From the NCBI RefSeq assembly GCF_014637725.1, contig NZ_BMFC01000004.1:124001-188000 (forward strand): a stretch of 64,000 nt of DNA, written 5' to 3'. The notes below the pieces were generated by a model. It was not told the origin of the DNA and searched no databases. It was given only the letters and a program-made list of their open reading frames with translations. This document shows, in pieces, positions 1 to 64,000 of the stretch. This DNA is from Marivita lacus. GTDB taxonomy: Bacteria; Pseudomonadota; Alphaproteobacteria; Rhodobacterales; Rhodobacteraceae. A program made the translations under genes and the position numbers. Numbering within the stretch: position 1 is the first letter of the stretch; each line of letters begins with the position of its first letter.

Positions 1-59
1 AGCGCTAGTCAAGGCGTCCATTGACGGAAACGACCCATGAATTTGCCGATTGGCAAAGA

Positions 60-1358
60 TCAGAGATCCGGTCCGCCCTGTTCGACCACGCGACGGATGC
101 GACGCACGGCAAACCAGACGAGCAGCACCACGGGCACCGTCGCCACGGCCGTCACCGCCCCCTTGGTGATGCCAAGCAGATCGGCAACCGGGTAAAGCAG
201 GTATCCCGCCAGCGACACGGCGTAATAGCTGATCGCCACCACAGACAGACCTTCGACGGTCTTTTGCAGACGCAGCTGCATGTCAGCGCGCTGGTTCATG
301 CTTTCGAGCAGTTGCTGGTTCTGCGCCGAGCGCGCCACCTCGACCCGCGTGCGCAGCAGGTCACCGGCGCGCACCGCCCGCGCGGCCATCGCCGACAGGC
401 GCCGTTCAGCGGATTTCACCGTGCGCATTGCCGGATCGTAGCGGCGCGTCATGAATTCGGCAAAGGTCTGACGGCCCTGAAACCGCTCTTCGCGCAACAC
501 CGACACACGCTGTTCGACAATGGCTTCGTAGGCGCCGGTCGCGCCAAAACGGAACGAGGTCTGCGCAGACAGGCTTTCCAGCTCGGCCGACACCGACAGA
601 AGCGATTTCAGACGGTCCTCTTCCTGCCCGTCGCCATGGGTCATCGCCGCCATCAAGCGGTTCAGTTCATTGTCGATCTCGCCCATCCGCGAGCCCATTT
701 CGCGCACGCGGGTGAAGCCCAGCATGGACATGGTCTTGTAGGTCTCGATCTCGCAGAGCCGTTGCACGATGCGCCCCACGCGACGGCGGCCGATACCTTT
801 GCTGACGAAGCAGCCAAAGCGCAGATGACCCGCCGGATCGATGCGGAAATCCCCCGCCACGATGGCGTCGTCATCGAGCACGCGGCTGACCGCGAGGCTT
901 TCGGGGACGAACCAGTCGGACAGGTTTTGCGAAATCGTCGCCTCGTCCGGACGGTCCTCGACACGGATCAGCGCCGAGGTGATACGCACGCCGGGGGCCG
1001 AGGCCAGCCACGGTTCGGGAAACACGTCCATATCCGCCGGATCGAAGGGCCGGTCGGACATGCCGTTGATAAACACCGTATAGGTCACGAATTCGGTGTG
1101 CTGTTCCCATTTCAGCGTGTGCTGGCCGATCTGGCCGGAAAAATGCGTGGCACCCGGCTGCGGATGTGTGGTGCCGTAGCGATCCAGCAGCGCCTTGAGG
1201 TGGTCAAGATCCAGCGTCTTGTCCCGCGCAGCCGCCGCCTTGGGCTTTTTCAGCGCAAGATACACCGCGCGACAGGGCGCTTCGAGCGACGGGAACGGTC
1301 GGGCGTGGAGTTCGTTCGAAAGCGCATAGCGCAGCGGATGATCTTCGATGGGTGCCAT
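60..1358 (-). CDS. DUF3422 family membrane-anchored protein
   Basis: The 432-residue product matches the DUF3422 family as I know it from alpha- and betaproteobacteria. Its N-terminus has the family pattern HPLRYALSNELHARPF. A mostly helical, charged middle is followed near the C-terminus (about residues 365-415) by two hydrophobic segments separated by a short loop, and then a basic tail (VRRIRR), so it is probably an inner-membrane protein with a large cytoplasmic domain. The biochemical role is unknown. It stands alone on the minus strand; the long plus-strand open frame across it is a GC-rich shadow. Three phased CAGTAT repeats lie 73-99 bp upstream of the ATG and may control it. Confidence 0.85.
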   Translation of the reverse strand: MAPIEDHPLRYALSNELHARPFPSLEAPCRAVYLALKKPKAAAARDKTLDLDHLKALLDRYGTTHPQPGATHFSGQIGQHTLKWEQHTEFVTYTVFINGMSDRPFDPADMDVFPEPWLASAPGVRITSALIRVEDRPDEATISQNLSDWFVPESLAVSRVLDDDAIVAGDFRIDPAGHLRFGCFVSKGIGRRRVGRIVQRLCEIETYKTMSMLGFTRVREMGSRMGEIDNELNRLMAAMTHGDGQEEDRLKSLLSVSAELESLSAQTSFRFGATGAYEAIVEQRVSVLREERFQGRQTFAEFMTRRYDPAMRTVKSAERRLSAMAARAVRAGDLLRTRVEVARSAQNQQLLESMNQRADMQLRLQKTVEGLSVVAISYYAVSLAGYLLYPVADLLGITKGAVTAVATVPVVLLVWFAVRRIRRVVEQGGPDL

Positions 1359-1430
1359 GGGTCGGTCTTTCAGATTTTGGATTCACTTAGGCCTGACATT
1401 TCGCCAAGTAAAGAAAATTTCCTGAATTTT

Positions 1431-1457
1431 CAGTATTTTACCAGTATTCAACAGTAT
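1431..1457. promoter_or_regulatory. Triple CAGTAT direct repeat (possible operator)
   Basis: CAGTAT occurs at 1431-1436, 1442-1447 and 1452-1457, that is, at 11- and 10-bp spacing, so all three copies sit on the same face of the helix. The array lies in the AT-rich gap between the divergent DUF3422 gene (start 1358, minus) and the flavodoxin gene (start 1646, plus). No regulator is identified; the call rests only on repeat and phasing. Confidence 0.35.
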
Positions 1458-1547
1458 GCATTGCGCCACCTGCCGCAGCGCTGCGCAGGATGCCCGCGCA
1501 ACAGGCGGGATGGAAAACACTTCCAGTTCAATGATCTGAAACAGTTT

Positions 1548-1561
1548 TTGCGCTGTATCAA
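1548..1561 (+). promoter_or_regulatory. FNR/FnrL-like site upstream of flavodoxin gene
   Basis: TTGCG-CTGT-ATCAA matches the FNR-type consensus TTGAT-N4-ATCAA fully in the right half and at three of five positions in the left half. It lies 85 bp before the flavodoxin start, where an activating FnrL site would be expected. Flavodoxin/HemG-like genes are plausible oxygen-regulated targets. The imperfect left half keeps confidence modest. Confidence 0.35.
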
Positions 1562-1645
1562 CGCGCGCTGTTTCGGGGTGGCCCATGATCGCTGCGTCCA
1601 GCGGGGTGTTTCTGCTGTGACACATCGGCAGCAACGGAGCGGATC

Positions 1646-2191
1646 ATGAAACTGTTCATCGGCTATGCAAGTTCGGAAGGGCAAACGCGCAAGATCGCGC
1701 GGCACATCGCGGATCGCCTTGTCGATCAGGGCCACAGCGTCGAGTTAAGCGCTCTTGGCGAGGCGGGACCCGTCGATCTGGCGAGGTTCGACCGGGCCGT
1801 TCTGGGCGGATCGCTGCATGCCGGGCAGTACCAGAGGGTGCTGTCGGAGTTCGCGGCAGACCATGCAGAAGCGCTCAACACCATGCCGACGCTGATGCTG
1901 TCAGTGTCACTTGCGGCAGCCGGTCATGACGCCGAAGATTGGCGCGGGCTGGACCACATCCTGTCAGATTTCACCAAGGCGACGGGTTGGACCCCCGGCA
2001 AGGTGGTGCAGGTGGCAGGAGCGTATACGCCCGCGCAATACGACGTGTTCCGCCGCTTCATCATGCGCCGCATCATCGCCGCAAAGGACCCGGAGGCCGA
2101 TCCGGGGCACGCCATCGAATATACCGACTGGGACGCGCTTGATGCAAAGATGGACGCCTGGATTGGGGATTTCGAAGAAAAGCTGGGCTGA
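1646..2191 (+). CDS. HemG-like flavodoxin domain protein
   Basis: A 181-residue single-domain flavodoxin. The N-terminal strand and FMN-phosphate loop are visible at residues 1-15 (IGYASSEGQTRKIA), followed by the GGSLHAGQY segment typical of HemG-type menaquinone-dependent protoporphyrinogen dehydrogenases. The length also fits HemG (about 180 residues). A role in electron transfer to protoporphyrinogen oxidation is therefore possible, but generic flavodoxin function cannot be excluded. GGAG at 1636-1639 supports the ATG. The small DUF2892 membrane protein gene follows 72 bp downstream on the same strand, and an FNR-like box precedes the pair, suggesting an oxygen-responsive two-gene unit. 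Confidence 0.8.
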   Translation: MKLFIGYASSEGQTRKIARHIADRLVDQGHSVELSALGEAGPVDLARFDRAVLGGSLHAGQYQRVLSEFAADHAEALNTMPTLMLSVSLAAAGHDAEDWRGLDHILSDFTKATGWTPGKVVQVAGAYTPAQYDVFRRFIMRRIIAAKDPEADPGHAIEYTDWDALDAKMDAWIGDFEEKLG

Positions 2192-2263
2192 CCGCAAAAA
2201 ATCCTTGTCAGGCCGGCTTTGGCGGAGGTTCATAGCTGGCATTGAAAAAACGGAGGATTATCC

Positions 2264-2467
2264 ATGACCGTCGAACGCTCAATTCTTCTGATTGTTGGTA
2301 TCATCGTTCTGGGCAGCGCGTTGCTTGCCGCGTTTCACAGCCCGAACTGGCTTTGGCTCACCGGGATCATGGGGGCGCATCTGATCCAGGCCTCCTTCAC
2401 CGGCATGTGCCCGGTCGTCATGACGCTCAAGAAACTGGGGTTGCCGACAAAGCCCGGTTTTACCTAG
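2264..2467 (+). CDS. DUF2892 (YgaP-type) small membrane protein
   Basis: A 67-residue protein with two predicted membrane segments (about 5-23 and 28-50) and the DUF2892 pattern in which a conserved TGMCP motif follows the second helix, as in the membrane part of YgaP rhodanese proteins. There is no rhodanese domain here. The start is well supported by GGAGG at 2251-2255. Co-oriented with the flavodoxin gene and followed by a strong hairpin at 2505-2531, it is likely the last gene of that unit. Function unknown. Confidence 0.75.
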   Translation: MTVERSILLIVGIIVLGSALLAAFHSPNWLWLTGIMGAHLIQASFTGMCPVVMTLKKLGLPTKPGFT

Positions 2468-2504
2468 TCACGTCACAATAAGCGGCCATGTAGCCCCGGA
2501 ATGA

Positions 2505-2531
2505 AAAGGCCCCGCCAAGGACGGGGCCTTT
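2505..2531. terminator. Bidirectional hairpin terminator
   Basis: AAAGGCCCCG (2505-2514) and CGGGGCCTTT (2522-2531) form a perfect 10-bp stem with a 7-base loop and T-rich flanks on both strands. It sits between the convergent DUF2892 gene and pntB and can serve both. Confidence 0.85.
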
Positions 2532-2549
2532 CTTGTTTTCGGATCGAGA

Positions 2550-4046
2550 TCAGCTGATGCGCGTCAGCAGATCCTCGAGCGACTTCTTGGCGTCCCCGTA
2601 GAACATCCGCGTGTTGTCCTTGAAGAACAGCGGGTTCTCGATGCCCGAATAGCCGGTACCCTGCCCGCGCTTGGACACGAAGACCTGCTTGGCCTTCCAG
2701 CATTCCAGAACCGGCATGCCGGCGATGGGGCTGTTGGGGTCGTCCTGAGCGGCCGGGTTCACGATGTCGTTCGAGCCGATGACGATGGCGACATCCGTGT
2801 TCGGGAAGTCGTCGTTGATCTCGTCCATCTCGAGCACGATGTCGTAGGGCACCTTGGCCTCGGCCAGAAGCACGTTCATGTGACCGGGCAGACGCCCGGC
2901 AACCGGGTGGATCGCAAAGCGCACGGACTTGCCCTTGGCGCGCAGGCGGCGGGTCAGTTCGGCCACGTTCTGCTGCGCCTGTGCCACCGCCATGCCGTAG
3001 CCCGGAATGATGATGACGCTGTCCGCCTCATCCAGAGCGTTGGCAACGCCGTCTGCGTCGATGGCGATCTGTTCGCCTTCCACGGCCATCTGCTCGCCTG
3101 CCGGGCCACCGAAGCCGCCCAGGATCACGCTGATGAACGACCGGTTCATCGCCTTGCACATGATGTAGGACAGGATCGCACCGGACGAACCGACAAGCGC
3201 GCCGACCACGATCAACAGGTCATTGCCAAGGCTGAAGCCGATGGCCGCAGCCGCCCAGCCGGAATAGCTATTGAGCATGGAGACCACGACCGGCATGTCG
3301 GCCCCGCCGATGCCCATGATCAGGTGGTAGCCGATGAACAGCGCCAGCACGGTCAGCAGAACCAGTGTCCAGCTTCCTGCACCGCCCAGATACATCGCCG
3401 CCAGCAGCAGCGACAGGGCCGCCGCACCGGCATTGAGCATGTGACCGCCCGGCAGCTTGTTCGCGCCGGTGTCGACCTTGCCCGCCAGCTTGCCATAGGC
3501 GATGACCGAGCCCGTGAAGGTCACGGCACCGATCCAGATGCCAAGCACCAGTTCGACCTTGAGGATGTTGATCTCGACCGATGTTTTCTTGGCGATCAGT
3601 TGGCCAAAGGACGACAGACCGTCATAGACCTCTTTCGGCAGGCCAATGGCGCTGTAGCCGTCGTCTGAAACGGCACCCATGACAAGGTTGTTGGCCTCGT
3701 AGATCGCCGCAATGTCGTTGATCATGATGTCGGCGTTGAAGCCCACGAATACCGCCGCAAGACCGACGAGGCTGTGCATGATGGCGACAAGCTCGGGCAT
3801 CTGGGTCATCTGAACGCGCGTGGCCAGTTGATAGCCGACGCCCGCACCCAGTGCGATCAGCACGAGAGAGGCGACGAACAGCCCCTGCCCCGGTCCGATC
3901 AATGTGCCGACAATAGCGATGGCCATGCCGACAATGCCGTACCAGACCGCGCGCTTGGCGCTTTCCTGACCGCTCAGACCGCCCAGCGACAGGATGAAGA
4001 GAACCGCTGCGACCGCATAGGCCGCGATGGTGAATCCGTATTCCAT
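2550..4046 (-). CDS. pntB: NAD(P) transhydrogenase subunit beta PntB
   Basis: Inner-membrane proton-translocating transhydrogenase subunit; couples hydride transfer from NADH to NADP+ to proton influx and supplies NADPH. The 498-residue product has a multi-helix N-terminal half and a soluble C-terminal NADP-binding domain III with the diagnostic [11 protein letters not shown] motif near residue 350 and the [11 protein letters not shown] loop near 425. It follows pntA by 13 bp on the minus strand, giving a pntA-pntB operon closed by the hairpin at 2505-2531. It is slightly longer than E. coli PntB (462), mainly in the central linker region. Identification is secure. Confidence 0.97.
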
Positions 4047-4059
4047 GGTGCCTGCCCTC

Positions 4060-5631
4060 TTAGGATTTCTGGAACATGGCGAGCATGCGCCGTGTCACGA
4101 GGAAGCCGCCGAAAATGTTGATCGAGGCCATGAAGATACCCAGCGCCGCCAGAAGCGTGATCAGCATCGAACTGGACCCGATCTGGATCAGCGCGCCGAG
4201 GATCACGATGGACGAGATCGCGTTGGTGACGGCCATCAGCGGTGTGTGCAGCGAATGCGCCACATTCCAGATCACCTGGAAGCCGATGAAGACCGACAGC
4301 AGGAACACGATGAAGTGCTGCATGAAACTGGCAGGAGCAACCAGACCGACCGCCAGAACCAGAGCGGCCCCGATGCCCAGCAGGGTGACCTGCTGCTTGG
4401 TCTGCGCCTTGAACGCCGCCACTTCGTTGGCGCGCTTTTCCTCGGGCGTCAGTTCCTTGACCTTTTCCTTGGGCTTGGCGGCAATCGCGTTCACCTTTGG
4501 CGGGGGTGGCGGGAAGGTCACGGCCTTTTCATGCGCGATGGTCGCGCCACGGATCACGTCGTCTTCCATGTTGTGCACGACCTTGCCGTCTTTTCCCGGC
4601 GTCAGGTCGGTCAGCATGTGACGGATGTTGGTGGCGTAGAGGTTGGACGACTGCGTGGCCATCCGCGACGGGAAGTCGGTGTAGCCGATGATCGTGACAC
4701 CGTTGTCGGTGACGATCTTCTCGTCCATCACGGTCAGCTTGCAGTTGCCGCCCTTTTCGGCAGCAAGGTCGATGATCACCGATCCGGGCTTCATCGCCTC
4801 GACCATGTCCTTGGTCCAAAGCTCGGGCGCTTCGCGGTTCGGGATCAGCGCCGTGGTGATCACGATGTCGATATCGGGGGCCAGTTCGCGGAACTTGGCA
4901 AGCTGGGCTGCGGTGAATTCCGGTGAGGACACAGAGGCATAACCGCCGGTCTTGGCACCGTCCTGCTGCTCTTCCTCGAAATCGAGGAAGACGAATTCCG
5001 CGCCCATGCTCTCGACCTGCTCGGCCACTTCGGGGCGCACATCGAAGGCGTAGGTGATCGCACCAAGAGAAGTCGATGTGCCGATGGCGGCAAGACCCGC
5101 CACACCGGCACCGACCACCAGAACCTTGGCCGGGGGCACCTTGCCCGCAGCGGTGATCTGACCGGTGAAGAAGCGGCCAAAATTGTTGCCCGCCTCGATC
5201 ACGGCGCGGTAGCCCGCGATATTCGCCATGGACGACAGCGCATCCATCTTCTGGGCGCGGGAAATGCGCGGCACCATGTCCATCGCGATGACCGATGTGC
5301 CCTGATCGGCCGCCATCTTCATCAGCGTTTCGTTCTGTGCGGGCCAGAAGAACGAGATCAGCAACTGGCCGTCCCGCGATTTCTTCAGTTCGGCTTCGGT
5401 CGGCGGGCGCACCTTGGCGACCACGTCTGCCGCTTTCCAGAGGGCTTCGGCGGTTTTGACAACCTCGACGCCGGCTTCTGTGTAAGTGGCGTCATTGTAA
5501 CCTGCCGCGTCGCCTGCGCCGCTTTCGATGATGCAGTCATACCCAAGCTTTTGCAGCTGGCGGGCGGAATCCGGGGTCATGGCAACGCGCGCCTCACCCT
5601 TCATCACTTCCTTTGGCGTCCCGATTTTCAC
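4060..5631 (-). CDS. pntA: NAD(P) transhydrogenase subunit alpha PntA
   Basis: The 523-residue alpha subunit carries the NAD-binding domain I ([11 protein letters not shown] at about residues 172-182, within an alanine-dehydrogenase-like fold) and, after a Pro/Lys-rich linker ([17 protein letters not shown], near 370-390), four C-terminal hydrophobic helices. This is the single-chain alpha form seen in E. coli rather than the split PntAA/PntAB form. The start is a GTG (5629-5631) preceded by a GGGGGA Shine-Dalgarno. First gene of pntAB; a 137-bp gap separates it from the methyltransferase gene at 5769 on the same strand. Confidence 0.97.
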
Positions 5632-5768
5632 CTGAGCCGTCCCCCTTATGGTTCGTTCCGAAGTGCCGTAGCGGCATGTTTACCGGCGATGGGTCTACAA
5701 TGCTGACCTAAAGCGCACAATGCTCCCCCACCGCGAAACGCTGATCTAGAACAGATGGGCACGATGGG

Positions 5769-6221
5769 CTAGAGCCAACGTCGCGTTTGTTTCTCGTATC
5801 TTGCATAATTCGCACGAAAATTTCGCCTCAACCGCTTTTCCTCGGCAAGAATGAAGTGTTTCTCGATCCACCATACAAAGACCGGGATCAATGGGAGCGA
5901 TAACACCGCATCCCAATAAAGGATCAGTCCCGTAAGGATCAGCGAATCAGCGAGATAGATGGGATTGCGCGAGCGTTTGAAGATGCCACTGGTCACCAGC
6001 GCATCGGGGGTTTCATGCGGCATGACCGTCGTGCGGTGGCGACGCATCTCGTAGACCGCGAGCGCGGCCATAACCAGCCCCGCCCCTACCAGAAGCCCAC
6101 CCGCAAGGTCGGCCCAGACCGGGCCGAAACTCAGCCCGTATGCAAAATGGGTCTTTTGCAGCCAGGCCGCGACAAGTGTCGCGGCAAGCCAGACCGGGGG
6201 GATATCGACATATTTCATCAT
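5769..6221 (-). CDS. Isoprenylcysteine carboxyl methyltransferase (ICMT/PEMT) family membrane protein
   Basis: A 150-residue integral membrane protein with about four hydrophobic segments and the conserved C-terminal half of the ICMT/phospholipid methyltransferase family: RNPIYL at residues 85-90, then a terminal EEKRLRRNFRANYARY signature used in SAM and substrate binding. Bacterial members methylate diverse lipophilic or unknown substrates, so the substrate here is not assigned. It is co-oriented with the small gene at 6301 and with pntAB, but the spacing to pntA (137 bp) suggests separate transcription. Confidence 0.8.
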   Translation of the reverse strand: MMKYVDIPPVWLAATLVAAWLQKTHFAYGLSFGPVWADLAGGLLVGAGLVMAALAVYEMRRHRTTVMPHETPDALVTSGIFKRSRNPIYLADSLILTGLILYWDAVLSLPLIPVFVWWIEKHFILAEEKRLRRNFRANYARYEKQTRRWL

Positions 6222-6300
6222 GCGCCGGACATAGCAAAGCCCTTTCCCCTGCGCGAGATGGATCAGATGGACAAAAGGCCGCTTTGGCGCGGCCCCTGGA

Positions 6301-6498
6301 TCACATCTTGACGCAGCCGAGGATCTCGTTCTTGGGGATACGCGCCACCATCACGCCGCCCTCGACGCGCTTGACGTGAAATCCGTACCCGCGCATGCGG
6401 AATTTCCATTCGGCATCCGACAGTGTTTTCTGACGCTCCGCCACGAGAAAGTGGCGCAAGGCACCAAGATCGGCGCTGGTATAGGTTTCGGCAAACAT
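6301..6498 (-). CDS. Small conserved-type hypothetical protein
   Basis: A 65-residue, mixed-charge soluble protein. The start at 6498 is chosen over the longer frame because GAGGAG lies at ideal distance (about 6 bases) upstream of this ATG and the residues before it are low-quality coding. No membrane segment or recognisable domain is seen; the C-terminal part (VEGGVMVARIPKNEILGCVKM region) looks like a small beta-rich fold. It is located between the ICMT-like gene and an EamA transporter, all on the minus strand. I do not recognise a function. Confidence 0.6.
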   Translation of the reverse strand: MFAETYTSADLGALRHFLVAERQKTLSDAEWKFRMRGYGFHVKRVEGGVMVARIPKNEILGCVKM

Positions 6499-6641
6499 GG
6501 GTGTCTCCTCGTATGTGAACCACCCTGTTTGTCGTCCCGGATTGTGACCAATTTTGGAACCAATCCCGGTTTTTTGCGGGACTCGAAACAATGCGGGCTC
6601 AAAGCTGCCCGGAATGGGGCGCAGCTTGTCGCAAGGTCACC

Positions 6642-7559
6642 CTAACCCTTTGTTTCATTGACCAACGGCGTGCGGTGCGACTTGCGCAGCCGGGCCTCGC
6701 GCCATGTGATGAAGATCACCGATGCCATGATTATGCCACCTCCAAGGATCACCCACGGATCCGCCGGTTCACCGAAAAACGCCATGCCCAGAAGCACCGA
6801 CCACACCAGTTGCAGAAAGGTCACCGGCTGGGTCACCGTCACGGGAGCCGCCGCAAAGGCCAGCGTCATGGTGTAGTGACCCGCCGTTGCAAAACAGGCC
6901 ACAGCAGAAAGCACCGCAAGGTCGGCAAGGCTGGGCGTGACCCAGACCGCGAAGGCGAAGGGCGCCAGACCGATGGTCACCGTGATCGACAGCAGCGCCA
7001 CCACCATGCTTGCCGGGAGTTCGCCCGACACGATCTTGGCGATCAGGTAGCTGCCGGCGAACAGAACGGCAGTGCCCAGCATCGCGATATGGCCAAGGTC
7101 CAGTTCTCGGAAACCCGGCCGCAGGATGATCAGCGACCCGATCAGCGCCGCGATCACCGCCAGCACCCGCCGCAGCGCCATCCGTTCACCCAACAGGAAG
7201 ACGGCAAGGATCGAGACATAGACCGGGTTGAGGTAATTCATCGCCGTCACCTCGGCGATCGGGATGCGCGTCATGGCAAAGAACCACAGGATCACGCCCA
7301 GCGAATGCACAAGGCCGCGCAGGGCGAACAGCTTTTTCTGCCGCGTGGTCAGCGTGATCGCCATCAATTCGCGCCAGACCGGGATCAGGAACACCAACCC
7401 GATGACGTAGCGCAGGAAGGCCGACTCGGCTGCAGGGATGCGTTCGCCCAGCGTCTTGACCAGCGCGGTCACCGCCACAAAACACAGCCCTGTCACGATC
7501 ATCCAGAAGATGCCTCTGACCGGATTGCCGCCGCTGATGTCTGCCGGGGGTGCCTTCAT
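6642..7559 (-). CDS. DMT superfamily (EamA) transporter
   Basis: About 305 residues with ten hydrophobic segments arranged as two EamA repeats, the hallmark of drug/metabolite exporters. The second repeat contains the conserved PVTFLQLVWSVLLGMAFFGE stretch with the glutamate at the helix end. The substrate is unknown; many alphaproteobacterial members export amino acids or S-adenosylmethionine-like metabolites. Start uncertain: an upstream TTG (7577) and ATG codons at 7565 and 7559 are in frame and none has a clear Shine-Dalgarno; the last is used. It lies 63 bp downstream of a LysE-type exporter gene on the same strand. Confidence 0.8.
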   Translation of the reverse strand: MKAPPADISGGNPVRGIFWMIVTGLCFVAVTALVKTLGERIPAAESAFLRYVIGLVFLIPVWRELMAITLTTRQKKLFALRGLVHSLGVILWFFAMTRIPIAEVTAMNYLNPVYVSILAVFLLGERMALRRVLAVIAALIGSLIILRPGFRELDLGHIAMLGTAVLFAGSYLIAKIVSGELPASMVVALLSITVTIGLAPFAFAVWVTPSLADLAVLSAVACFATAGHYTMTLAFAAAPVTVTQPVTFLQLVWSVLLGMAFFGEPADPWVILGGGIIMASVIFITWREARLRKSHRTPLVNETKG

Positions 7560-7622
7560 GCCCATACTGGAGCGCAAGGCGCAGGGATGTGCAAGGGGGC
7601 GCTTGGTCGGATATGCAGCCGC

Positions 7623-8216
7623 CTACATCAGCAGCAGCTTGACCGCCAGCGCCAGCATCGTCACGCCCACGATCACGTCGAGGACCTGCCACGCCCTCGG
7701 CTTGGCAAAGAGCGGAGCAAGCAGCCGTGCGCCATAGCCCAGCCCAAAGAAGTACAGGAAACTGGCCGCCGCAGCCCCGCCCCCAAAGGCGATCGTGTTG
7801 TCATATTGGGCAGACACCGCGCCGAGCAGCACAACTGTGTCCAGATAGACATGCGGATTGAGCCAGGTCAGCGCGAGGCAGGTCAGAACCGCAACCCGCA
7901 GCGATCCGGCGGGCTGTGCCATCTCTTGCGTCTGCCCGCCGCGCCATGCCGCTTGCAGCGTGCGGATGCCGTACCACGCGAGGAACGCCGCCCCGAAAAG
8001 CCGCATGAAGACCTCGAGCCCCGGCAGCGCATCGCTCAGCGCGCCGAACCCCGCGACACCCGCCACGATCAGCAACAGGTCCGAGACCGAACAGATCAAA
8101 CAGACGGCAAAGACATGCGCCTTGAGCAGGCCCTGCCGCAGGACAAACGCGTTCTGCGCACCGACCGCGAGGATCAGGGAAAAGCCAAGCGCGAACCCGG
8201 CAAGCGCGTCAGTCAC
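7623..8216 (-). CDS. LysE/ArgO family amino-acid exporter
   Basis: A 197-residue, six-helix membrane protein. The N-terminus (GFSLILAVGAQNAFVLRQGL) is the LysE/ArgO signature, and TWLNPHVYLD in the middle is the second conserved motif, containing the NPH triad. Such proteins export lysine or arginine. It starts at GTG 8216 inside the last codons of purD (8-bp overlap, GTGACTGA), so the two are almost certainly co-transcribed and translationally coupled. Confidence 0.9.
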   Translation of the reverse strand: MTDALAGFALGFSLILAVGAQNAFVLRQGLLKAHVFAVCLICSVSDLLLIVAGVAGFGALSDALPGLEVFMRLFGAAFLAWYGIRTLQAAWRGGQTQEMAQPAGSLRVAVLTCLALTWLNPHVYLDTVVLLGAVSAQYDNTIAFGGGAAAASFLYFFGLGYGARLLAPLFAKPRAWQVLDVIVGVTMLALAVKLLLM

Positions 8217-9477
8217 TCAAGGCCCGCCAGCCGATATCACGACGACAGAACCCTTCGGGCCAGTTCACCTGATCGACCATGCCGTAGGCCCGGTCGCGCG
8301 CCTCCTGCAGCGTCGCGCCCCGCGCAGTGGCGTTCAGAACGCGGCCACCCGTCGCGGTGATCTTGCCGTCTGCCTCGGTCGTGCCCGCATGGAACATCAT
8401 GTGGAAACTGTCCTCGGGCAATCCGTCCAGACCGCCGATCACGCTGCCCTTCTCGTAAGTGCCGGGATAACCCTCTGTCGCCAACACCACGGTCATCGCG
8501 TGGTCATCGGCCCAGTTCACATGGGCCTCGGCCAGACGCCCCTCGGCGCAGGCATGCATCAGGTCCACCGCCTGCCCGCCCAGCCGCATCATCAGCACCT
8601 GGCACTCCGGATCGCCGAACCGGACATTGTATTCCACCAGCCGGGGCTGGCCGTCTTCGATCATCAGACCGGCAAAGAGGATGCCCTGAAACGGCGTGCC
8701 GCGCCGTGCCATTTCGGCCATTGTCGGCTTGATGATCTGCTCCATCGCCTTTTGCGTGACCGCATCCGTCATCACCGGTGCGGGCGAATAGGCGCCCATG
8801 CCACCGGTGTTGGGGCCGGTGTCGCCTTCGCCCACGCGCTTGTGGTCCTGCGCGGTGCCGATGGGCAAAACGTCGGTGCCGTCGCACAGCACGAAGAACG
8901 ACGCTTCCTCGCCCGTCATGAACTCCTCGATCACCACCTCGGTGCCCGCACCGCCGTACGCCCCGCCGAACATGTCGTCGATGGCGGCTTCGGCCTCGGC
9001 CACGGTTTCGGCGATGATCACGCCCTTGCCAGCGGCCAGCCCGTCGGCCTTGACCACGATGGGCGCGCCACGCTCCCGCACAAAGGCCCGCGCGCTGGTC
9101 GCGTCGATGAAGTGACCATAAGCAGCGGTGGGGGCGCCCGCCGCGACGCAGATCTCCTTGGTGAAGCTCTTGGAGGCTTCCAGCCTGGCCGCCTCGGCGG
9201 ACGGGCCGAACACCAAGAGCCCCGCGTCGCGCAGCCTGTCCCCGACCCCGGCGGCCAGGGGCGCTTCGGGGCCGATGATGATGAAATCAATCGAGTTTTC
9301 CTCGGCGAAGGTGACCACCGCGCCGCCGTCCTCGATATCGAGCGACGCACATTCCGCAATCATCGCGATGCCCGCATTGCCGGGCGCCACGATCAGCCTG
9401 TCGCATTTGGGGTTCTGCAACGCGGCCCAGGCCAGCGCGTGTTCGCGCCCGCCACTGCCAAGGATGAGAATGTTCAT
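8209..9477 (-). CDS. purD: Phosphoribosylamine-glycine ligase PurD
   Basis: A 422-residue ATP-grasp enzyme of de novo purine synthesis that joins phosphoribosylamine and glycine to give GAR. The N-terminus MNILILGSGGREHAL is the family signature; the ATP-grasp core (VVKADGLAAGKGV) and GDPECQ near residue 290 are present. The ATG at 9477 is chosen because it aligns with the family; the upstream open frame reads antisense to xseA. It is divergent from xseA with only 75 bp between starts. Confidence 0.97.
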   Translation of the reverse strand: MNILILGSGGREHALAWAALQNPKCDRLIVAPGNAGIAMIAECASLDIEDGGAVVTFAEENSIDFIIIGPEAPLAAGVGDRLRDAGLLVFGPSAEAARLEASKSFTKEICVAAGAPTAAYGHFIDATSARAFVRERGAPIVVKADGLAAGKGVIIAETVAEAEAAIDDMFGGAYGGAGTEVVIEEFMTGEEASFFVLCDGTDVLPIGTAQDHKRVGEGDTGPNTGGMGAYSPAPVMTDAVTQKAMEQIIKPTMAEMARRGTPFQGILFAGLMIEDGQPRLVEYNVRFGDPECQVLMMRLGGQAVDLMHACAEGRLAEAHVNWADDHAMTVVLATEGYPGTYEKGSVIGGLDGLPEDSFHMMFHAGTTEADGKITATGGRVLNATARGATLQEARDRAYGMVDQVNWPEGFCRRDIGWRALSD

Positions 9478-9552
9478 GGCGCACGCTCCGTCTTCACCTT
9501 CGGTTGCGCGCGTTCTAGGGTCGGTCCGACTGAAGCGCAAGCGAGGCGAGCC

Positions 9553-11103
9553 GTGTCCGACCTGATCGACGATCCCCGTCCGGGGCAGAACCTGCCGGAA
9601 TATTCCGTGTCCGAAGTGTCGGGCGCGGTGAAGAAGACGCTGGAGGACCAGTTCGGCCGCATCCGCGTGCGCGGCGAGGTGGGGCGCGTGTTCACGGCGC
9701 GGTCGGGGCATCTCTATTACGACGTCAAGGATGACCGGTCGGTGCTGGCCTGCACAACGTGGAAAGGTCAGGTGTCACAGCTTTCGGTGGTGCCCGAGGA
9801 AGGGCTCGAAGTGGTTGTCACAGGCCGCATGACGGCGTTCGGCGGGCAGTCCAAGTACAATCTCAACGTCGATGAGGTGACCGTCGCCGGTGAAGGCGCA
9901 CTGATGGCGATGCTGGAAAAGCGCAAGAAGGCGCTGGCCGCCGAAGGTCTGTTCGATCCGGCGCGCAAGCAAAGGCTGCCCTACCTGCCGGACGTGATCG
10001 GAGTGATCACCTCACCCTCGGGGGCGGTTATCCGCGACATCCTGCACCGGCTGCGCGACCGCTTTCCGCGCAAGGTGCTGGTCTGGCCGGTGGCGGTGCA
10101 GGGCGCGGCCTGCGCCCCCGAAGTGGCCCGCGCGATTGCGGGGTTCAATGCGTTGTCGCCTGGCGGTTCCCTGCCCCGGCCCGACCTGCTGATCGTGGCG
10201 CGTGGCGGGGGCAGCATCGAAGACCTCTGGGGCTTCAACGAAGAAATCGTGGCGCGCGCCGCTGCGGCGTCGGAGATCCCGCTGATCTCGGCCGTGGGGC
10301 ACGAGACCGACACGACGCTGATCGACTTCGTGTCCGACCAGCGGGCACCGACTCCCACGGCTGCGGCGGAAATCGCGGTGCCGGTGCGGCTTGACCTGCT
10401 GGGCTGGGTCGGGGACCAACAGGCGCGCATGACCCGCGCAGTGTCGCAGCGGATGCAGACCCGTGACCAGCGCCTGCGCGATCTGGCGCGCGCCCTGCCC
10501 CGGCCCGACAGCCTGCTGTCCGGCCCGACGCAGCGGCTCGACCTGATGGCCGACCGCCTGCCGCGTGCTCTGACCCGATCGGTGGACCTCCGGCGCGGAC
10601 GGCTCATCGAGGCGGCCGCGTCCCTGCGCCCATCCTTGCTGGCTCGTGCGCTGGCCGAGCAACGGCGGCGGTTCGACCAGAGCGCCACACGACTGGCCCC
10701 CGGCCTTGCCCGCGTCGTCGACACCAAGCGCGAGGCGCTGGCGCGTCGTGCCGACCGGCTGTCGGTCAAACCGATCGAGCGTGATCTGGCGGCCAAGCGC
10801 GACCGGCTGGAGGCACTGAACCGGCGTCTTTCGGGGGCGGGACAGGCGCAGCTCAAGGACTGGGGGTCGCGGCTGACGGCGCTGGACCGGCTGCGCGAAA
10901 CCCTGGGCTACAAGGAAACGCTCAAGCGCGGCTATGCCGTGGTGCGGGGCGATGGAGCTGTCGTGACGACGCAGAAGGCGGCCCAAGCAGCAACCGCGCT
11001 CGAGATCGAGTTTGCCGACGGGCGCATGACCGTGGGTGCGGCAGGGTCCAAACCCGCAACCAAACCCAAGCCGAAACCGCCGCAGCAGGGTTCGCTGTTC
11101 TGA
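9553..11103 (+). CDS. xseA: Exodeoxyribonuclease VII large subunit
   Basis: The 516-residue catalytic subunit of the single-strand-specific exonuclease VII used in mismatch repair and recombination. It has an N-terminal OB domain (YSVSEVSGAVKKTLE onward), the central catalytic region (GVITSPSGAVIRDI; ARGGGSIEDLWGFNEE; SAVGHETDTTLIDFV), and a long coiled-coil C-terminal half ending in a Lys/Pro-rich tail. Start is GTG 9553, 75 bp from the divergent purD start; the same frame runs open for 565 codons further upstream but that part is antisense to purD and not coding. xseB is not in the window. Confidence 0.96.
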   Translation: MSDLIDDPRPGQNLPEYSVSEVSGAVKKTLEDQFGRIRVRGEVGRVFTARSGHLYYDVKDDRSVLACTTWKGQVSQLSVVPEEGLEVVVTGRMTAFGGQSKYNLNVDEVTVAGEGALMAMLEKRKKALAAEGLFDPARKQRLPYLPDVIGVITSPSGAVIRDILHRLRDRFPRKVLVWPVAVQGAACAPEVARAIAGFNALSPGGSLPRPDLLIVARGGGSIEDLWGFNEEIVARAAAASEIPLISAVGHETDTTLIDFVSDQRAPTPTAAAEIAVPVRLDLLGWVGDQQARMTRAVSQRMQTRDQRLRDLARALPRPDSLLSGPTQRLDLMADRLPRALTRSVDLRRGRLIEAAASLRPSLLARALAEQRRRFDQSATRLAPGLARVVDTKREALARRADRLSVKPIERDLAAKRDRLEALNRRLSGAGQAQLKDWGSRLTALDRLRETLGYKETLKRGYAVVRGDGAVVTTQKAAQAATALEIEFADGRMTVGAAGSKPATKPKPKPPQQGSLF

Positions 11104-11200
11104 GAGTCGGGCAGGGTTCAAGCCGCGTTTCAAAACTCGGTGCCGCGCGCGACCGGTTTGACCCTTTGCTTTCCCGCGATGCCGCTCTAATCCTCTGTCC

Positions 11201-12013
11201 ATGAGAACACTTTTTCTGGGCGACATCATGGGCCGCGCGGGGCGTGCCGCCATCACCGACCGGTTGCGCGGCCTGCGCAACCGGCTCAAGGTGGATTTCT
11301 GCGTGGTGAACGGCGAAAACGCCTCGAGCGGCGTCGGCCTGTCGGGTGAGCATGCCAAGGCGCTGCTGGATGCGGGCGTCGATTGCCTGACGCTGGGCGA
11401 TCACGCGTTTGATCAGAAGGACATGCTGGCCTTCATCGAGACCGAGTCCCGCGTTCTGCGCCCGTTGAACTTTGCCAAGGTCGCGCCCGGTCGGGGTCAT
11501 CGCCTCTTCACCGATGCGCGGGGGCGCAAGATCCTCGTGCTTCAGGTGCTGGGACAGGTGTTCATGAAGCGCGCCTTCGACGATCCCTTCTCGGCGGTCG
11601 ATGCGGTGCTGCGCGCGCATCCCTTGGGCGGTCAGGCGCAGATGGTCCTCGTGGACATGCATTGCGAAGCCACATCGGAAAAGATGGGCATGGGCCATTT
11701 CTGCGATGGTCGCGCCAGCCTTGTCGTGGGCACCCACACCCATGTCCCCACCGGCGACGCCCAGATCCTGCCCGGCGGCACCGGCTACCTGACCGATGCG
11801 GGCATGTGCGGCGACTACAATTCGGTGATCGGCATGGACAAGGTCGAACCGATGCGCCGCTTCGTGACGGGCATGAGCAAGGGCCGGTTCCAGCCCGCGC
11901 TGGGAGAGGCCACGCTGTCGGGCGTGCTGGTCGAAACCGATGACCGCACCGGCAAGGCGACCGCCATCCACATGATCCGCGATGGCGGACGGCTTCAGGC
12001 CAGCGCGCCGTGA
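11201..12013 (+). CDS. YmdB/TIGR00282 family metallophosphoesterase
   Basis: A 270-residue calcineurin-like phosphoesterase of the YmdB family: metal ligands are visible in FLGDIMGRAG (residue 8 Asp), VVNGENA, GDHAFDQ, DMHCEATSEK and GTHTHVPTGDA. Bacillus YmdB hydrolyses 2',3'-cyclic nucleotides and is involved in biofilm decisions; the physiological role in alphaproteobacteria is not settled. It is 97 bp downstream of xseA and 10 bp upstream of the EamA transporter gene, so it probably heads a short operon. Confidence 0.9.
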   Translation: MRTLFLGDIMGRAGRAAITDRLRGLRNRLKVDFCVVNGENASSGVGLSGEHAKALLDAGVDCLTLGDHAFDQKDMLAFIETESRVLRPLNFAKVAPGRGHRLFTDARGRKILVLQVLGQVFMKRAFDDPFSAVDAVLRAHPLGGQAQMVLVDMHCEATSEKMGMGHFCDGRASLVVGTHTHVPTGDAQILPGGTGYLTDAGMCGDYNSVIGMDKVEPMRRFVTGMSKGRFQPALGEATLSGVLVETDDRTGKATAIHMIRDGGRLQASAP

Positions 12014-12023
12014 AAGCCGTGAC

Positions 12024-12947
12024 ATGACACGCGCCCTGCCGCTGATCGTCCTGATCCTTGCGGGGGCGGCCTGGGGCGCGACACAGCCGCTGGCCAAGAC
12101 CATCGTGAGCGAGGGGTACCGCCATTTCGGCATCCTGTTCTGGCAGATGGGCCTTGGCGCGGCTGTTCTTGGCCTGATCTGCGTGCTGCGCGGCAAAGGC
12201 ATGCGCTTTGGCAGGCGCGACCTGACGCTGTACCTTGTGCTGGCGCTGATCGGATCGGTCCTGCCCGGCATCGCGTCCTATTCGGCGGCGATCCACCTGC
12301 CCTCGGGGGTGCTGTCGATCCTGCTCAGTTCGATCCCGATGCTGGCCTTTCCCATCGCGCTGGCCTTCGGGCTGGAGCGGTTCCGCTGGCGCAGGTTGGC
12401 GGGGCTCAGCCTTGGCTTTGCCGGCATCTGCCTGCTGATCCTGCCCGAGGCCAGCCTGCCCGCCTCGGTGCCGGTGATCTGGGTCTTCATCGCTCTGATC
12501 TCGTCGCTGTTCTATGCGCTGGAAAGCAACGTGGTGGCGCGCTGGGGCCTGAACGGTCTGGACCCGGTGCAGGTGCTCTGCGGCGCATCCCTGGTGGGCA
12601 CCGCGATCACCCTGCCGCTGGCGGTGGTGACCGGCCAGTTCATCGACCCGCGCGGGCCGTGGGGAGCGCCCGATCTGGCCCTCATCGCCTCGGCGCTGGT
12701 CCATGCGGCGGCCTATGTCGCCTATGTCTGGCTGGTCGGGCGCGCAGGCGCCGTGTTCACCGTGCAGGTCAGCTATTTCGTGACGCTCTTCGGCGTGACC
12801 TGGGCCATGCTGTTTCTGGGCGAGACCTATTCGCCCTATTTCTGGGCGGCGTTGGCGGTGATGCTGGCCGGGCTGGCGCTGGTGCAGCCGCGCCCCAAGA
12901 CAGCCCTTGTCCCGCCACTTCAACCCGACCAGAGTGAGGCAGCCTGA
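12024..12947 (+). CDS. DMT superfamily (EamA) transporter
   Basis: A 307-residue ten-helix transporter with two EamA repeats; the N-terminus (LILAGAAWGATQPLAKTIV) and the terminal GVTWAMLFLGETYSPYFWAA segment are characteristic. The ATG at 12024 is 10 bp after the phosphoesterase stop. The next gene, an SLC13 permease, starts 18 bp downstream, giving a likely three-gene unit. The substrate is unknown. Confidence 0.85.
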   Translation: MTRALPLIVLILAGAAWGATQPLAKTIVSEGYRHFGILFWQMGLGAAVLGLICVLRGKGMRFGRRDLTLYLVLALIGSVLPGIASYSAAIHLPSGVLSILLSSIPMLAFPIALAFGLERFRWRRLAGLSLGFAGICLLILPEASLPASVPVIWVFIALISSLFYALESNVVARWGLNGLDPVQVLCGASLVGTAITLPLAVVTGQFIDPRGPWGAPDLALIASALVHAAAYVAYVWLVGRAGAVFTVQVSYFVTLFGVTWAMLFLGETYSPYFWAALAVMLAGLALVQPRPKTALVPPLQPDQSEAA

Positions 12948-12965
12948 CATGAAGGACGCACCGAC

Positions 12966-14750
12966 GTGCTCACCGCGCTGATCGACCTGGACCAGACATC
13001 ACAGGCCCTGCTGGCCCTTGGCACCGTCGTGGTGATGTTCGCGCTCTTCGTGCGCGAAACCTACCCGACCGAGGTGGTGGCCATCGGTGGCGTGGCGTTC
13101 CTGCTGGCGACCGGAGTGCTGCCCTATGGCGACGCGCTTGCGGTCCTGTCGAACCCCGCGCCCTGGACCATCGCCGCGATGTTTCTGGTCATGGGGGCGT
13201 TGGTGCGCACCGGGGCGCTGGCCGCCTTTACCACCGCCGCGCAATCGGCGGTCGAGAAGCGCCCGAAACGCGCCATGGCGGGCATTCTGGGTGTGGTCAT
13301 CGTGGCCTCGGCCTTCATGAACAACACCCCCGTGGTGGTTGTGATGCTGCCGCTTTTCGTGCAATTGTCCAAGACGCTAGGGCTTGCCCCGTCGAAACTG
13401 CTGATCCCGCTCAGCTATGCGGCGATCCTCGGCGGCACCCTGACGCTGATCGGCACCTCGACCAACCTGCTGGTGGACGGCGTGGCGCGCGCACAGGGGC
13501 TCGAGCCGTTCTCGATCTTCGAGGTCACACCGCTGGCAGTGGTGCTGATCGCCTGGGGAATGTTCTACCTTTGGGTGTTCGGACGGTTCCTGCTGCCCGA
13601 ACGCACCAGCATGGCGGGCATGCTGTCGGACCGGTCCAAGATGAAGTTCTTCACCGAGGCTGTGATCCCCCCCGACAGCAACCTGATCGGGCGCGAGGTG
13701 CAGGGCGTGCAGTTGTTCAAACGCGACGGGGTACGCCTGATCGACGTGGTGCGCGGCGATGCCTCGCTGCGGCGCAACCTCGAGGGGGTGACCCTTCAGG
13801 TGGGCGACCGCGTGGTTCTGCGGACCCAGATGACCGAACTTCTGAGCCTGCAGAACAACAAGGAACTGCGCCGCGTCGACCAGCTTTCGGCGGTCGAAAC
13901 CACCACGGTCGAAGTGCTGATCACGCCGGTCTGCAAGATGGTGGGCCGCCGCCTTGGCGCGATGCGGCTGCGGCGGCGCTACGGGGTTTACCCGCTGGCG
14001 GTGCACCGGCGGAACCAGAACATCGGTGGGCAACTCGACGAGTTGGTGGTGCGTGTGGGTGACACGCTGCTGCTCGAAGGCGCGCCCGAGGACATTCAGC
14101 GCATGGCCGAGGAACTGAACCTTGTGGACGTGGCCAAACCCTCGGCCCGCGCCTACCGCCGCAGCCATGCGCCCATCGCGATTGCCGCGCTGGCCGGGCT
14201 GGTGCTGCTGGCAGCCTTTGGGGTCGCGCCGATCCTCGCGCTGGCGATCATCGCGGTGGCGGTGGTGCTTCTGACGAAATGCGTCGATTCCGACGAGGCG
14301 TTTTCATTTGTCGAAGGCCAGCTTCTGGCACTGATCTTTGCCATGCTGGCCATCGGTGCGGCGCTTGAGGCGTCCGGCGCGGTGACCCTGATCGTCGAGG
14401 GGGTGGCCCCCTACCTGATGAACCTGCCGCCCTGGACCATCGTCTGGCTGATCTATCTCATGACCAGCGTCCTGACTGAACTGGTGAGCAACAACGCGGT
14501 CGCGGTCGTGGTCACCCCCATCGCCATAGGCCTCGCGCAGACCATGGGCTTCGACCCGAGACCGCTTGTCGTGGCGGTGATGATCGCGGCCTCCTGCGCC
14601 TTTGCCACACCCATCGGATACCAGACCAACACGCTGGTCTACGGGCCAGGCGGATACGCGTTTTCGGATTTCCTCAAGGTTGGCGTGCCGCTGAACCTGA
14701 CCGTGGGCATGCTGGCCTCCGCGCTGATCCCGATGATCTGGCCATTGTAA
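12966..14750 (+). CDS. SLC13-type permease with two TrkA-C domains
   Basis: A 594-residue divalent anion:Na+ symporter-type membrane protein. Two blocks of hydrophobic helices flank a central soluble region (about residues 215-390) containing two tandem TrkA-C (RCK_C) regulatory domains. The motifs SAFMNNTPVVVVMLP in the first half and TELVSNNAVAVVVTPIA in the second are the paired SNN/TP substrate and sodium sites of the family. Such proteins carry sulfate, dicarboxylates or related anions. The start is GTG 12966 with AAGGA at 12953-12957. The gene is followed by two palindromes serving as terminator. Confidence 0.9.
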   Translation: MLTALIDLDQTSQALLALGTVVVMFALFVRETYPTEVVAIGGVAFLLATGVLPYGDALAVLSNPAPWTIAAMFLVMGALVRTGALAAFTTAAQSAVEKRPKRAMAGILGVVIVASAFMNNTPVVVVMLPLFVQLSKTLGLAPSKLLIPLSYAAILGGTLTLIGTSTNLLVDGVARAQGLEPFSIFEVTPLAVVLIAWGMFYLWVFGRFLLPERTSMAGMLSDRSKMKFFTEAVIPPDSNLIGREVQGVQLFKRDGVRLIDVVRGDASLRRNLEGVTLQVGDRVVLRTQMTELLSLQNNKELRRVDQLSAVETTTVEVLITPVCKMVGRRLGAMRLRRRYGVYPLAVHRRNQNIGGQLDELVVRVGDTLLLEGAPEDIQRMAEELNLVDVAKPSARAYRRSHAPIAIAALAGLVLLAAFGVAPILALAIIAVAVVLLTKCVDSDEAFSFVEGQLLALIFAMLAIGAALEASGAVTLIVEGVAPYLMNLPPWTIVWLIYLMTSVLTELVSNNAVAVVVTPIAIGLAQTMGFDPRPLVVAVMIAASCAFATPIGYQTNTLVYGPGGYAFSDFLKVGVPLNLTVGMLASALIPMIWPL

Positions 14751-14756
14751 GCCCGC

Positions 14757-14796
14757 CGATGCGTCGACGCATCGGGCGTTTCCGTCGACGGAAGCG
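14757..14796. terminator. Tandem TCGA-centred palindromes (terminator)
   Basis: A perfect 18-nt palindrome, CGATGCGTCGACGCATCG (14757-14774), is followed by a second near-perfect one around TTCCGTCGACGGAA (14777-14796). They fill the 46 bp between the convergent SLC13 and amidotransferase genes. The same two-part design recurs at 20888-20930. Confidence 0.65.
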
Positions 14797-15534
14797 TCAC
14801 CCGCCATAACGCGCCACGAACCGGCGCAGGATTTCCACGGGCACGGTCACATCGCTCGCGTGACACATGGCGATCAGGTCATCGGCGGTTTCGGGCGCGA
14901 AATAGCCCTTGTGGCGATAGATGCGGATGCGCGCCTCGAAGACGCCCGCATCGGCCTCGGGATGAAACTGCGTCGCATAGACATTCTGGCCGTAGCGGAT
15001 CATCTGGTAGGGGCACGGATCCGACGCCAGCAGGTGCGTGCAGCCCTCGGGCAAATCCTGCACCGCCTCCTTGTGCCCGACAAAGGCATCGAACGCCTGC
15101 GGCAGATCTGCCACCAGCGGATCATCAGCGCCGTCGGCGGTCACCCGGCAGGTCACCGGGCCAACCGGCTCGCCATACCGGCGTTTTGACACCTCGGCCC
15201 CCAGATGATGGCCGAGGATGCCGATACCATAGCAGCACCCCATGAAGGGCAGGTCGCGGCCGGTGATCTCGGGCATGAGCGACAAGATTTCTGCCTCGAT
15301 CCGCGCCTCCACCGGGTCCTTGCCCGCCGGATCGTCCGACACGCAGCCCGGTCCGCCACCGACGATCACCCCGGCATAGTCGTCAAGCTGCAGGTCCTCC
15401 GGCAGCGGCTGCCGGTCCAGACAGATGCGGTGCACGCGGTCCTCGGACAGCCCGCCCTTGGACAGGAACGCGGCGAACTCGCCATCGCTGGCCTCGGCCT
15501 CGGGGCGCAGTTGCAGGATCAGGAACGGTTTCAT
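14797..15534 (-). CDS. Class I glutamine amidotransferase-like protein
   Basis: A 245-residue stand-alone GATase1 domain, similar to the amidotransferase half of GMP synthase. The nucleophile elbow is FMGCCYGIG with Cys at about residue 101, and the catalytic His-Glu pair is in TQFHPEAD near residue 200. Such proteins may hydrolyse glutamine or gamma-glutamyl compounds; no synthetase partner is adjacent. The ATG at 15534 aligns with the family, and the longer upstream frame is not convincing. Confidence 0.85.
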   Translation of the reverse strand: MKPFLILQLRPEAEASDGEFAAFLSKGGLSEDRVHRICLDRQPLPEDLQLDDYAGVIVGGGPGCVSDDPAGKDPVEARIEAEILSLMPEITGRDLPFMGCCYGIGILGHHLGAEVSKRRYGEPVGPVTCRVTADGADDPLVADLPQAFDAFVGHKEAVQDLPEGCTHLLASDPCPYQMIRYGQNVYATQFHPEADAGVFEARIRIYRHKGYFAPETADDLIAMCHASDVTVPVEILRRFVARYGG

Positions 15535-15656
15535 CCCGGTGACATATCCAAAGCGCCCCCGCGCGCAAAGCACGAAAACGCAACTTGCTCCCGCCCCCGC
15601 CTCTGCGCTAAAGACGCGCGAAACTTTCGACATCCGAACATCAAGGACATGTACCA

Positions 15657-16397
15657 ATGGCCGGCCATTCCAAATGGGCAAACATCCAGCACCGCAAGGG
15701 CCGTCAGGACAAGATGCGCGCCAAGCTGTTTTCCAAGTTCTCCAAGGAAATCACCGTCGCCGCCAAGATGGGTGACCCCGATCCCGACAAGAACCCGCGC
15801 CTGCGTCTGGCGATCAAGGAAGCCAAGTCCAACTCCATGCCCAAGGACAACATCGAACGCGCCATCAAGAAGGCGTCGGGCGGCGAGGGCGAGGATTACG
15901 AGGAAATCCGCTACGAGGGCTATGGCCCCGGTGGCGTCGCTGTGATCGTCGAGGCGATGACAGACAACCGCAACCGCACCGCGTCAAACGTGCGCTCCAC
16001 CTTCACCAAGGCGGGCGGCAACCTGGGCGAAACAGGGTCGGTCGGGTTCATGTTCGACCGCAAGGGTGAAATCACCTATCCCGCCAGCGTGGGCGACGCC
16101 GACACGGTGATGATGGCCGCGATCGAAGCCGGGGCCGAGGACGTGGAGACCACCGAAGAAGGCCACGTGATCTGGTGCGCCGACACCGACCTGAACGAGG
16201 TCGCCACCGCGCTCGAGGCCGAATTGGGCGAGTCGGATTCGACCAAGCTGGTCTGGAAACCCACCACCACCACCGAGCTCGATCTCGACGGCATGACATC
16301 GCTGATGAAGCTGATCGACGCGCTGGAGGATGACGACGACGTGCAGCGCGTCACCGCCAATTTCGAAGCCAGCGACGAGGTCATGTCTCAGCTTTGA
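15657..16397 (+). CDS. yebC: YebC/PmpR family regulator (TACO1-like)
   Basis: A 246-residue protein beginning [18 protein letters not shown], the invariant N-terminus of the YebC/TACO1 family. Members have been described as DNA-binding regulators and as ribosome-associated factors that help translation of proline stretches. Full-length for the family, with the acidic central domain ([16 protein letters not shown]). In many proteobacteria yebC lies beside ruvC; here it is followed by three tandem palindromes and convergent genes. Confidence 0.96.
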
Positions 16398-16404
16398 CAT
16401 GTGC

Positions 16405-16470
16405 GCCAAGGGCGGTCGACCGCCCTTGGCTGCATTTTCGAAAATGCAGCAAGCGCCTTCGAAGGCGCTT
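16405..16470. terminator. Three tandem perfect palindromes between convergent genes
   Basis: Three perfect palindromes are packed head to tail: 26 nt at 16405-16430 (arms GCCAAGGGCGGTC), 20 nt at 16430-16449 (CTGCATTTTCGAAAATGCAG) and 20 nt at 16451-16470 (AAGCGCCTTCGAAGGCGCTT). All three have a TCGA centre. They fill the space between yebC (plus) and the FG-GAP gene (minus) and can act as a bidirectional terminator. Confidence 0.65.
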
Positions 16471-16475
16471 TCCGC

Positions 16476-17213
16476 TCAACAGCCCAGCGCGCGCTCCAGA
16501 GCCTCGGCGCTGTAGGACCCCAGCGCCCGCCGTGTGAGCGACGTGCCATCGAAGCGCACCGCCACAACCTCGGACCAGCCGCCATCCGCCAGCACCAACT
16601 CCGGCCCCTGCCCGCAGTCACGCAGGCCGCCCGCGATGTAATCCCAGCCGATGCGGTGATTGCTCAGACCGTCGAGCGAGGCCACTTCGGTCATCCGTCC
16701 GCGCCCGTCCGAAAGCGGCGCATAGCGCCAGACCCGCAGCACCTTGGCCAGATGGGGCCGATCCACATAGGCCAGCTCCACAGCGCCATCGCCATCCAGA
16801 TCGGCAATCGCCACCGGGGCCAGCCAGCGGAACCGCGTGCCGATATGCGGCGTCGCGGCCAGCTGCACCAGCGCGCCGTCGACCAGACCCCAGACCGCGA
16901 GCCGTGCGCCTTGGGTCTCGTGGCTTTCGATGGTCACCACCTCGGGGGCGCCATCGCCATCCACATCGACCACACGCGGCGCGAGGTCTTCGAACACGAT
17001 GTCCTGCGCCCAGCGCACCGCGATCTCGCGCCCGTCGCTCAGCCGCACCGCGAGCGTATCGTACTCGATGTCATCGCCAAGGACATTGTGCGGATAGCGC
17101 GTGGTCGGCCCGTCGTAGCGCGCCGACACGATCTCTTGCGCCGCGACCTGCGTCGCCATCCCAAGAGCAAGCGCGAGGCCCACACCGCGGGCAAACCAGG
17201 CCCGTACACACAT
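16476..17213 (-). CDS. Secreted FG-GAP/VCBS repeat protein
   Basis: A 245-residue exported protein. From the ATG at 17213 it begins with a clean signal peptide (RAWFARGVGLALALGMATQVAAQE, cleavage after AQA-type site at about residue 26). Two calcium-type loops, DVDGDGAPE and DLDGDGAVE, mark FG-GAP/VCBS-like beta-propeller blades, too few for a complete seven-blade propeller. It lies 13 bp downstream of the ferredoxin gene on the same strand. Role unknown, likely periplasmic. Confidence 0.75.
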   Translation of the reverse strand: MCVRAWFARGVGLALALGMATQVAAQEIVSARYDGPTTRYPHNVLGDDIEYDTLAVRLSDGREIAVRWAQDIVFEDLAPRVVDVDGDGAPEVVTIESHETQGARLAVWGLVDGALVQLAATPHIGTRFRWLAPVAIADLDGDGAVELAYVDRPHLAKVLRVWRYAPLSDGRGRMTEVASLDGLSNHRIGWDYIAGGLRDCGQGPELVLADGGWSEVVAVRFDGTSLTRRALGSYSAEALERALGC

Positions 17214-17226
17214 CACGTGCCTCGTC

Positions 17227-17580
<354 letters not shown>

Positions 17581-17760
17581 TTACCTAGTCTGGCTCAGTC
17601 AAACCCGCCAGCCCCTTTTGACCTCAAATTGGTGTCAGGCCTTTAGCGGTCCGAAAAGACAGGCTTTTCCGACCCTCCCGAGGGTCTGAACGAACAAGAG
17701 ATGGGCAGGGCATGAACAGCGCGTGGCATGTGGGCGCAGAGCTTGCGCGCGCCTGCAGTT

Positions 17761-17775
17761 GTTCTATGTTTGTTC
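17761..17775 (+). promoter_or_regulatory. LexA (SOS) box, GTTC-N7-GTTC
   Basis: GTTC-TATGTTT-GTTC is a perfect match to the alphaproteobacterial LexA operator. TATGTT inside it can be a -10 element with TTGCGC at 17743-17748 as -35 (16-bp spacer), placing the transcription start at about 17777, on or next to the ATG at 17778. Binding of LexA would block this promoter directly. Confidence 0.75.
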
Positions 17776-17777
17776 AC

Positions 17778-18197
17778 ATGCGTATCGTCACCCCCCGCCC
17801 CGCCCAGACCGACTGGCCCCGTCCGCCATCCTGCCTGCGGGCCGACCAGTTGCGCCTGCCGCCTGACGGCGCGCGGATCGCGGTGGCGGGGCTCGTGATC
17901 CTGCGGCAGCGGCCCGGCACGGCCAAGGGTGTGATCTTTCTCACACTCGAGGACGAGACCGGCACGGTGAACATCATCGTCTGGCGCAAGCTCTATGAAC
18001 GTTACCGCCGCGCGGTGATCGCCGGGCGGATGCTGCGCGTGACCGGACGGCTGCAAAGCGAAGGCGACGTGATCCATGTCATCGCCGAGGTGATCGAGGA
18101 CATCTCGCCCCTGCTGGACCAGCTTCTGGCCCCCGCGCCGGAGGACTCTGCAGAGGATCGACCAGAGGCGCTTTCACGAGGCCCGCAAACAGGCTAG
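17778..18197 (+). CDS. Stand-alone C-terminal OB domain of DnaE2 (imuC), internally deleted remnant or mini-protein
   Basis: The 139-residue ORF matches only the C-terminal OB-fold of the error-prone polymerase DnaE2/ImuC: VAGLVILRQRPGTAKGVIF, LTLEDETGTVNIIVW and GRLQSEGDVIHVIAE are the conserved strands. The polymerase, PHP and HhH regions (about 1000 residues) are absent, and no imuA or imuB is adjacent. A perfect LexA box ends 2 bp before the ATG, so an SOS promoter has been kept or fused to the surviving tail; the mRNA would be nearly leaderless. The frame is intact from the box to the stop. Either a relic of a large in-frame deletion of an imuAB-dnaE2 cassette, or a retained nucleic-acid-binding peptide. 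An in-frame ATG at 17712 is possible but would place the operator inside the gene. Confidence 0.7.
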   Translation: MRIVTPRPAQTDWPRPPSCLRADQLRLPPDGARIAVAGLVILRQRPGTAKGVIFLTLEDETGTVNIIVWRKLYERYRRAVIAGRMLRVTGRLQSEGDVIHVIAEVIEDISPLLDQLLAPAPEDSAEDRPEALSRGPQTG

Positions 18198-18239
18198 ACT
18201 GCGCCCGAGCAGAAACAGTCAAACAGGCGCACATTCTCC

Positions 18240-18755
18240 GTGACCCCCCTCCCGTCAACGATCCGGGCATTGTGGGCCGTGGCCTTGGCCACCCTCGCAG
18301 CCTGTTCCGGACCGCTGCCCTTGGGTGAGGATGCCGCCACCCCGCCGGTGCCCGATTTCGCCTCGGCGCAGATCGCCCCACCCCCCGGCGTCAATCCCGA
18401 CGGCTGCTGGGTACGCGACATAGCCCCGGCCGAATTGGAAACCGTCACCCGTCAGATCGAGGTCGCGCCCACGCGGTTCCGCACCGAAACGGTTCAGGTG
18501 ATCAAACGCGAACGGCAAGAGCTGATCTTCGAGACCCCCTGCCCCGATGCGCTGACCCCCGATCTGATCTCGACCCTGCAACGGGCACTGGACGCACGCG
18601 GGCTGTACCGGGGTCCTGTCACCGGGGTGATGGATGTCCGCACCCGGCAGGCCGTGCGCCGCTACCAGTCGGGCCGTGGCCTGCCCAGCGGGCTTCTGTC
18701 GATCCAGTCGGCCCGCGGCCTCGGGCTGCTGGCGACACCGCGCGACCAGCTTTGA
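18240..18755 (+). CDS. Peptidoglycan-binding lipoprotein
   Basis: A 171-residue lipoprotein: lipobox LATLAAC with Cys22 after a short hydrophobic leader, a Pro-rich linker, and a C-terminal PG_binding_1 domain (about 105-165; LQRALDARGLYRGPVTGVMDVRTRQAVRRYQ). It probably attaches to the inner face of the outer membrane and contacts the cell wall. The start is a GTG with a weak Shine-Dalgarno. It stands 42 bp after the DnaE2-like ORF, so SOS-driven read-through into it is possible. Confidence 0.8.
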   Translation: MTPLPSTIRALWAVALATLAACSGPLPLGEDAATPPVPDFASAQIAPPPGVNPDGCWVRDIAPAELETVTRQIEVAPTRFRTETVQVIKRERQELIFETPCPDALTPDLISTLQRALDARGLYRGPVTGVMDVRTRQAVRRYQSGRGLPSGLLSIQSARGLGLLATPRDQL

Positions 18756-18779
18756 GCGCGGCGACTCGGGACAGGCAAG

Positions 18780-18898
18780 TTTGCACAAAGGGGTTTGCAA
18801 CTTTGCAAAATCGACATTTGGCAAAAGAAACTCTGCATAATGGGGCGAGGTTTGCAAAAGTTTGCAAGATGGTAGCGCCGGAACTGCAAAGTTTTTGC
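18780..18898. promoter_or_regulatory. Cluster of TTTGCAAA boxes upstream of prpE (ScfR/PccR-type operators)
   Basis: TTTGCAAA or close variants occur at 18780-18785 (half site TTTGCA), 18794-18801 and 18802-18809 (paired), 18817-18825 (TTTGGCAAA), 18851-18858 and 18861-18868 (paired), with a further degenerate pair at 18884-18898. From the literature as I recall it, the short-chain fatty acyl-CoA regulator PccR of Rhodobacter sphaeroides recognises TTTGCAAA motifs in front of propionyl-CoA genes. The target here, prpE, fits that role. Confidence 0.75.
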
Positions 18899-18987
18899 GG
18901 CCTTCTGCCGCGCGATTGATCCAGAAGCTTGCCGCAGCGCTGCGCGCGGCGTACCCCAAAGGTCACAGGTCACAGGAGGAGATCGGG

Positions 18988-20880
18988 ATGGGCTATCAAG
19001 AGGTCTACGAACGCTGGAAAACCGACCCGGAAGGGTTCTGGATGGAACAGGCCGAGGCGATCGATTGGGACCGCAAACCCAGCAAGGCGCTGTTCGACAA
19101 GGGCAACGACCTGTACGAATGGTTTGCCGATGGCCTGACCAACACCTGCTGGAACGCCGTCGACCGCCATGTCGAGGCCGGGCGCGGCGGACAGGTGGCG
19201 ATCATCCATGACAGCCCGATCACCGGCACCCTGCACAAGATCACCTATGCCGAACTGCGCAACCGCGTGGCCCGCCTTGCCGGAGCGCTGCGCGCCAAGG
19301 GCATCGAAAAGGGCGACCGGGTCATCATCTACATGCCGATGGTGCCCGAGGCGCTGGAGGCCATGCTGGCCTGCACCCGGCTTGGCGCGGTGCATTCGGT
19401 TGTGTTCGGCGGGTTTGCCGCCAACGAACTGGCGGTGCGCATCGACGACGCCAAGCCCAAGGCGATCATCGCCGCGTCCTGCGGGCTCGAGCCGGGGCGC
19501 GTGGTGCATTACAAGCCGCTGCTGGACGGGGCCATTGATCAGGCCACCCACAAGCCCGACTTCACCGTCATCTTCCAGCGCGAGGAAGAAGTGGCCCATC
19601 TCGAAGAGGGCCGCGATTTCGACTGGCACGGCTTCCAATACGGGGTCGAACCAGCCGAGTGCGTGCCCGTCGAGGGCAACCACCCGGCCTATGTGCTCTA
19701 TACCTCCGGCACCACGGGCGCACCCAAGGGCGTGATCCGTCACACGGGCGGGCATCTCGTGGCGCTGAACTGGTCGATGAAGAACATCTACAATGTCGAT
19801 CCCGGCGACACGTTCTGGGCCGCGTCCGACGTGGGCTGGGTCGTGGGCCACAGCTATATCTGCTACGCGCCCCTGATCCACGGCAACACCACAATCGTAT
19901 TCGAGGGCAAGCCCGTGGGCACGCCCGACGCCGGCACGTTCTGGCGGGTGATCTCGGAGCACAAGGTGCGCAGCTTCTTCACCGCGCCGACGGCGTTCCG
20001 CGCCGTCAAGCGCGACGACCCCAAGGGCGAGTTCCTCAAGCAATACGACCTGTCCTGCCTGAACGCGATCTATCTTGCGGGTGAACGCGCCGATCCCGAC
20101 ACGATCGAATGGGCGATGAACGTCACCGGAAAACCGGTCTATGACCATTGGTGGCAGACCGAAACCGGCTGGACCATCGCGGGCATGCCTGCGGGGATCG
20201 AAAAACTGCCGGTCAAGATCGGCTCTCCGTCGGTACCGATGCCGGGTTACGACGTGCAGATCCTCGACGAGGCCGGACACCCCCTGCCGAATGGTGAACT
20301 GGGTGCCATCGCGGTCAAGCTGCCACTGCCTCCGGGCACGCTGCCGACACTATGGAATGCCGAGGACCGGTTCCGCAAATCCTACCTGTCGCGCTTCCCC
20401 GGCTATTACGAGACCGGCGACGCGGGCATGATCGACGAGGACGGATATCTCTACATCATGGCGCGCACCGATGACGTGATCAACGTCGCGGGCCACCGCC
20501 TGTCCACAGGCGGCATGGAAGAGGTGCTGGCAGCGCATCCGGACGTTGCGGAATGTGCGGTGATCGGCGTTGGCGACGCGTTGAAGGGCCAGCTGCCGAT
20601 GGGGTTTGTCTGTCTCACCAAAGGCGTGGACCGGCCGCACGAGGAGATCGTCAAGGAATGTGTGAAACTGGTGCGGGACAAGATCGGACCGGTGGCGGCG
20701 TTCAAGCTGTGCGCCGTGGTGGACCGTCTACCAAAGACCCGGTCGGGCAAGATCCTGCGGGCAACGATGGTCAAGATCGCCGACAGTGACGAATTCAAGC
20801 TGCCCGCGACGATCGACGATCCGGCGGTCCTCGACGAGATCAAGGTGGCGTTGCAGGGCATGGGCTACGCCAAGGGGTAA
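18988..20880 (+). CDS. prpE: Propionyl-CoA synthetase (acyl-CoA synthetase)
   Basis: A 630-residue AMP-forming acyl-CoA synthetase of the PrpE branch; activates propionate (and probably acetate) with ATP and CoA. The adenylation loop YTSGTTGAPKG is at about residues 237-247 and the C-terminal catalytic/acetylatable lysine lies in TRSGKILRA near 589. The typical PrpE N-terminus (GYQEVYERWKTDPEGFW) fixes the start, with AGGAGGA at 18974-18980. The upstream TTTGCAAA boxes suggest induction by short-chain acyl-CoA. Monocistronic, ending in palindromes at 20888-20964. Confidence 0.95.
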   Translation: MGYQEVYERWKTDPEGFWMEQAEAIDWDRKPSKALFDKGNDLYEWFADGLTNTCWNAVDRHVEAGRGGQVAIIHDSPITGTLHKITYAELRNRVARLAGALRAKGIEKGDRVIIYMPMVPEALEAMLACTRLGAVHSVVFGGFAANELAVRIDDAKPKAIIAASCGLEPGRVVHYKPLLDGAIDQATHKPDFTVIFQREEEVAHLEEGRDFDWHGFQYGVEPAECVPVEGNHPAYVLYTSGTTGAPKGVIRHTGGHLVALNWSMKNIYNVDPGDTFWAASDVGWVVGHSYICYAPLIHGNTTIVFEGKPVGTPDAGTFWRVISEHKVRSFFTAPTAFRAVKRDDPKGEFLKQYDLSCLNAIYLAGERADPDTIEWAMNVTGKPVYDHWWQTETGWTIAGMPAGIEKLPVKIGSPSVPMPGYDVQILDEAGHPLPNGELGAIAVKLPLPPGTLPTLWNAEDRFRKSYLSRFPGYYETGDAGMIDEDGYLYIMARTDDVINVAGHRLSTGGMEEVLAAHPDVAECAVIGVGDALKGQLPMGFVCLTKGVDRPHEEIVKECVKLVRDKIGPVAAFKLCAVVDRLPKTRSGKILRATMVKIADSDEFKLPATIDDPAVLDEIKVALQGMGYAKG

Positions 20881-20887
20881 GAACGGC

Positions 20888-20930
20888 GGATGCGTTGACG
20901 CATCCGGTTTTTCCGTTGACGGAAAAAACC
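20888..20930. terminator. Tandem TTGA-centred palindromes behind prpE
   Basis: GGATGCGTTGACGCATCC (20888-20905) and a second inverted repeat, GGTTTTTCCGT-TG-ACGGAAAAAACC (20906-20930), follow the prpE stop by 7 bp. This is the same two-part design as 14757-14796, with one centre base changed. The second stem with its A/T run can act as an intrinsic terminator. Confidence 0.65.
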
Positions 20931-20945
20931 GCGCCTGCGGCGCGC

Positions 20946-20992
20946 GTGAGGGCTCTGCCCTCACACTCCCGAGGTATTTTTCAACCAGAGAA
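20946..20992. repeat. Dispersed intergenic repeat, copy 1
   Basis: An 8-bp hairpin (GTGAGGGC-TCT-GCCCTCAC, 20946-20964) is followed by ACTCCC and the conserved tail GAGGTATTTTT, one variable base, AACCAGAGAA (20971-20992). A second copy with a different hairpin but the same tail is at 48849-48926. Located between the convergent prpE and degP. Confidence 0.6.
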
Positions 20993-21010
20993 GACCGGTC
21001 AGTCAAAAGG

Positions 21011-21036
21011 AAAGGGCGCCTCGTAGGGCGCCCTTT
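21011..21036. terminator. Hairpin terminator for degP/prpE
   Basis: AAAGGGCGCC (21011-21020) and GGCGCCCTTT (21027-21036) form a perfect 10-bp stem with a 6-base loop, 23 bp after the degP stop on the minus strand. Confidence 0.75.
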
Positions 21037-21058
21037 GTCGTGATCGTTTATGGAAGGC

Positions 21059-22528
21059 TCATTCGGCGTCGGCGATGTTCAGCGCGACGAAGCGGGGATC
21101 GCCAGCACGGCGCACCAGCAGAAGGATCGACTTGCGGCCTGCCTCTTTCGCCTCTGCGATCCGGTCTTCGAGATCGGTCAGAGCCAGCACCGGCGACTGA
21201 CCTGCTTCGGTGATCACGTCACCTGCGCGCAGACCCTTTTCGAACGCCTCCGTGGTTTCGTCCACATCCATCACGGCCAGACCCTTGGCGGTTTCTGGCA
21301 GTTCAAGCTGTTCCCGGATCTCGGTGGTCAGCGGGCTGAGCGTGAGACCCATGAGATCCATAGACTGCGGCGTGTCTTCGACGTCGGGTCCGGGCTGCGA
21401 TGCCGGTACGGAACTTTCGGCCTCTTCGCGGCGACCCAGTGTGACCATCAGCGTCTGGGTTGCACCATCGCGGTTGATGACGACACGGACGGCCTTGCCG
21501 ACCTCGGTGTTGCCGACCTGGCGCACGAGACCCCGTGTGTCTTCGACATCACGGCCATCGAAGCTGATGATGACATCACCCGCCTGCAGACCTGCGTCCA
21601 TAGCCGGACCTTCCGGCACGTCGGAAATGAGCGCGCCCTCGGCAGACGCCAGACCCAGCGCTTCGGCCATGTCTTCGGTCACGTCCTGAATGCGCACGCC
21701 AAGCCAGCCACGGCGGGTTTCGCCGAATTCCTGAAGCTGATCGATCACACGGGTGACGACATTGGACGCCATCGAGAAGCCGATGCCGATGGAACCGCCA
21801 TTGGGCGACAGGATCGCGGTGTTCACGCCGATCACGTCACCGTTCATGTTGAACAGCGGACCACCCGAGTTGCCGCGGTTGATGGCGGCGTCGGTCTGGA
21901 TGTAATCGTCATAGGTGCCGCTGAGCGCGCGGTTGCGGGCGGACACGATACCTGCGGATACAGAGAACCCCTGCCCCAGCGGGTTGCCCATGGCCATGAC
22001 CCAATCGCCGACGCGGGCGGTGTCACTGTCGCCAAAGGTGACGAATTTCAGAGGTGTGTCGCTTTCCACCTTGAGCAGCGCGATATCGGTGTTCGGATCG
22101 GTGCCGACGATCGTTGCGGGCAGTTCGAAACCTTCGAAGAATTCGATCAGGACCTCATCCGCGCCTTCGATGACGTGGTTGTTGGTCACGATATAGCCGT
22201 CTTCGGAGATCACGAAACCCGATCCCAGCGCCGAGGAGCGGCGGGGGCGATCACCCTCGCCGTTGCGGTCCTGGAAATCACGGAAGAAATCCTCGAAGGG
22301 GGAGCCTTCGGGGACGATGCCCTGCGGGCCGGTGCGGCCTGCCACGGTTGTGGATGTGGTGATGTTGACCACCGCCGGGCTGATCTTTTCGGCGAGGTTC
22401 GCAAAGCTTTCCTGCGCCTGCCCCATCAAGGATTGTGCAACGATGAGGATCATGGACAACGAGGTCAGCCAGAACATGCGCAGCGGCGTGCTCTGGTCCC
22501 GTTGAATGGTTTTTGCCTGAGAGGTCAA
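21059..22528 (-). CDS. degP: Periplasmic serine protease DegP/HtrA (Do family)
   Basis: A 489-residue Do-type protease with an N-terminal signal anchor (about residues 17-38), a trypsin-like domain with His in VTNNHVI (about 116), Asp in NTDIALL (about 146) and Ser in GNSGGPL (about 219), and two C-terminal PDZ domains (about 270-360 and 395-485). It degrades or refolds damaged envelope proteins. The start is TTG 22528 with GGAG six bases upstream, better than any ATG. It lies downstream of hflK-hflC-DUF2065 on the same strand, a conserved alphaproteobacterial arrangement for membrane quality control, although 151 bp separate it from the DUF2065 gene. Confidence 0.95.
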   Translation of the reverse strand: MTSQAKTIQRDQSTPLRMFWLTSLSMILIVAQSLMGQAQESFANLAEKISPAVVNITTSTTVAGRTGPQGIVPEGSPFEDFFRDFQDRNGEGDRPRRSSALGSGFVISEDGYIVTNNHVIEGADEVLIEFFEGFELPATIVGTDPNTDIALLKVESDTPLKFVTFGDSDTARVGDWVMAMGNPLGQGFSVSAGIVSARNRALSGTYDDYIQTDAAINRGNSGGPLFNMNGDVIGVNTAILSPNGGSIGIGFSMASNVVTRVIDQLQEFGETRRGWLGVRIQDVTEDMAEALGLASAEGALISDVPEGPAMDAGLQAGDVIISFDGRDVEDTRGLVRQVGNTEVGKAVRVVINRDGATQTLMVTLGRREEAESSVPASQPGPDVEDTPQSMDLMGLTLSPLTTEIREQLELPETAKGLAVMDVDETTEAFEKGLRAGDVITEAGQSPVLALTDLEDRIAEAKEAGRKSILLLVRRAGDPRFVALNIADAE

Positions 22529-22679
22529 GGGAAACTCCTTCGTCTTTGGTGCGGTTCAGCGCCCTGCACCTGTCTGTCATGCCTTCAATGTAGGTGCGCG
22601 GACGCAACACGCAAACAGGAAAGCTGCAGATCAAGTGCATGTGACTTGAACGTGAAAGGGGACGCCGGGTTCCGGTCGG

Positions 22680-22871
22680 TCAAAAGCTCTGCAATATCCA
22701 CAACATGGCCACGCCGGTGGCCAGAGAGGAGACGCCGATCAACCGCCGCATGTCCAGCGGCATGGCGCGCATCGCCTCAAGCATGCGCTCCAAAAGCGAA
22801 GGGGCCAGCGCATAGGCCAGCCCCTCGATGATCATTACAAGCGCCAGCCCGTGGATCACGGTCTCGATCAA
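22680..22871 (-). CDS. DUF2065 small membrane protein
   Basis: A 63-residue protein with two hydrophobic helices (about 5-22 and 44-61) matching the YjeT/DUF2065 family, which is regularly found next to hflC. Its ATG overlaps the hflC stop by 4 bp (ATGA), showing translational coupling. Function unknown; the association with HflKC suggests an accessory to the FtsH-HflKC complex. Confidence 0.85.
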   Translation of the reverse strand: MIETVIHGLALVMIIEGLAYALAPSLLERMLEAMRAMPLDMRRLIGVSSLATGVAMLWILQSF

Positions 22872-23899
22872 TTGGTCGCGTCCTCGGCCGGAGCCTGGTT
22901 TTCCAGCTCCTCTTCCAGACGTTCACGCTCGGCTTCGGGCAAGTTCGGCGAAATCGTCGCCTCGGGCGCCATGTCCCGCAGGCGTTCCATGTCGAACTCC
23001 TGTTCCTCGATCCGGCCCAGCCCCTCGGCGCGGATGGCACCGAACATCTGGCCAAGAAACTGGCTTTCCGGCGAGAAGACCAGCGTGGAATTGTCCTTGT
23101 TCAACGACCGTTCCATCGCCGCGAGCGACCGATAGAAGCCAAAGAACTCGGGGTTGGACCCATAGGCTTCGGCATAGATCTGGTTGCGTTCGGCATCGGC
23201 CTCACCTTGCGTGATGCTGGCTTCCCGCCGCGCGTTGGACACTGTTTCGACCACGGTCCGGTCGGCAGCCGCACGCACCCGCTGAGCGGCTTCGTTACCG
23301 CGGGCGATTTCGTCGGCCGCTTCGCGTTCACGTTCGGCTCGCATCCGGGCAAAGGTCGCTGCAAGGTTCTGTTCCGGCAGGTTGGTCTGCTTGAGGCGAA
23401 CGTCGACGATTTCCAGTCCGAGACCGGCCGCGCTTGTGCGGGCCTGGTCGCGGATGCGCAGGGCCAGATCACGCCGCTGCGGCGACAGGATGGTGTCTGA
23501 GGTCACCTGGTCGGCACCCAGAACTTCGCGGATCTGGGCGTTGAGAACCGAGGACAGACGATCTTCAGCAACCCGTGTGCCGCCGATGCCGACAGCCTGA
23601 CGGAATTGCACCACATCAGCGATCCGGTAACGGGTGAAGGCATCGACCACGAGACGGCGGTCATCGGACGGCGTGACCTCGATCGTGTCGGTATCGAGCG
23701 ACAGGATGCGGCCATCATACCGCACGACTTCCTGGATCACGGGGATCTTGAAGTTGAGGCCTGGCTCTTCAATGACTTGCTTGATCTGGCCGAATTGCAG
23801 GACAAGCGCCTTTTCGCGTTCATCGACGATGAAAATCGACGACAGCACACCGACAAGGGCAATAACGCCGATCGGAAGAAGGAAAGCGGATTTACGCAT
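22868..23899 (-). CDS. hflC: HflC, SPFH-domain modulator of FtsH
   Basis: A 343-residue prohibitin-type protein: single N-terminal membrane anchor (about 6-26), SPFH/band-7 domain (EREKALVLQFGQI onward), and a helical C-terminal part rich in Glu/Arg/Ala (about 185-255). With HflK it forms a periplasmic ring around FtsH and moderates its proteolysis. The start overlaps the hflK stop as TGATG. Longer than E. coli HflC (334) by an acidic C-terminal tail. Confidence 0.95.
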   Translation of the reverse strand: MRKSAFLLPIGVIALVGVLSSIFIVDEREKALVLQFGQIKQVIEEPGLNFKIPVIQEVVRYDGRILSLDTDTIEVTPSDDRRLVVDAFTRYRIADVVQFRQAVGIGGTRVAEDRLSSVLNAQIREVLGADQVTSDTILSPQRRDLALRIRDQARTSAAGLGLEIVDVRLKQTNLPEQNLAATFARMRAEREREAADEIARGNEAAQRVRAAADRTVVETVSNARREASITQGEADAERNQIYAEAYGSNPEFFGFYRSLAAMERSLNKDNSTLVFSPESQFLGQMFGAIRAEGLGRIEEQEFDMERLRDMAPEATISPNLPEAERERLEEELENQAPAEDATN

Positions 23900-25083
23900 C
23901 AGTTCGACCCTCCCGTGCTGGTCTGGCCGGACCGGCGCAGTTCATTGAGCGGCAGGTAGGGCAAGACGCCCTGCCCGTTCGAACTTCCGGCTTCGTCGAG
24001 AAGGATTTTGTCCATGTCTCCCAATGTCCGTTCGATTGTCTCGAGATAGAGGCGCCGTTGTGTGACTTCCGGTGCCTCATTGAATTCCTGAGCCACAGCG
24101 ATAAAGCGGCTGGCTTCACCGATCGCCTCGTTGACGACACGCGCCCGGTAACCTTCGGCTTCTTCGAGGATCTGGGCGGCAGCGCCGCGCGATTCGGCGA
24201 GAACGCGGTTTGCATAGGCATCCGCCTGACGCTGCAAGCGGTCGCGTTCCTGTTCGGCAGCCTGCACTTCACGGAAGGCGTCGATCACTTCGCTGGGCGG
24301 ATCGGCCGTATCGAGGTTGACCCGTACGACAGTGATCCCGCTTTGGTATTCATCCAGCGTCGACTGGATGTTCTCGCGCGCGGTGTCGGCGATCAGGCCA
24401 CGGTCGCGGTTGAGGATCGGCGCCAGGTTGGTTGCCGCGATGATTTCCCGCATCACCGCCTCGGACACCGCCTGCACGGTCACTTGCGGATCCCGCAGGT
24501 TGAACAGAAGCTTTGCGGGATCGCTGATATTCCAAACCACCTGGAAATTGATGTCCACGATGTTGGCATCCGTGGTCAGCATCAGACCATCGCCGCCGAC
24601 ACCGCCACGACCGCCGCCGCCGATGTTTTCGGTGCGTTCAGACGTGACGTTCACTACCTCGGCGGTCACGAATGGCCAAGGCGCAAAGTTCAGGCCCGGA
24701 TTGCCGGTAGAAGAATATTCGCCAAGGAAAAGCTCGACCGACTGTTCTTCGGGACGCACGGTGTAAAAGCTCGAAAACGCCCAGAGCGCGACCAAGCCCA
24801 GCGCGGCCAATCCGACCGTGCCGCGCGTCAGCTTGAAGCCGTCGCCGCCGTCGCCGCCGCCAGAGCCATTGCTCCCGCCATTGCCGCCACGGCCCCCCAT
24901 CAGAACGCGCAGGCGCTCCTGGCCCTTTCTCATCAACTCGTCAATTTCGGGAATCTGCGGTTGGTTGCCGTCACCGGGACGCCGCCCTCCCCCATTGTTG
25001 CCGCCGCGCGGGCGATCGTCGCCACGGTCTCCACCGTTGTTGCCGCCACCGCTGCCCCACGGGCCGCCACTGTTACCTGCCAT
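23899..25083 (-). CDS. hflK: HflK, SPFH-domain modulator of FtsH
   Basis: A 394-residue partner of HflC. The first 80 residues are the typical Gly/Asn/Arg-rich, disordered HflK N-terminus, followed by one membrane helix (about 88-108) and the SPFH domain (EEQSVELFLGEY onward) with a long helical tail. First gene of hflK-hflC-DUF2065, with degP further downstream. It starts 68 bp after the gor stop; an own promoter is likely there. Confidence 0.95.
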   Translation of the reverse strand: MAGNSGGPWGSGGGNNGGDRGDDRPRGGNNGGGRRPGDGNQPQIPEIDELMRKGQERLRVLMGGRGGNGGSNGSGGGDGGDGFKLTRGTVGLAALGLVALWAFSSFYTVRPEEQSVELFLGEYSSTGNPGLNFAPWPFVTAEVVNVTSERTENIGGGGRGGVGGDGLMLTTDANIVDINFQVVWNISDPAKLLFNLRDPQVTVQAVSEAVMREIIAATNLAPILNRDRGLIADTARENIQSTLDEYQSGITVVRVNLDTADPPSEVIDAFREVQAAEQERDRLQRQADAYANRVLAESRGAAAQILEEAEGYRARVVNEAIGEASRFIAVAQEFNEAPEVTQRRLYLETIERTLGDMDKILLDEAGSSNGQGVLPYLPLNELRRSGQTSTGGSN

Positions 25084-25151
25084 CTCGTCTCTTCCCCTCT
25101 CGGATCATTCCGTCTTTCGTTACTGCATACCTGTGGGCAAAGCTTGGAAAT

Positions 25152-26591
25152 TCAAGCCGTGCGCATCGGTTTGCGCATGGTCACGATTTCTTCAGACATG
25201 GTCGGGTGAACCGCGACCGTGCGGTCGAAATCCTCTTTTGTTGCGCCCATCTTGATCGCGATGCCCGCCATCTGGATCATCTCGCCCGCACCGGGCGCGA
25301 CGATGTGACAGCCCAGAACCTTGCGGGTTTCCTGGCTGACGATCAATTTCATCAGCACGCGGCTGGGTTTGTTGGCAAAAGCGGTCTGCATCGGCCGGAA
25401 CGAGGTGCAATAGACCTCGATCGGTTCCTGGTCGCGCGCCGCTTCCTCGGTCAGGCCCACGGTGCCCAGTTCGGGCTGGGTGAACACCGCCGACGGGATC
25501 AGCGCGTGATCGACCGGGGTCGGATTGCCGTGGAAGACGGTCTCGACAAAGGCCATCGCCTCGCGGATCGCCACGGGCGTGAGGTTCACGCGGTCGGTCA
25601 CGTCGCCGATGGCATAGACCGAGGGCACCTTGGTCTGGCTGTACTCGTCCACCTCGATCGCGCCGCCACGGCGCAGGGTGATGCCCAGATCCTCGAGCCC
25701 CATGTCGTCGCTGTTGGGGCGGCGTCCGGTGGCCAGCAGGACGCGGTCGAACACCTTGATCTGTCCGTTGGTCGATTTGACGCGCACCGGCCCATGCTGC
25801 GGCGCATCCTTTTCGGGCAGGGCAAACTTCTTGGCCTCGACTGGAACATCAAGCCCAACTTCGTCTTCGCCCTCGTAGCCTTCCATTTCGACGATATTGG
25901 TGCCGGTGTGCAGATCGACGCCCAGATCGCGCATGGATTCCGCGATCAGGCCCCGCGCTTCTTCGTCAAAGCCGCGCAGGATCTGCGCACCGCGATAATA
26001 TTGCGTCACTTCCACGCCCAGCCCGGCAAGGATGCAGGCGAATTCACACGCGATATAACCGCCACCGATGATCAGGATGGATTTCGGCAGCGTTTCGAGG
26101 TGGAAAATATCGTCGGACACGATCGCCAGCTGAGCGTTCGGCAGGTCGGGACGGATCGGACGTCCACCCGTGGCGATCAGGATATGCTTGGCGGTGACCG
26201 TCTCGCCGGTCGACAGTTCAACCGTGTGGGGGTCTTTCAGCCGCGCGCGGGCATCGTAGGTGGTCACCCCCGAGTCCGCGAGCAGCTTGCGGTAGACCCC
26301 TTCGAGCCGGTCCAGTTCCTTGTTCAGGTGGCCGGAAAAGGTCGGCCAGTCGAAACCCCGGTTCACCATGTCCCAGCCATAATGCGTGGCCTCTTCGACC
26401 ATTCCGCCATAGCCGCTGGCGAAGACCATCAGCTTTTTGGGCACGCAGCCCCGGATCACGCAGGTGCCGCCATAGCGGTCTTCTTCGGCCAGAGCGACCC
26501 TGGCCCCGGCCTCGCCTGCTGCCACGCGCGCCGCGCGCACGCCGCCAGAGCCGCCGCCAATCACAAAAAGATCGTAATCGAATGTGCTCAT
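25152..26591 (-). CDS. gor: Glutathione-disulfide reductase
   Basis: A 479-residue FAD disulfide reductase that regenerates GSH with NADPH. The FAD motif GGGSGGVRAARVA is at residues 12-24; the redox-active pair is Cys44 and Cys49 in GGTCVIRGCVPKK; the C-terminal HPTMSEE holds the catalytic His. The sequence around residues 172-210 (IIGGGYIACEFACILAG) is the NADP(H) domain. It follows rpiA by 127 bp on the same strand and may share its transcript. Confidence 0.95.
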   Translation of the reverse strand: MSTFDYDLFVIGGGSGGVRAARVAAGEAGARVALAEEDRYGGTCVIRGCVPKKLMVFASGYGGMVEEATHYGWDMVNRGFDWPTFSGHLNKELDRLEGVYRKLLADSGVTTYDARARLKDPHTVELSTGETVTAKHILIATGGRPIRPDLPNAQLAIVSDDIFHLETLPKSILIIGGGYIACEFACILAGLGVEVTQYYRGAQILRGFDEEARGLIAESMRDLGVDLHTGTNIVEMEGYEGEDEVGLDVPVEAKKFALPEKDAPQHGPVRVKSTNGQIKVFDRVLLATGRRPNSDDMGLEDLGITLRRGGAIEVDEYSQTKVPSVYAIGDVTDRVNLTPVAIREAMAFVETVFHGNPTPVDHALIPSAVFTQPELGTVGLTEEAARDQEPIEVYCTSFRPMQTAFANKPSRVLMKLIVSQETRKVLGCHIVAPGAGEMIQMAGIAIKMGATKEDFDRTVAVHPTMSEEIVTMRKPMRTA

Positions 26592-26718
26592 GGTCGGTTC
26601 CTTCTGATTGCGGGCTGAGATATTTCATATGCCGGCAGGGAAAGCCAGAGAGCGGCACCGCATTTCATGTGATGCGATGCCGCGCGCTGGGACATGGAAT
26701 TCGGGGCGAAGTGCGGGG

Positions 26719-27501
26719 TCAGATGTCTGAAAACAGATTCTCGCTCTCGGCAAGGTCGATGCGATCTTCGCTGACCGTGCCTTCATTGATGTCGCGGGTT
26801 TCGACTCGGCCATCGCTGTAGCCGATGATCACCTTGTCGCACAGATCGACGAACAATCCGTTTTCCACCACGCCCGGCATCTGGTTCAGCGCCATGGCCA
26901 GTTGGCGGGCATTGCCGATCCGGCTCAGGTGCAGATCGAGGATGTGGTTGCCCTCGTCGGTGACAAAGGGCTTGCCCCCGTTCATCCGCAGGGTGATGCG
27001 ACGCCCCATCACGTCGGCCGAGACCAGCAGTTCCTCGACCAGCATCTGGGTCGTGGTCCAGCCAAAGGGCACCACCTCGATCGGCAGGGGAAAAGCGCCC
27101 AGAGTGCCCACTTCCTTGGCGGCGTCAGCGATGATCACCACCTCTTCGCTGGCGGCTGCGACGATCTTTTCGCGCAGGAGCGCGCCACCGCCACCCTTGA
27201 TCAGGTTGAGATCACCGTCGAATTCATCGGCCCCGTCGATGGTGATGTTGAGCGTTCCGGCCTCGTCCAGTGTGATCACCTCGATCCCGAGGTCGCGCGC
27301 CAATTGGCCGGTGCGCGCGGAGGTCGGAACACCCTTGATGCGCAGGCCTTCGTCGCGGACGCGGTCGCCGAGGTGGCGCACCAGCCATGCAGCGGTCGAT
27401 CCGGTGCCCAGCCCGACGCGCATGCCGTCCTCGACCATGCCTGCCGCACGCTTGGCAGCGACGAACTTGGCCTTGTCGATGGGCGACAGATCTCCGGTCA
27501 T
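26719..27501 (-). CDS. rpiA: Ribose-5-phosphate isomerase A
   Basis: A 260-residue RpiA, interconverting ribose 5-phosphate and ribulose 5-phosphate in the pentose phosphate pathway. Conserved loops GLGTGSTAAW (30-39), DGADEFD and KGGGGALLREK are present. The ATG at 27501 fits the family length; a longer frame from 27531 adds ten unconserved residues. It lies between a small membrane protein gene (27625-27801) and gor, all minus strand. Confidence 0.95.
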   Translation of the reverse strand: MTGDLSPIDKAKFVAAKRAAGMVEDGMRVGLGTGSTAAWLVRHLGDRVRDEGLRIKGVPTSARTGQLARDLGIEVITLDEAGTLNITIDGADEFDGDLNLIKGGGGALLREKIVAAASEEVVIIADAAKEVGTLGAFPLPIEVVPFGWTTTQMLVEELLVSADVMGRRITLRMNGGKPFVTDEGNHILDLHLSRIGNARQLAMALNQMPGVVENGLFVDLCDKVIIGYSDGRVETRDINEGTVSEDRIDLAESENLFSDI

Positions 27502-27624
27502 GGGACGGCTCCTCGGGCAGTGCTGTCGCAACTTATAGGACGTCGCGCGGCGCGGTGCGAGACAGAATTCATACGGAAAGGATGCGCCAGCGCGACTATG
27601 TCAGCCGTGTCGCCCGCTGTTGGC

Positions 27625-27801
27625 CTAGCGATCCGCCTCTGCCAGATCGTTGGAGGGCACGGGCGGCAAGGGCTGACTGTCCACCACGGGCACCTTGGGC
27701 ATCATCACCGGATAGGCCATCGCCATCTGTGGCACAAAGGCCCACAGCACGATTGTCAGCAGCGCGAGGCCCCAGGCCAGTCGGTCAAGATAAGTCGTCA
27801 T
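27625..27801 (-). CDS. Small single-pass membrane protein, hypothetical
   Basis: A 58-codon frame not reported by a longer-ORF scan. It starts MTTYLDRLAWGLALLTIVLW, a convincing membrane helix (about 8-27), and ends with a Pro-rich, acidic tail after TAG at 27625-27627. AAAGGA lies six bases before the ATG. It is placed 123 bp upstream of rpiA in the same direction. No family is recognised; the case rests on the Shine-Dalgarno, hydrophobic helix and position. Confidence 0.5.
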   Translation of the reverse strand: MTTYLDRLAWGLALLTIVLWAFVPQMAMAYPVMMPKVPVVDSQPLPPVPSNDLAEADR

Positions 27802-27980
27802 CAGCAGTCCTTTCGCATCCTGTCTGCCAAACCCGTGCAGCTGTGTTGCAGCGTCTTTGCAGCAAATGAGCCAACATCCTGACCCACGCGGGTAAAGACC
27901 CGGTTAAGCGCATCGCTTTTTCGCTGCCACGCGCCGCTTTCGCTGCTTTCGACCGGAGCGTGCCGTTGTACATCTGGCGC

Positions 27981-28676
27981 ATGAGCCATGTCCTGCATTA
28001 CGCGCCCGACAACGCATCCCTGGTCGTCCGGCTGGTGCTGGAGGAATTGCGCCTGCCCTACCGCACCGCACTGGTCGACCGCAGCGTTTCGGCGCAGCAG
28101 GGTGCCGCGTACAAGCGCCTGAACCCGGTGGGGCGCATCCCGGCGCTTGAGACGCCCGACGGCCCGATCTTCGAGACCGCCGCGATCTGCCTGTGGCTGG
28201 CGGACCGGCACCGAGAGGGTGCCTGCCTGTCGCCGGACCTGACGGACCCGCAGCGCGGCACGTTTCTGAGCTGGCTGTTCTTTCTGTCCAACACCGTTCA
28301 TGCAGAGATGCGGATGCTGTTCTACCCCTCGCTGGTCGCGGGGACAGATCCGCAGATGCAAGCGGTTGTGAGCCAAAAGACACAGGCCTCGCTGACCGGG
28401 CATTTCGATCTCTTGAACGACGCCCATGGCAACAGTGATATCGATGTGACACTGTGTCATTTATACCTGTCGGTGCTGCTGCGCTGGCCCGCCTTGTATC
28501 CGGTGGCAGGGGATCGCAGCTGGTTCGACCTTGGCCGTTGGCCCAACCTGCATGTCCTTGCCCGGCGGATCGAAGCGCGCGAGAGTGCGCAGGCCGCCGC
28601 TTTGGCCGAAGGGCTGGGGCCGACACCGTTTTCCAATCCACACCCGGCCACGCCACCTGAAGGGAGCGCGCTTTAA
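27981..28676 (+). CDS. Glutathione S-transferase family protein
   Basis: About 231 residues: an N-terminal thioredoxin-like GST domain (SHVLHYAPDNASLVVRLVLEELRLPY; RLNPVGRIPALETPDGPIFETAAI with the cis-Pro and ES/ET glutathione motif) and a helical C-terminal domain. The substrate is unknown. The start is uncertain: ATG 27981 fits the family, an in-frame GTG at 27960 is also possible; neither has a strong Shine-Dalgarno. The stop is 2 bp before the sdaA ATG, so the two genes are co-transcribed. Confidence 0.85.
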   Translation: MSHVLHYAPDNASLVVRLVLEELRLPYRTALVDRSVSAQQGAAYKRLNPVGRIPALETPDGPIFETAAICLWLADRHREGACLSPDLTDPQRGTFLSWLFFLSNTVHAEMRMLFYPSLVAGTDPQMQAVVSQKTQASLTGHFDLLNDAHGNSDIDVTLCHLYLSVLLRWPALYPVAGDRSWFDLGRWPNLHVLARRIEARESAQAAALAEGLGPTPFSNPHPATPPEGSAL

Positions 28677-28678
28677 TC

Positions 28679-30052
28679 ATGTTTCTGTCCGTCTTCGACA
28701 TGTTCAAGGTCGGGATCGGCCCGTCCTCGTCCCACACGATGGGCCCGATGGTCGCCGCCGCGCGGTTCCTCGACCAGCTGCGCGCCGCCCCGTTCAGCGC
28801 CTCCGGGGTCAAGGTCTCGCTGCATGGCTCGCTGGCCTTTACCGGGGTCGGCCACGCCACCGACCGCGCGACGATCCTTGGCCTGGCCGGGTTCCTGCCG
28901 GAAACCTACGACCGCGACGCAGCGAATGCGGCGCTGGACCGGATCAGAGACACCAAGACCGTCGAACCCGAGGGTATGCCCGCGCTGCGCTTTGATCCAC
29001 AAACCGACCTGACCTTCAATTTCGGCCCCAACCTGCCCGGCCATGCCAATGGCATGATCCTGAGCGCGACCGACGCCCAGGGTGACGTGATCCTGCAGGA
29101 GACCTTTTATTCCATCGGCGGCGGTTTCGTGATGACACAGGCCGAGCTGGACGCAGGAAAAGACACCGATGACGGCCCGCGCGTGCCCTACCCGTTCAAA
29201 TCCGCTGCCGAAATGCTCGAGATGGCCAAGGCGTCGGGACTGAGCATTGCCGAGATGAAGCGCGCCAACGAGCTGTCGCGCCGCTCTGCCGCAGATCTGG
29301 ATGCCGGGATGCGCCGCCTGTGGCAGGTGATGACCGATTGCATCGACCGGGGGCTGGAAAACGACGGCATCCTGCCAGGCGGACTGAACGTGAAACGCCG
29401 CGCCAAGGGCATTCACGAGAAACTGCTGGCCGAGCGCGGCATGAACCTGACGCCGCCGCACACGATCAACGACTGGATGAGCGTCTACGCGATGGCGGTG
29501 AACGAGGAAAACGCCGCCGGGGGTCAGGTGGTGACCGCGCCCACAAATGGTGCGGCGGGCGTGGTGCCTGCGACGCTGCGCTATTACCTCGACCATGTGC
29601 CGGGCGCGACCACGACGCGGGTGCCGGACTTCCTGCTGACGGCGGCGGCCATCGGCGGGTTGGTCAAGTTCAACGCCTCGATCAGCGGGGCCGAGGCCGG
29701 GTGTCAGGCCGAAGTGGGCAGCGCCAGCGCGATGGCCGCAGCGGGGCTGTGTGCCGTGCTGGGCGGATCACCCGAACATATCGAAAACGCGGCCGAGATC
29801 GCGCTGGAGCATCACCTTGGCATGACCTGCGATCCGGTCAAGGGGCTGGTTCAGGTGCCCTGCATCGAACGCAACGGGCTGGGCGCGATCAAGGCAGTCA
29901 GCGCCGCGAGCCTTGCCCTGCGCGGCGACGGCACCCATTTCGTACCGCTTGATTCGGCGATTGAGACCATGCGCCAGACCGGGGCCGACATGCACGAGAA
30001 GTACAAGGAAACGTCGCTGGGCGGCTTGGCGGTGAACGTTCCGAACTGCTGA
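28679..30052 (+). CDS. sdaA: L-serine ammonia-lyase (iron-sulfur)
   Basis: A 457-residue single-chain [4Fe-4S] serine dehydratase converting L-serine to pyruvate and ammonia. N-terminal motif SVFDMFKVGIGPSSSHTMGP and cluster cysteines at about 341 (AGCQAE), 383 (MTCDP) and 394 (VPCIERN) are present, so it should be active and oxygen-sensitive. Directly coupled to the upstream GST-family gene (2-bp gap). Confidence 0.95.
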   Translation: MFLSVFDMFKVGIGPSSSHTMGPMVAAARFLDQLRAAPFSASGVKVSLHGSLAFTGVGHATDRATILGLAGFLPETYDRDAANAALDRIRDTKTVEPEGMPALRFDPQTDLTFNFGPNLPGHANGMILSATDAQGDVILQETFYSIGGGFVMTQAELDAGKDTDDGPRVPYPFKSAAEMLEMAKASGLSIAEMKRANELSRRSAADLDAGMRRLWQVMTDCIDRGLENDGILPGGLNVKRRAKGIHEKLLAERGMNLTPPHTINDWMSVYAMAVNEENAAGGQVVTAPTNGAAGVVPATLRYYLDHVPGATTTRVPDFLLTAAAIGGLVKFNASISGAEAGCQAEVGSASAMAAAGLCAVLGGSPEHIENAAEIALEHHLGMTCDPVKGLVQVPCIERNGLGAIKAVSAASLALRGDGTHFVPLDSAIETMRQTGADMHEKYKETSLGGLAVNVPNC

Positions 30053-30151
30053 TCGCCGCGCAACGCCTTGGAAACCAGCGGTTTTCGGCTTCGCCAAGCA
30101 CGGATCAAGGAGAGCGTTGACAGGCGAACTCAACCAAGGGTAGCGTTTGTC

Positions 30152-31096
30152 ATGACACAAGATCGCCCCACCTTCGGAATTGCGCTCATGCTCGGTTTTT
30201 GCGTCGTGGCTCCGATGGGGGATGCGATTGCAAAACTGCTCTCTGACAAGGTTGCGCTTGGACAATTGCTGCTGGTCCGCTTTGGGCTTCAGGCGCTTGT
30301 GCTGATCCCGATCATCGCCCTGACGGGCCGTGTCTGGCGCATGTCGAACCGGGTGTTCGGGCTGACCCTGCTGCGCACGGTGATGCATATCCTCGGGATC
30401 GGCATGATGGTGTCGGCGCTCTACTACCTGCCGCTGGCCGATGCGATCGCGATTGTCTTCGTGATGCCGTTCATCATGCTGATCCTCGGTCATTACGTTC
30501 TGGGTGAAGAGGTCGGCTTCCGCCGCATGATCGCCTGCGCGGTCGGGTTCTTCGGCACCGTGCTGGTCATCCAGCCCTCGTTCCAGCAGGTCGGCTGGCC
30601 TGCCCTGCTGCCTTTGGGCGTGGCGGTCAACTTTGCGCTGTTCATGCTGGTGACGCGCAAGATCGCCAAGGAAACAGACCCCATCGGATTGCAGGCGGTG
30701 TCGGGCGTGATGGCTCTTGTCATGCTGGTGCCGGTGATCGCTCTTGTCCCGCACACGGCGGCACCGATGCTCGCCTGGGACAGCATGTTGCCCGCGGGCA
30801 CCTGGGCGCTTTTGGTGGCCATCGGATTGTCCGGCACATTGGCGCACCTTCTGATGACATGGTCTCTGCGCTATGCGCCCTCGGCCACGGTCGCGCCGAT
30901 GCAGTATCTCGAGATCCCCATCGCCACGGTGATCGGGTTTGCCGTGTTCGGGGATCTGCCAAACACGATGGCCTCGATCGGGATCGCGATCATCGCCGCC
31001 TCGGGTCTCTACATCGTGATCAGAGAGCAGGCCATGAGCCGTCGCCCTGCACCAGCGCCCGTTCAAGACCGTTCCGTTCTGACAGCGGCAGAATGA
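30152..31096 (+). CDS. DMT superfamily (EamA) transporter
   Basis: A 314-residue ten-helix transporter with two EamA repeats; EIPIATVIGFAVFGDLPN near the end is the conserved second-repeat motif. The ATG at 30152 is chosen for alignment with the family. Its last 77 bp (31020-31096) overlap the 3' end of the convergent thiamine pyrophosphokinase gene; both C-termini encode extra residues there. The substrate is unknown. Confidence 0.85.
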   Translation: MTQDRPTFGIALMLGFCVVAPMGDAIAKLLSDKVALGQLLLVRFGLQALVLIPIIALTGRVWRMSNRVFGLTLLRTVMHILGIGMMVSALYYLPLADAIAIVFVMPFIMLILGHYVLGEEVGFRRMIACAVGFFGTVLVIQPSFQQVGWPALLPLGVAVNFALFMLVTRKIAKETDPIGLQAVSGVMALVMLVPVIALVPHTAAPMLAWDSMLPAGTWALLVAIGLSGTLAHLLMTWSLRYAPSATVAPMQYLEIPIATVIGFAVFGDLPNTMASIGIAIIAASGLYIVIREQAMSRRPAPAPVQDRSVLTAAE

Positions 31097-31703
31097 TCAG
31101 CAAGCCCGGCCCTTCCGGTTTGATCGACACCGGACCATCGGCGCGGTTCGACGTGCCGACGCGCCCGCCCGGTGACATCTCCAGCCCGTCGATCGGCCAG
31201 TGCAGTCCGAGCGACGCGCCCCGAACAGGCCGCATCGGGTAGAGCGACACGCGCGTGCCCGCCGCCAGGGGCAGGTCGATATGCGGCGGCAGATGGGCCA
31301 CCACGTCCTCATCACCCACGAGGATGATCGCCCGATCCGGATAGCGCGACAGCACGGTCATGGCCGCCAGCATATGATCCACCTGACCACCCAGAAACCC
31401 GATGCCAAGGATCAGCGGTGCCTGGATCGACCGGATCGCCTTGTCGAAATCGGTGCTGTTCTGCTCTGTGATCGGATGGACCCGTTCAGGCGGGATAGCA
31501 GCGCGCGTCGCCTCGGACACCGAATCAAGATCACCGATCAGCACATCCGGAAGCCGCCCGACCGCGCGCAGCCAATCCGCCCCGCTGTCCGCCGCGACCA
31601 CAACGTCGAACTCGGTCAATAGCGCCGAAAGCTGCGCATTGTCGCCATGCGCGCCACCGACAAGCAGGACTGGTTCCTGTGAGAGGACAATGGGGTGATT
31701 CAT
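31020..31703 (-). CDS. Thiamine pyrophosphokinase
   Basis: A 227-residue thiamine diphosphokinase that converts thiamine to thiamine diphosphate. Signature motifs: VVVAADSGADWLRAVG, IGDLDS and HPITEQNSTDFDKAI (the D-S-D and N-S-T-D-F-K catalytic/Mg sites), plus FLGGQVDHML. The C-terminal beta domain binds thiamine. No thiamine riboswitch or biosynthesis gene is nearby. The 3' end overlaps the convergent transporter gene by 77 bp. Confidence 0.92.
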   Translation of the reverse strand: MNHPIVLSQEPVLLVGGAHGDNAQLSALLTEFDVVVAADSGADWLRAVGRLPDVLIGDLDSVSEATRAAIPPERVHPITEQNSTDFDKAIRSIQAPLILGIGFLGGQVDHMLAAMTVLSRYPDRAIILVGDEDVVAHLPPHIDLPLAAGTRVSLYPMRPVRGASLGLHWPIDGLEMSPGGRVGTSNRADGPVSIKPEGPGLLIILPLSERNGLERALVQGDGSWPAL

Positions 31704-31842
31704 GCGCGATTAATGACGAATGCCGAAACAGATCACAATCAGGTCACGAAATGATACCGTAAGGGGCACAGATTCGATGCGCTTTGGTCTTGGTAAACAT
31801 GCTAGCAAGTCCTTCGCAGAAGTTTGGAAAGCGGGTGATATT

Positions 31843-34155
31843 ATGGTGAGTTCGAACAAGATACTCACGGTATCCTACGGGACTTTTTCATGCACGCTCG
31901 AAGGATTCGACAATTCCTTCGACACCATGAAGGCAATCGCGGAGTATTTTCGCGATCTCGCACAGGATGACCGATATTTTGGTGCAGAACCTCCGACGCC
32001 CGACGCGGAGATGTTGGCCCGGATCGCGGAGCGAGAGATCGCACGCCGGGTCGAAGCCCGCTTTGAGAAAGGCAATTTGGTTCTGCGTGCCAGTGATGAT
32101 GCCGAGCCGCCGCATGGGGATGTCGCGCCGCAGCCGTCACGGGACGCAGCTCTGGACGCGACAGCTGGCGTGGCTGCCACTGCACTGGCTGTCGCGGCCC
32201 ATTCGGCGGAGGCGCAGGTCGTCGAGCCGGCAACGGCCCAGACCCATGACACCGAGATTGAAGATGACATCGCGCTGGAGACAGCCGATCTGGACCTGTC
32301 CGATCTCGATACCGCAGACGAGGCAGACGACGTGTCGGTCGATCTGTCAGACATGGACCTGTCGGACATCGACCTGTCCATCGAGCCGGCGGATTTGGAC
32401 GAGGAAGAGGCCATCGCCGACGAAGACGTCGACGATGAGCAGGACGCCGCATTCAGCGCCGATGATGTTCTCAACGTCGACGAACCGGTCAACACGGAAT
32501 CGAGCATTGACGCCCTGATCGCCGAACAGGGCGTGAAGGCCGATCGCCGCGCCGCAGAGGCCCGCGCGATCGAAGCCGCCGAAGACATCGCCGAGACCGG
32601 GATTGCCCCGGCCGTGACCGACAGCGTTGCCGACAAGCTGCAGCGCATCCGCGCAGTCGTGGCTTCCAAATCGCAGGCGACGCCGGAATATATCGAAGAC
32701 GAACACGCCATGTCCGCCCCCGAAGGTGACGGCATCGACGAGAACGACGCCATCGACATCGCGAGCGAGGTCAGCGCATCGCTCGACGACAACCTGTTCA
32801 CCGACACCATTGCGGCGCTTGTGTCCGATCAGCTCGACTTTGAGGACGACGACGACGACGACGCGTTCCTGCCCGAGATGTCCGATGACGACGAGGATGA
32901 CGAGGACGTGGCGCCGGTTGCCGCGCCGCAGGCCGACGCGCCAAGCGAACTCGACATCCTGCGCGCCAAGATCGCCGAGCTGGAGGCGCAAGCCGCCGCA
33001 GCCGCCCGCGCGACCGAAACCATCGCGGAGGCAGACCCGCTTCCCGAACCTGTCGCAGAGCTGGACGACGAAGACGATCTGGACCTCTTCGACGAGGACG
33101 ACGAGGACGAAGATATCGCGCCGCAGCCGCTTGTTGCCCGCGTCACCAAGGCCAAGCGCGCCGATTTCGATGCGGCCATCGCCTCGGGTGACGTCGAAGA
33201 ATACGACGACGAGGACGAGGACGAAACACCTGTCGCCGCGCTCAAGCCCGTGCCCGGCCTCGAGGACAGCACTCTGACTCCCGAACAGGAGGCTGAACTG
33301 GCCCGCGAACTGGCGGACCTGCACGCCGAGATCGAGGAAGATGACTGGGATTTCGACGACGACGAGGACGACGCGCCGATCCTGTCGGAAGCCGAGGAAG
33401 AGGCCGCGCATGCCAGCATCCGCAAGGCGGTCAAGCTGACCAGCCCGGCCCGCGCGATGCTGACCGACACCTCGATCGAGGAAGACACCGAATCCGTCGA
33501 ACGGCTTGTCGACAAGACCGACACCGCGATGGAAGAGCCAGAAGGCAACCGCCGCCGCAGCGCCATCGCGCATCTGCGCGCCGCCGTTGCCGCAACCAGG
33601 GCGGACCGCATTCTCGGCTTCGGCAAGAAGACCGTCAACGAGGAAGAGCCTTACCGCGAGGATCTGGCTGATGCGGTGCGTCCGCGTCGCCCCAAGATCA
33701 CCGAAGCGCGTTCGGCCCGCCCCGCGCCGGTGCGCCCTGCCCCGCTCAAGCTTGTGGCGGAACAGCGGATCGACACGGACGCGGCGTCCTATGCCACACC
33801 GGTCCGCCCGCGCCGCGTGACACGGAATGTCGATCCGGTGGAAACGGCCGACACGCTGACGGGCAGTGACACCGGCTTTGCCGAATTTGCCGAGAACCAG
33901 GGCGCGCATACCCTGCCCGAACTGCTCGAAGCGGCGGCGGCCTACATGTCCTTCGTCGAAGGCCATGACCAGTTCTCGCGCCCGCAGCTCATGACCAAGC
34001 TGCTGCAGGCCGAAGGCGAGGCCAGCTCTCGCGAAGAGCGGCTGCGCAGCTTTGGCCAGCTGCTGCGCGACGGCAAGATCGAAAAAAAGGGCGGCGGTCG
34101 GTTTGCCGCGTCCGACAACATCGGGTTCAAGCCCGACGCCCGTGCCGCCGGCTGA
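31843..34155 (+). CDS. Large acidic protein with conserved N- and C-terminal domains, unknown function
   Basis: About 770 residues. The first 75 residues form a compact conserved-looking domain (KILTVSYGTFSCTLEGFD; MKAIAEYFRDLAQDDRYFG). The middle (about 75-600) is low complexity and extremely rich in Asp, Glu and Ala, with runs such as EDDDDDDAF and DEDDEDED, interspersed with short helical pieces. The last 85 residues (PELLEAAAAYMSFVEG onward) look like a small winged-helix-type fold with basic patches. No membrane segment or signal peptide. I recall proteins of this plan in other Rhodobacteraceae, sometimes with unreliable chemotaxis labels. The start ATG 31843 begins the conserved domain; an upstream in-frame ATG at 31720 is less likely. 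A hairpin terminator follows. Confidence 0.75.
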   Translation: MVSSNKILTVSYGTFSCTLEGFDNSFDTMKAIAEYFRDLAQDDRYFGAEPPTPDAEMLARIAEREIARRVEARFEKGNLVLRASDDAEPPHGDVAPQPSRDAALDATAGVAATALAVAAHSAEAQVVEPATAQTHDTEIEDDIALETADLDLSDLDTADEADDVSVDLSDMDLSDIDLSIEPADLDEEEAIADEDVDDEQDAAFSADDVLNVDEPVNTESSIDALIAEQGVKADRRAAEARAIEAAEDIAETGIAPAVTDSVADKLQRIRAVVASKSQATPEYIEDEHAMSAPEGDGIDENDAIDIASEVSASLDDNLFTDTIAALVSDQLDFEDDDDDDAFLPEMSDDDEDDEDVAPVAAPQADAPSELDILRAKIAELEAQAAAAARATETIAEADPLPEPVAELDDEDDLDLFDEDDEDEDIAPQPLVARVTKAKRADFDAAIASGDVEEYDDEDEDETPVAALKPVPGLEDSTLTPEQEAELARELADLHAEIEEDDWDFDDDEDDAPILSEAEEEAAHASIRKAVKLTSPARAMLTDTSIEEDTESVERLVDKTDTAMEEPEGNRRRSAIAHLRAAVAATRADRILGFGKKTVNEEEPYREDLADAVRPRRPKITEARSARPAPVRPAPLKLVAEQRIDTDAASYATPVRPRRVTRNVDPVETADTLTGSDTGFAEFAENQGAHTLPELLEAAAAYMSFVEGHDQFSRPQLMTKLLQAEGEASSREERLRSFGQLLRDGKIEKKGGGRFAASDNIGFKPDARAAG

Positions 34156-34177
34156 TCCCGGCACACCCAGACATGAC

Positions 34178-34205
34178 AAAGGCCGGACATCCCAGTCCGG
34201 CCTTT
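34178..34205. terminator. Hairpin terminator between convergent genes
   Basis: AAAGGCCGGAC (34178-34188) and GTCCGGCCTTT (34195-34205) make a perfect 11-bp stem with a 6-base loop, between the acidic-protein gene and DUF2842. Confidence 0.85.
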
Positions 34206-34239
34206 GCTCGTTCAGTGGCTTGCGGAAATCGGTTCCGTG

Positions 34240-34461
34240 TCAGTCCTTGGCGTCGGGGTCCGGCTGACCGACCCCCTTGAACACGAATTTGAACGGTACG
34301 GCCCACAGGATGCCCAGAACCACGTAGACCAGCAATTCGACCAGCAGAGAGGGTCGGTCCAGCATGTTGATCACGGTCACGCAGGCAATGATGTAGGCTG
34401 GCAATCCCACCAGCAGGATCACCAGTGACCAGCGTTTGCGGGCCTTGTAGCTCAGCGCCAT
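34240..34461 (-). CDS. DUF2842 small membrane protein
   Basis: A 73-residue protein with two hydrophobic helices (about 12-32 and 40-60) separated by a short loop, matching DUF2842, a family largely restricted to alphaproteobacteria. It lies 16 bp downstream of purA on the same strand and is probably co-transcribed with it. Function unknown. Confidence 0.8.
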   Translation of the reverse strand: MALSYKARKRWSLVILLVGLPAYIIACVTVINMLDRPSLLVELLVYVVLGILWAVPFKFVFKGVGQPDPDAKD

Positions 34462-34477
34462 GCGCGTCTCCTTTTCC

Positions 34478-35773
34478 TCAGTCCGCGAACGGATCGGTCA
34501 CGAGGATCGTGTCCTCCCGTTCCGGTGAGGTGGAAAGTAGGGCGACCGGGCAGTCGATCAATTCCTCGATCCGGCGCACGTACTTGATCGCCTCGGCGGG
34601 CAGATCGACCCAGGACCGCGCGCCTTCGGTCGATTCCGACCAGCCGGCCATTTCCTCGTAGATCGGCGTACAGCGCGCCTGCTCCTCGGCCGCCGTGGGC
34701 AGGTAGTCATAGCGCGTGCCATCCAGATCGTAGCCGACGCAGATCTTCAGCGTCTCGAACCCGTCCAGCACATCCAGCTTGGTCAGGGAAATCCCGTTCA
34801 CGCCACTGGTCGCGCAGGTCTGACGCACAAGGCAGGCATCGAACCAGCCGCAACGCCGCTTGCGCCCGGTGGTGGTGCCGAATTCGTGCCCTCGCTCGCC
34901 CAGGCGCTGGCCGTCTTCGTCGTGCAATTCCGTCGGGAACGGGCCCTCGCCCACGCGGGTCGTGTAGGCCTTGACGATCCCCAGCACGTAATCAATCGCG
35001 CCCGGCCCGAGGCCGACCCCCGTCGCCGCCTGCCCGGCAATGACGTTGGAGGAGGTCACGAACGGATAGGTGCCGAAGTCGATATCGAGCAAAGCGCCCT
35101 GCGCGCCTTCGAAAAGGATGCGCTTTCCGGCCTTGCGCTTTTCGTTCAGCACCTTCCAGACCGGTGCGGCGAAGGGCAGGATGTGACCTGCAATCTCGAT
35201 CAGCTGAGCCAAGAGCGCATCGCGGTCCACCGGCTCGAAACCCAAACCCTTGCGCAGCGGATCATGGTGCTGCAATGCGCGGTCAACACGCGCTTCCAGC
35301 GTGGCGCGGTCAGCCAGATCGGCCACGCGCACCGAGCGGCGCCCGACCTTGTCCTCGTAGGCCGGGCCGATGCCGCGCCCGGTGGTGCCGATCTTGGTGC
35401 CCTTGCTGGCCGCTTCTTCACGCGCCCGGTCCAGTTCGCCGTGAATCGGAAGGATCAGTGGCGTGTTTTCCGCGATCATCAGTGTCTCGGGCGTGATTTC
35501 CACACCCTGCCCGCGAAGGGTCGCGATCTCTTTCATGAGGTGCCAGGGGTCCAGAACGACCCCGTTTCCGATCACCGAAAGCTTGCCGCCGCGCACCACA
35601 CCCGAAGGCAGCGCGTGCAGCTTGTAGACCTTGCCATCAATGACAAGCGTGTGACCGGCATTGTGCCCACCCTGGAATCGGCAGATCACATCCGCCCGCT
35701 CCGAGAGCCAATCCACGATCTTGCCTTTGCCCTCGTCGCCCCACTGGGCGCCCACGACCACCACGTTTGCCAT
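34478..35773 (-). CDS. purA: Adenylosuccinate synthetase
   Basis: A 431-residue GTP-dependent enzyme that converts IMP and aspartate to adenylosuccinate. The P-loop-like [14 protein letters not shown] is at residues 10-23 and the GGHNAGHT loop at about 37-44; the IMP-binding [14 protein letters not shown] region follows near 125-140. The full family length is present. The gene is followed closely by DUF2842 and is divergent from the DUF6524 gene across a 243-bp gap. Confidence 0.97.
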
Positions 35774-36016
35774 GTCTTTAGACCTTTGCTGGAGTTCATA
35801 CCGTCAAACCCGCGCCCGTATAGTGCGCAATGCTGGCGGGGGGAACCGGTTTTCGGAACGATCTGCGCGACATCTCGCAATTCAGCCCTCGCCACGGCGC
35901 ACAGCCCGCTTCGGCTGCCCGTTTGCCACAGCCGCCGCGCCACGTGCCACATCCCACTGGACAGGCCGCACCGCTTGGGGTCATGACATCGCAACAGCTG
36001 TGACGAAAGGCCGAAC

Positions 36017-36415
36017 ATGATGGGATTCCTGCTGCGCTGGCTCTTTGCCTTCGTCCTCGTTGCGGCCACCTACAACCCGACGCCCTACAGCTTTGTCCGC
36101 TGGGCGCTGACCGATGGGCAGGACCGGCTGTCGATCACCGTCCTGACCGGGCTGGTTCTGCTGGTGGGCTACATCATCTACCTGCGCGCCACGCTCCGCT
36201 CTATCGGAGCGTTCGGGATGATGCTGATCCTCTCGCTCGTCGGGGCGCTCTTGTGGGTGGCCTATGATTTCGGACTGCTCGACCTGCAGAACCGGGCGCT
36301 GACCATGTGGATCGGCATTTTCGCCCTGTCGCTGGTGCTGGGCATCGGCCTCAGCTGGTCGATCATCCGCCGCAAGCTGTCGGGTCAGGCGGATGTGGAT
36401 GACGTGGACGAATAG
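36017..36415 (+). CDS. DUF6524 family membrane protein
   Basis: A 132-residue protein with four hydrophobic helices (about 4-20, 36-54, 60-82, 93-115) and an acidic C-terminal tail. It resembles the DUF6524 family common in Rhodobacteraceae; the N-terminal FAFVLVAATYNPTPYSFVRW is the recognisable part. Two ATG codons in tandem open the frame after AAAGG. Upstream lies the 243-bp divergent gap with purA; secG follows 132 bp downstream. Confidence 0.75.
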   Translation: MMGFLLRWLFAFVLVAATYNPTPYSFVRWALTDGQDRLSITVLTGLVLLVGYIIYLRATLRSIGAFGMMLILSLVGALLWVAYDFGLLDLQNRALTMWIGIFALSLVLGIGLSWSIIRRKLSGQADVDDVDE

Positions 36416-36547
36416 CTGCTTCTTCTTTTTCCAAGTATGCACACGCAGCGGTGACCAAAGGCGCGCGACCAGATACTGCAACACGGGTTGCGCGGCGCGC
36501 CGCTTGCCCTTAGATACCCCCCATTCACGAAGAGATCCGGGACAGCC

Positions 36548-36925
36548 ATGGAAAACGTCGTTCTCATCATCCACCTTCTTCTTGCGCTCTCGCTGATCGG
36601 CGTCGTGCTGCTGCAGCGCTCCGATGGCGGTGGGCTGGGCGCCATGGGCGGCGGTGGCGGTGGTTCCGTCAGCAGCCGCAGCGCGGCCACCGGGCTGGGC
36701 AAGCTGACCTGGATCCTCGCCATCGCGTTCATCTGCACCTCGCTCACGCTGACGGTGATCGCGGCCCAGAACGCCTCGGGCAGCTCGATCATGGACCGCC
36801 TGACCACGGGCGGCGATGGCGCATCCGAAGAAGACACAGGCACCGACCCGCTCGATGCGGACGGCCTCCTGCCGCCGCCGGCGTCAATCGATCCGAACGC
36901 CCCGCTGGTGCCGCGCGCAGACTGA
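36548..36925 (+). CDS. secG: Preprotein translocase subunit SecG
   Basis: A 125-residue SecG, the small accessory subunit of SecYEG. Two membrane helices (about 2-20 and 55-75) flank the family motif LLQRSDGGGLGAMGGGGGG. The C-terminal acidic/Pro-rich extension (about 90-125) is longer than in E. coli SecG (110), as is usual in alphaproteobacteria. The ATG is chosen for alignment. It precedes pyrG by 225 bp. Confidence 0.95.
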   Translation: MENVVLIIHLLLALSLIGVVLLQRSDGGGLGAMGGGGGGSVSSRSAATGLGKLTWILAIAFICTSLTLTVIAAQNASGSSIMDRLTTGGDGASEEDTGTDPLDADGLLPPPASIDPNAPLVPRAD

Positions 36926-37150
36926 CGCTGCACGCCGTTCGAACCGACGCGCGGTCGCACCCGGCCGCGCGTATTTCTTTGCGCCCCAAGCCCACCATCC
37001 CTTGAGGCGCAGCAATCTGACGTAACATCATCTTGGGGTTCGGCCTTGCTTTTTGCCGCCGAATCCTCTACCGCTCAAATCCCGTGATGCTGCGTTCCTT
37101 CGGGTGCGCGGATGGCTTGATTTGCAGCGCTTCGCGGGAGGTTTCCACAC

Positions 37151-38794
37151 ATGGCACGCTTTATCTTCATCACCGGCGGCGTGGTGTCTTCCCTCGGCAA
37201 GGGTCTCGCCTCTGCCGCACTTGGTGCGCTGTTGCAGGCACGCGGCTTCTCGGTGCGTCTGCGCAAGCTTGACCCCTATCTGAACGTCGATCCCGGCACG
37301 ATGTCGCCGTTTGAACATGGCGAGGTGTTCGTCACCGACGATGGCGCGGAAACCGATCTGGACTTGGGCCATTACGAACGCTTCACCGGCGTGCCTGCCC
37401 GCAAGACCGACAGCATCTCGTCGGGGCGCATCTACACCAACGTGCTCGAGAAGGAACGCCGCGGCGACTACCTTGGCAAGACGATCCAGGTGATCCCGCA
37501 CGTCACCAATGAAATCAAGGACTTCATCTCCATCGGCGAGGATGAGGTCGATTTCATGCTCTGCGAGATCGGGGGCACGGTGGGCGACATCGAAGGCCTG
37601 CCCTTCTTCGAGGCGATCCGCCAGTTTTCCCAGGACAAGCCGCGCGGCCAGTGCATCTTCATGCACCTGACGCTGCTGCCCTACATCAAGGCGTCGGGCG
37701 AGTTGAAGACCAAGCCGACGCAGCACTCGGTCAAGGAACTGCGCTCCATTGGCCTCGCCCCCGACATCCTTGTCTGCCGCTCCGAAGGGCCGATCCCGGC
37801 CAAGGAACGCGAGAAGCTGGCGCTGTTCTGCAATGTGCGCCCCGATTCCGTGATCGCGGCACAGGACCTCAAGTCGATCTACGAAGCGCCGCTGGCCTAT
37901 CACCGCGAGGGGCTGGATCAGGCCGTGCTCGACGCGTTCCAGATCACGCCCGCGCCGAAGCCCAACCTCGAAAAATGGGAAGACGTGGCCGACCGCATCT
38001 ACAACCCCGAGGGCAACGTGAACGTCGCCATCGTCGGCAAATACGTGCAGCTTGAAGACGCCTACAAGAGCATCGCCGAGGCGCTGACCCACGGCGGCAT
38101 GGCCAACCGGGTCAAGGTCAACGTGCAATGGGTCGATGCCGAGATCTTTGAGCGTGAAGACCCCGCCCCCCATCTCGAAGGCTTCCATGCCATCCTTGTC
38201 CCCGGCGGCTTTGGCGAGCGCGGCACAGAAGGAAAGATCAAGGCGGCGCAATTCGCCCGCGAACACAAAGTTCCCTATCTGGGCATTTGCCTTGGCATGC
38301 AGATGGCGGTGATCGAAGCCGCCCGCAACGTCGCGAAACTCCCCGATGCCGGGTCCGAGGAGTTTGACCACGAGGCCGGCAAAAAGCGGTTCACGCCCGT
38401 GGTCTACCACCTCAAGGAATGGGTGCAGGGCAACCAGACCGTCAACCGCACCGTCGCCGACGACAAGGGCGGCACCATGCGCCTTGGGGCCTATGACGCG
38501 GTGCTGACCGAAGGCTCAAAAGTGGCCGGCGTTTACGGCACCACCACCATCACCGAACGCCACCGCCACCGCTACGAGGTCGACATCAAGTACCGCAAGG
38601 CACTTGAGGAAGGCGGGCTCTGCTTCTCCGGCATGAGCCCCGACGGCCGCCTGCCCGAAATCGTCGAATGGCCCGACCACCCGTGGTTCATCGGCGTCCA
38701 GTTTCACCCGGAACTGAAGTCGAAACCGTTTGACCCGCACCCGTTGTTCAAGGATTTTGTGCGGGCGGCGAAGGATGTGTCGAGGTTGGTTTGA
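37151..38794 (+). CDS. pyrG: CTP synthase
   Basis: A 547-residue two-domain enzyme making CTP from UTP, ATP and glutamine. The N-terminal amidoligase domain begins [19 protein letters not shown]; the C-terminal GATase domain has the nucleophile Cys in [11 protein letters not shown] (about residue 380) and the HPELKSKP motif near the end. Full length. Seven bp after its stop starts the AT-rich DUF4145 gene, whose Shine-Dalgarno overlaps the pyrG stop codon. Confidence 0.97.
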
Positions 38795-38801
38795 GGTCAG
38801 A

Positions 38802-39521
38802 ATGCCTTCAAGCGAAGACATTATTTCTGCATATTGCCCAAAGTGCGGCGACATGCGCCGCGCCTTTGTTCATGGCAAACGTGAAATTGAATGGCACGAC
38901 GATCATTTGCCCATTCACGGTAGCGAGACTGGTTACTTATTAGAGTGCTGTGGTTGCCAAGAACTTTATTTCCGAAAGGATTCGTTTTTCTCTGAGGCTG
39001 GCCACTTCTCCTACAACCCCATTACTCACCAAGAAGAATATGATCCTGCTATCGAAGTGACATACTTTCCTTCGATCAAGAAACGCCCAAAACCCGCTGC
39101 TTTATCGAAGATGCAAATACAAGACCGGATTTTAGATTCTATCCTAGATGAACTTTATGTAAGCTTGGACAATAACTTAAATTTACTGGCTGCAATTGGT
39201 ATACGCACGGCCTTTGACAGAGCCACTGAGCTAATGGGGATTGATCCGAACCTGCGCTTTAATGAAAAACTGTCGAAGCTTCAAGATGAAGGTTTCATCG
39301 GTGAAACTGAAAAGGATATTTTATCCTCCTTGATTGATGCTGGAAACGCGGCAGCACATCGAGGATGGAAACCGTCCAATGACGATCTTCATTTGATGCT
39401 TGATATTTTTGAACCATTTTTGGAAAGAAATCTACTAACCCGGCATGCGTTCAAGTCTCTGCATGGAAAAGTTCCAAAACGTTCAAAAAAGAAGAGTGAT
39501 GCCCCCAAAAAACAGACATAG
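38802..39521 (+). CDS. DUF4145 domain protein, AT-rich, probably acquired
   Basis: A 239-residue protein with an N-terminal zinc-ribbon-like CPKCG (residues 12-16) paired with a CCGC cluster about 40 residues later, and a C-terminal DUF4145 domain with the characteristic GIRTAFDRATELMG helix and DAGNAAAHRGW motif. DUF4145 is HEPN-like and often occurs near restriction or defence genes; no such neighbour is seen here. Base composition is strikingly AT-rich (about 35-45% GC by eye) against a 62-65% background, beginning right at its start and ending at its stop. GAGGT overlapping the pyrG stop serves as Shine-Dalgarno, so it is likely translated from the pyrG transcript. Confidence 0.8.
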   Translation: MPSSEDIISAYCPKCGDMRRAFVHGKREIEWHDDHLPIHGSETGYLLECCGCQELYFRKDSFFSEAGHFSYNPITHQEEYDPAIEVTYFPSIKKRPKPAALSKMQIQDRILDSILDELYVSLDNNLNLLAAIGIRTAFDRATELMGIDPNLRFNEKLSKLQDEGFIGETEKDILSSLIDAGNAAAHRGWKPSNDDLHLMLDIFEPFLERNLLTRHAFKSLHGKVPKRSKKKSDAPKKQT

Positions 39522-39568
39522 CAAACTTCACGCTTATACTCGCTCGTATAACACCCGCCAAATACCCA

Positions 39569-39701
39569 GCCATCGCCAGACCGCGGGATGGCGATCCTCC
39601 CGTCGAACGACGGCGCTTTATTCCTGCCACTCCCGCGCGCAGAACGAACGCAGCGCCCAGACCTGCCAAATCGCCAGCCCGGGGGGCGGTCTGGCGATGG
39701 C
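39569..39701. repeat. Long-range 16-bp inverted repeat in intergenic region
   Basis: GCCATCGCCAGACCGC (39569-39584) and its exact reverse complement (39686-39701) bracket 101 bp of non-coding sequence between the DUF4145 gene and rlmJ. Smaller stems follow, for example GGCACC-TTC-GGTGCT just downstream. No ORF or transposase trace is seen inside. Confidence 0.6.
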
Positions 39702-39799
39702 GCGGCACCTTCGGTGCTATTCGCGCCAGGCGCTTAGCTCCACCACCCCAAACACAAATCCCCCTACCCGTTCCCCGCCATCTGCCCTATCACGGGCGC

Positions 39800-40567
39800 A
39801 TGCTGTCCTATCAACACCTCTATCACGCGGGCAATGCCGCCGATGTCCACAAGCATGCCGTCCTCGCGCTGGCCCTCGACCGCATGGTGCAAAAGCCCAA
39901 ACCGCTGAGCTATATCGAGACCCATGCCGGGCGTGGCCGCTATGACTTGCGCGCGCCCGAAGCGGTCAAGACCGGCGAGGCGGCGCAGGGGATCGCGCGG
40001 CTGCGCGACGGGTTTCCCAAGGATCACCCCTATATCACGGCGCTGAACGCCCAGCCGGGTGGTCTCTATCCCGGCTCACCCGCTATCGCGCAGGCGTTGT
40101 TGCGACGTGAAGACAGCCTGCACCTCGCCGAACTGCATCCGCAGGAACACGCCGCCCTGTGCGATGCCCTGCGCGCGCCCAACACCCATATCCACCAGCA
40201 GGACGGGCTGGCGCTGGCGCAAAGCCTCTGCCCGCCGACGCCGCGCCGCGGGCTGATGCTGGTGGACCCCAGCTACGAGATCAAGGCCGACTATACCCAG
40301 ATCCCCAAATGGCTGGCCGCGATCACCCGCAAGTGGAATGTCGGCGTGGTGATGATCTGGTACCCGATCCTCACCTCTGGGGCGCACCGCCCCATGCTGC
40401 GGGCGTTGCAGGCCGATCACCCGCAGGCATTGACCCACGAGGTCAGCTTTCCGCCCGCACGCGAGGGGCACCGGATGGTGGGGTCGGGCCTCTACATCGT
40501 GAACCCGCCTTTCGGGCTGGAGGCGGGGCTGAAGCCGCTCTCCGCCGCGTTCCGCCGCCTGCGTTGA
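39800..40567 (+). CDS. rlmJ: 23S rRNA (adenine(2030)-N6)-methyltransferase RlmJ
   Basis: A 255-residue SAM-dependent methyltransferase for A2030 of 23S rRNA. The family start MLSYQHLYHAGNAADVHKH, the SAM motif THAGRGRYDL and the catalytic DPSYE (a DPPY variant used by RlmJ) are all present. Single gene, about 280 bp after the DUF4145 gene and 67 bp before the TerB gene. Confidence 0.95.
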   Translation: MLSYQHLYHAGNAADVHKHAVLALALDRMVQKPKPLSYIETHAGRGRYDLRAPEAVKTGEAAQGIARLRDGFPKDHPYITALNAQPGGLYPGSPAIAQALLRREDSLHLAELHPQEHAALCDALRAPNTHIHQQDGLALAQSLCPPTPRRGLMLVDPSYEIKADYTQIPKWLAAITRKWNVGVVMIWYPILTSGAHRPMLRALQADHPQALTHEVSFPPAREGHRMVGSGLYIVNPPFGLEAGLKPLSAAFRRLR

Positions 40568-40634
40568 TCTCCATGACCGCGCTATCGGGGATGACCCATT
40601 GGCGAAGGCCGCACTTCGACATATATATCCGCGC

Positions 40635-41072
40635 ATGTTTGCAGATTTCCTCAAGCGGCTGACCGCACCCGACCCCGCCCCCTTGCCCGACACAGACGCG
40701 CGGCTTGCGCTGACAGCGCTTCTGGTGCGCGTCGCGCGCACCGATGGTGATTACGACGAGAGCGAGAAAGCCCGCATCGACCGGATCGCCACCACACGGT
40801 ATGGCCTGTCGCCCTTCGAGGCCACGAAACTGCGCTCTGAGGCCGAGACACTGGAATCCGAGGCCCCCGACACAGTCCGCTTTACCGGCGCGATCAAGGA
40901 TTCCGTGCCTTACGAGGACCGGATCGGTGTCATCGAGGCGCTTTGGGAAGTGGTGCTGGCCGATGGCGTGCGTGAGGCCGAGGAAGACGCGCTCTTGCGG
41001 CTGGTGTCCAAGCTGCTGGGCATCAACGACCGCGACAGCGCACTGGCCCGGCAACGCGTCACCAAGGAATGA
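40635..41072 (+). CDS. TerB family protein
   Basis: A 145-residue all-helical protein of the TerB/COG4103 type: a conserved acidic motif ARTDGDYDESEKARID in the first repeat and VVLADGVREAEEDALLRLV in the second. TerB-like proteins bind divalent metal at such D/E positions and have been linked to tellurite and stress responses, but the single-domain proteobacterial forms have no assigned function. Its stop overlaps the next gene's ATG by 4 bp (ATGA). Confidence 0.8.
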   Translation: MFADFLKRLTAPDPAPLPDTDARLALTALLVRVARTDGDYDESEKARIDRIATTRYGLSPFEATKLRSEAETLESEAPDTVRFTGAIKDSVPYEDRIGVIEALWEVVLADGVREAEEDALLRLVSKLLGINDRDSALARQRVTKE

Positions 41073-41806
41073 GCACAGCCAGCCTGCCGATGTACTGGCG
41101 GCCGGAAAACGCGGATCTCTGGCGCGCCTTCTGGGCAGTGGTGCAGGACTGCGCGCAGGCCGAGGGCGTGACCCTGCCGGATCTGACACCACCTGACGCG
41201 CTGCCCGAGGAGTGGTATGCGCATTGGCAGTCGCCCGACCTGGCGCTGTCCCTGACCTGCGGCCTGCCCTTTCGCAGTAGGCTGCACGACAAGGTGCAGT
41301 ATATCGGCACGCTGGATTTCGGCCTTGGCGGCCCGGCCGGACATTATCATTCCCGGATCATCACCCGGCGCGACCTCTCGGGACCACCGCGCGTGCTGGC
41401 CTACAACAGCGCCGACAGCCAGTCGGGCTGGGCCGCGGCGCAGGACATTCCCGACCGCGCATCGCTGACCGCCTACCTGCCCACGGGTGCCCATGACGCG
41501 TCGCTGGCCGCAGTGGCCGAAGGCCGTGCCGACATCGCCTGCCTCGACGCGGTGACATGGCGCATCCTGCAAGAGTTCGATCCCAACGCAGCGCACGTCG
41601 CCCCTGCCGGGATCACGCGCCCCACCCCCGGCCTGCCGCTGATCGCGGCAAAAGCCACCGATCCCGCACCGCTGCGCCGCATCCTGCAGAACGCCACCAA
41701 CGCCTTTGCCCCCGAAGATCCCATGCGCATGGGCGGGCGGATGACCTTCCACGTTCTGCCGCTGGACGCCTATCTCGCCCAGCCCATTCCCGCGCCACCT
41801 GAATGA
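41069..41806 (+). CDS. PhnD-like phosphate/phosphonate-binding domain protein without signal peptide
   Basis: A 245-residue protein resembling the ABC phosphonate-binding (PhnD/SsuA/transferrin-like) fold, with the diagnostic ADSQSGWAAAQ-type ligand loop (residues about 112-122) and ADIACLDAVTWRIL. Unlike transporter-associated members it lacks a signal peptide or lipobox and starts at MSTASLPMYWRPEN, so it is probably cytoplasmic, acting as a ligand sensor or enzyme-like protein. Coupled to the TerB gene by a 4-bp overlap; no permease or ATPase of the phosphonate type is adjacent. Confidence 0.75.
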   Translation: MSTASLPMYWRPENADLWRAFWAVVQDCAQAEGVTLPDLTPPDALPEEWYAHWQSPDLALSLTCGLPFRSRLHDKVQYIGTLDFGLGGPAGHYHSRIITRRDLSGPPRVLAYNSADSQSGWAAAQDIPDRASLTAYLPTGAHDASLAAVAEGRADIACLDAVTWRILQEFDPNAAHVAPAGITRPTPGLPLIAAKATDPAPLRRILQNATNAFAPEDPMRMGGRMTFHVLPLDAYLAQPIPAPPE

Positions 41807-41922
41807 GTGACGCGGCGTTATCGCGCGGGTTCGGACGGCTCAAGTCCAGTTTCTCATTGCATCGCCCGCGATTTTGGCCCCATCCTGCCCTCCATCCCTG
41901 ACCCAACCGCTCAGAGAGCACC

Positions 41923-42696
41923 GTGACAGACACGCCGGTCCTAGACATTCGAAACCTGCACAAGCAGTACGGAAACCTTGAGGTCATCAAGGGTGTCGAC
42001 ATCACCGCACGTCGCGGCGACGTGGTGTCGCTGATCGGATCGTCCGGGTCGGGCAAATCAACCCTGCTGCGCTGCGCCAACCTGCTCGAGGACAGCCAGC
42101 AGGGCGATATCCTGTTCAAGGGCGAAGCGGTGACGTGGAAAGGCTCGGGCCTTGGCCGTCACCCCGCCGATCCCAAACAGGTCCTGCGCATCCGCACGAA
42201 CCTGTCGATGGTGTTCCAGCAGTTCAACCTGTGGGCCCACATGACGATCCTGCAGAACGTGATGGAAGCCCCCGTGACCGTGCTGGGCCGCGACAAGGCC
42301 GAGGCGGAACAGGCGGCGCGCGGGTATCTCGACAAGGTGGGGATCGGCGACAAGTGCGACGCCTATCCCGCGATGCTGTCCGGTGGCCAGCAACAGCGCG
42401 CCGCGATCGCCCGTGCGCTCTGCATGGAGCCCGAGGCGCTTCTGTTCGACGAACCGACCTCGGCGCTGGACCCTGAACTGGAACAGGAGGTCGTCAAGGT
42501 CATCAAGGATCTGGCTGCCGAAGGCCGCACGATGCTGATTGTCACCCATGACATGAAAATGGCCCGTGACGTGAGCAACCACGTGGTGTTCCTGCACCAG
42601 GGCCTGATCGAAGAAGAAGGCGCGCCGGATGACCTGTTCGGCGCACCCAAATCAGAACGGCTGCGGGGATTCCTGTCCTCGACAATGGCCGATTAA
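41923..42696 (+). CDS. Polar amino-acid/polyamine ABC transporter ATPase (HisP-like)
   Basis: A 257-residue ATP-binding subunit with Walker A GSSGSGKST (39-47), Q-loop, signature LSGGQQQR (about 151) and Walker B LLFDEPTSALD (about 173), of the HisP/GlnQ class. It is the first gene of an ATPase, binding protein, permease, permease array (41923-45312). The start is GTG 41923 after AGAGAG. The downstream enzymes suggest that the substrate is a basic amino acid, polyamine or a related amine. Confidence 0.93.
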   Translation: MTDTPVLDIRNLHKQYGNLEVIKGVDITARRGDVVSLIGSSGSGKSTLLRCANLLEDSQQGDILFKGEAVTWKGSGLGRHPADPKQVLRIRTNLSMVFQQFNLWAHMTILQNVMEAPVTVLGRDKAEAEQAARGYLDKVGIGDKCDAYPAMLSGGQQQRAAIARALCMEPEALLFDEPTSALDPELEQEVVKVIKDLAAEGRTMLIVTHDMKMARDVSNHVVFLHQGLIEEEGAPDDLFGAPKSERLRGFLSSTMAD

Positions 42697-42724
42697 CCAC
42701 CCCAAAAACCGGGAGACCAAAATC

Positions 42725-43453
42725 ATGAAAAAAATCATCCTCGGCAGCGCCGCACTGGCCCTGACCGCCTCGATGGCGTTTGCAGGCAGCCACTCCGTTG
42801 TCCGACTGGGCACCGAAGGCGCCTACCCTCCGTACAATTTCATCAACGATGCGGGCGAGGTCGATGGCTTCGAGCGCGAACTGGGCGACGAGCTGTGCAC
42901 CCGCGCCGGGCTGACCTGCGAATGGGTCACGAACGAATGGGACAGCATCATCCCGAACCTCGTGGCGGGGAACTACGACGTCATCATCGCGGGCATGTCG
43001 ATCACCGATGAACGCGACGAAGTCATTGATTTCACAGCGAACTACAGTCAGCCCGATCCCTCGGCCTACCTCGCGCTCGACGGGGCCGACGTGGATTTCG
43101 ACGGCGGTGTGATCGCGGCACAGGCGGGCACCATCCAGGCGGCACAGATCGCCTCTTCGGGCGCCACGCTGGTCGAATTCGCCACGCCCGATGAAACCGT
43201 CGCCGCCGTGCGCAGCGGCGAGGCCGACGCGGTTCTGGCCGACAAGGCCTACCTCCTGCCCATCGCTGAAGAAAACGCCGATGTCGCCATTGTTGGCGAA
43301 GACGTGCTGATCGGCGGCGGCATCGGCATGGGCATCCGCGAAAGCGACACAGAGCTGCGCGACAAGTTCACCGCGGCGATCGAGTCGATGAAGGAAGACG
43401 GCACGCTCAATGCGCTGATCGTGAAATGGCTGCCGGGTTCGGCAACCTTCTGA
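42725..43453 (+). CDS. Periplasmic amino-acid-type substrate-binding protein
   Basis: A 242-residue family-3 solute-binding protein. Signal peptide MKKIILGSAALALTASMAFA (1-20), then GTEGAYPPYNFINDAGEVDGFE, the SBP_bac_3 signature, and the conserved GMSITDERDEVIDFT segment. HisJ/ArtJ-type folds bind basic amino acids. The ATG at 42725 is 28 bp after the ATPase stop. It is followed at once by a GC hairpin (43462-43488) that probably stabilises this part of the mRNA. Confidence 0.93.
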   Translation: MKKIILGSAALALTASMAFAGSHSVVRLGTEGAYPPYNFINDAGEVDGFERELGDELCTRAGLTCEWVTNEWDSIIPNLVAGNYDVIIAGMSITDERDEVIDFTANYSQPDPSAYLALDGADVDFDGGVIAAQAGTIQAAQIASSGATLVEFATPDETVAAVRSGEADAVLADKAYLLPIAEENADVAIVGEDVLIGGGIGMGIRESDTELRDKFTAAIESMKEDGTLNALIVKWLPGSATF

Positions 43454-43461
43454 AACCGTTC

Positions 43462-43488
43462 GAAGGGGGCGCACACGCCGCCCCCTTC
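43462..43488 (+). terminator. Intra-operon GC hairpin after binding-protein gene
   Basis: GAAGGGGGCG (43462-43471) and CGCCCCCTTC (43479-43488) form a perfect 10-bp stem with a 7-base loop, 8 bp after the stop codon. No U-run follows, so it is better seen as an mRNA 3'-end stabiliser or attenuator that favours binding protein over permease, as in many ABC operons. Confidence 0.6.
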
Positions 43489-43580
43489 ATCTTGCAAGGT
43501 AAACTCAATTTCCAGCCCACCAGAGGCGCGCCATTTTCAGCTTTTGCACAGATCCTGACACGCTCGGCACGGCCCGCTGG

Positions 43581-44414
43581 ATGGCGTGTTACCTCACGAC
43601 CGGCAAACATATGGGCCTTTACTGGTCCTTCGGCACGGTTCTGCTTCTGCTCGCCATCACCGCGCCCGCGGCGCTTGCCTTCGGCTTTGGCGGAGCCTCT
43701 GCCGCGCGGTCGAAAATCGCGCCCCTGCGCTGGTTCGGCAAGGGCTACATCGCCATCGTGCGCGGCGTGCCGGATATCGCGTTTTTCCTCTTCTTCGTGC
43801 TGGCACTCGACATCTTTTTTGAGTGGGTCCGCCACGAGATCAAATGCCCCGACTGGGACCAGGAGATCTGGCAGGGCAATGATTTTGTCGTCTGCGATAT
43901 CGCCAAGCTGCCGATGAACAACGCGCCGCAATGGGTGCATGAAAGCTACGGCTTCCTGCTGGCGGTTCTGACCTTCGCCATCGTCTTCGGCGCATTCGCA
44001 GCCAACGTGCTTTACGGCGCCATGCGCGCCGTGCCGCACAACCAGCTCGAAACCGCCGAAGCCTACGGCATGTCGCGCAGGCAGGTCTACTGGCGCATCC
44101 TCGTGCCGCAGATGTGGGTCTTTGCCCTGCCCGGCCTGTCGAACCTGTGGCTCGTGCTCATCAAGGCAACGCCGCTGCTGTTCCTGCTGGGGGTCGAGGA
44201 TATCGTCTACTGGGCGCGCGAACTGGGCGGCGCGAAGACACCGCGCTTCACCGATTACCCGCATGGCGACTGGCGCATGTGGTACTTCCTCGGGCTGCTG
44301 ATCTTCTACCTCGCGTTCACACGCGTGTCGGAAATCGTCCTCGACCGGGTGATGCGCAAGCTCACGCATGGTCAGGCGACGCTTGCCGGCGAAGCCCAAA
44401 GGAAAGCGGCATGA
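43581..44414 (+). CDS. ABC transporter permease (HisQ-like)
   Basis: A membrane permease of at least 277 residues with the conserved EAA loop ETAEAYGMSRRQVYWRILVPQ (about 154-174) and about five helices. Start uncertain. From ATG 43581 the N-terminus (MACYLTTGKHMGLYW) lacks the upstream FCTDPDTLGTARW segment that is in frame and looks conserved; an AUU at 43533, preceded by AGAGG, would restore it. A long periplasmic loop (about 72-115) is unusual but is seen in homologues as I remember them. Pairs with the next permease. Confidence 0.88.
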   Translation: MACYLTTGKHMGLYWSFGTVLLLLAITAPAALAFGFGGASAARSKIAPLRWFGKGYIAIVRGVPDIAFFLFFVLALDIFFEWVRHEIKCPDWDQEIWQGNDFVVCDIAKLPMNNAPQWVHESYGFLLAVLTFAIVFGAFAANVLYGAMRAVPHNQLETAEAYGMSRRQVYWRILVPQMWVFALPGLSNLWLVLIKATPLLFLLGVEDIVYWARELGGAKTPRFTDYPHGDWRMWYFLGLLIFYLAFTRVSEIVLDRVMRKLTHGQATLAGEAQRKAA

Positions 44415-44449
44415 TCCTGGTATGCGCCATATCCCGATGGTGCCGGAAC

Positions 44450-44501
44450 GCGTCCGCTTTGCGGACGCTGCCTCAGGCGCGCCGCCGCCTTCGGAGGCAG
44501 C
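44450..44501 (+). promoter_or_regulatory. Overlapping hairpins that cover the Shine-Dalgarno of the second permease gene
   Basis: GCGTCCGC-TTT-GCGGACGC (44450-44468) and GCTGCCTC (44467-44474) pairing with GAGGCAGC (44494-44501) form two adjacent perfect 8-bp stems that share two bases. The second stem buries the GGAGG at 44493-44497 that serves the ATG at 44506. Confidence 0.45.
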
Positions 44502-44505
44502 GGGC

Positions 44506-45312
44506 ATGAGCTGCTGGGAGACCATTGCGGATTACAGCTTGCGCTCCATCGGCATCGGCGAACGCGCCCTGCCGCGCGAGGGTTTCACGCTCTGCCAGCA
44601 ATTCACCCTGATCGGGTCGGGGATGATCTGGAACGTCTATTTCGGCGTACTGGCCTTGTCGGCCGGGTTCTTCCTCGCCACCGCCGTGGCCTTGGGCAAG
44701 GCCTCGAACAATGTGGTGATCCGCAAGGCCAGCGCGTGGTTCATCTTTCTCTTCCGTGGCTCGCCACTCTTCATCCAGTTCTTCTTTGCCTACTTCCTGT
44801 TCCTCAGCCTCAAACCTGTCTCGCCGATCTTCGATCCCTTCACCTCGGCCTGGCTGGGCGCACTGATCGTGCTGTTCCTCAACACCGCCGCCTATTCCGG
44901 AGAGATCTTCTACGGTGCTCTGCAATCGGTCCCGCGCGGCGATATCGAGGCAGCCGATGCCTATGGCATGACCGGCTGGACCCGGTTCAGGCGGGTGACA
45001 TGGCCCACCATGCTGCGGCTTGCCTGGCCTGCCTACACGAACGAGGCGATCTTTCTCTTTCACGCCACCACCCTAGTCTATTTCTCGGGCTTCCCGGCGT
45101 GGCAGCAAAAGGGTGACGCGCTCTATTATGCGAATTTCTTTGCCGACAAGACCTTCAACCCGTTCATCCCCTACCCGATCCTTGCCTTCTATTTCATCCT
45201 GTTGACGCTGGTCATCATCAGCCTCTTCGGTTTGATCAATCGCCACCTGAACCGGCACCTGCCGGAAGAAACCCGTGCCCGGATCAAGCTGAAACTCAAC
45301 GTCATCCGGTGA
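44506..45312 (+). CDS. ABC transporter permease (HisM-like)
   Basis: A 268-residue permease beginning MSCWETIADYSLRSIGIGE, with the EAA loop EAADAYGMTGWTRFRRVTWP (about 150-169) and FRGSPLFIQFFFAYFLF in the second helix region. The ATG at 44506 is chosen because GGAGG lies 8 bases upstream and the start aligns with the family; a 46-codon longer frame exists. It is the last gene of the transporter operon; 70 bp separate it from the first gamma-glutamylation enzyme. Confidence 0.9.
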   Translation: MSCWETIADYSLRSIGIGERALPREGFTLCQQFTLIGSGMIWNVYFGVLALSAGFFLATAVALGKASNNVVIRKASAWFIFLFRGSPLFIQFFFAYFLFLSLKPVSPIFDPFTSAWLGALIVLFLNTAAYSGEIFYGALQSVPRGDIEAADAYGMTGWTRFRRVTWPTMLRLAWPAYTNEAIFLFHATTLVYFSGFPAWQQKGDALYYANFFADKTFNPFIPYPILAFYFILLTLVIISLFGLINRHLNRHLPEETRARIKLKLNVIR

Positions 45313-45351
45313 ATTCCGCTTGCCAATTCAGGGGCACAGCGCCTATCCATT

Positions 45352-45371
45352 AATTTGATCAAATTATCAAA
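45352..45371. promoter_or_regulatory. AT-rich inverted repeat before the first GS-like gene
   Basis: TTTGAT (45354-45359) and ATCAAA (45366-45371) are separated by 6 bp, and the nested AATTTGATCAAATT (45352-45365) is itself a perfect palindrome. It lies 11 bp before the ATG at 45383, a good position for a repressor. No regulator gene is in the window. Confidence 0.4.
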
Positions 45372-45382
45372 ACGGCTCTAAA

Positions 45383-46729
45383 ATGGACTCCCACATTCGC
45401 AACTGGCTCCGCAAGAACCCGCAGGTCCGCACGATCCGCGTTGCGGCTTCCGACCTCAATGGGCAGGCGCGCGGCAAGCGGGTTCCTGCACGTTTTGCCG
45501 ACAAGACCATCGAAGGGGGCACCCGCTTTCCCCTGTCGGTCCTCAACCTCGACATCTGGGGCGAGGACATCGACGACAGCCCGCTGGTCTTCGAGGCGGG
45601 CGACGCCGATGGCGTTCTTTTCGCCACCGAACGCGGCTTCGTGCCGATGCCCTGGCTGGAGGCCCCCAGCGCTTTGCTGCCGCTGTGGATGTTCCGCGAA
45701 ACCGGCCAACCCTACGAAGGCGATCCGCGCCATGCGCTCAATTCCGTGGTGCAGCGCTACAAGGCGCGCGGCCTGACGCCCGTGGTGGCGATGGAGCTGG
45801 AATTCTTCCTGATCGACGACAGCACCCGCAACCTGCAGGTGCCCGCCTCACCCCGGTCCGGCAAGCGCCGCAAGGCGGGCGAGATCCTGTCGATCCGCCT
45901 CATCGACCAGTTCGACCGCTTCTTCACCGATCTCTACGACGCCTGTGAGGCGATGGACATTCCCGCCGACACGGTGATCTCCGAGGCCGGTCTGGGGCAG
46001 TTCGAGATGAACCTGATGCATTGCAACGACGCCCTGCGCGCGGCCGACGACGCGTGGCTCTTCAAGATGCTGGTCAAGGGGTTGGCCCGCCGCCACGGCT
46101 TTGCCGCGTCCTTCATGGCCAAACCCTATCCCGATTATTCCGGGTCGGGCATGCACACGCATTTTTCCGTGCTGGACGAACAGGGCAACAACGTCTTCGA
46201 CGATGGCGGGCCACGAGGCACCGACATGCTGCACCACGCCATCGCGGGATGCCTGAACGGCATGTATGACAGCACGCTGCTCTTTGCGCCGCACTGGAAC
46301 AGCTTTGACCGGCTGGTGCCCGGCGCGCATGCGCCCACCGGCATCGCATGGGCCTATGAGAACCGCACTGCCGCGATCCGCGTGCCTTCGGGCAGCGCGT
46401 CGGCGCGCCGCATCGAACACCGGGTCGCGGGCGGTGACGTGAACCCCTACCTGACGCTGGCCGCGATCCTTGGTGCGGCCCTGACCGGCATCGAAGACGG
46501 CAAGGCCCCACCCGAACCTGTCAAGGGCAATGCCTACGCGCTCGACCTGCCGCAGGTGCCGGGCGAATGGGCCTCTGCGATCGCGGCTTTCGAGTCGAGC
46601 ACGATCATCCCGCGCATCTTCCACGAGGAACTGATCCGCAATCTGGTGCTCACCAAGAAGCAGGAACACCATTACATGAAAGAGCTCACCCCCGCCGAAC
46701 GCGTCGAAATTTACCTCGATACGGTTTGA
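45383..46729 (+). CDS. Glutamine synthetase family protein, gamma-glutamylpolyamine synthetase-like
   Basis: A 448-residue GS-fold ligase of the PuuA/GlnA-like branch. The catalytic segments AMELEFFLID, SEAGLGQFEMNLM, GSGMHTHFSV and YENRTAAIRVP are intact, so ATP-dependent gamma-glutamylation of an amine is likely; true ammonia-assimilating GlnA is usually longer and has an adenylylation loop not seen here. It is followed by an amidotransferase and a second GS-like enzyme, then a PuuB-type oxidase, matching a polyamine or amine catabolic pathway through gamma-glutamyl intermediates. Confidence 0.88.
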   Translation: MDSHIRNWLRKNPQVRTIRVAASDLNGQARGKRVPARFADKTIEGGTRFPLSVLNLDIWGEDIDDSPLVFEAGDADGVLFATERGFVPMPWLEAPSALLPLWMFRETGQPYEGDPRHALNSVVQRYKARGLTPVVAMELEFFLIDDSTRNLQVPASPRSGKRRKAGEILSIRLIDQFDRFFTDLYDACEAMDIPADTVISEAGLGQFEMNLMHCNDALRAADDAWLFKMLVKGLARRHGFAASFMAKPYPDYSGSGMHTHFSVLDEQGNNVFDDGGPRGTDMLHHAIAGCLNGMYDSTLLFAPHWNSFDRLVPGAHAPTGIAWAYENRTAAIRVPSGSASARRIEHRVAGGDVNPYLTLAAILGAALTGIEDGKAPPEPVKGNAYALDLPQVPGEWASAIAAFESSTIIPRIFHEELIRNLVLTKKQEHHYMKELTPAERVEIYLDTV

Positions 46730-46791
46730 CGTACACCTTGTCCGCCGCCGGTCAAGCGCATAGCTTGAGATCACAAACACCTTGGTGCTTC

Positions 46792-47475
46792 ATGAAAATC
46801 GGAATACTGCAAACGGGTCTGGCCCCGGACGAACTCAAGGGCTCGTTCGGTGAATACCCCGGATTCTTCGAACGGCTGCTGTCCAACAAGGGCTTCACCT
46901 TCCAGACATGGTCGGTGGTCGAAAACGTCTTTCCGGACGGGCCGGACGATGCCGATGGCTGGCTCATCACCGGATCGAAACACGGCGCCTACGAAGACCA
47001 CCCGTGGATTCCCCCGCTGGAACAACTCATCCGCGACATCGTCGCAGCAGACCGCCCGCTGATCGGGGTGTGTTTCGGCCATCAGATCATCGCGCAGGCG
47101 ATGGGCGGCAAAGTCGAAAAGTTCAAAGGCGGTTGGGCCATTGGCCAGCAAACCTATGATTTCGGCGGAGCCCCCATGACCATCAACGCCTGGCATCAGG
47201 ATCAGGTGGTCCAAGTGCCCGAAGGCGCAGAAGTCGTGGCTACCAGCGATCACTGCGCCAATGCCGCGCTGCTCTATCCTGGCAAGGCCTTCACGGTGCA
47301 GCCGCATCCCGAATACGGCGATGATTTCATCACCGGCCTGATCGACACACGCGGCAAGGGCGTGGTGCCCGATGCGCTGATGGACGACGCACGATCCCGC
47401 ATGGGCCGCCCTCTCGACAATGGCCGCATGGCCGACCAATTCGCCAAATTCTTCCTTGAAGGAACGCTTGCATGA
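46792..47475 (+). CDS. Class I glutamine amidotransferase (gamma-glutamyl hydrolase-like)
   Basis: A 227-residue GATase1 protein with nucleophile Cys in IGVCFGHQIIAQ (about residue 92) and the His-Glu pair in VQPHPEYGDD (about 168). Between two GS-like genes, and overlapping the second by 4 bp (ATGA), it most plausibly removes the gamma-glutamyl group at the end of the pathway, the job done by PuuD in E. coli, although it is from a different amidotransferase subfamily. Confidence 0.88.
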   Translation: MKIGILQTGLAPDELKGSFGEYPGFFERLLSNKGFTFQTWSVVENVFPDGPDDADGWLITGSKHGAYEDHPWIPPLEQLIRDIVAADRPLIGVCFGHQIIAQAMGGKVEKFKGGWAIGQQTYDFGGAPMTINAWHQDQVVQVPEGAEVVATSDHCANAALLYPGKAFTVQPHPEYGDDFITGLIDTRGKGVVPDALMDDARSRMGRPLDNGRMADQFAKFFLEGTLA

Positions 47476-48836
47476 CCGACTGGACAGACAGCCTGCCCGA
47501 ACCGGCGCGCGCCTTCCTCGAAGGCCGCCGCCTTGACGAGGTGGAGTGCATCATCGCCGACCTGCCCGGCATTGCCCGCGGCAAGGCGGTGCCCGCATCG
47601 AAATTCGCGCGTCAGGAATATTTCCACCTGCCCGATTCGATCTTCTTTCAGACCATCACCGGCGATTGGGGCGAAGCCGCCAACGAAGAAGATGGCGGCT
47701 TCATCGAACGCGACATGGTCCTGAAGCCGGACATGAGCACGGCGACCGCGGCACCGTGGACCGGCGACTGGACGTTGCAGGTGATCCACGACGCTTATGA
47801 CCGCAAGGGCAAACCCGTGCCCTACGCGCCGCGCAACGTGCTCAAGCGGGTGGTGCAATTGTACCGCGATCAGGGCTGGGAGCCGGTGGTGGCTCCCGAG
47901 ATGGAGTTCTTCCTGACCGCGCGCAATCTCGATCCGGCGCAACCGATCAAGCCGATGATCGGCCGCTCGGGTCGTCCGGCAGCCGCGCGCCAGGCCTACA
48001 GCATGACGGCAGTGGACGAATTCGGACCGGTCATCGACGACATCTACGATTTCGCCGAAGCCCAGGGGTTCGAGATCGACGGCATCACCCAGGAAGGCGG
48101 CGCAGGCCAGCTCGAGATCAACCTGCGTCACGGCAACCCGGTGAAGCTCGCCGACGAGGTGTTCTATTTCAAACGCCTGATCCGCGAAGCCGCGCTGCGC
48201 CACAATTGTTTCGCCACCTTCATGGCCAAGCCGATCGAGAACGAACCCGGCAGCGCCATGCATATTCACCACTCGATCATGGATATCGAAACAGGCAAGA
48301 ACATCTTTTCCGGGCCGCAGGGAGGCGAGACGGACGCGTTCTTCCATTTCATCGGCGGATTGCAGACCTACACGCCCGCGGCCATTGCCGTACTGGCCCC
48401 CTACGTCAACAGCTACCGCCGCTACGTCAAGGATCACGCAGCGCCAATCAACCTGGCCTGGGGTCGCGACAACCGCACCACCGGCATTCGCATCCCACTG
48501 TCCAGCCCGGAAAGCCGCCGGGTGGAAAACCGTCTGGCCGGCATGGACTGCAACCCCTATCTGGGGATCGCGGCCTCGCTCGCCTGCGGCTATCTGGGGC
48601 TGATCAACGAGAAATGGCCCTCCAAGCCGCTCAAGAAGGACGCCTATGAGGGCGAGGCGGACATCCCGCAGGTTCTTGGACAGGCGCTGCAGGTGTTCGA
48701 AGAGGCGACGGAGTTGCACGAGATCCTCGGCGAGGAATTCTGTCGGGTCTATTCCATTGTCAAGCGCTCGGAATACGAGGAATTCCTGCAGGTGATCAGC
48801 CCGTGGGAGCGCGAGCACCTGCTGCTCAACGTCTGA
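47472..48836 (+). CDS. Second glutamine synthetase family protein (gamma-glutamylamine synthetase-like)
   Basis: A 454-residue GS-fold ligase, clearly different from the first (45383): it has APEMEFFLTA, TQEGGAGQLEINL, GSAMHIHHSI and GRDNRTTGIRIP as the catalytic loops. It belongs to the group including E. coli PuuA. Translationally coupled to the amidotransferase gene. Two GS-like ligases in one operon suggest two amine substrates or sequential steps. Confidence 0.9.
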   Translation: MTDWTDSLPEPARAFLEGRRLDEVECIIADLPGIARGKAVPASKFARQEYFHLPDSIFFQTITGDWGEAANEEDGGFIERDMVLKPDMSTATAAPWTGDWTLQVIHDAYDRKGKPVPYAPRNVLKRVVQLYRDQGWEPVVAPEMEFFLTARNLDPAQPIKPMIGRSGRPAAARQAYSMTAVDEFGPVIDDIYDFAEAQGFEIDGITQEGGAGQLEINLRHGNPVKLADEVFYFKRLIREAALRHNCFATFMAKPIENEPGSAMHIHHSIMDIETGKNIFSGPQGGETDAFFHFIGGLQTYTPAAIAVLAPYVNSYRRYVKDHAAPINLAWGRDNRTTGIRIPLSSPESRRVENRLAGMDCNPYLGIAASLACGYLGLINEKWPSKPLKKDAYEGEADIPQVLGQALQVFEEATELHEILGEEFCRVYSIVKRSEYEEFLQVISPWEREHLLLNV

Positions 48837-48848
48837 TCCGGGAGCATC

Positions 48849-48926
48849 GCACCGGCTGCGCCGGTGCGACCGGGTGGGGGGACGCTGTCCCCCCACTCCC
48901 CCCTGAGGTATTTTTGAACCAGAGAA
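48849..48926. repeat. Dispersed intergenic repeat, copy 2
   Basis: Two hairpins, GCACCGGC-TGC-GCCGGTGC (48849-48867) and GTGGGGGGAC-GCT-GTCCCCCCAC (48874-48896), are followed by the tail GAGGTATTTTT, one variable base, AACCAGAGAA (48905-48926). The tail equals that at 20971-20992, while the hairpins differ. It lies between the second GS-like gene and the PuuB-like gene and ends just before the latter's Shine-Dalgarno. Confidence 0.65.
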
Positions 48927-48941
48927 TAACAGGACCGCGTT

Positions 48942-50246
48942 TTGAATCTTCTGTTCAGCAATGACACGCGCGGGGCATATCCCCAGAGCTGGTACGCCGC
49001 GACCGCGACGCCGCTGGAGCCTTTTGCGCCCTTGCAGGGCGAAACCCGCGCCGATGTCTGCATTGTCGGGGGGGGCTATACCGGCCTGTCGGCAGCGCTC
49101 CATCTGGCCGAGATGGGCGCGGATGTGGTTCTGCTCGACGCGCATCGCGTGGGTTTTGGCGCGTCCGGGCGCAATGGCGGACAGTTGGGGTCGGGTCAGC
49201 GACAGGACCAGATTGTGCTCGAAAAGATGGTCGGGGTCGAGGCCGCGCGGCACCTGTGGGATCTGGGCGAGGATGCCAAGGCGCTGGTGCGCGGACTGAT
49301 TGCGAAACACGGGATCGACTGCTACCTCAAGGATGGCATCGCCTGGGCGGCGTCGCACCCCAAGGATGTGACAGACCTGCATGCCTATGCCAAGCATCTG
49401 CAAAAGCGCTATGGCTATGACCGGATCAAACCGCTGGACCGCGCTGCGTTCCACGCGCTCTGCCCCTCGCCGGATTATGTGGGCGGCGTGCTTGACATGG
49501 GGGCGGCGCACCTGCACCCGCTGCGGCTGGCGCTGGGGCTGGCCGAGGCCGCCGCCAAGGCCGGTGCGCGCATTCACGAGCGCAGCCATGTCCACGCCGT
49601 TCAGCACGGGCCCAAGGTCACCGTGCGGACCGATGCCGGGCATGTGATCGCCGATCACGTGATCCTTGCGGGCAACGGGTACCTGAGCGGGCTGGACCGG
49701 CAGGTGACCGCGCGGGTCATGCCGATCAACAATTATGTCGTGGCGACCGAGCCTTTGGGCGAGGACGCGGCAAAGGTGCTGACACGCGACGTGGCGGTCG
49801 CGGATTCGCGGTTCGTGGTGAATTATTTCCGCCTCAGCCATGACAAGCGCCTGATTTTCGGCGGAGGCGAGACCTATGGCTACCGCTTTCCGTCCGACAT
49901 CGCCGCGTTGGTGCGCAAGCCGATGACCACGATCTTTCCGCATCTGCGCGATGTGCGGATCGACCACGCCTGGGGTGGCACTCTGGCCATCACGATCAAG
50001 CGCATGCCCTACCTCGCGCGCGTGCGGCCCAATATCCTGTCCGCCTCCGGCTATTCCGGGCACGGCGTCGGCAATGCGATCCAGGCGGGCAAGCTGATGG
50101 CCGAAGCGACGCGCGGACCGTCCGAGGGCTTTGCCGCCTTCAACACCATCCCGCACACGCCCTTCCCCGGCGGCGGCATGTTGCGCACGCCGATCCTGTC
50201 GCTGGCGATGTCCTGGTACGCGATGCGCGACCGGCTGGGCATCTGA
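48942..50246 (+). CDS. FAD-dependent oxidoreductase, gamma-glutamylputrescine oxidase-like (PuuB/OrdL)
   Basis: A 434-residue DAO-type flavoprotein. The FAD motif CIVGGGYTGLSAALHLAEMG is at about residues 37-56, and the NTD resembles PuuB/OrdL (PQSWYAATATPLEPF). It should oxidise the amine end of a gamma-glutamylated polyamine to an aldehyde. The start is TTG 48942 with AGGA at 48931-48934. No aldehyde dehydrogenase (PuuC) is adjacent, so that step must be encoded elsewhere, or be replaced by the aminotransferase downstream. Confidence 0.9.
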   Translation: MNLLFSNDTRGAYPQSWYAATATPLEPFAPLQGETRADVCIVGGGYTGLSAALHLAEMGADVVLLDAHRVGFGASGRNGGQLGSGQRQDQIVLEKMVGVEAARHLWDLGEDAKALVRGLIAKHGIDCYLKDGIAWAASHPKDVTDLHAYAKHLQKRYGYDRIKPLDRAAFHALCPSPDYVGGVLDMGAAHLHPLRLALGLAEAAAKAGARIHERSHVHAVQHGPKVTVRTDAGHVIADHVILAGNGYLSGLDRQVTARVMPINNYVVATEPLGEDAAKVLTRDVAVADSRFVVNYFRLSHDKRLIFGGGETYGYRFPSDIAALVRKPMTTIFPHLRDVRIDHAWGGTLAITIKRMPYLARVRPNILSASGYSGHGVGNAIQAGKLMAEATRGPSEGFAAFNTIPHTPFPGGGMLRTPILSLAMSWYAMRDRLGI

Positions 50247-50355
50247 GGCCCGAAGGACGCAACGGCGCGGCGTTTGCGCCCGCGCTCTGTCATACCACTG
50301 TCACACTGGCGTGAAAACGCGTAGGCTGAGCAGAGTATAAATGAGAGGCGCAGCT

Positions 50356-51546
50356 ATGGCACACCTTCCGAACATGCATGACGCAGAACCGATCCCCGAA
50401 GCGGCACGGCACGAGATCGACCGTCTGTTGAAATCGGGTGACCTGTTCCGCTACACCGCCTCCGAAGGGGCGCCGGTCTCGTTGCTCGAAGAAGAGTTCG
50501 CCGCCATGATGGGCGCGAAATATGCGCTGGCCGTCAGCAGCTGTTCCGCGGCCCTGTTCCTGTCGCTCAAGGCGCTGAACCTGCCCCGCGATGCGCGCGT
50601 GCTGATCCCCGCCTTCACCTTTGCCGCTGTGCCATCCTCGGTGGTGCATGCCGATTGTATCCCCGTTCTGTGCGAGGTCGATGACAGCTACCGCATCGAC
50701 ATGGCCGATTTCGCGGCCAAGCTGGACAGCGTCGACGCGGTGATGATCAGCCATATGCGCGGACATACCTCGGACATGGATGCGATCCTGCGACTGGCCG
50801 CAGAGCGCGATATCCCGGTGATCGAAGACGCCGCGCATTCGCTGGGCACGCGCTGGAACGGGCAGTTGATCGGCACGCTGGGTCGGATCGGCTGTTTCAG
50901 CTTCCAGAGCTACAAGATGCTCAACGGTGGCGAGGGTGGCATCCTGTTGACCGACGACGCCGATCTCGTGGCCCGTGCGGTGATCATGTCGGGCGCATAC
51001 GAGCACAACTGGAAGAAACACCCGGTCCTGCACGAGGCCTTTGCCAAGTGGCAGAACAAGCTGCCGCTTTATAACCTGCGCATGTCGAACCTGTCGGCCG
51101 TGGTGATCCGTCCGCAGCTGGCCGAGCTGGACCGCCGGGTGCATGACGGGCGGCGCAACCACGATCACGTGGCCGACCGCCTGCGTACGTCTCCGTGGAT
51201 CACTGTGCCGCGGTCCCTGCCGCAGGAAGTGCGTGCGCCGGATTCGCTGCAGTTCACTCTGCGGGACATGACCGACGGCGATGTCGATGCGTTTGCCGAG
51301 GCCGCGAAAGCGATGGGCGTGGCGATCCAGATTTTCGGGCGCAGCAGCGACAACGCGCGGGCGTTCTGGAACTGGGAATTCCTGGGCCCGGCACCCGAAC
51401 TGCCGAAAACCCGCCAGATGCTGTCACGGGCCTGCGATTGCCGCCTGCCCGCGCGCCTGTCGATTGCAGACTGCGATGCTGTGGCGGACGTGATCCTGTC
51501 CGCCGTCGATCACGTCATGCGCTCACCCGCGCAAGCGCTCGCCTGA
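50356..51546 (+). CDS. DegT/DnrJ/EryC1/StrS family aminotransferase
   Basis: A 396-residue PLP enzyme of fold type I. Landmarks: ALAVSSCSAALFLSLKALN (PLP phosphate and ring region), VIEDAAHSLGT (Asp for the pyridine N), and SYKMLNGGEGG with the Schiff-base Lys (about residue 192). The family usually makes amino sugars, but no sugar genes are near; the location behind the PuuB-like gene suggests an amine or amino-acid role. The second ATG (50356) is chosen because GAGAGG lies seven bases before it; an ATG at 50341 is also in frame. Its stop abuts the convergent phaR stop. Confidence 0.85.
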   Translation: MAHLPNMHDAEPIPEAARHEIDRLLKSGDLFRYTASEGAPVSLLEEEFAAMMGAKYALAVSSCSAALFLSLKALNLPRDARVLIPAFTFAAVPSSVVHADCIPVLCEVDDSYRIDMADFAAKLDSVDAVMISHMRGHTSDMDAILRLAAERDIPVIEDAAHSLGTRWNGQLIGTLGRIGCFSFQSYKMLNGGEGGILLTDDADLVARAVIMSGAYEHNWKKHPVLHEAFAKWQNKLPLYNLRMSNLSAVVIRPQLAELDRRVHDGRRNHDHVADRLRTSPWITVPRSLPQEVRAPDSLQFTLRDMTDGDVDAFAEAAKAMGVAIQIFGRSSDNARAFWNWEFLGPAPELPKTRQMLSRACDCRLPARLSIADCDAVADVILSAVDHVMRSPAQALA

Positions 51547-52125
51547 TCACTTGTCGAGCTTCGACAGTTTCTTCTGAAGCTCGGCAAGCTGCGTCTTGAT
51601 CGCGTCGAGATCGTCGTTGCTTGGCTTGGTCTCGGCGGGTTTGGGCGACGTGTCATCCTCGTCCTTCGATGGCGCGGACCAGGTGCCGCCCATCTTGCCC
51701 GTCATTGCCTTGAGAAAGGCTTCTTGCTGCGCCTGGATGGCATCGAACCCCGGCACGCCCGACATCGGGTTGGCCTTGTTCATGTTCTCCATCCATTTCG
51801 ACTGGCTGTCGCGGAACATCTCGAAACTGGCGGCAAGGAATTGCGGCACCGCACTGGTGGCGGTCGTGGTATAGCTGCGCACCAGATCGTTGAGCACGTT
51901 GGTCGGCAGCACGCTTTCGCCCCGGCTTTCGTGTTCGGCGATGATCTGCAGCAGGTATTGCCGTGTCAGGTCATCGCCGGATTTCAGATCGACGATCTTG
52001 ACCTCGCGCCCACCCCGGATAAAGCCAGCGATATCTTCGAGCGTGACATAGTCGGATGTTTCGGTGTTGTAGAGACGTCGGCTCGCGTAGCGCTTGATCA
52101 GTAGCGGTTTCTGGTCGTCGGCCAA
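51547..52125 (-). CDS. phaR: Polyhydroxyalkanoate synthesis repressor PhaR
   Basis: A 192-residue PHA-responsive repressor: N-terminal PHB_acc_N DNA-binding domain (KRYASRRLYNTETSDYVTLEDI), then PHB_acc modules (RQYLLQIIAEHES; PQFLAASFEMFRDSQSKW), and a C-terminal coiled coil. It binds DNA until PHA granules titrate it. The start is TTG 52125 with GGAGGGG six bases upstream. CTGC-N3-GCAG boxes before phaP and phaC are its likely targets. Confidence 0.95.
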   Translation of the reverse strand: MADDQKPLLIKRYASRRLYNTETSDYVTLEDIAGFIRGGREVKIVDLKSGDDLTRQYLLQIIAEHESRGESVLPTNVLNDLVRSYTTTATSAVPQFLAASFEMFRDSQSKWMENMNKANPMSGVPGFDAIQAQQEAFLKAMTGKMGGTWSAPSKDEDDTSPKPAETKPSNDDLDAIKTQLAELQKKLSKLDK

Positions 52126-52213
52126 GGTGTCCCCTCCGCGGAAATTCTGTGCTGCACAACAGCCTAAGCGCATGCAACTCAAAATGAAAGCTTTGCCGAC
52201 GCCGGGCATGCAC

Positions 52214-52246
52214 AAAAAAAGGCCGGATCCACGAGGGACCCGGCCT
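52214..52246 (-). terminator. Rho-independent terminator of phaP
   Basis: On the minus strand an 11-bp stem (AGGCCGGGTCC with GGATCCGGCCT, one G-U pair) with a CTCGT loop is followed by seven T. It lies 49 bp after the phaP stop. Confidence 0.92.
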
Positions 52247-52295
52247 GAGGATAGCGTTCCAATTTGGGAGGAGAGAACGCTAGTTCGGTAAAAGC

Positions 52296-52748
52296 TTACT
52301 TGGCAGCGGCAGTTGTTGCCTTCTTGGCAGCAGCCGTTGCGTCAGCAGTTGCTTTCTTGACAGCGGCGGTCGCGTCTTCCGACATGTCCTTGCCTGCTGC
52401 CATCATCAGTTCGACAGTGTCCATCTGGACCTTCTTGGCGATCTCGGCAAATGCTGCCATGTTCTCGGCTGCAACTTCGGCCTGGGCCGATGCGAAATCG
52501 GTCATCGCTTTTGCGTAATCCGCGGGCTCTGTCTTTGCCTTGGACATTTCGCCGATCTTGGCCAGCGTGTCCTTGGTCCACTTTGCGGAAATCTCGGCCG
52601 ACTTGTCAGCCGCTTCGATTGCAACGTGCGAAAGCTTCTCGTTCAGAGTCGCCGTGGTCTTGAAGGCGTCTTCCATTGCTTTCGTGTCAACCGGGAATGC
52701 GCCCATCATTTCTTTCATGGTCGCTGTCATGTCAGGTGTCTTAGCCAT
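52296..52748 (-). CDS. phaP: Phasin, PHA granule-associated protein
   Basis: A 150-residue, almost wholly helical, Ala/Lys/Glu-rich protein of the phasin_2 type, covering PHA granules and controlling their size and number. The C-terminal repeat-rich KKATADATAAAKKATTAAAK tail is typical. AAGGA lies eight bases before the ATG. Two CTGC-N3-GCAG boxes lie 68 to 105 bp upstream, so PhaR repression is expected. Own terminator at 52214-52246. Confidence 0.93.
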   Translation of the reverse strand: MAKTPDMTATMKEMMGAFPVDTKAMEDAFKTTATLNEKLSHVAIEAADKSAEISAKWTKDTLAKIGEMSKAKTEPADYAKAMTDFASAQAEVAAENMAAFAEIAKKVQMDTVELMMAAGKDMSEDATAAVKKATADATAAAKKATTAAAK

Positions 52749-52815
52749 TTCTCAAATCCTTTCCTGCTTAGCGGGCCCACCCCGCTGTGCTTTGCAGATG
52801 ACGAACATATACATG

Positions 52816-52853
52816 CTGCACTGCAGCAATTCAAGTCTTTTTCTGCGGTGCAG
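52816..52853. promoter_or_regulatory. Two PhaR operators upstream of phaP
   Basis: CTGC-ACT-GCAG (52816-52826) and CTGC-GGT-GCAG (52843-52853) are perfect copies of the CTGC-N3-GCAG sequence reported for Rhodobacter sphaeroides PhaR. Centre-to-centre distance is 27 bp. They lie between phaC (3' end) and phaP. Confidence 0.85.
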
Positions 52854-52883
52854 CAAAAATATTTGACCAAGCGTCAAGCACCA

Positions 52884-54677
52884 TCACGCACGCGCTTTCA
52901 CACGGACGTAGGTACCCGGTGCCGGTGCGAGGGACGGGTGCGATTCGTCACCGACGTCGCGCGCCTCGACCCACTTGCCCGACCGCTTGGCCAGCCATTT
53001 TTCCCAAACCGGCCACCAGGACCCCTCGGTATAGCTCGCCGTGTCTTTCCACTCGTCCGGCGACAGCGACAGGTCTTCATTGGTGTAATGACCGTATTTC
53101 TTCTTGGTCGGCGGATTGACGATTCCCGCGATATGACCCGACTCGGACAGGATGAACTGCTTGGATTTCGACCCCATGGTCTGAACCCCGCAATAACAAT
53201 CCTTCCACGCCGCGATATGGTCGGTCTCGCAGGCGATGGAACACAGCGGTACATCCACATCGCGCAGCGACAGCGTGTGCCCCATCAATTCGAACTCGCC
53301 CCTCGCGAACTTGTTGGATTGGCACAGCCCGCGCAGGTATTGCATCGCCATGCGTCCAGGCAGGTTCGCGCCATCGCCGTTCCAGTATAACAGATCAAAG
53401 GCTGGGGGCGTTTCGCCCATCATGTAGCTCTTGATCGCGGGGCCGTAGATCAGGTCGTTGGACCGCAGGTAGCTGAAGGTGCGGGCCATGATGAAGGATT
53501 TGAGAATGCCCGACTCCTCGATCTCGGCCTCGATGCCGTCGATGAAATCGTTCTGCAGAAACGGCGTGAATTCACCCTGGTCGGAAAAATCGGTCAGCGT
53601 GGTAAAGAACGTGGCCGACTTGATCGAATTCTCGCCCCGTTGCTTGAGCAGCGACAGTGTCAGGCTCAGTGTGGTGCCCGCGATGCAGTACCCGATCGCA
53701 TTGACCTTCTCGACCTCGCAGATGGATTTGACCTCTTCGACCGCGCGCAGATATCCCTCTTCGATATAGGCTTCGAGACCGACGTCGCGGTAGCTTTCAT
53801 CCGGGTTGATCCAGCTTGCCACAAACAGCGTGTAGCCCTGATCGACCACCCAGCGGATGAACGAGTTTTCGGGCTTCAGGTCGAGAATGTAGAACTTGTT
53901 GATCCAGGGCGGGAACAGGATGATCGGCGTCTCGCGCACCTTTTCGGTGGTGGGCGCATACTGGATCACCTCCATCATGTGGTTGCGATAGACCACCTCG
54001 CCCTTGGCGGTTGCGATATTCGTGCCGATCTCGAACGCACCCTCGTCGGCCAACCGCACCACAAGTTCGCCGTTGTTCGCCTCGAGATCCGCCACGAGGT
54101 TCTCGAGCCCTTTGACAAGGCTCTCCCCTTCGGTCTCGAGCGCCTTTTGCAGGGCATCGGGATTGGTGGCGAAGAAGTTGGTCGGCGCGAACATGTCGAC
54201 GATCTGCTGGGCGAAATAGCGCAGCCGTTTCTTTTCTGTCTCATCCATATCCTCGACATCGTTCACAGCATTGCTGATCGCCTCGGAATTGATGAGGTAC
54301 TGCTGCTTGATGAAATTGAAATACGGATGCTCGTCCCAAAGCGGGTTCTTGAACCGCCGGTCCTTGGGGCCGGGATCCTCGGGCGGCTGCAGCTTGCCCT
54401 TGGCCAGCGCCTGCTGCGCCTCGAGATAATGGGTCATGGACTTGCCCCAGTATTCCACCTGGTGCTCGAGGATCTTGGCCGGGTTCTGAAGCCATTCCTG
54501 CCAGTAGGCGGTGAGCGCCTTGCCATAGAGCATCGAGTCAGGCCCCTGCAACGAGGGGTTGATCTGCCGCTTGTGCGACAGCGCCGACATCAGCCGCTGC
54601 GTCAGCGTGTCGATCTTTTGCAAATTGGCCTCAAGCTCCGCGCTTAATTCCGGTGCGGCAACGTCGTTGGTTGTCAT
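52884..54677 (-). CDS. phaC: Class I poly(3-hydroxyalkanoate) synthase
   Basis: A 597-residue polymerase acting on the granule surface. The lipase-like box is GYCIAG with the catalytic Cys at about residue 328; Asp in TDHIAAWKD (about 484) and His in SGHIAGI (about 517) complete the triad. Long N-terminal domain typical of class I. The ATG at 54677 is favoured over an in-frame TTG at 54683. Divergent from phaZ, with a PhaR box between them; phaP lies downstream under separate control. Confidence 0.96.
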   Translation of the reverse strand: MTTNDVAAPELSAELEANLQKIDTLTQRLMSALSHKRQINPSLQGPDSMLYGKALTAYWQEWLQNPAKILEHQVEYWGKSMTHYLEAQQALAKGKLQPPEDPGPKDRRFKNPLWDEHPYFNFIKQQYLINSEAISNAVNDVEDMDETEKKRLRYFAQQIVDMFAPTNFFATNPDALQKALETEGESLVKGLENLVADLEANNGELVVRLADEGAFEIGTNIATAKGEVVYRNHMMEVIQYAPTTEKVRETPIILFPPWINKFYILDLKPENSFIRWVVDQGYTLFVASWINPDESYRDVGLEAYIEEGYLRAVEEVKSICEVEKVNAIGYCIAGTTLSLTLSLLKQRGENSIKSATFFTTLTDFSDQGEFTPFLQNDFIDGIEAEIEESGILKSFIMARTFSYLRSNDLIYGPAIKSYMMGETPPAFDLLYWNGDGANLPGRMAMQYLRGLCQSNKFARGEFELMGHTLSLRDVDVPLCSIACETDHIAAWKDCYCGVQTMGSKSKQFILSESGHIAGIVNPPTKKKYGHYTNEDLSLSPDEWKDTASYTEGSWWPVWEKWLAKRSGKWVEARDVGDESHPSLAPAPGTYVRVKARA

Positions 54678-54701
54678 GGCCAATATTCCCCCCTAGATAT
54701 G

Positions 54702-54712
54702 CTGCCATGCAG
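54702..54712. promoter_or_regulatory. PhaR operator between phaC and phaZ
   Basis: CTGC-CAT-GCAG, a third perfect CTGC-N3-GCAG site, lies 25 bp upstream of the phaC start and 75 bp upstream of phaZ within the 109-bp divergent gap. Confidence 0.8.
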
Positions 54713-54786
54713 AATACAGTCGCCTGCGTTGGGAGGCAAAGCGACGAATTGGCCCGGTTGCGGGTCGAGACAAAGGAGACGCCTCT

Positions 54787-56064
54787 ATGCGCCACATGAT
54801 GACATACGATCTCATGGAAACTTTCCGTAATACAAATCAATGGTTTGGCTCTACTGCCCGCACCATGGCATCATACCCTGCCTGGGCCATGATGCCAAAC
54901 CCTGCGATGCAGTGGTTGGCTGCCTGGGGGGAAGTGACCGAACGCACCTTCGAACGGATGGTGGTCAAACCGGACTGGGGGATTCGAACATTCACCCACG
55001 AAGACGGCAAGGATCACCTCGTCGAGGTTAAGACTATAGTCGAACGTCCGTTCGGCAATCTGATCCATTTCGACGTCGTCGGACGCCCGGAACAAGCCCG
55101 CAAGATCCTGCTGGTTGCACCCATGTCCGGTCACTACGCGACGCTCCTCCGCTCGACGGTAAAGTCTCTGATCGTGAACTGCGAAGTGTACGTGACAGAC
55201 TGGCACAACGCCCGCGACATTCCCGTCAGTGCCGGCAAGTTCGATGTCGAGGATTACACCCTGTACCTGATGGAGTTCATGCGCGAGCTTGGACCCGACA
55301 CCAACGTCGTCGCCGTCTGCCAGCCAGTGCCGCTGACACTTGCCGCCACGGCCTACCTGGCAGAGCTTGATCCCGACGCACAGCCGCGCACGCTGACCCT
55401 GATCGGTGGGCCTGTGGACCCCGATGCGACGCCCACCGACGTGACCGATTTCGGCGCACGGGTGACAATGGGCCAGCTCGAGGAAACCATGATCCAGCGT
55501 GTCGGCTTCAAGTACAAGGGCGTTGGCCGCATGGTCTATCCCGGCTTGCTGCAGCTTGCGTCCTTCATCTCGATGAACGGCGAACGCCATGCCGACGCCT
55601 TCGGCAACCAGATCCAGAGCGTCATGCGCGGACAGGCGTCGGACCACGACGCGCATAACCGCTTCTACGACGAATACCTTGCGGTGATGGACATGCCTGC
55701 GGAATTCTACCTGTCGACAGTCGACCGAATCTTCAAGAAGCGCGAGATCGCGAAGAACACGTTTGTCGTGCATGGCCACAAGGTCGATTTCGGCGCGATC
55801 ACCAAGGTGGCAATCAAGACAGTCGAGGGCGAGAATGACGACATTTCCGCCCCCGGTCAGTGCCTTGCCGCGCTGGCTCTCTGCACCGGCCTGCCGGACA
55901 GCATGAAGGCCAGCCATGTCGAACCCGGTGCCGGCCATTACGGCATCTTCGCGGGCAAGAGCTGGCGCAACAACATCCGGCCGCTGGTGCTCGACTTCAT
56001 CGACAGCAACGCGGATGGCGCGAAGTCGAAAAAGTCCAAACCGGCCAACACCAACGCCGCGTAA
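54787..56064 (+). CDS. phaZ: Intracellular PHA depolymerase PhaZ
   Basis: A 425-residue depolymerase (PhaZ, short-chain-length type, alpha/beta hydrolase). Nucleophile Cys in VAVCQPVPL (about residue 178), which replaces the lipase Ser as usual in this family, Asp and His near the C-terminus (SHVEPGAGHYGIFAGKSW). AAAGGAG sits eight bases before the ATG. It mobilises stored PHA. Basic C-terminal tail (AKSKKSKP). Terminated by a strong hairpin. Confidence 0.95.
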   Translation: MRHMMTYDLMETFRNTNQWFGSTARTMASYPAWAMMPNPAMQWLAAWGEVTERTFERMVVKPDWGIRTFTHEDGKDHLVEVKTIVERPFGNLIHFDVVGRPEQARKILLVAPMSGHYATLLRSTVKSLIVNCEVYVTDWHNARDIPVSAGKFDVEDYTLYLMEFMRELGPDTNVVAVCQPVPLTLAATAYLAELDPDAQPRTLTLIGGPVDPDATPTDVTDFGARVTMGQLEETMIQRVGFKYKGVGRMVYPGLLQLASFISMNGERHADAFGNQIQSVMRGQASDHDAHNRFYDEYLAVMDMPAEFYLSTVDRIFKKREIAKNTFVVHGHKVDFGAITKVAIKTVEGENDDISAPGQCLAALALCTGLPDSMKASHVEPGAGHYGIFAGKSWRNNIRPLVLDFIDSNADGAKSKKSKPANTNAA

Positions 56065-56068
56065 ATCA

Positions 56069-56100
56069 AAAAAGGGCTGATCCACGGATCAGCCCTTTTT
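56069..56100. terminator. Bidirectional terminator behind phaZ
   Basis: AAAAAGGGCTGATC (from 56069) and GATCAGCCCTTTTT (to 56100) pair fully around a CACG loop; the run of T gives a strong intrinsic terminator for phaZ and, on the minus strand, for the oxidoreductase gene. Confidence 0.92.
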
Positions 56101-56125
56101 CAATCCCCGAACGGCGCGCGTCGCG

Positions 56126-57094
56126 TCAGCCTTCAGCGGCCCAGATCATGTCCATGAGCGTCTGTGTGCCCCGGCTGAACTCCAGAGGACACGGATAGTC
56201 CGCCTCGCCCCGCACCGCGGCGCCGAACGCCTCGACCTGCTGCACATACTGGTTGACCCCCGGGTAACGGAACACCTCAACCGGTCCCGCCTTGCGCATC
56301 AACCGCACCTCGGCATCGCCGTAGCCCATCGGGTTGAACGGCACCGGCACCTCGATCACGCCCGTGGTTCCCTGGAACGTCACCGATTGGTAGCGCAGCA
56401 TCCGCATCGACGTGAAGGATGTGAGCGTGAACCCGTCGAACTGCACCATGGCCTCGGCCCGCACCTCGACACCCTCTTCGCGGCGGATATCCGCAAACAG
56501 CACACGCTCGGCCTCCTGCCCGGTGACGAATCGCGCGCAGCCCAGCGTGTAGACCCCGATATCCGGCAAGCTGCCCCCACCGGTGCCCAGTGCATTGCGG
56601 ATATTGCCGGGATCGGCCGAATTGTCATAGGTGAAGGTCGCATTGACCCGCCGCAGCGCCCCAATCGCACCATCCTGCACCCATGTGCGCACCTGCGCCC
56701 ATTGCGGATGATGCACGATCATGTAGGCCTCTGCCGCCACCAGCCCGGTGCGATCCCGCAGGTCGATCAGCGCGTCGATCTCGTCCGCACGCATCGCGAT
56801 CGGCTTTTCGCAAAGCACATGCTTGCCCGCTTCCAGCGCGCGGCGCGTCCACTGGACATGCATCGAATTGGGCAGCGGGATATAAACCGCGTCAATCTCC
56901 GGGTCCGACAGCACCGCATCATAGCTATCGACCACGCGCAAACCGCTGTCCATCGCCGTGAACGCCGCCGCCTTGGCCGGATCGGACGTGGCCAGCATCG
57001 CCAGCCGCGACTGGCGCGCCGCGTGAATCGCCGGGGCCATATGCTCCCGCGCAAACTTGGCCGCTCCCAAGATACCCCATCGCAATTCTGTCAT
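56126..57094 (-). CDS. Gfo/Idh/MocA family oxidoreductase
   Basis: A 322-residue NAD(P)-dependent dehydrogenase: Rossmann motif GILGAAKFAREHM at residues 7-19, the CEKPIA motif with the catalytic Lys at about 97, and a C-terminal alpha/beta domain. The likely substrate class is a sugar or inositol derivative, not determinable here. GGAGGG lies seven bases before the ATG. It lies downstream of rpoH, but the terminator at 57136-57161 separates them. Confidence 0.9.
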   Translation of the reverse strand: MTELRWGILGAAKFAREHMAPAIHAARQSRLAMLATSDPAKAAAFTAMDSGLRVVDSYDAVLSDPEIDAVYIPLPNSMHVQWTRRALEAGKHVLCEKPIAMRADEIDALIDLRDRTGLVAAEAYMIVHHPQWAQVRTWVQDGAIGALRRVNATFTYDNSADPGNIRNALGTGGGSLPDIGVYTLGCARFVTGQEAERVLFADIRREEGVEVRAEAMVQFDGFTLTSFTSMRMLRYQSVTFQGTTGVIEVPVPFNPMGYGDAEVRLMRKAGPVEVFRYPGVNQYVQQVEAFGAAVRGEADYPCPLEFSRGTQTLMDMIWAAEG

Positions 57095-57135
57095 GGCTGA
57101 ACCCTCCTGTCTGTTTGCACCCGCCTAACACGAAA

Positions 57136-57161
57136 AAACGCCGGGCACAGGCCCGGCGTTT
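57136..57161 (-). terminator. Terminator of rpoH
   Basis: AAACGCCGGGC (57136-57146) and GCCCGGCGTTT (57151-57161) form a perfect 11-bp stem with a 4-base loop; on the minus strand it is followed by a run of T, 25 bp after the rpoH stop. Confidence 0.9.
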
Positions 57162-57185
57162 CCAAACTGTAAGGACGTGCGGGGC

Positions 57186-58082
57186 TCAGACCGGGCTCAG
57201 CAAACCCTGATCCTTGGCCAGATCCCGCATCCGCTTTTGCAGCTTCTCGAACGCGCGCACTTCGATCTGGCGAATGCGTTCGCGGCTCACGTCATACTGG
57301 CCAGAGAGGTCTTCAAGCGTCACCGGCTTGTCGGCCAGACGGCGCTGGGTCAGGATGTCCTTCTCGCGATCATTGAGCACATCCATCGCCTGCACAAGCA
57401 TTCCCCGGCGAGCCTCAAGCTCATCCCGCTCTTCGTAGTCACCAGCCTGGTCCGCGCTTTCATCTTCAAGCCAGTCCTGCCATTGCATGGTGCCTTCGCC
57501 GTCGGAACCGACGGTCGCGTTCAGCGACGCATCGCCGCCCGACAGACGCCGGTTCATCGAAATCACCTCGTCATGGGTCACACCGAGATCCGTGGCGATC
57601 TTTTCGACATGCTCGGGGCGCAGATCCCCTTCCTCAAGCGCGCCGATGCGCGACTTGGCCTTGCGCAGGTTGAAGAACAGTTTTTTCTGCGCGCTGGTCG
57701 TGCCCAGCTTCACCAGCGACCACGACCGCAGGATGTATTCCTGGATCGAGGCGCGAATCCACCACATGGCGTAGGTCGCCAGACGGAACCCCTTTTCGGG
57801 ATCGAACCGCTTGACCGCCTGCATCAAGCCGACATTCGCCTCGGAAATCACCTCGGCCTGCGGCAAGCCGTAACCGCGATAGCCCATCGCGATCTTTGCC
57901 GCGAGGCGCAGGTGGCTTGTCACCATCCGGTGCGCGGCTTCGGTGTCTTCCTGCTCGACCCAGCGTTTGGCGAGCATGTATTCCTCTTCGGGCTCCAGAA
58001 GCGGGAATTTCCGGATCTCCTGAAGATAGCGACTCAGTCCAGCTTCCGGTGACGGGGCCGGGAGATTCGCATAATTGGCCAT
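57186..58082 (-). CDS. rpoH: Heat-shock sigma factor RpoH
   Basis: A 298-residue sigma-32 factor. The RpoH box QKKLFFNLRK (about 131-140) is diagnostic; regions 2 (LISEANVGLMQAVKRFDP; ATYAMWWIRASIQEYIL) and 4 (LEDLSGQYDVSRERIRQIEVRAFEKL) are complete. It directs transcription of chaperone and protease genes, fitting the hflKC/degP group elsewhere in the window. GGAGGG precedes the ATG. Many Rhodobacteraceae have two rpoH genes; only one is seen here. Confidence 0.96.
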   Translation of the reverse strand: MANYANLPAPSPEAGLSRYLQEIRKFPLLEPEEEYMLAKRWVEQEDTEAAHRMVTSHLRLAAKIAMGYRGYGLPQAEVISEANVGLMQAVKRFDPEKGFRLATYAMWWIRASIQEYILRSWSLVKLGTTSAQKKLFFNLRKAKSRIGALEEGDLRPEHVEKIATDLGVTHDEVISMNRRLSGGDASLNATVGSDGEGTMQWQDWLEDESADQAGDYEERDELEARRGMLVQAMDVLNDREKDILTQRRLADKPVTLEDLSGQYDVSRERIRQIEVRAFEKLQKRMRDLAKDQGLLSPV

Positions 58083-58236
58083 ACCCTTGTCCCTCCAATG
58101 TTTACGGGCTTAACATCCAACTTGGGAAGAAACCCGTCGGTTTCAAGTGTTGTTTGCTCTCTTGATCGTAATTTAACGCACACCGAAACCTTTATAACCG
58201 CCATGTCAGTGCGCTCACGCACATGGGACGATTGTT

Positions 58237-59262
58237 TCAGCCACGCAAAGATGTGATCAGATCATCCATGTCTTGGGGTAACGCGGCCTCGAACCGGATG
58301 GTTTCACCGCTCACGGGATGGTCAAACCCCAACACGGCCGCATGAAGTGCCTGCCGGTCAAACCGAGTCAGCAGTTCCATGGCGGCATCGGGCAAAGCCC
58401 CTTTGGCCACCTTGCGCCGCCCGCCATAGACCGGATCACCGACCAAACAATGACCGGCATGGGCCAGATGCACCCGGATCTGGTGCGTGCGCCCGGTCTC
58501 CAACCGGCACTCCACCAGCGACAACTGCACCGGCGCGCCGTAGACTTCCAGCACCCGCGCCCGCGTGATCGCATGTTTGCCATGCCCAAAGAACACCGCC
58601 TGACGCTGACGGTCGGTCTTGTGCCGCGCGAGGTCACTGGTGATCTTGATCACCGCACCCGGTTCGATGGACACGCCCCGCACGCCTTGAAGCCGCGGAT
58701 CGCCTTGGTCGGGATGGCCGTGCACCACCGCCTGATACAGCCGTTCAACCGTATGCGCCGCGAACTGGTCCGCCAGCCCGTGATGCGCCCGGTCGGATTT
58801 GGCAATCACCAGCAAACCGCTGGTGTCCTTGTCGATCCGGTGGACGATGCCCGGACGCCCGACACCGCCGACTCCCGACAAGCGCCCGCCGAAATGATGC
58901 AACAACGCATTGACCAGCGTGCCGCCCGGCGTGCCCGGTGCCGGATGCACCACCATGCCGGCCGGCTTCATCACGACAATCAGATCGTCATCCTCGAACC
59001 GTACGTCCAGCGGCAGGTCTTCCGCACCGATATGGCTTTGCGTCACTTCGGGCACCGCGATCTCGATCACGTCGCCTTCGGACACGCTGGCCTTGGGGTT
59101 GGTCATGACCTCACCCGCGCAGCGCACAGCGCCTTCGTCGATCAGCTTGGCCAGCCGGGTCCGCGACAGCGCGGCTTCCTCTGGCACGTCGCGCGCCAAG
59201 GCCTTATCAAGGCGCGGCGGTGGTGCGGCCCCGATGGTCACGCGCAAAATGGAGTCAGACAT
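58237..59262 (-). CDS. rluD: RluA/RluD family pseudouridine synthase
   Basis: A 341-residue rRNA pseudouridine synthase: N-terminal S4 domain (SRTRLAKLIDEGAVRCAG), catalytic Asp in HRIDKDTSGLLV (about 144) and the terminal VHLAHAGHCLVGDPVYGG. RluD of E. coli modifies 23S rRNA U1911, U1915 and U1917. The ATG 59262 is part of CATG, whose other strand is the start of the divergent DUF6476 gene. GGGGGCG on the minus strand just upstream can serve as Shine-Dalgarno. The symbol is by family only. Confidence 0.9.
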   Translation of the reverse strand: MSDSILRVTIGAAPPPRLDKALARDVPEEAALSRTRLAKLIDEGAVRCAGEVMTNPKASVSEGDVIEIAVPEVTQSHIGAEDLPLDVRFEDDDLIVVMKPAGMVVHPAPGTPGGTLVNALLHHFGGRLSGVGGVGRPGIVHRIDKDTSGLLVIAKSDRAHHGLADQFAAHTVERLYQAVVHGHPDQGDPRLQGVRGVSIEPGAVIKITSDLARHKTDRQRQAVFFGHGKHAITRARVLEVYGAPVQLSLVECRLETGRTHQIRVHLAHAGHCLVGDPVYGGRRKVAKGALPDAAMELLTRFDRQALHAAVLGFDHPVSGETIRFEAALPQDMDDLITSLRG

Positions 59263-59566
59263 GGACAACGCCCCCGAAGATCAGGCCCCCGAACCGGCCA
59301 ATCTGCGCTTTCTGCGACGGCTGGTGACGGTGCTGACCGCAACTATGATCGCCGGGGTCATAGCGATCACTGCGCTGATTGTCATCCGCTTCAATCAATC
59401 CGCGACACCTTTACCCGACATGATCTTCCTGCCCGACGGCACCACCGCGACAGCCTTCACGCAGGCCCGAAACTGGTACGCGGTCGTGACCGGGGACAAC
59501 CAAATCCTGATCTTCGCCCGCGACACGGGTCGCCTGCTCCAGACCATCGATATCGAAATCGAATGA
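59261..59566 (+). CDS. DUF6476 family small membrane protein
   Basis: A 101-residue protein with one central membrane helix (about 22-44, VTVLTATMIAGVIAITALIVI), a cytoplasmic acidic N-terminus and an exported C-terminal domain with a short beta-propeller-like pattern. It resembles DUF6476, a family next to rluD in Rhodobacteraceae. GGAG at 59251-59254 precedes its ATG, lying inside the rluD coding sequence. Its first two bases overlap the divergent rluD start. Confidence 0.75.
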   Translation: MDNAPEDQAPEPANLRFLRRLVTVLTATMIAGVIAITALIVIRFNQSATPLPDMIFLPDGTTATAFTQARNWYAVVTGDNQILIFARDTGRLLQTIDIEIE

Positions 59567-59569
59567 GAA

Positions 59570-59646
59570 TGGTACCGACACCCCGGCTCGAACGGGGGAC
59601 CTCTTGATCCACAATCAAGCGCTCTAACCTACTGAGCTATGCCGGC
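59570..59646 (-). tRNA. tRNA-His (GUG), CCA encoded
   Basis: A 77-nt tRNA on the minus strand with acceptor GCCGGCA pairing TGTCGGT (two G-U pairs, including G1-U72), D-arm AGCTCAGTAGGTTAGAGC, anticodon loop TTGTGGA (anticodon GTG) closed by CTTGA/TCAAG, T-arm CCCCGTTCGAGCCGGGG and an encoded ACCA end. The base before G1 is T and the discriminator is A73, so the usual G-1:C73 identity pair of tRNA-His is missing, as reported for one alphaproteobacterial clade. Confidence 0.95.
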
Positions 59647-59656
59647 ACTGAGGGGC

Positions 59657-59685
59657 GAAATAACGGCACGATCCGGCCATTGCAA
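59657..59685 (-). promoter_or_regulatory. Sigma-70-type promoter of tRNA-His
   Basis: On the minus strand TTGCAA (59680-59685) is followed after 17 bp by TATTTC (59657-59662), placing transcription start about 5 bases before the tRNA 5' end. Confidence 0.65.
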
Positions 59686-59698
59686 GACCCATCTGTTC

Positions 59699-60184
59699 CT
59701 AGAGCGTGACTTCCCACGCCTGCTCCACCAGATCGACCCCGAAACTGTGCACAGGCTCTGATGACGCGCAGCGCCAGCCCGCAGTGCGATAAAGCGCGCA
59801 GGCCGCCTCGTGGCTTTCATGGGTCCAAAGCTGCATCCGCGTGTAGCCCCGGTCGCGTGCGAATCCCGTGCAGATCGCCAGCATCCGCTTGCCCAGCCCG
59901 ATCCCCCGCGCTTCGGGCGAAAGGATGAACAGCCGCAGCTTGGCCGTGCGCGCGTCCGCCCGCACGCAAAAGATACTGCCCAGCCGCGCGCCGTCACGCT
60001 CCGCCACCCATCCGCGCTCGAAATAGGGGTCATGCTGCGCCTCGAAATCCCGCAGGATCGTCGCCACCAGCGGCGCGAAGGTCGCGTCGAACCCTTCGGC
60101 CTCGGCATAGTGGCGGCCATGCAGATCGACCAGCCAGTCGAAATCGCCGGGGGTGTAGGCGCGCAGGATCACATCATCGGTCAT
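59699..60184 (-). CDS. GNAT family N-acetyltransferase
   Basis: About 161 residues with the acetyl-CoA-binding motif SPEARGIGLGKRML (motif A, about 95-108) and a conventional GNAT end (ALYRTAGW). The ATG at 60184 is taken as start; the frame continues 12 codons upstream. The substrate is unknown. Downstream on the same strand is tRNA-His; divergent is the DUF6324-like gene. Confidence 0.85.
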   Translation of the reverse strand: MTDDVILRAYTPGDFDWLVDLHGRHYAEAEGFDATFAPLVATILRDFEAQHDPYFERGWVAERDGARLGSIFCVRADARTAKLRLFILSPEARGIGLGKRMLAICTGFARDRGYTRMQLWTHESHEAACALYRTAGWRCASSEPVHSFGVDLVEQAWEVTL

Positions 60185-60273
60185 GCCCGCACTCTGCCCC
60201 GGCAGCAGCTTGCAAAACAACCCCCCCGGCGCTATGGCCCGTGTCCAGACCCCAACCCCGCCGGAGACCTGTC

Positions 60274-60468
60274 ATGGGCATCAACACCGAACGCGACATC
60301 GAAGCCAACCTGCAAATCGGCCCGACCGATCTTGGCATGATACGGCTGTTTGTTCTTGCCGATGGCCTCGAGATCCCGATGGATTTCACTCCCGAGGAAG
60401 CCGACGAAATCGCCGAGGAAATCCGCCTCGCCGCAACCGCCGCACGCAAGGTCAAGCCCAAGCGCTGA
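60274..60468 (+). CDS. DUF6324-like small protein
   Basis: A 64-residue acidic protein beginning MGINTERDIEANLQIGPTD. The ATG follows GGAG by eight bases. It resembles the DUF6324 family of Rhodobacteraceae; the C-terminus is basic (KVKPKR). Its last 17 bp overlap the convergent mmcB 3' end (60452-60468). Function unknown. Confidence 0.7.
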   Translation: MGINTERDIEANLQIGPTDLGMIRLFVLADGLEIPMDFTPEEADEIAEEIRLAATAARKVKPKR

Positions 60469-60931
60469 GCATCGCCTCCGGATCGCGCAGCGCGTGCAGC
60501 CGCCGCGCTGCGTGCATCGCAAACTTGCGGACCAACGTGCTGCGCCGCGCCGATGCCAGCTTGTCTTCCGGTGCCATGCGTACGATTTCCGCATCATAGC
60601 CGTCCGCGATGATCAGCCCGGTCTCAATCGGCAGCAGTTCTGACGGAAACTCCAGATCGACCGCCCAGAAGTATCGGTCACACCAGTCCAGATACCCTTC
60701 CCATTTCTGGTCCGACTGGAAATCCACCCGCGAGGATTTGCATTCGACAATCCAGATCTCGCCTTTCGGGCCCAGCGCCATCACGTCAACCCGCAACCCG
60801 CGATCCGGCACGAATTCCTCGATCACCGCGAACCCGTGGCTCGCAAGGTGACGGCACACCCCGCGCGCCAGAAGGTGCCCCGGCTGAACATCGGCCCCGC
60901 GGCCCAAGCGTGGATCGAATACGGAATTCAT
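60452..60931 (-). CDS. mmcB: MmcB family DNA repair protein
   Basis: A 159-residue protein of the MmcB/DUF2161-related nuclease-like type: the core RVDVMALGPKGEIWIVECKSS has the D-(x)n-E-x-K pattern of PD-(D/E)XK nucleases. Caulobacter MmcB is SOS-regulated and contributes to mitomycin C resistance. The ATG at 60931 fits GGGCGGT just upstream. A perfect LexA box lies 14-28 bp before the start. Confidence 0.88.
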   Translation of the reverse strand: MNSVFDPRLGRGADVQPGHLLARGVCRHLASHGFAVIEEFVPDRGLRVDVMALGPKGEIWIVECKSSRVDFQSDQKWEGYLDWCDRYFWAVDLEFPSELLPIETGLIIADGYDAEIVRMAPEDKLASARRSTLVRKFAMHAARRLHALRDPEAMLSAWA

Positions 60932-60944
60932 ACCGCCCATAGTT

Positions 60945-60959
60945 GAACAAAGTGTGAAC
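60945..60959 (-). promoter_or_regulatory. LexA (SOS) box of mmcB
   Basis: On the minus strand GTTC-ACACTTT-GTTC, a perfect alphaproteobacterial LexA operator, 14 bp upstream of the mmcB ATG. Confidence 0.85.
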
Positions 60960-60999
60960 AAAAATCAAGCCACCTGCAGGGGTGATCCAAAAATACCCC

Positions 61000-61028
61000 T
61001 TGTCAGGCAGCCCCGTCGCGCCTACTTC
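61000..61028 (+). promoter_or_regulatory. Putative promoter of 6S RNA
   Basis: TTGTCA (61000-61005) and TACTTC (61023-61028) with a 17-bp spacer predict a start at about 61034-61036, where the closing stem of the 6S RNA begins. Confidence 0.5.
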
Positions 61029-61033
61029 AAGGA

Positions 61034-61206
61034 TAGGCGGGTTTCTACGCTCCTCGTGGCAGGTTGCATTCCGGTGGCCTTAAGCAATTCCGAGGGAGTT
61101 GGCTCTGTCCGGGCCCTGGTCCGGTTACCCGACGCCCACCTGTAGATACAGGTCCTCGGGAATGAGAGAACCGCACGGTTGCCGTGGTTCCCGCCGCCTA
61201 ATTTTT
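61034..61206 (+). ncRNA. ssrS: 6S RNA (SsrS)
   Basis: About 170 nt with 6S-like architecture. The terminal stem pairs TAGGCGG (61034-61040) with CCGCCTA (61194-61200), and further inward CGTGGCA pairs with TGCCGTG. The upper arm starts with ATTCCGAGG pairing CCTCGGGAAT and ends in the hairpin ACCTGT-AGAT-ACAGGT; a large open region lies between. The GTGGCCTTAAGCA and CCCACCTG-loop blocks agree with alphaproteobacterial 6S sequences as I remember them. The RNA sequesters sigma-70 RNA polymerase in stationary phase. Six T follow at 61202-61207. Its 3' end overlaps the stop of the membrane protein gene on the other strand. Confidence 0.72.
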
Positions 61207-61527
61207 TCCGAAATTCCGAACGGTGCCGCGTGGTGCCGTTGCTTCGACCCGGATCGGGGTCAGCCCGACGGGGTGGCCTCGATCGTCATCATCATCGTCG
61301 TCATCGTCATATTTCATGAGCATGATCGAGATGCCGAACTGCACGCCTGCGAACACGATACCGTTGAAGAGCCACAACAGGAACACCGCCAGAAACCCGA
61401 CATCGCTGTGGGTCACGAGGTGCCAGAGGTTCACGACATTCATGTAAAGCAACAAGGCGACAAAAACCGCCGACAACACGAAGCCAATCGCGGTCTGGCG
61501 GATATACATCTTGATCAGGTCGGGCAT
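61198..61527 (-). CDS. Membrane protein with poly-aspartate tract, unknown function
   Basis: A 109-residue protein with two long hydrophobic helices (about 12-30 and 42-68) followed by a run of nine Asp (about residues 73-81) and a short basic tail. AGGTGAT five bases before the ATG at 61527 supports the start. No family is recognised. It is 77 bp downstream of nusB on the same strand; its stop overlaps the end of the 6S RNA gene on the opposite strand. Confidence 0.7.
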   Translation of the reverse strand: MPDLIKMYIRQTAIGFVLSAVFVALLLYMNVVNLWHLVTHSDVGFLAVFLLWLFNGIVFAGVQFGISIMLMKYDDDDDDDDDRGHPVGLTPIRVEATAPRGTVRNFGKN

Positions 61528-61603
61528 TGGATCACCTCGCTTTCGAAGCAAGACCTAAGCCACGTCACAGCGTTTTTAAAGCGTCCAAACCGCGCAGCCC
61601 GTT

Positions 61604-62092
61604 TCAGAACGCTTCGGGACGCGCCTCTCGGGCCATGTGATCCAGCACTGCGTTGACGAATTGCGATTCCTTGCCCTCGGGGAAAAACGCCCGCGCAACA
61701 TCGACATATTCGTTGATGATCACCTTGGGCGGCGTTTCCGTTGCCACAAGTTCGGCCCCGGCCGCCCGGAAGAGCGCGCGCAGCGTCGGGTCGATCCGCG
61801 CGATGGGCCATTTCGCCACCAGCCCGCGATCCGTCATCTGGTCGATCTTGGCCTGCCAGTTCACCGCCTCTTCAGTGATCCGGCGAAACAGATCGACATC
61901 CCCCTCGACCAGAGCCTCGCCGTCCTCCTGTGCCAGTCCAAAGCGATGGTCGAGGAATTCGACCGCCACCTTGTCTACGGACTGGCCCGATTGCTCCATC
62001 TGGAACAGCGCCTGCACCGCGTAAAGCCGCGAGGCAGACCGCTTCTGGCGTTTTTCTTCCACCTTTTTCGGAGGCTTGGCAGCATGGCTCAT
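61604..62092 (-). CDS. nusB: Transcription antitermination factor NusB
   Basis: A 162-residue all-helical NusB, partner of NusE (S10) in rRNA antitermination. The signature SASRLYAVQALFQMEQSG and the C-terminal PPKVIINEYVDVARAFFPEGKESQFVNAVLD are clear. Overlaps ribH by 4 bp (ATGA) in the conserved ribH-nusB order. Confidence 0.96.
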   Translation of the reverse strand: MSHAAKPPKKVEEKRQKRSASRLYAVQALFQMEQSGQSVDKVAVEFLDHRFGLAQEDGEALVEGDVDLFRRITEEAVNWQAKIDQMTDRGLVAKWPIARIDPTLRALFRAAGAELVATETPPKVIINEYVDVARAFFPEGKESQFVNAVLDHMAREARPEAF

Positions 62093-62643
62093 GCGTTTTT
62101 CGGACCTTTGGAATCAGCAGCGATCTGGTACTCGTCCCGTGCCGGAACGAACCCCACGCCTTTGCGGGCAGCGCCCCATTTACGGCTGAGCGCGATCAGG
62201 TGCAAGGCAGCAGCCGCAGCCCCACCGCCTTTGTTCTGACCGGCCGCCTGCGCACGCGCCTCGGCCTGTAGCATGTTCTCGACCGTGAGGATGCCATTGC
62301 CGATGCACAGCCCCTGCAAGCCCAGCAACGAGAGCGCCCGCGAGCTGTCGTTGCAGACCGTGTCGTAATGCGTGGTCTCACCGCGGATGATGCAGCCCAA
62401 CGCGACATAGCCATCGAAATTCGACATGCGTTCTGCAATGCCGATTGCCGTCGGGACTTCCAAGGCGCCCGGCACCTCGATCAGGTCATGTGTGCCGTCA
62501 CAGGCCTCGATCTCTGCCCGCGCACCGGCGATCAACTGGTCCGCGATATCCTTGTAGTAAGGCGCAACCACTATCAAAAGCTTAACCGGCTTGTCGAATG
62601 TCGGCCGCTCCAGCGTGTAATGTTCAACAGATGCCGCCATCAT
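62089..62643 (-). CDS. ribH: 6,7-dimethyl-8-ribityllumazine synthase
   Basis: A 184-residue lumazine synthase, the penultimate enzyme of riboflavin synthesis. IVVAPYYKDIADQLIAGA, VPGALEVPTAI, ALGCIIRGETTHYD (catalytic His) and NGILTVEN are conserved. Longer than usual (about 155) because of a C-terminal extension after the core. Overlaps the ribB stop and the nusB start, so the three genes form a translationally coupled operon. Confidence 0.96.
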   Translation of the reverse strand: MMAASVEHYTLERPTFDKPVKLLIVVAPYYKDIADQLIAGARAEIEACDGTHDLIEVPGALEVPTAIGIAERMSNFDGYVALGCIIRGETTHYDTVCNDSSRALSLLGLQGLCIGNGILTVENMLQAEARAQAAGQNKGGGAAAAALHLIALSRKWGAARKGVGFVPARDEYQIAADSKGPKNA

Positions 62644-63767
62644 CCCAACTCCGAGATCTTGCGCGTGCCGACGATCTCGAGCCCGTAGGCATCAAGCCCG
62701 ACCACCTTGGGTGTCGGTGAATTGGTCAGCAGCGTCAGTTTCGACAGGCCCAGCGACGACAGGATCTGCGCCCCCAGACCGTATTGCCGCAGCGTCTTGG
62801 GTGACACCTCGTCACCCACATCCAGTTTCATCGACGTGTCGCGCAGCAGAACGACCACGCCGCGCCCCTCTTCGGCAACCGCCTGCATCGCATGCTGAAA
62901 TTCGTCCGCGCGCCCTTTCGGCCCGGTGCCGACCACATCCAGCATCGGGTCCATCGCGTGCATCCGCACCAGAACCGGCTCATCGCCCGACAGGTCTCCC
63001 TTGGTCAGCACGATATGTTCGTCGCCATGGGTTTCGTCGGTGTAAATCCGCATCAGCCAGTCACCGCCGAATTCCGACGTGATGGTTTCCTCCTTGCGCA
63101 CGCGCACCAGATTGTCGTTGCGGCGGCGATAGGCGATCAGGTCGCTGATCGTGCCGATCTTGAGGTTGTGCCGCTGGGAAAAAGCCACCAGTTCCGGCAG
63201 CCGCGCCATCGAGCCGTCGTCGTTCATGATCTCGCAGATCACCCCGGCGGCATTCAGCCCGGCCAGTCGGCTCACATCGACAGCCGCTTCGGTATGGCCC
63301 GCACGCACCAGCACGCCGCCATCCTTGGCGCGCAGCGGGAACACGTGGCCCGGCGTCGCGATGTCCTGCGCGCCCTTGGTGCCGTCGATGGCCACCGCCA
63401 CGGTCCGCGCGCGGTCCGCTGCGGAAATGCCCGTGGTCACACCTTCGCGCGCCTCGATCGACACGGTGAACGCGGTTTCGTGGCGCGAGGAATTGTTCGT
63501 CGACATCAGCTGCAGGCCAAGGTCCTCGATCCGCTTGGAGGTCATCGCAAGGCAGATCAGCCCACGCCCATGCGTCGCCATGAAGTTGATCGCGTCCGGC
63601 GTCGCCCATTGCGCGGGAATCACCAGATCGCCCTCGTTCTCGCGATCCTCGTGGTCGACCAGAATGAACATCCTGCCGTTGCGCGCATCCTCGATGATCT
63701 CTTCCACCGAAGAAATCGCGTCTTTCCAGTTTTCCTCGACCGGACCGGGGGTTTCGTATGTCGTCAC
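62640..63767 (-). CDS. ribB: 3,4-dihydroxy-2-butanone 4-phosphate synthase with degenerate GTP cyclohydrolase II domain
   Basis: A 375-residue protein. The N-terminal 210 residues are a complete DHBP synthase (DHEDRENEGDLV; STNNSSRHETAF; RAGHTEAAVD). The C-terminal part has GCHII fold positions (SEFGGDWLMRIYTD; GDEPVLVRMHAMDPMLD; LRQYGLGAQILSSLGL), but the three zinc-binding Cys of GTP cyclohydrolase II are missing, so that activity is not expected and a separate ribA must exist. Start is GTG 63767 with GGAGG eight bases upstream. Coupled to ribH. Confidence 0.93.
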   Translation of the reverse strand: MTTYETPGPVEENWKDAISSVEEIIEDARNGRMFILVDHEDRENEGDLVIPAQWATPDAINFMATHGRGLICLAMTSKRIEDLGLQLMSTNNSSRHETAFTVSIEAREGVTTGISAADRARTVAVAIDGTKGAQDIATPGHVFPLRAKDGGVLVRAGHTEAAVDVSRLAGLNAAGVICEIMNDDGSMARLPELVAFSQRHNLKIGTISDLIAYRRRNDNLVRVRKEETITSEFGGDWLMRIYTDETHGDEHIVLTKGDLSGDEPVLVRMHAMDPMLDVVGTGPKGRADEFQHAMQAVAEEGRGVVVLLRDTSMKLDVGDEVSPKTLRQYGLGAQILSSLGLSKLTLLTNSPTPKVVGLDAYGLEIVGTRKISELG

Positions 63768-63842
63768 GCGGGCGCCTCCGTCATTGCACCTGCGCACTTA
63801 GAACACGGCGCTGGAATTGACCAGTGAAACGTCCCGTTGAGA

Positions 63843-64000
63843 TCAGTCGAAAATGTCCTCGATCACGTCGATTGCCTCTTCGAAGAACCGCCGCGCCAGC
63901 GTCTTGCGCTTCTTGGGTTTCTTGCGCTTCGATCCGCCGTCATCGCGGTCCCAGGCGGCAAACGGGGCACCGCCGGTGTTTTTCGGCTGTTTGACCGGAC
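63843..64000 (-). CDS. Conserved-type hypothetical protein, C-terminal fragment (runs off window)
   Basis: The last 52 codons of a minus-strand gene whose start lies beyond the window. The visible part is a Gly/Ala linker, a strongly basic stretch (SKRKKPKKRKTLARR) and an acidic amphipathic end (FFEEAIDVIEDIFD). No domain is recognised. It lies 75 bp upstream of ribB in the same direction; in related genomes this place often belongs to the riboflavin cluster, but no rib motif is visible in this piece. Confidence 0.55.
   Translation of the reverse strand, partial: PVKQPKNTGGAPFAAWDRDDGGSKRKKPKKRKTLARRFFEEAIDVIEDIFD

Follow-up and report, generated by a model that had tools for sequence, protein, structure and literature searches.

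A free-standing OB-fold gene behind a LexA-type box in Marivita lacus, probably the detached C-terminal domain of the translesion polymerase DnaE2

The closest described system is the ImuA-ImuB-DnaE2 mutasome, in which DnaE2 is also known as ImuC and the genes form one operon. The genome of Marivita lacus contains the same parts and LexA-type boxes, which suggests a similar way of working, but here the parts are four separate genes and DnaE2 comes in two pieces. Several DnaE2 proteins without an OB domain were noted by Timinskas and Venclovas (PMC3919608, as far as its accessible part goes); the same domain is missing from the DnaE2 described below, with the difference that here it is encoded by a separate gene, whereas the accessible part of that paper mentions no OB elsewhere. 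Stand-alone ImuB-C proteins of mutasome variants show that a mutasome domain can exist as a gene of its own (accessible parts of PMC6511836 and PMC12926913), although these represent another domain in other lineages and occur without ImuA, unlike the split DnaE2 here. The terms 'OB domain' and 'OB-fold' are absent from the accessible text of PMC12926913, which lists 11 mutasome types. The OB of Pol III alpha (DnaE1) is homologous to the free OB but is a covalent part of the polymerase, where it is followed by a further C-terminal domain (PMC3919608, accessible part). For Dinoroseobacter shibae, a plasmid cassette is named in the accessible part of PMC9426580, and predicted LexA sites are given in PMC6473078, in the available main text of which 'dnaE2', 'imuA' and 'OB-fold' do not appear. 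What is already in print is the OB-less DnaE2 (PMC3919608, in its accessible part); for a DnaE2 OB encoded in trans, no report was found at title and abstract level, with the subscription literature largely outside the scope.

The analysed stretch of 64,000 nucleotides, referred to as the window, belongs to the M. lacus genome (G000). The first-pass annotation had described a LexA operator 2 bp before the ATG of a 139-codon ORF, and the sequence bears this out: the box GTTCTATGTTTGTTC, of the pattern GTTC-N7-GTTC, is followed after 2 bp by an ATG at 17778, and the stop codon ends at 18197. The features of the locus are:

17227..17550, minus strand: 2Fe-2S ferredoxin gene (PF00111), the divergent neighbour by which the conserved location of the OB gene is recognised
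17761..17775, plus strand: LexA-type box GTTCTATGTTTGTTC, from the sequence and from its recurrence at short-frame OB loci (78/85 with a strict box)
17778..18197, plus strand: free DnaE2 OB gene, 139 codons, from profile matches, genus orthologs and dN/dS
17814..17828, plus strand: WPRPP at residues 13-17, a candidate motif for the docking of free OBs, from the conservation of WPxPP
17874..18125, plus strand: OB fold, residues 33-116, from the AlphaFold2 model and Foldseek matches to OB-fold proteins
18240..18755, plus strand: peptidoglycan-binding-domain lipoprotein-like gene (PF01471), downstream of the OB gene

The lipoprotein-like gene is found 3′ of the OB in many named loci and is a synteny marker outside the system. 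An upstream start at 17712, giving a 161-aa frame, was rejected: in relatives the box and the ORF are 1, 2 or 3 bp apart, which makes a frame through the box untenable. A sigma-70 consensus scan of 17560-18300 found no promoter; the conserved spacing between box and start makes a leaderless OB mRNA plausible.

The assignment of the ORF to the C-terminal OB domain of DnaE2, likewise proposed earlier, holds. The ORF matches positions 942-1041 of the 1047 in the DnaE2 profile NF004225 (E 4e-32, 111 bits) and Pfam PF01336, and it stays below the curated whole-DnaE2 cut-off of 939 bits, containing the OB part only. Its AlphaFold2 model is an OB fold, with mean pLDDT in blocks of 92-95 over residues 21-110 except for 67 at residues 41-50, and Foldseek ranks OB-fold proteins highest, among them Stn1/Ten1, RPA and class II aminoacyl-tRNA synthetases. 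Its strands and helices follow one another as they do in the OB of a fused DnaE2 from the family that was also modelled (residues 974-1054, mean pLDDT 74.7). By sequence alone, no clear relative was found among solved chains (best E 0.24), the Pol III alpha chains 2hpi, 3e0d and 5fku giving weak matches (E 0.44-1.5). The profile matches, the model, the fold search and a tree in which free OBs fall with fused ones all place the protein as a DnaE2 OB domain, the nearest named relative being that of Marivita cryptomonadis (92% identical). A feature peculiar to the free domains is the WPxPP motif directly N-terminal of the fold, present in 33/33 free OBs of the tree set; by script it was detected in 74/81 free OBs and 0/36 fused OBs, and two of the seven misses (L054 and L152) do carry it before a mis-set start. 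For docking in trans, WPxPP is the candidate that suggests itself.

The lack of imuA, imuB and the remainder of the polymerase is true of the window but not of the genome, and the earlier suggestion of a partner DnaE2 encoded elsewhere finds its likely counterpart in a DnaE2 core of 994 aa at G000:C1:424378-427269. The core (L118) scores 1221 bits against NF004225, above the 939-bit cut-off, and covers positions 4-938, while the window ORF covers 942-1040, which makes it a DnaE2 without exactly the OB. The complementary ends recur in 17/17 genomes of the genus, where the core stops at 938-944 and a separate ORF runs from about 941 to 1038-1045. PHP, polymerase, finger and HhH domains are all present in the core, and its alignment with E. 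coli Pol III alpha spans the catalytic region, with PDIDVDF against PDFDVDF and KVDVLAL against KFDFLGL, stretches which we take to hold the catalytic aspartates. An ImuB homolog lies at G000:C1:242242-243918 and an ImuA candidate at G000:C1:23684-24136, the latter by a weak match (E 5.7e-8) for which relatives give stronger ones. ImuA, with this reservation, ImuB and a DnaE2 catalytic core are accordingly all encoded, and together with the OB they form four genes at four separate places; the genome has neither an imuA-imuB-dnaE2 operon nor a split cassette of whole genes. In some relatives (G047, G113) imuB adjoins the core. Ordinary operons with a one-piece DnaE2 are seen at six fused-type loci opened with their flanks (L121, L122, L123, L126, L130, L131), where ImuB adjoins a DnaE2 that is 1103-1165 aa long and has SRDFH at its end, and an ImuA-like ORF precedes the ImuB-DnaE2 pair.

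The distribution of the two pieces was surveyed in 149 genomes of the family, one per genus. Among the matches listed, a free OB accompanies the OB-less DnaE2 in 55 of the 57 genomes that have only this form (the misses being G060 and G080) and occurs in none of the 64 that have only a full-length DnaE2 (Fisher p 1.4e-32, a value that ignores descent). Both forms are present in one further genome (G051), six have an OB-like short frame without a listed core, five are ambiguous and 16 have neither. One genome first filed as having both forms (G025) is counted as fused with 63 others because its dnaE2 ends 16 bases or less from the end of contig C2, its OB match starts at base 3 of C2 and its core groups with the fused ones. 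Core matches reach down to about 1e-180, and genomes filed without a core, except G067, may contain small core fragments; five of the six with an OB-like frame and no listed core (G037, G077, G107, G111, G134) are fragmented assemblies and have further matches beyond those listed or matches at contig edges, and G140, filed with neither, has a second match beyond those listed. In G080 only 222 bp of contig follow the ferredoxin gene, so that the sequence breaks off near the expected start of the OB, and the missing OB is therefore probably an assembly gap. In G060 the core is present and no OB was found; its best ferredoxin match is 44% identical, and the place of the OB was not found either. 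G067 (7 contigs, 100% complete) has a free OB (L157/L179), ImuB (L177) and ImuA (L198), each with a strict box; no DnaE2 core was found among its two DnaE2-profile matches in all. G051 is D. shibae, which has the split set on the chromosome (L125, L183, L175, L193) and a complete fused imuA-imuB-dnaE2 cassette (L126) on its 126-kb plasmid (NC_009957.1).

The association also holds when descent is considered. On a DnaE1 species tree of 69 of the 149 genomes (33 split, 20 fused, 13 with neither, plus G051, G060 and G067), there are 12 independent pairs with a difference in the split core, and the free OB differs in the same way in 10-11 of them, in the opposite way in none and not at all in 1-2 (median p 0.002; N_G075, on a long branch, was left out of this test). 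The fused DnaE2 goes opposite to the split core in 6-11 pairs and never the same way. Two unlinked genes have thus been kept and lost together, often with a fused DnaE2 in their stead. Fused DnaE2 is plasmid-borne in several roseobacters, which suggests how the replacement occurs; of 30 listed rows, 22 carry the annotation error-prone DNA polymerase or dnaE2.

LexA-type boxes are the second trait that the pieces share. In the 64-kb window the box pattern occurs three times against 1.99 expected by shuffling, which is not unlikely by itself, and what makes the box at the OB gene significant is its conservation across OB loci. A strict box is present at 78/85 short-frame OB loci, and in 67 of these 78 the start codon lies 1-3 bp past it; a chance box is ruled out by this conservation of box and spacing, not by the pattern count in the window. 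The 85 loci combine named and unnamed sets that overlap, with two rows repeated, and leave out L018-L029, which share contigs with genus loci. Two of the seven loci without a strict box (L086, L090) are pieces of full-length DnaE2; among the other five, the box has one mismatch in L010 and is decayed in L054, and none is visible in L058, L059 and L152, the last two inspected by eye only. At the cores, 25 of 44 boxes are strict, 18 have one mismatch and one core lacks a box, this last (L129, G029) being a frame in which the beginning of the gene is absent. On its own, a box with one mismatch is no rarity within 150 bp; the 18 are counted because all read GAAC-N7-GAAT and 17 of them sit 26-43 bp 5′ of the start, the remaining one (L213) lying 94 bp before it. 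Boxes also precede ImuA at 20/20 and ImuB at 12/12 opened loci (for ImuB with positions read by eye). A putative LexA-type box thereby stands upstream of the OB, core, ImuA and ImuB genes, and LexA control with SOS induction of all four may be inferred from this arrangement. In many of the 44 regions upstream of OB-less dnaE2 (e.g. L118, L207-L226), a GACTC element is seen some 5-25 bp 5′ of the box.

The OB domain is under purifying selection. An ortholog of the free OB is found in 17/17 genus genomes, with a median dN/dS of 0.153 for the OB ORF, 0.100 for the domain and 0.303 for the ends, compared to 0.120 for the DnaE2 core (medians over 135 or 136 of the 136 genus pairs), and it is the value of 0.10 that argues for selection on the domain. 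The place of the gene is likewise conserved. The same ferredoxin gene is near the OB in 39/42 named loci, at less than 700 bp in 32 and at 1.6-5.6 kb in seven; the three exceptions are L024, cut by a contig end, and L058 and L059, which lack the gene. The latter two are Roseovarius loci that have a free OB without a box and away from the ferredoxin gene, and by eye a tRNA-like stretch is visible 5′ of the OB in L058. An empty site, with the ferredoxin, lipoprotein and DegP genes together, was found in five of eight opened fused genomes (G071, G151, G139, G053, G028), and in these five the 1500 bp next to the ferredoxin gene contain neither an OB match nor a strict box. Since the fused genomes occupy scattered positions between split ones on the species tree, the empty site fits both gain and loss. 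An assembly error hiding a full dnaE2 at the locus was considered and discarded, as the same layout recurs in the 17 genomes of the genus and across many other genera.

As to the origin of the split, the tree set contains 33 OB-less cores, 6 from the genus and 27 from other genera (11/17 genus genomes being left out of the core and OB trees). These cores form one clade with support 100, and in an OB tree of 121 columns the free OBs group with the OBs of sister fused DnaE2s, without being resolved as one clade. A single split from the DnaE2 of this lineage fits these two trees. Class-wide, with one genome per family, DnaE2 is above the cut-off in 50/115 genomes, and the matches ending at 938 are only those of G000 and G186, both of the Marivita family; one further match (G259) stops at 915, within a frame of 1133 aa. 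In another family of the class, a second DnaE2 is encoded in two adjacent frames (G224:C12:23925-27004; profile 3-567 and 585-1047). An HPR motif, as found in fused tails, is present in 3/28 split-core tails and is reached by 4 of 5000 shuffles, the motif having been picked after seeing the tails; this is suggestive only of an OB excised from inside DnaE2 with the old tail staying on the core.

Taken by computation, the complementary ends of the split, the joint retention and loss of its pieces, purifying selection, conserved boxes and a conserved place are observed, and a split DnaE2 with an OB acting in trans, the OB, core, ImuA and ImuB being under separate boxes, is in our view the probable explanation. 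The OB domain would have left the polymerase gene in the ancestor of this lineage and been kept behind its own LexA-type box, the core with its PHP, catalytic, finger and HhH parts remaining at another locus with a box of its own, and ImuA and ImuB being separate and boxed as well. Upon DNA damage LexA would be inactivated and ImuA, ImuB, core and OB produced together; the OB may then attach in trans to the core (or ImuB), perhaps through WPxPP, and would hold the template DNA in translesion synthesis as the covalent OB does in ordinary DnaE2. We infer the steps from induction to template holding, including LexA control, assembly in trans, WPxPP docking and the translesion role, from the gene anatomy and from established knowledge of LexA and DnaE2. 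Against the split reading stand G067 without a core, G060 without an OB, the boxless L058 and L059 off the ferredoxin place and the limited resolution of the OB tree.

Some of these cases would suit an SOS-induced DNA-binding protein in its own right, one that no longer completes DnaE2 and acts for ImuA/ImuB, DnaE1 or single-stranded DNA in general while the OB-less core works alone: G067 has the OB, ImuA and ImuB without a core, G060 a core with no OB found, and such OB folds bind single-stranded nucleic acid in several proteins. That free OB and OB-less core are retained and lost jointly is difficult to reconcile with this, as is the lack of a free OB in full-length-DnaE2 genomes (except G051) despite their DnaE1 and often ImuA/ImuB, and we consider such a role unlikely. 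A regulator or competitor dampening the polymerase, close to the dominant-negative partner for a DnaE2 encoded elsewhere raised by the first-pass annotation, might be read from D. shibae, in which the free OB and a plasmid full-length DnaE2 coexist. A dominant-negative partner of a complete DnaE2 does not fit M. lacus because the DnaE2 elsewhere in its genome lacks this very domain; in split genomes the partner carries no OB against which to compete, and, among the matches listed, the genomes with only a full-length DnaE2 have no free OB at all, which leaves it highly improbable. The history proposed at the outset, an in-frame deletion of an imuAB-dnaE2 cassette, has in its favour that no polymerase core lies beside the OB within the window, but it is contradicted by the conservation of the gene throughout the genus and in many other genera, by its steady place at the ferredoxin gene and by the distant DnaE2 that lacks the OB. 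Absence from close relatives or a dN/dS near 1, which were to mark a dying relic, is the opposite of what is seen, and with box and spacing conserved as well a relic is scarcely credible.

The split DnaE2 reading bears on the OB itself. An OB that has left the polypeptide yet stays tied to its polymerase across many genera amounts to a natural experiment on the role of the domain, and that role in DnaE2-type translesion synthesis becomes addressable through one small gene with the catalytic subunit untouched. Some of the OB-less DnaE2 sequences reported earlier may be explained by free OBs, and the mutasome would here be held together by regulation, with a box per gene, rather than by an operon. 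A bolder extension, which we regard as rather doubtful, is that the OB is a fourth, exchangeable mutasome subunit docking by WPxPP on ImuB/ImuA and DnaE2, its supply tuning translesion synthesis, and that it serves with another polymerase in lineages like G067.

The window has a second LexA-type box, GTTCACACTTTGTTC, at 60945-60959 on the minus strand, before an MmcB-like DNA repair gene at 60452-60961 on the same strand (PF06319, E 3.3e-46). MmcB is reportedly an SOS gene, from work in Caulobacter. The box overlaps the listed TTG start of the gene, and an in-frame ATG lies 4 bp past it.
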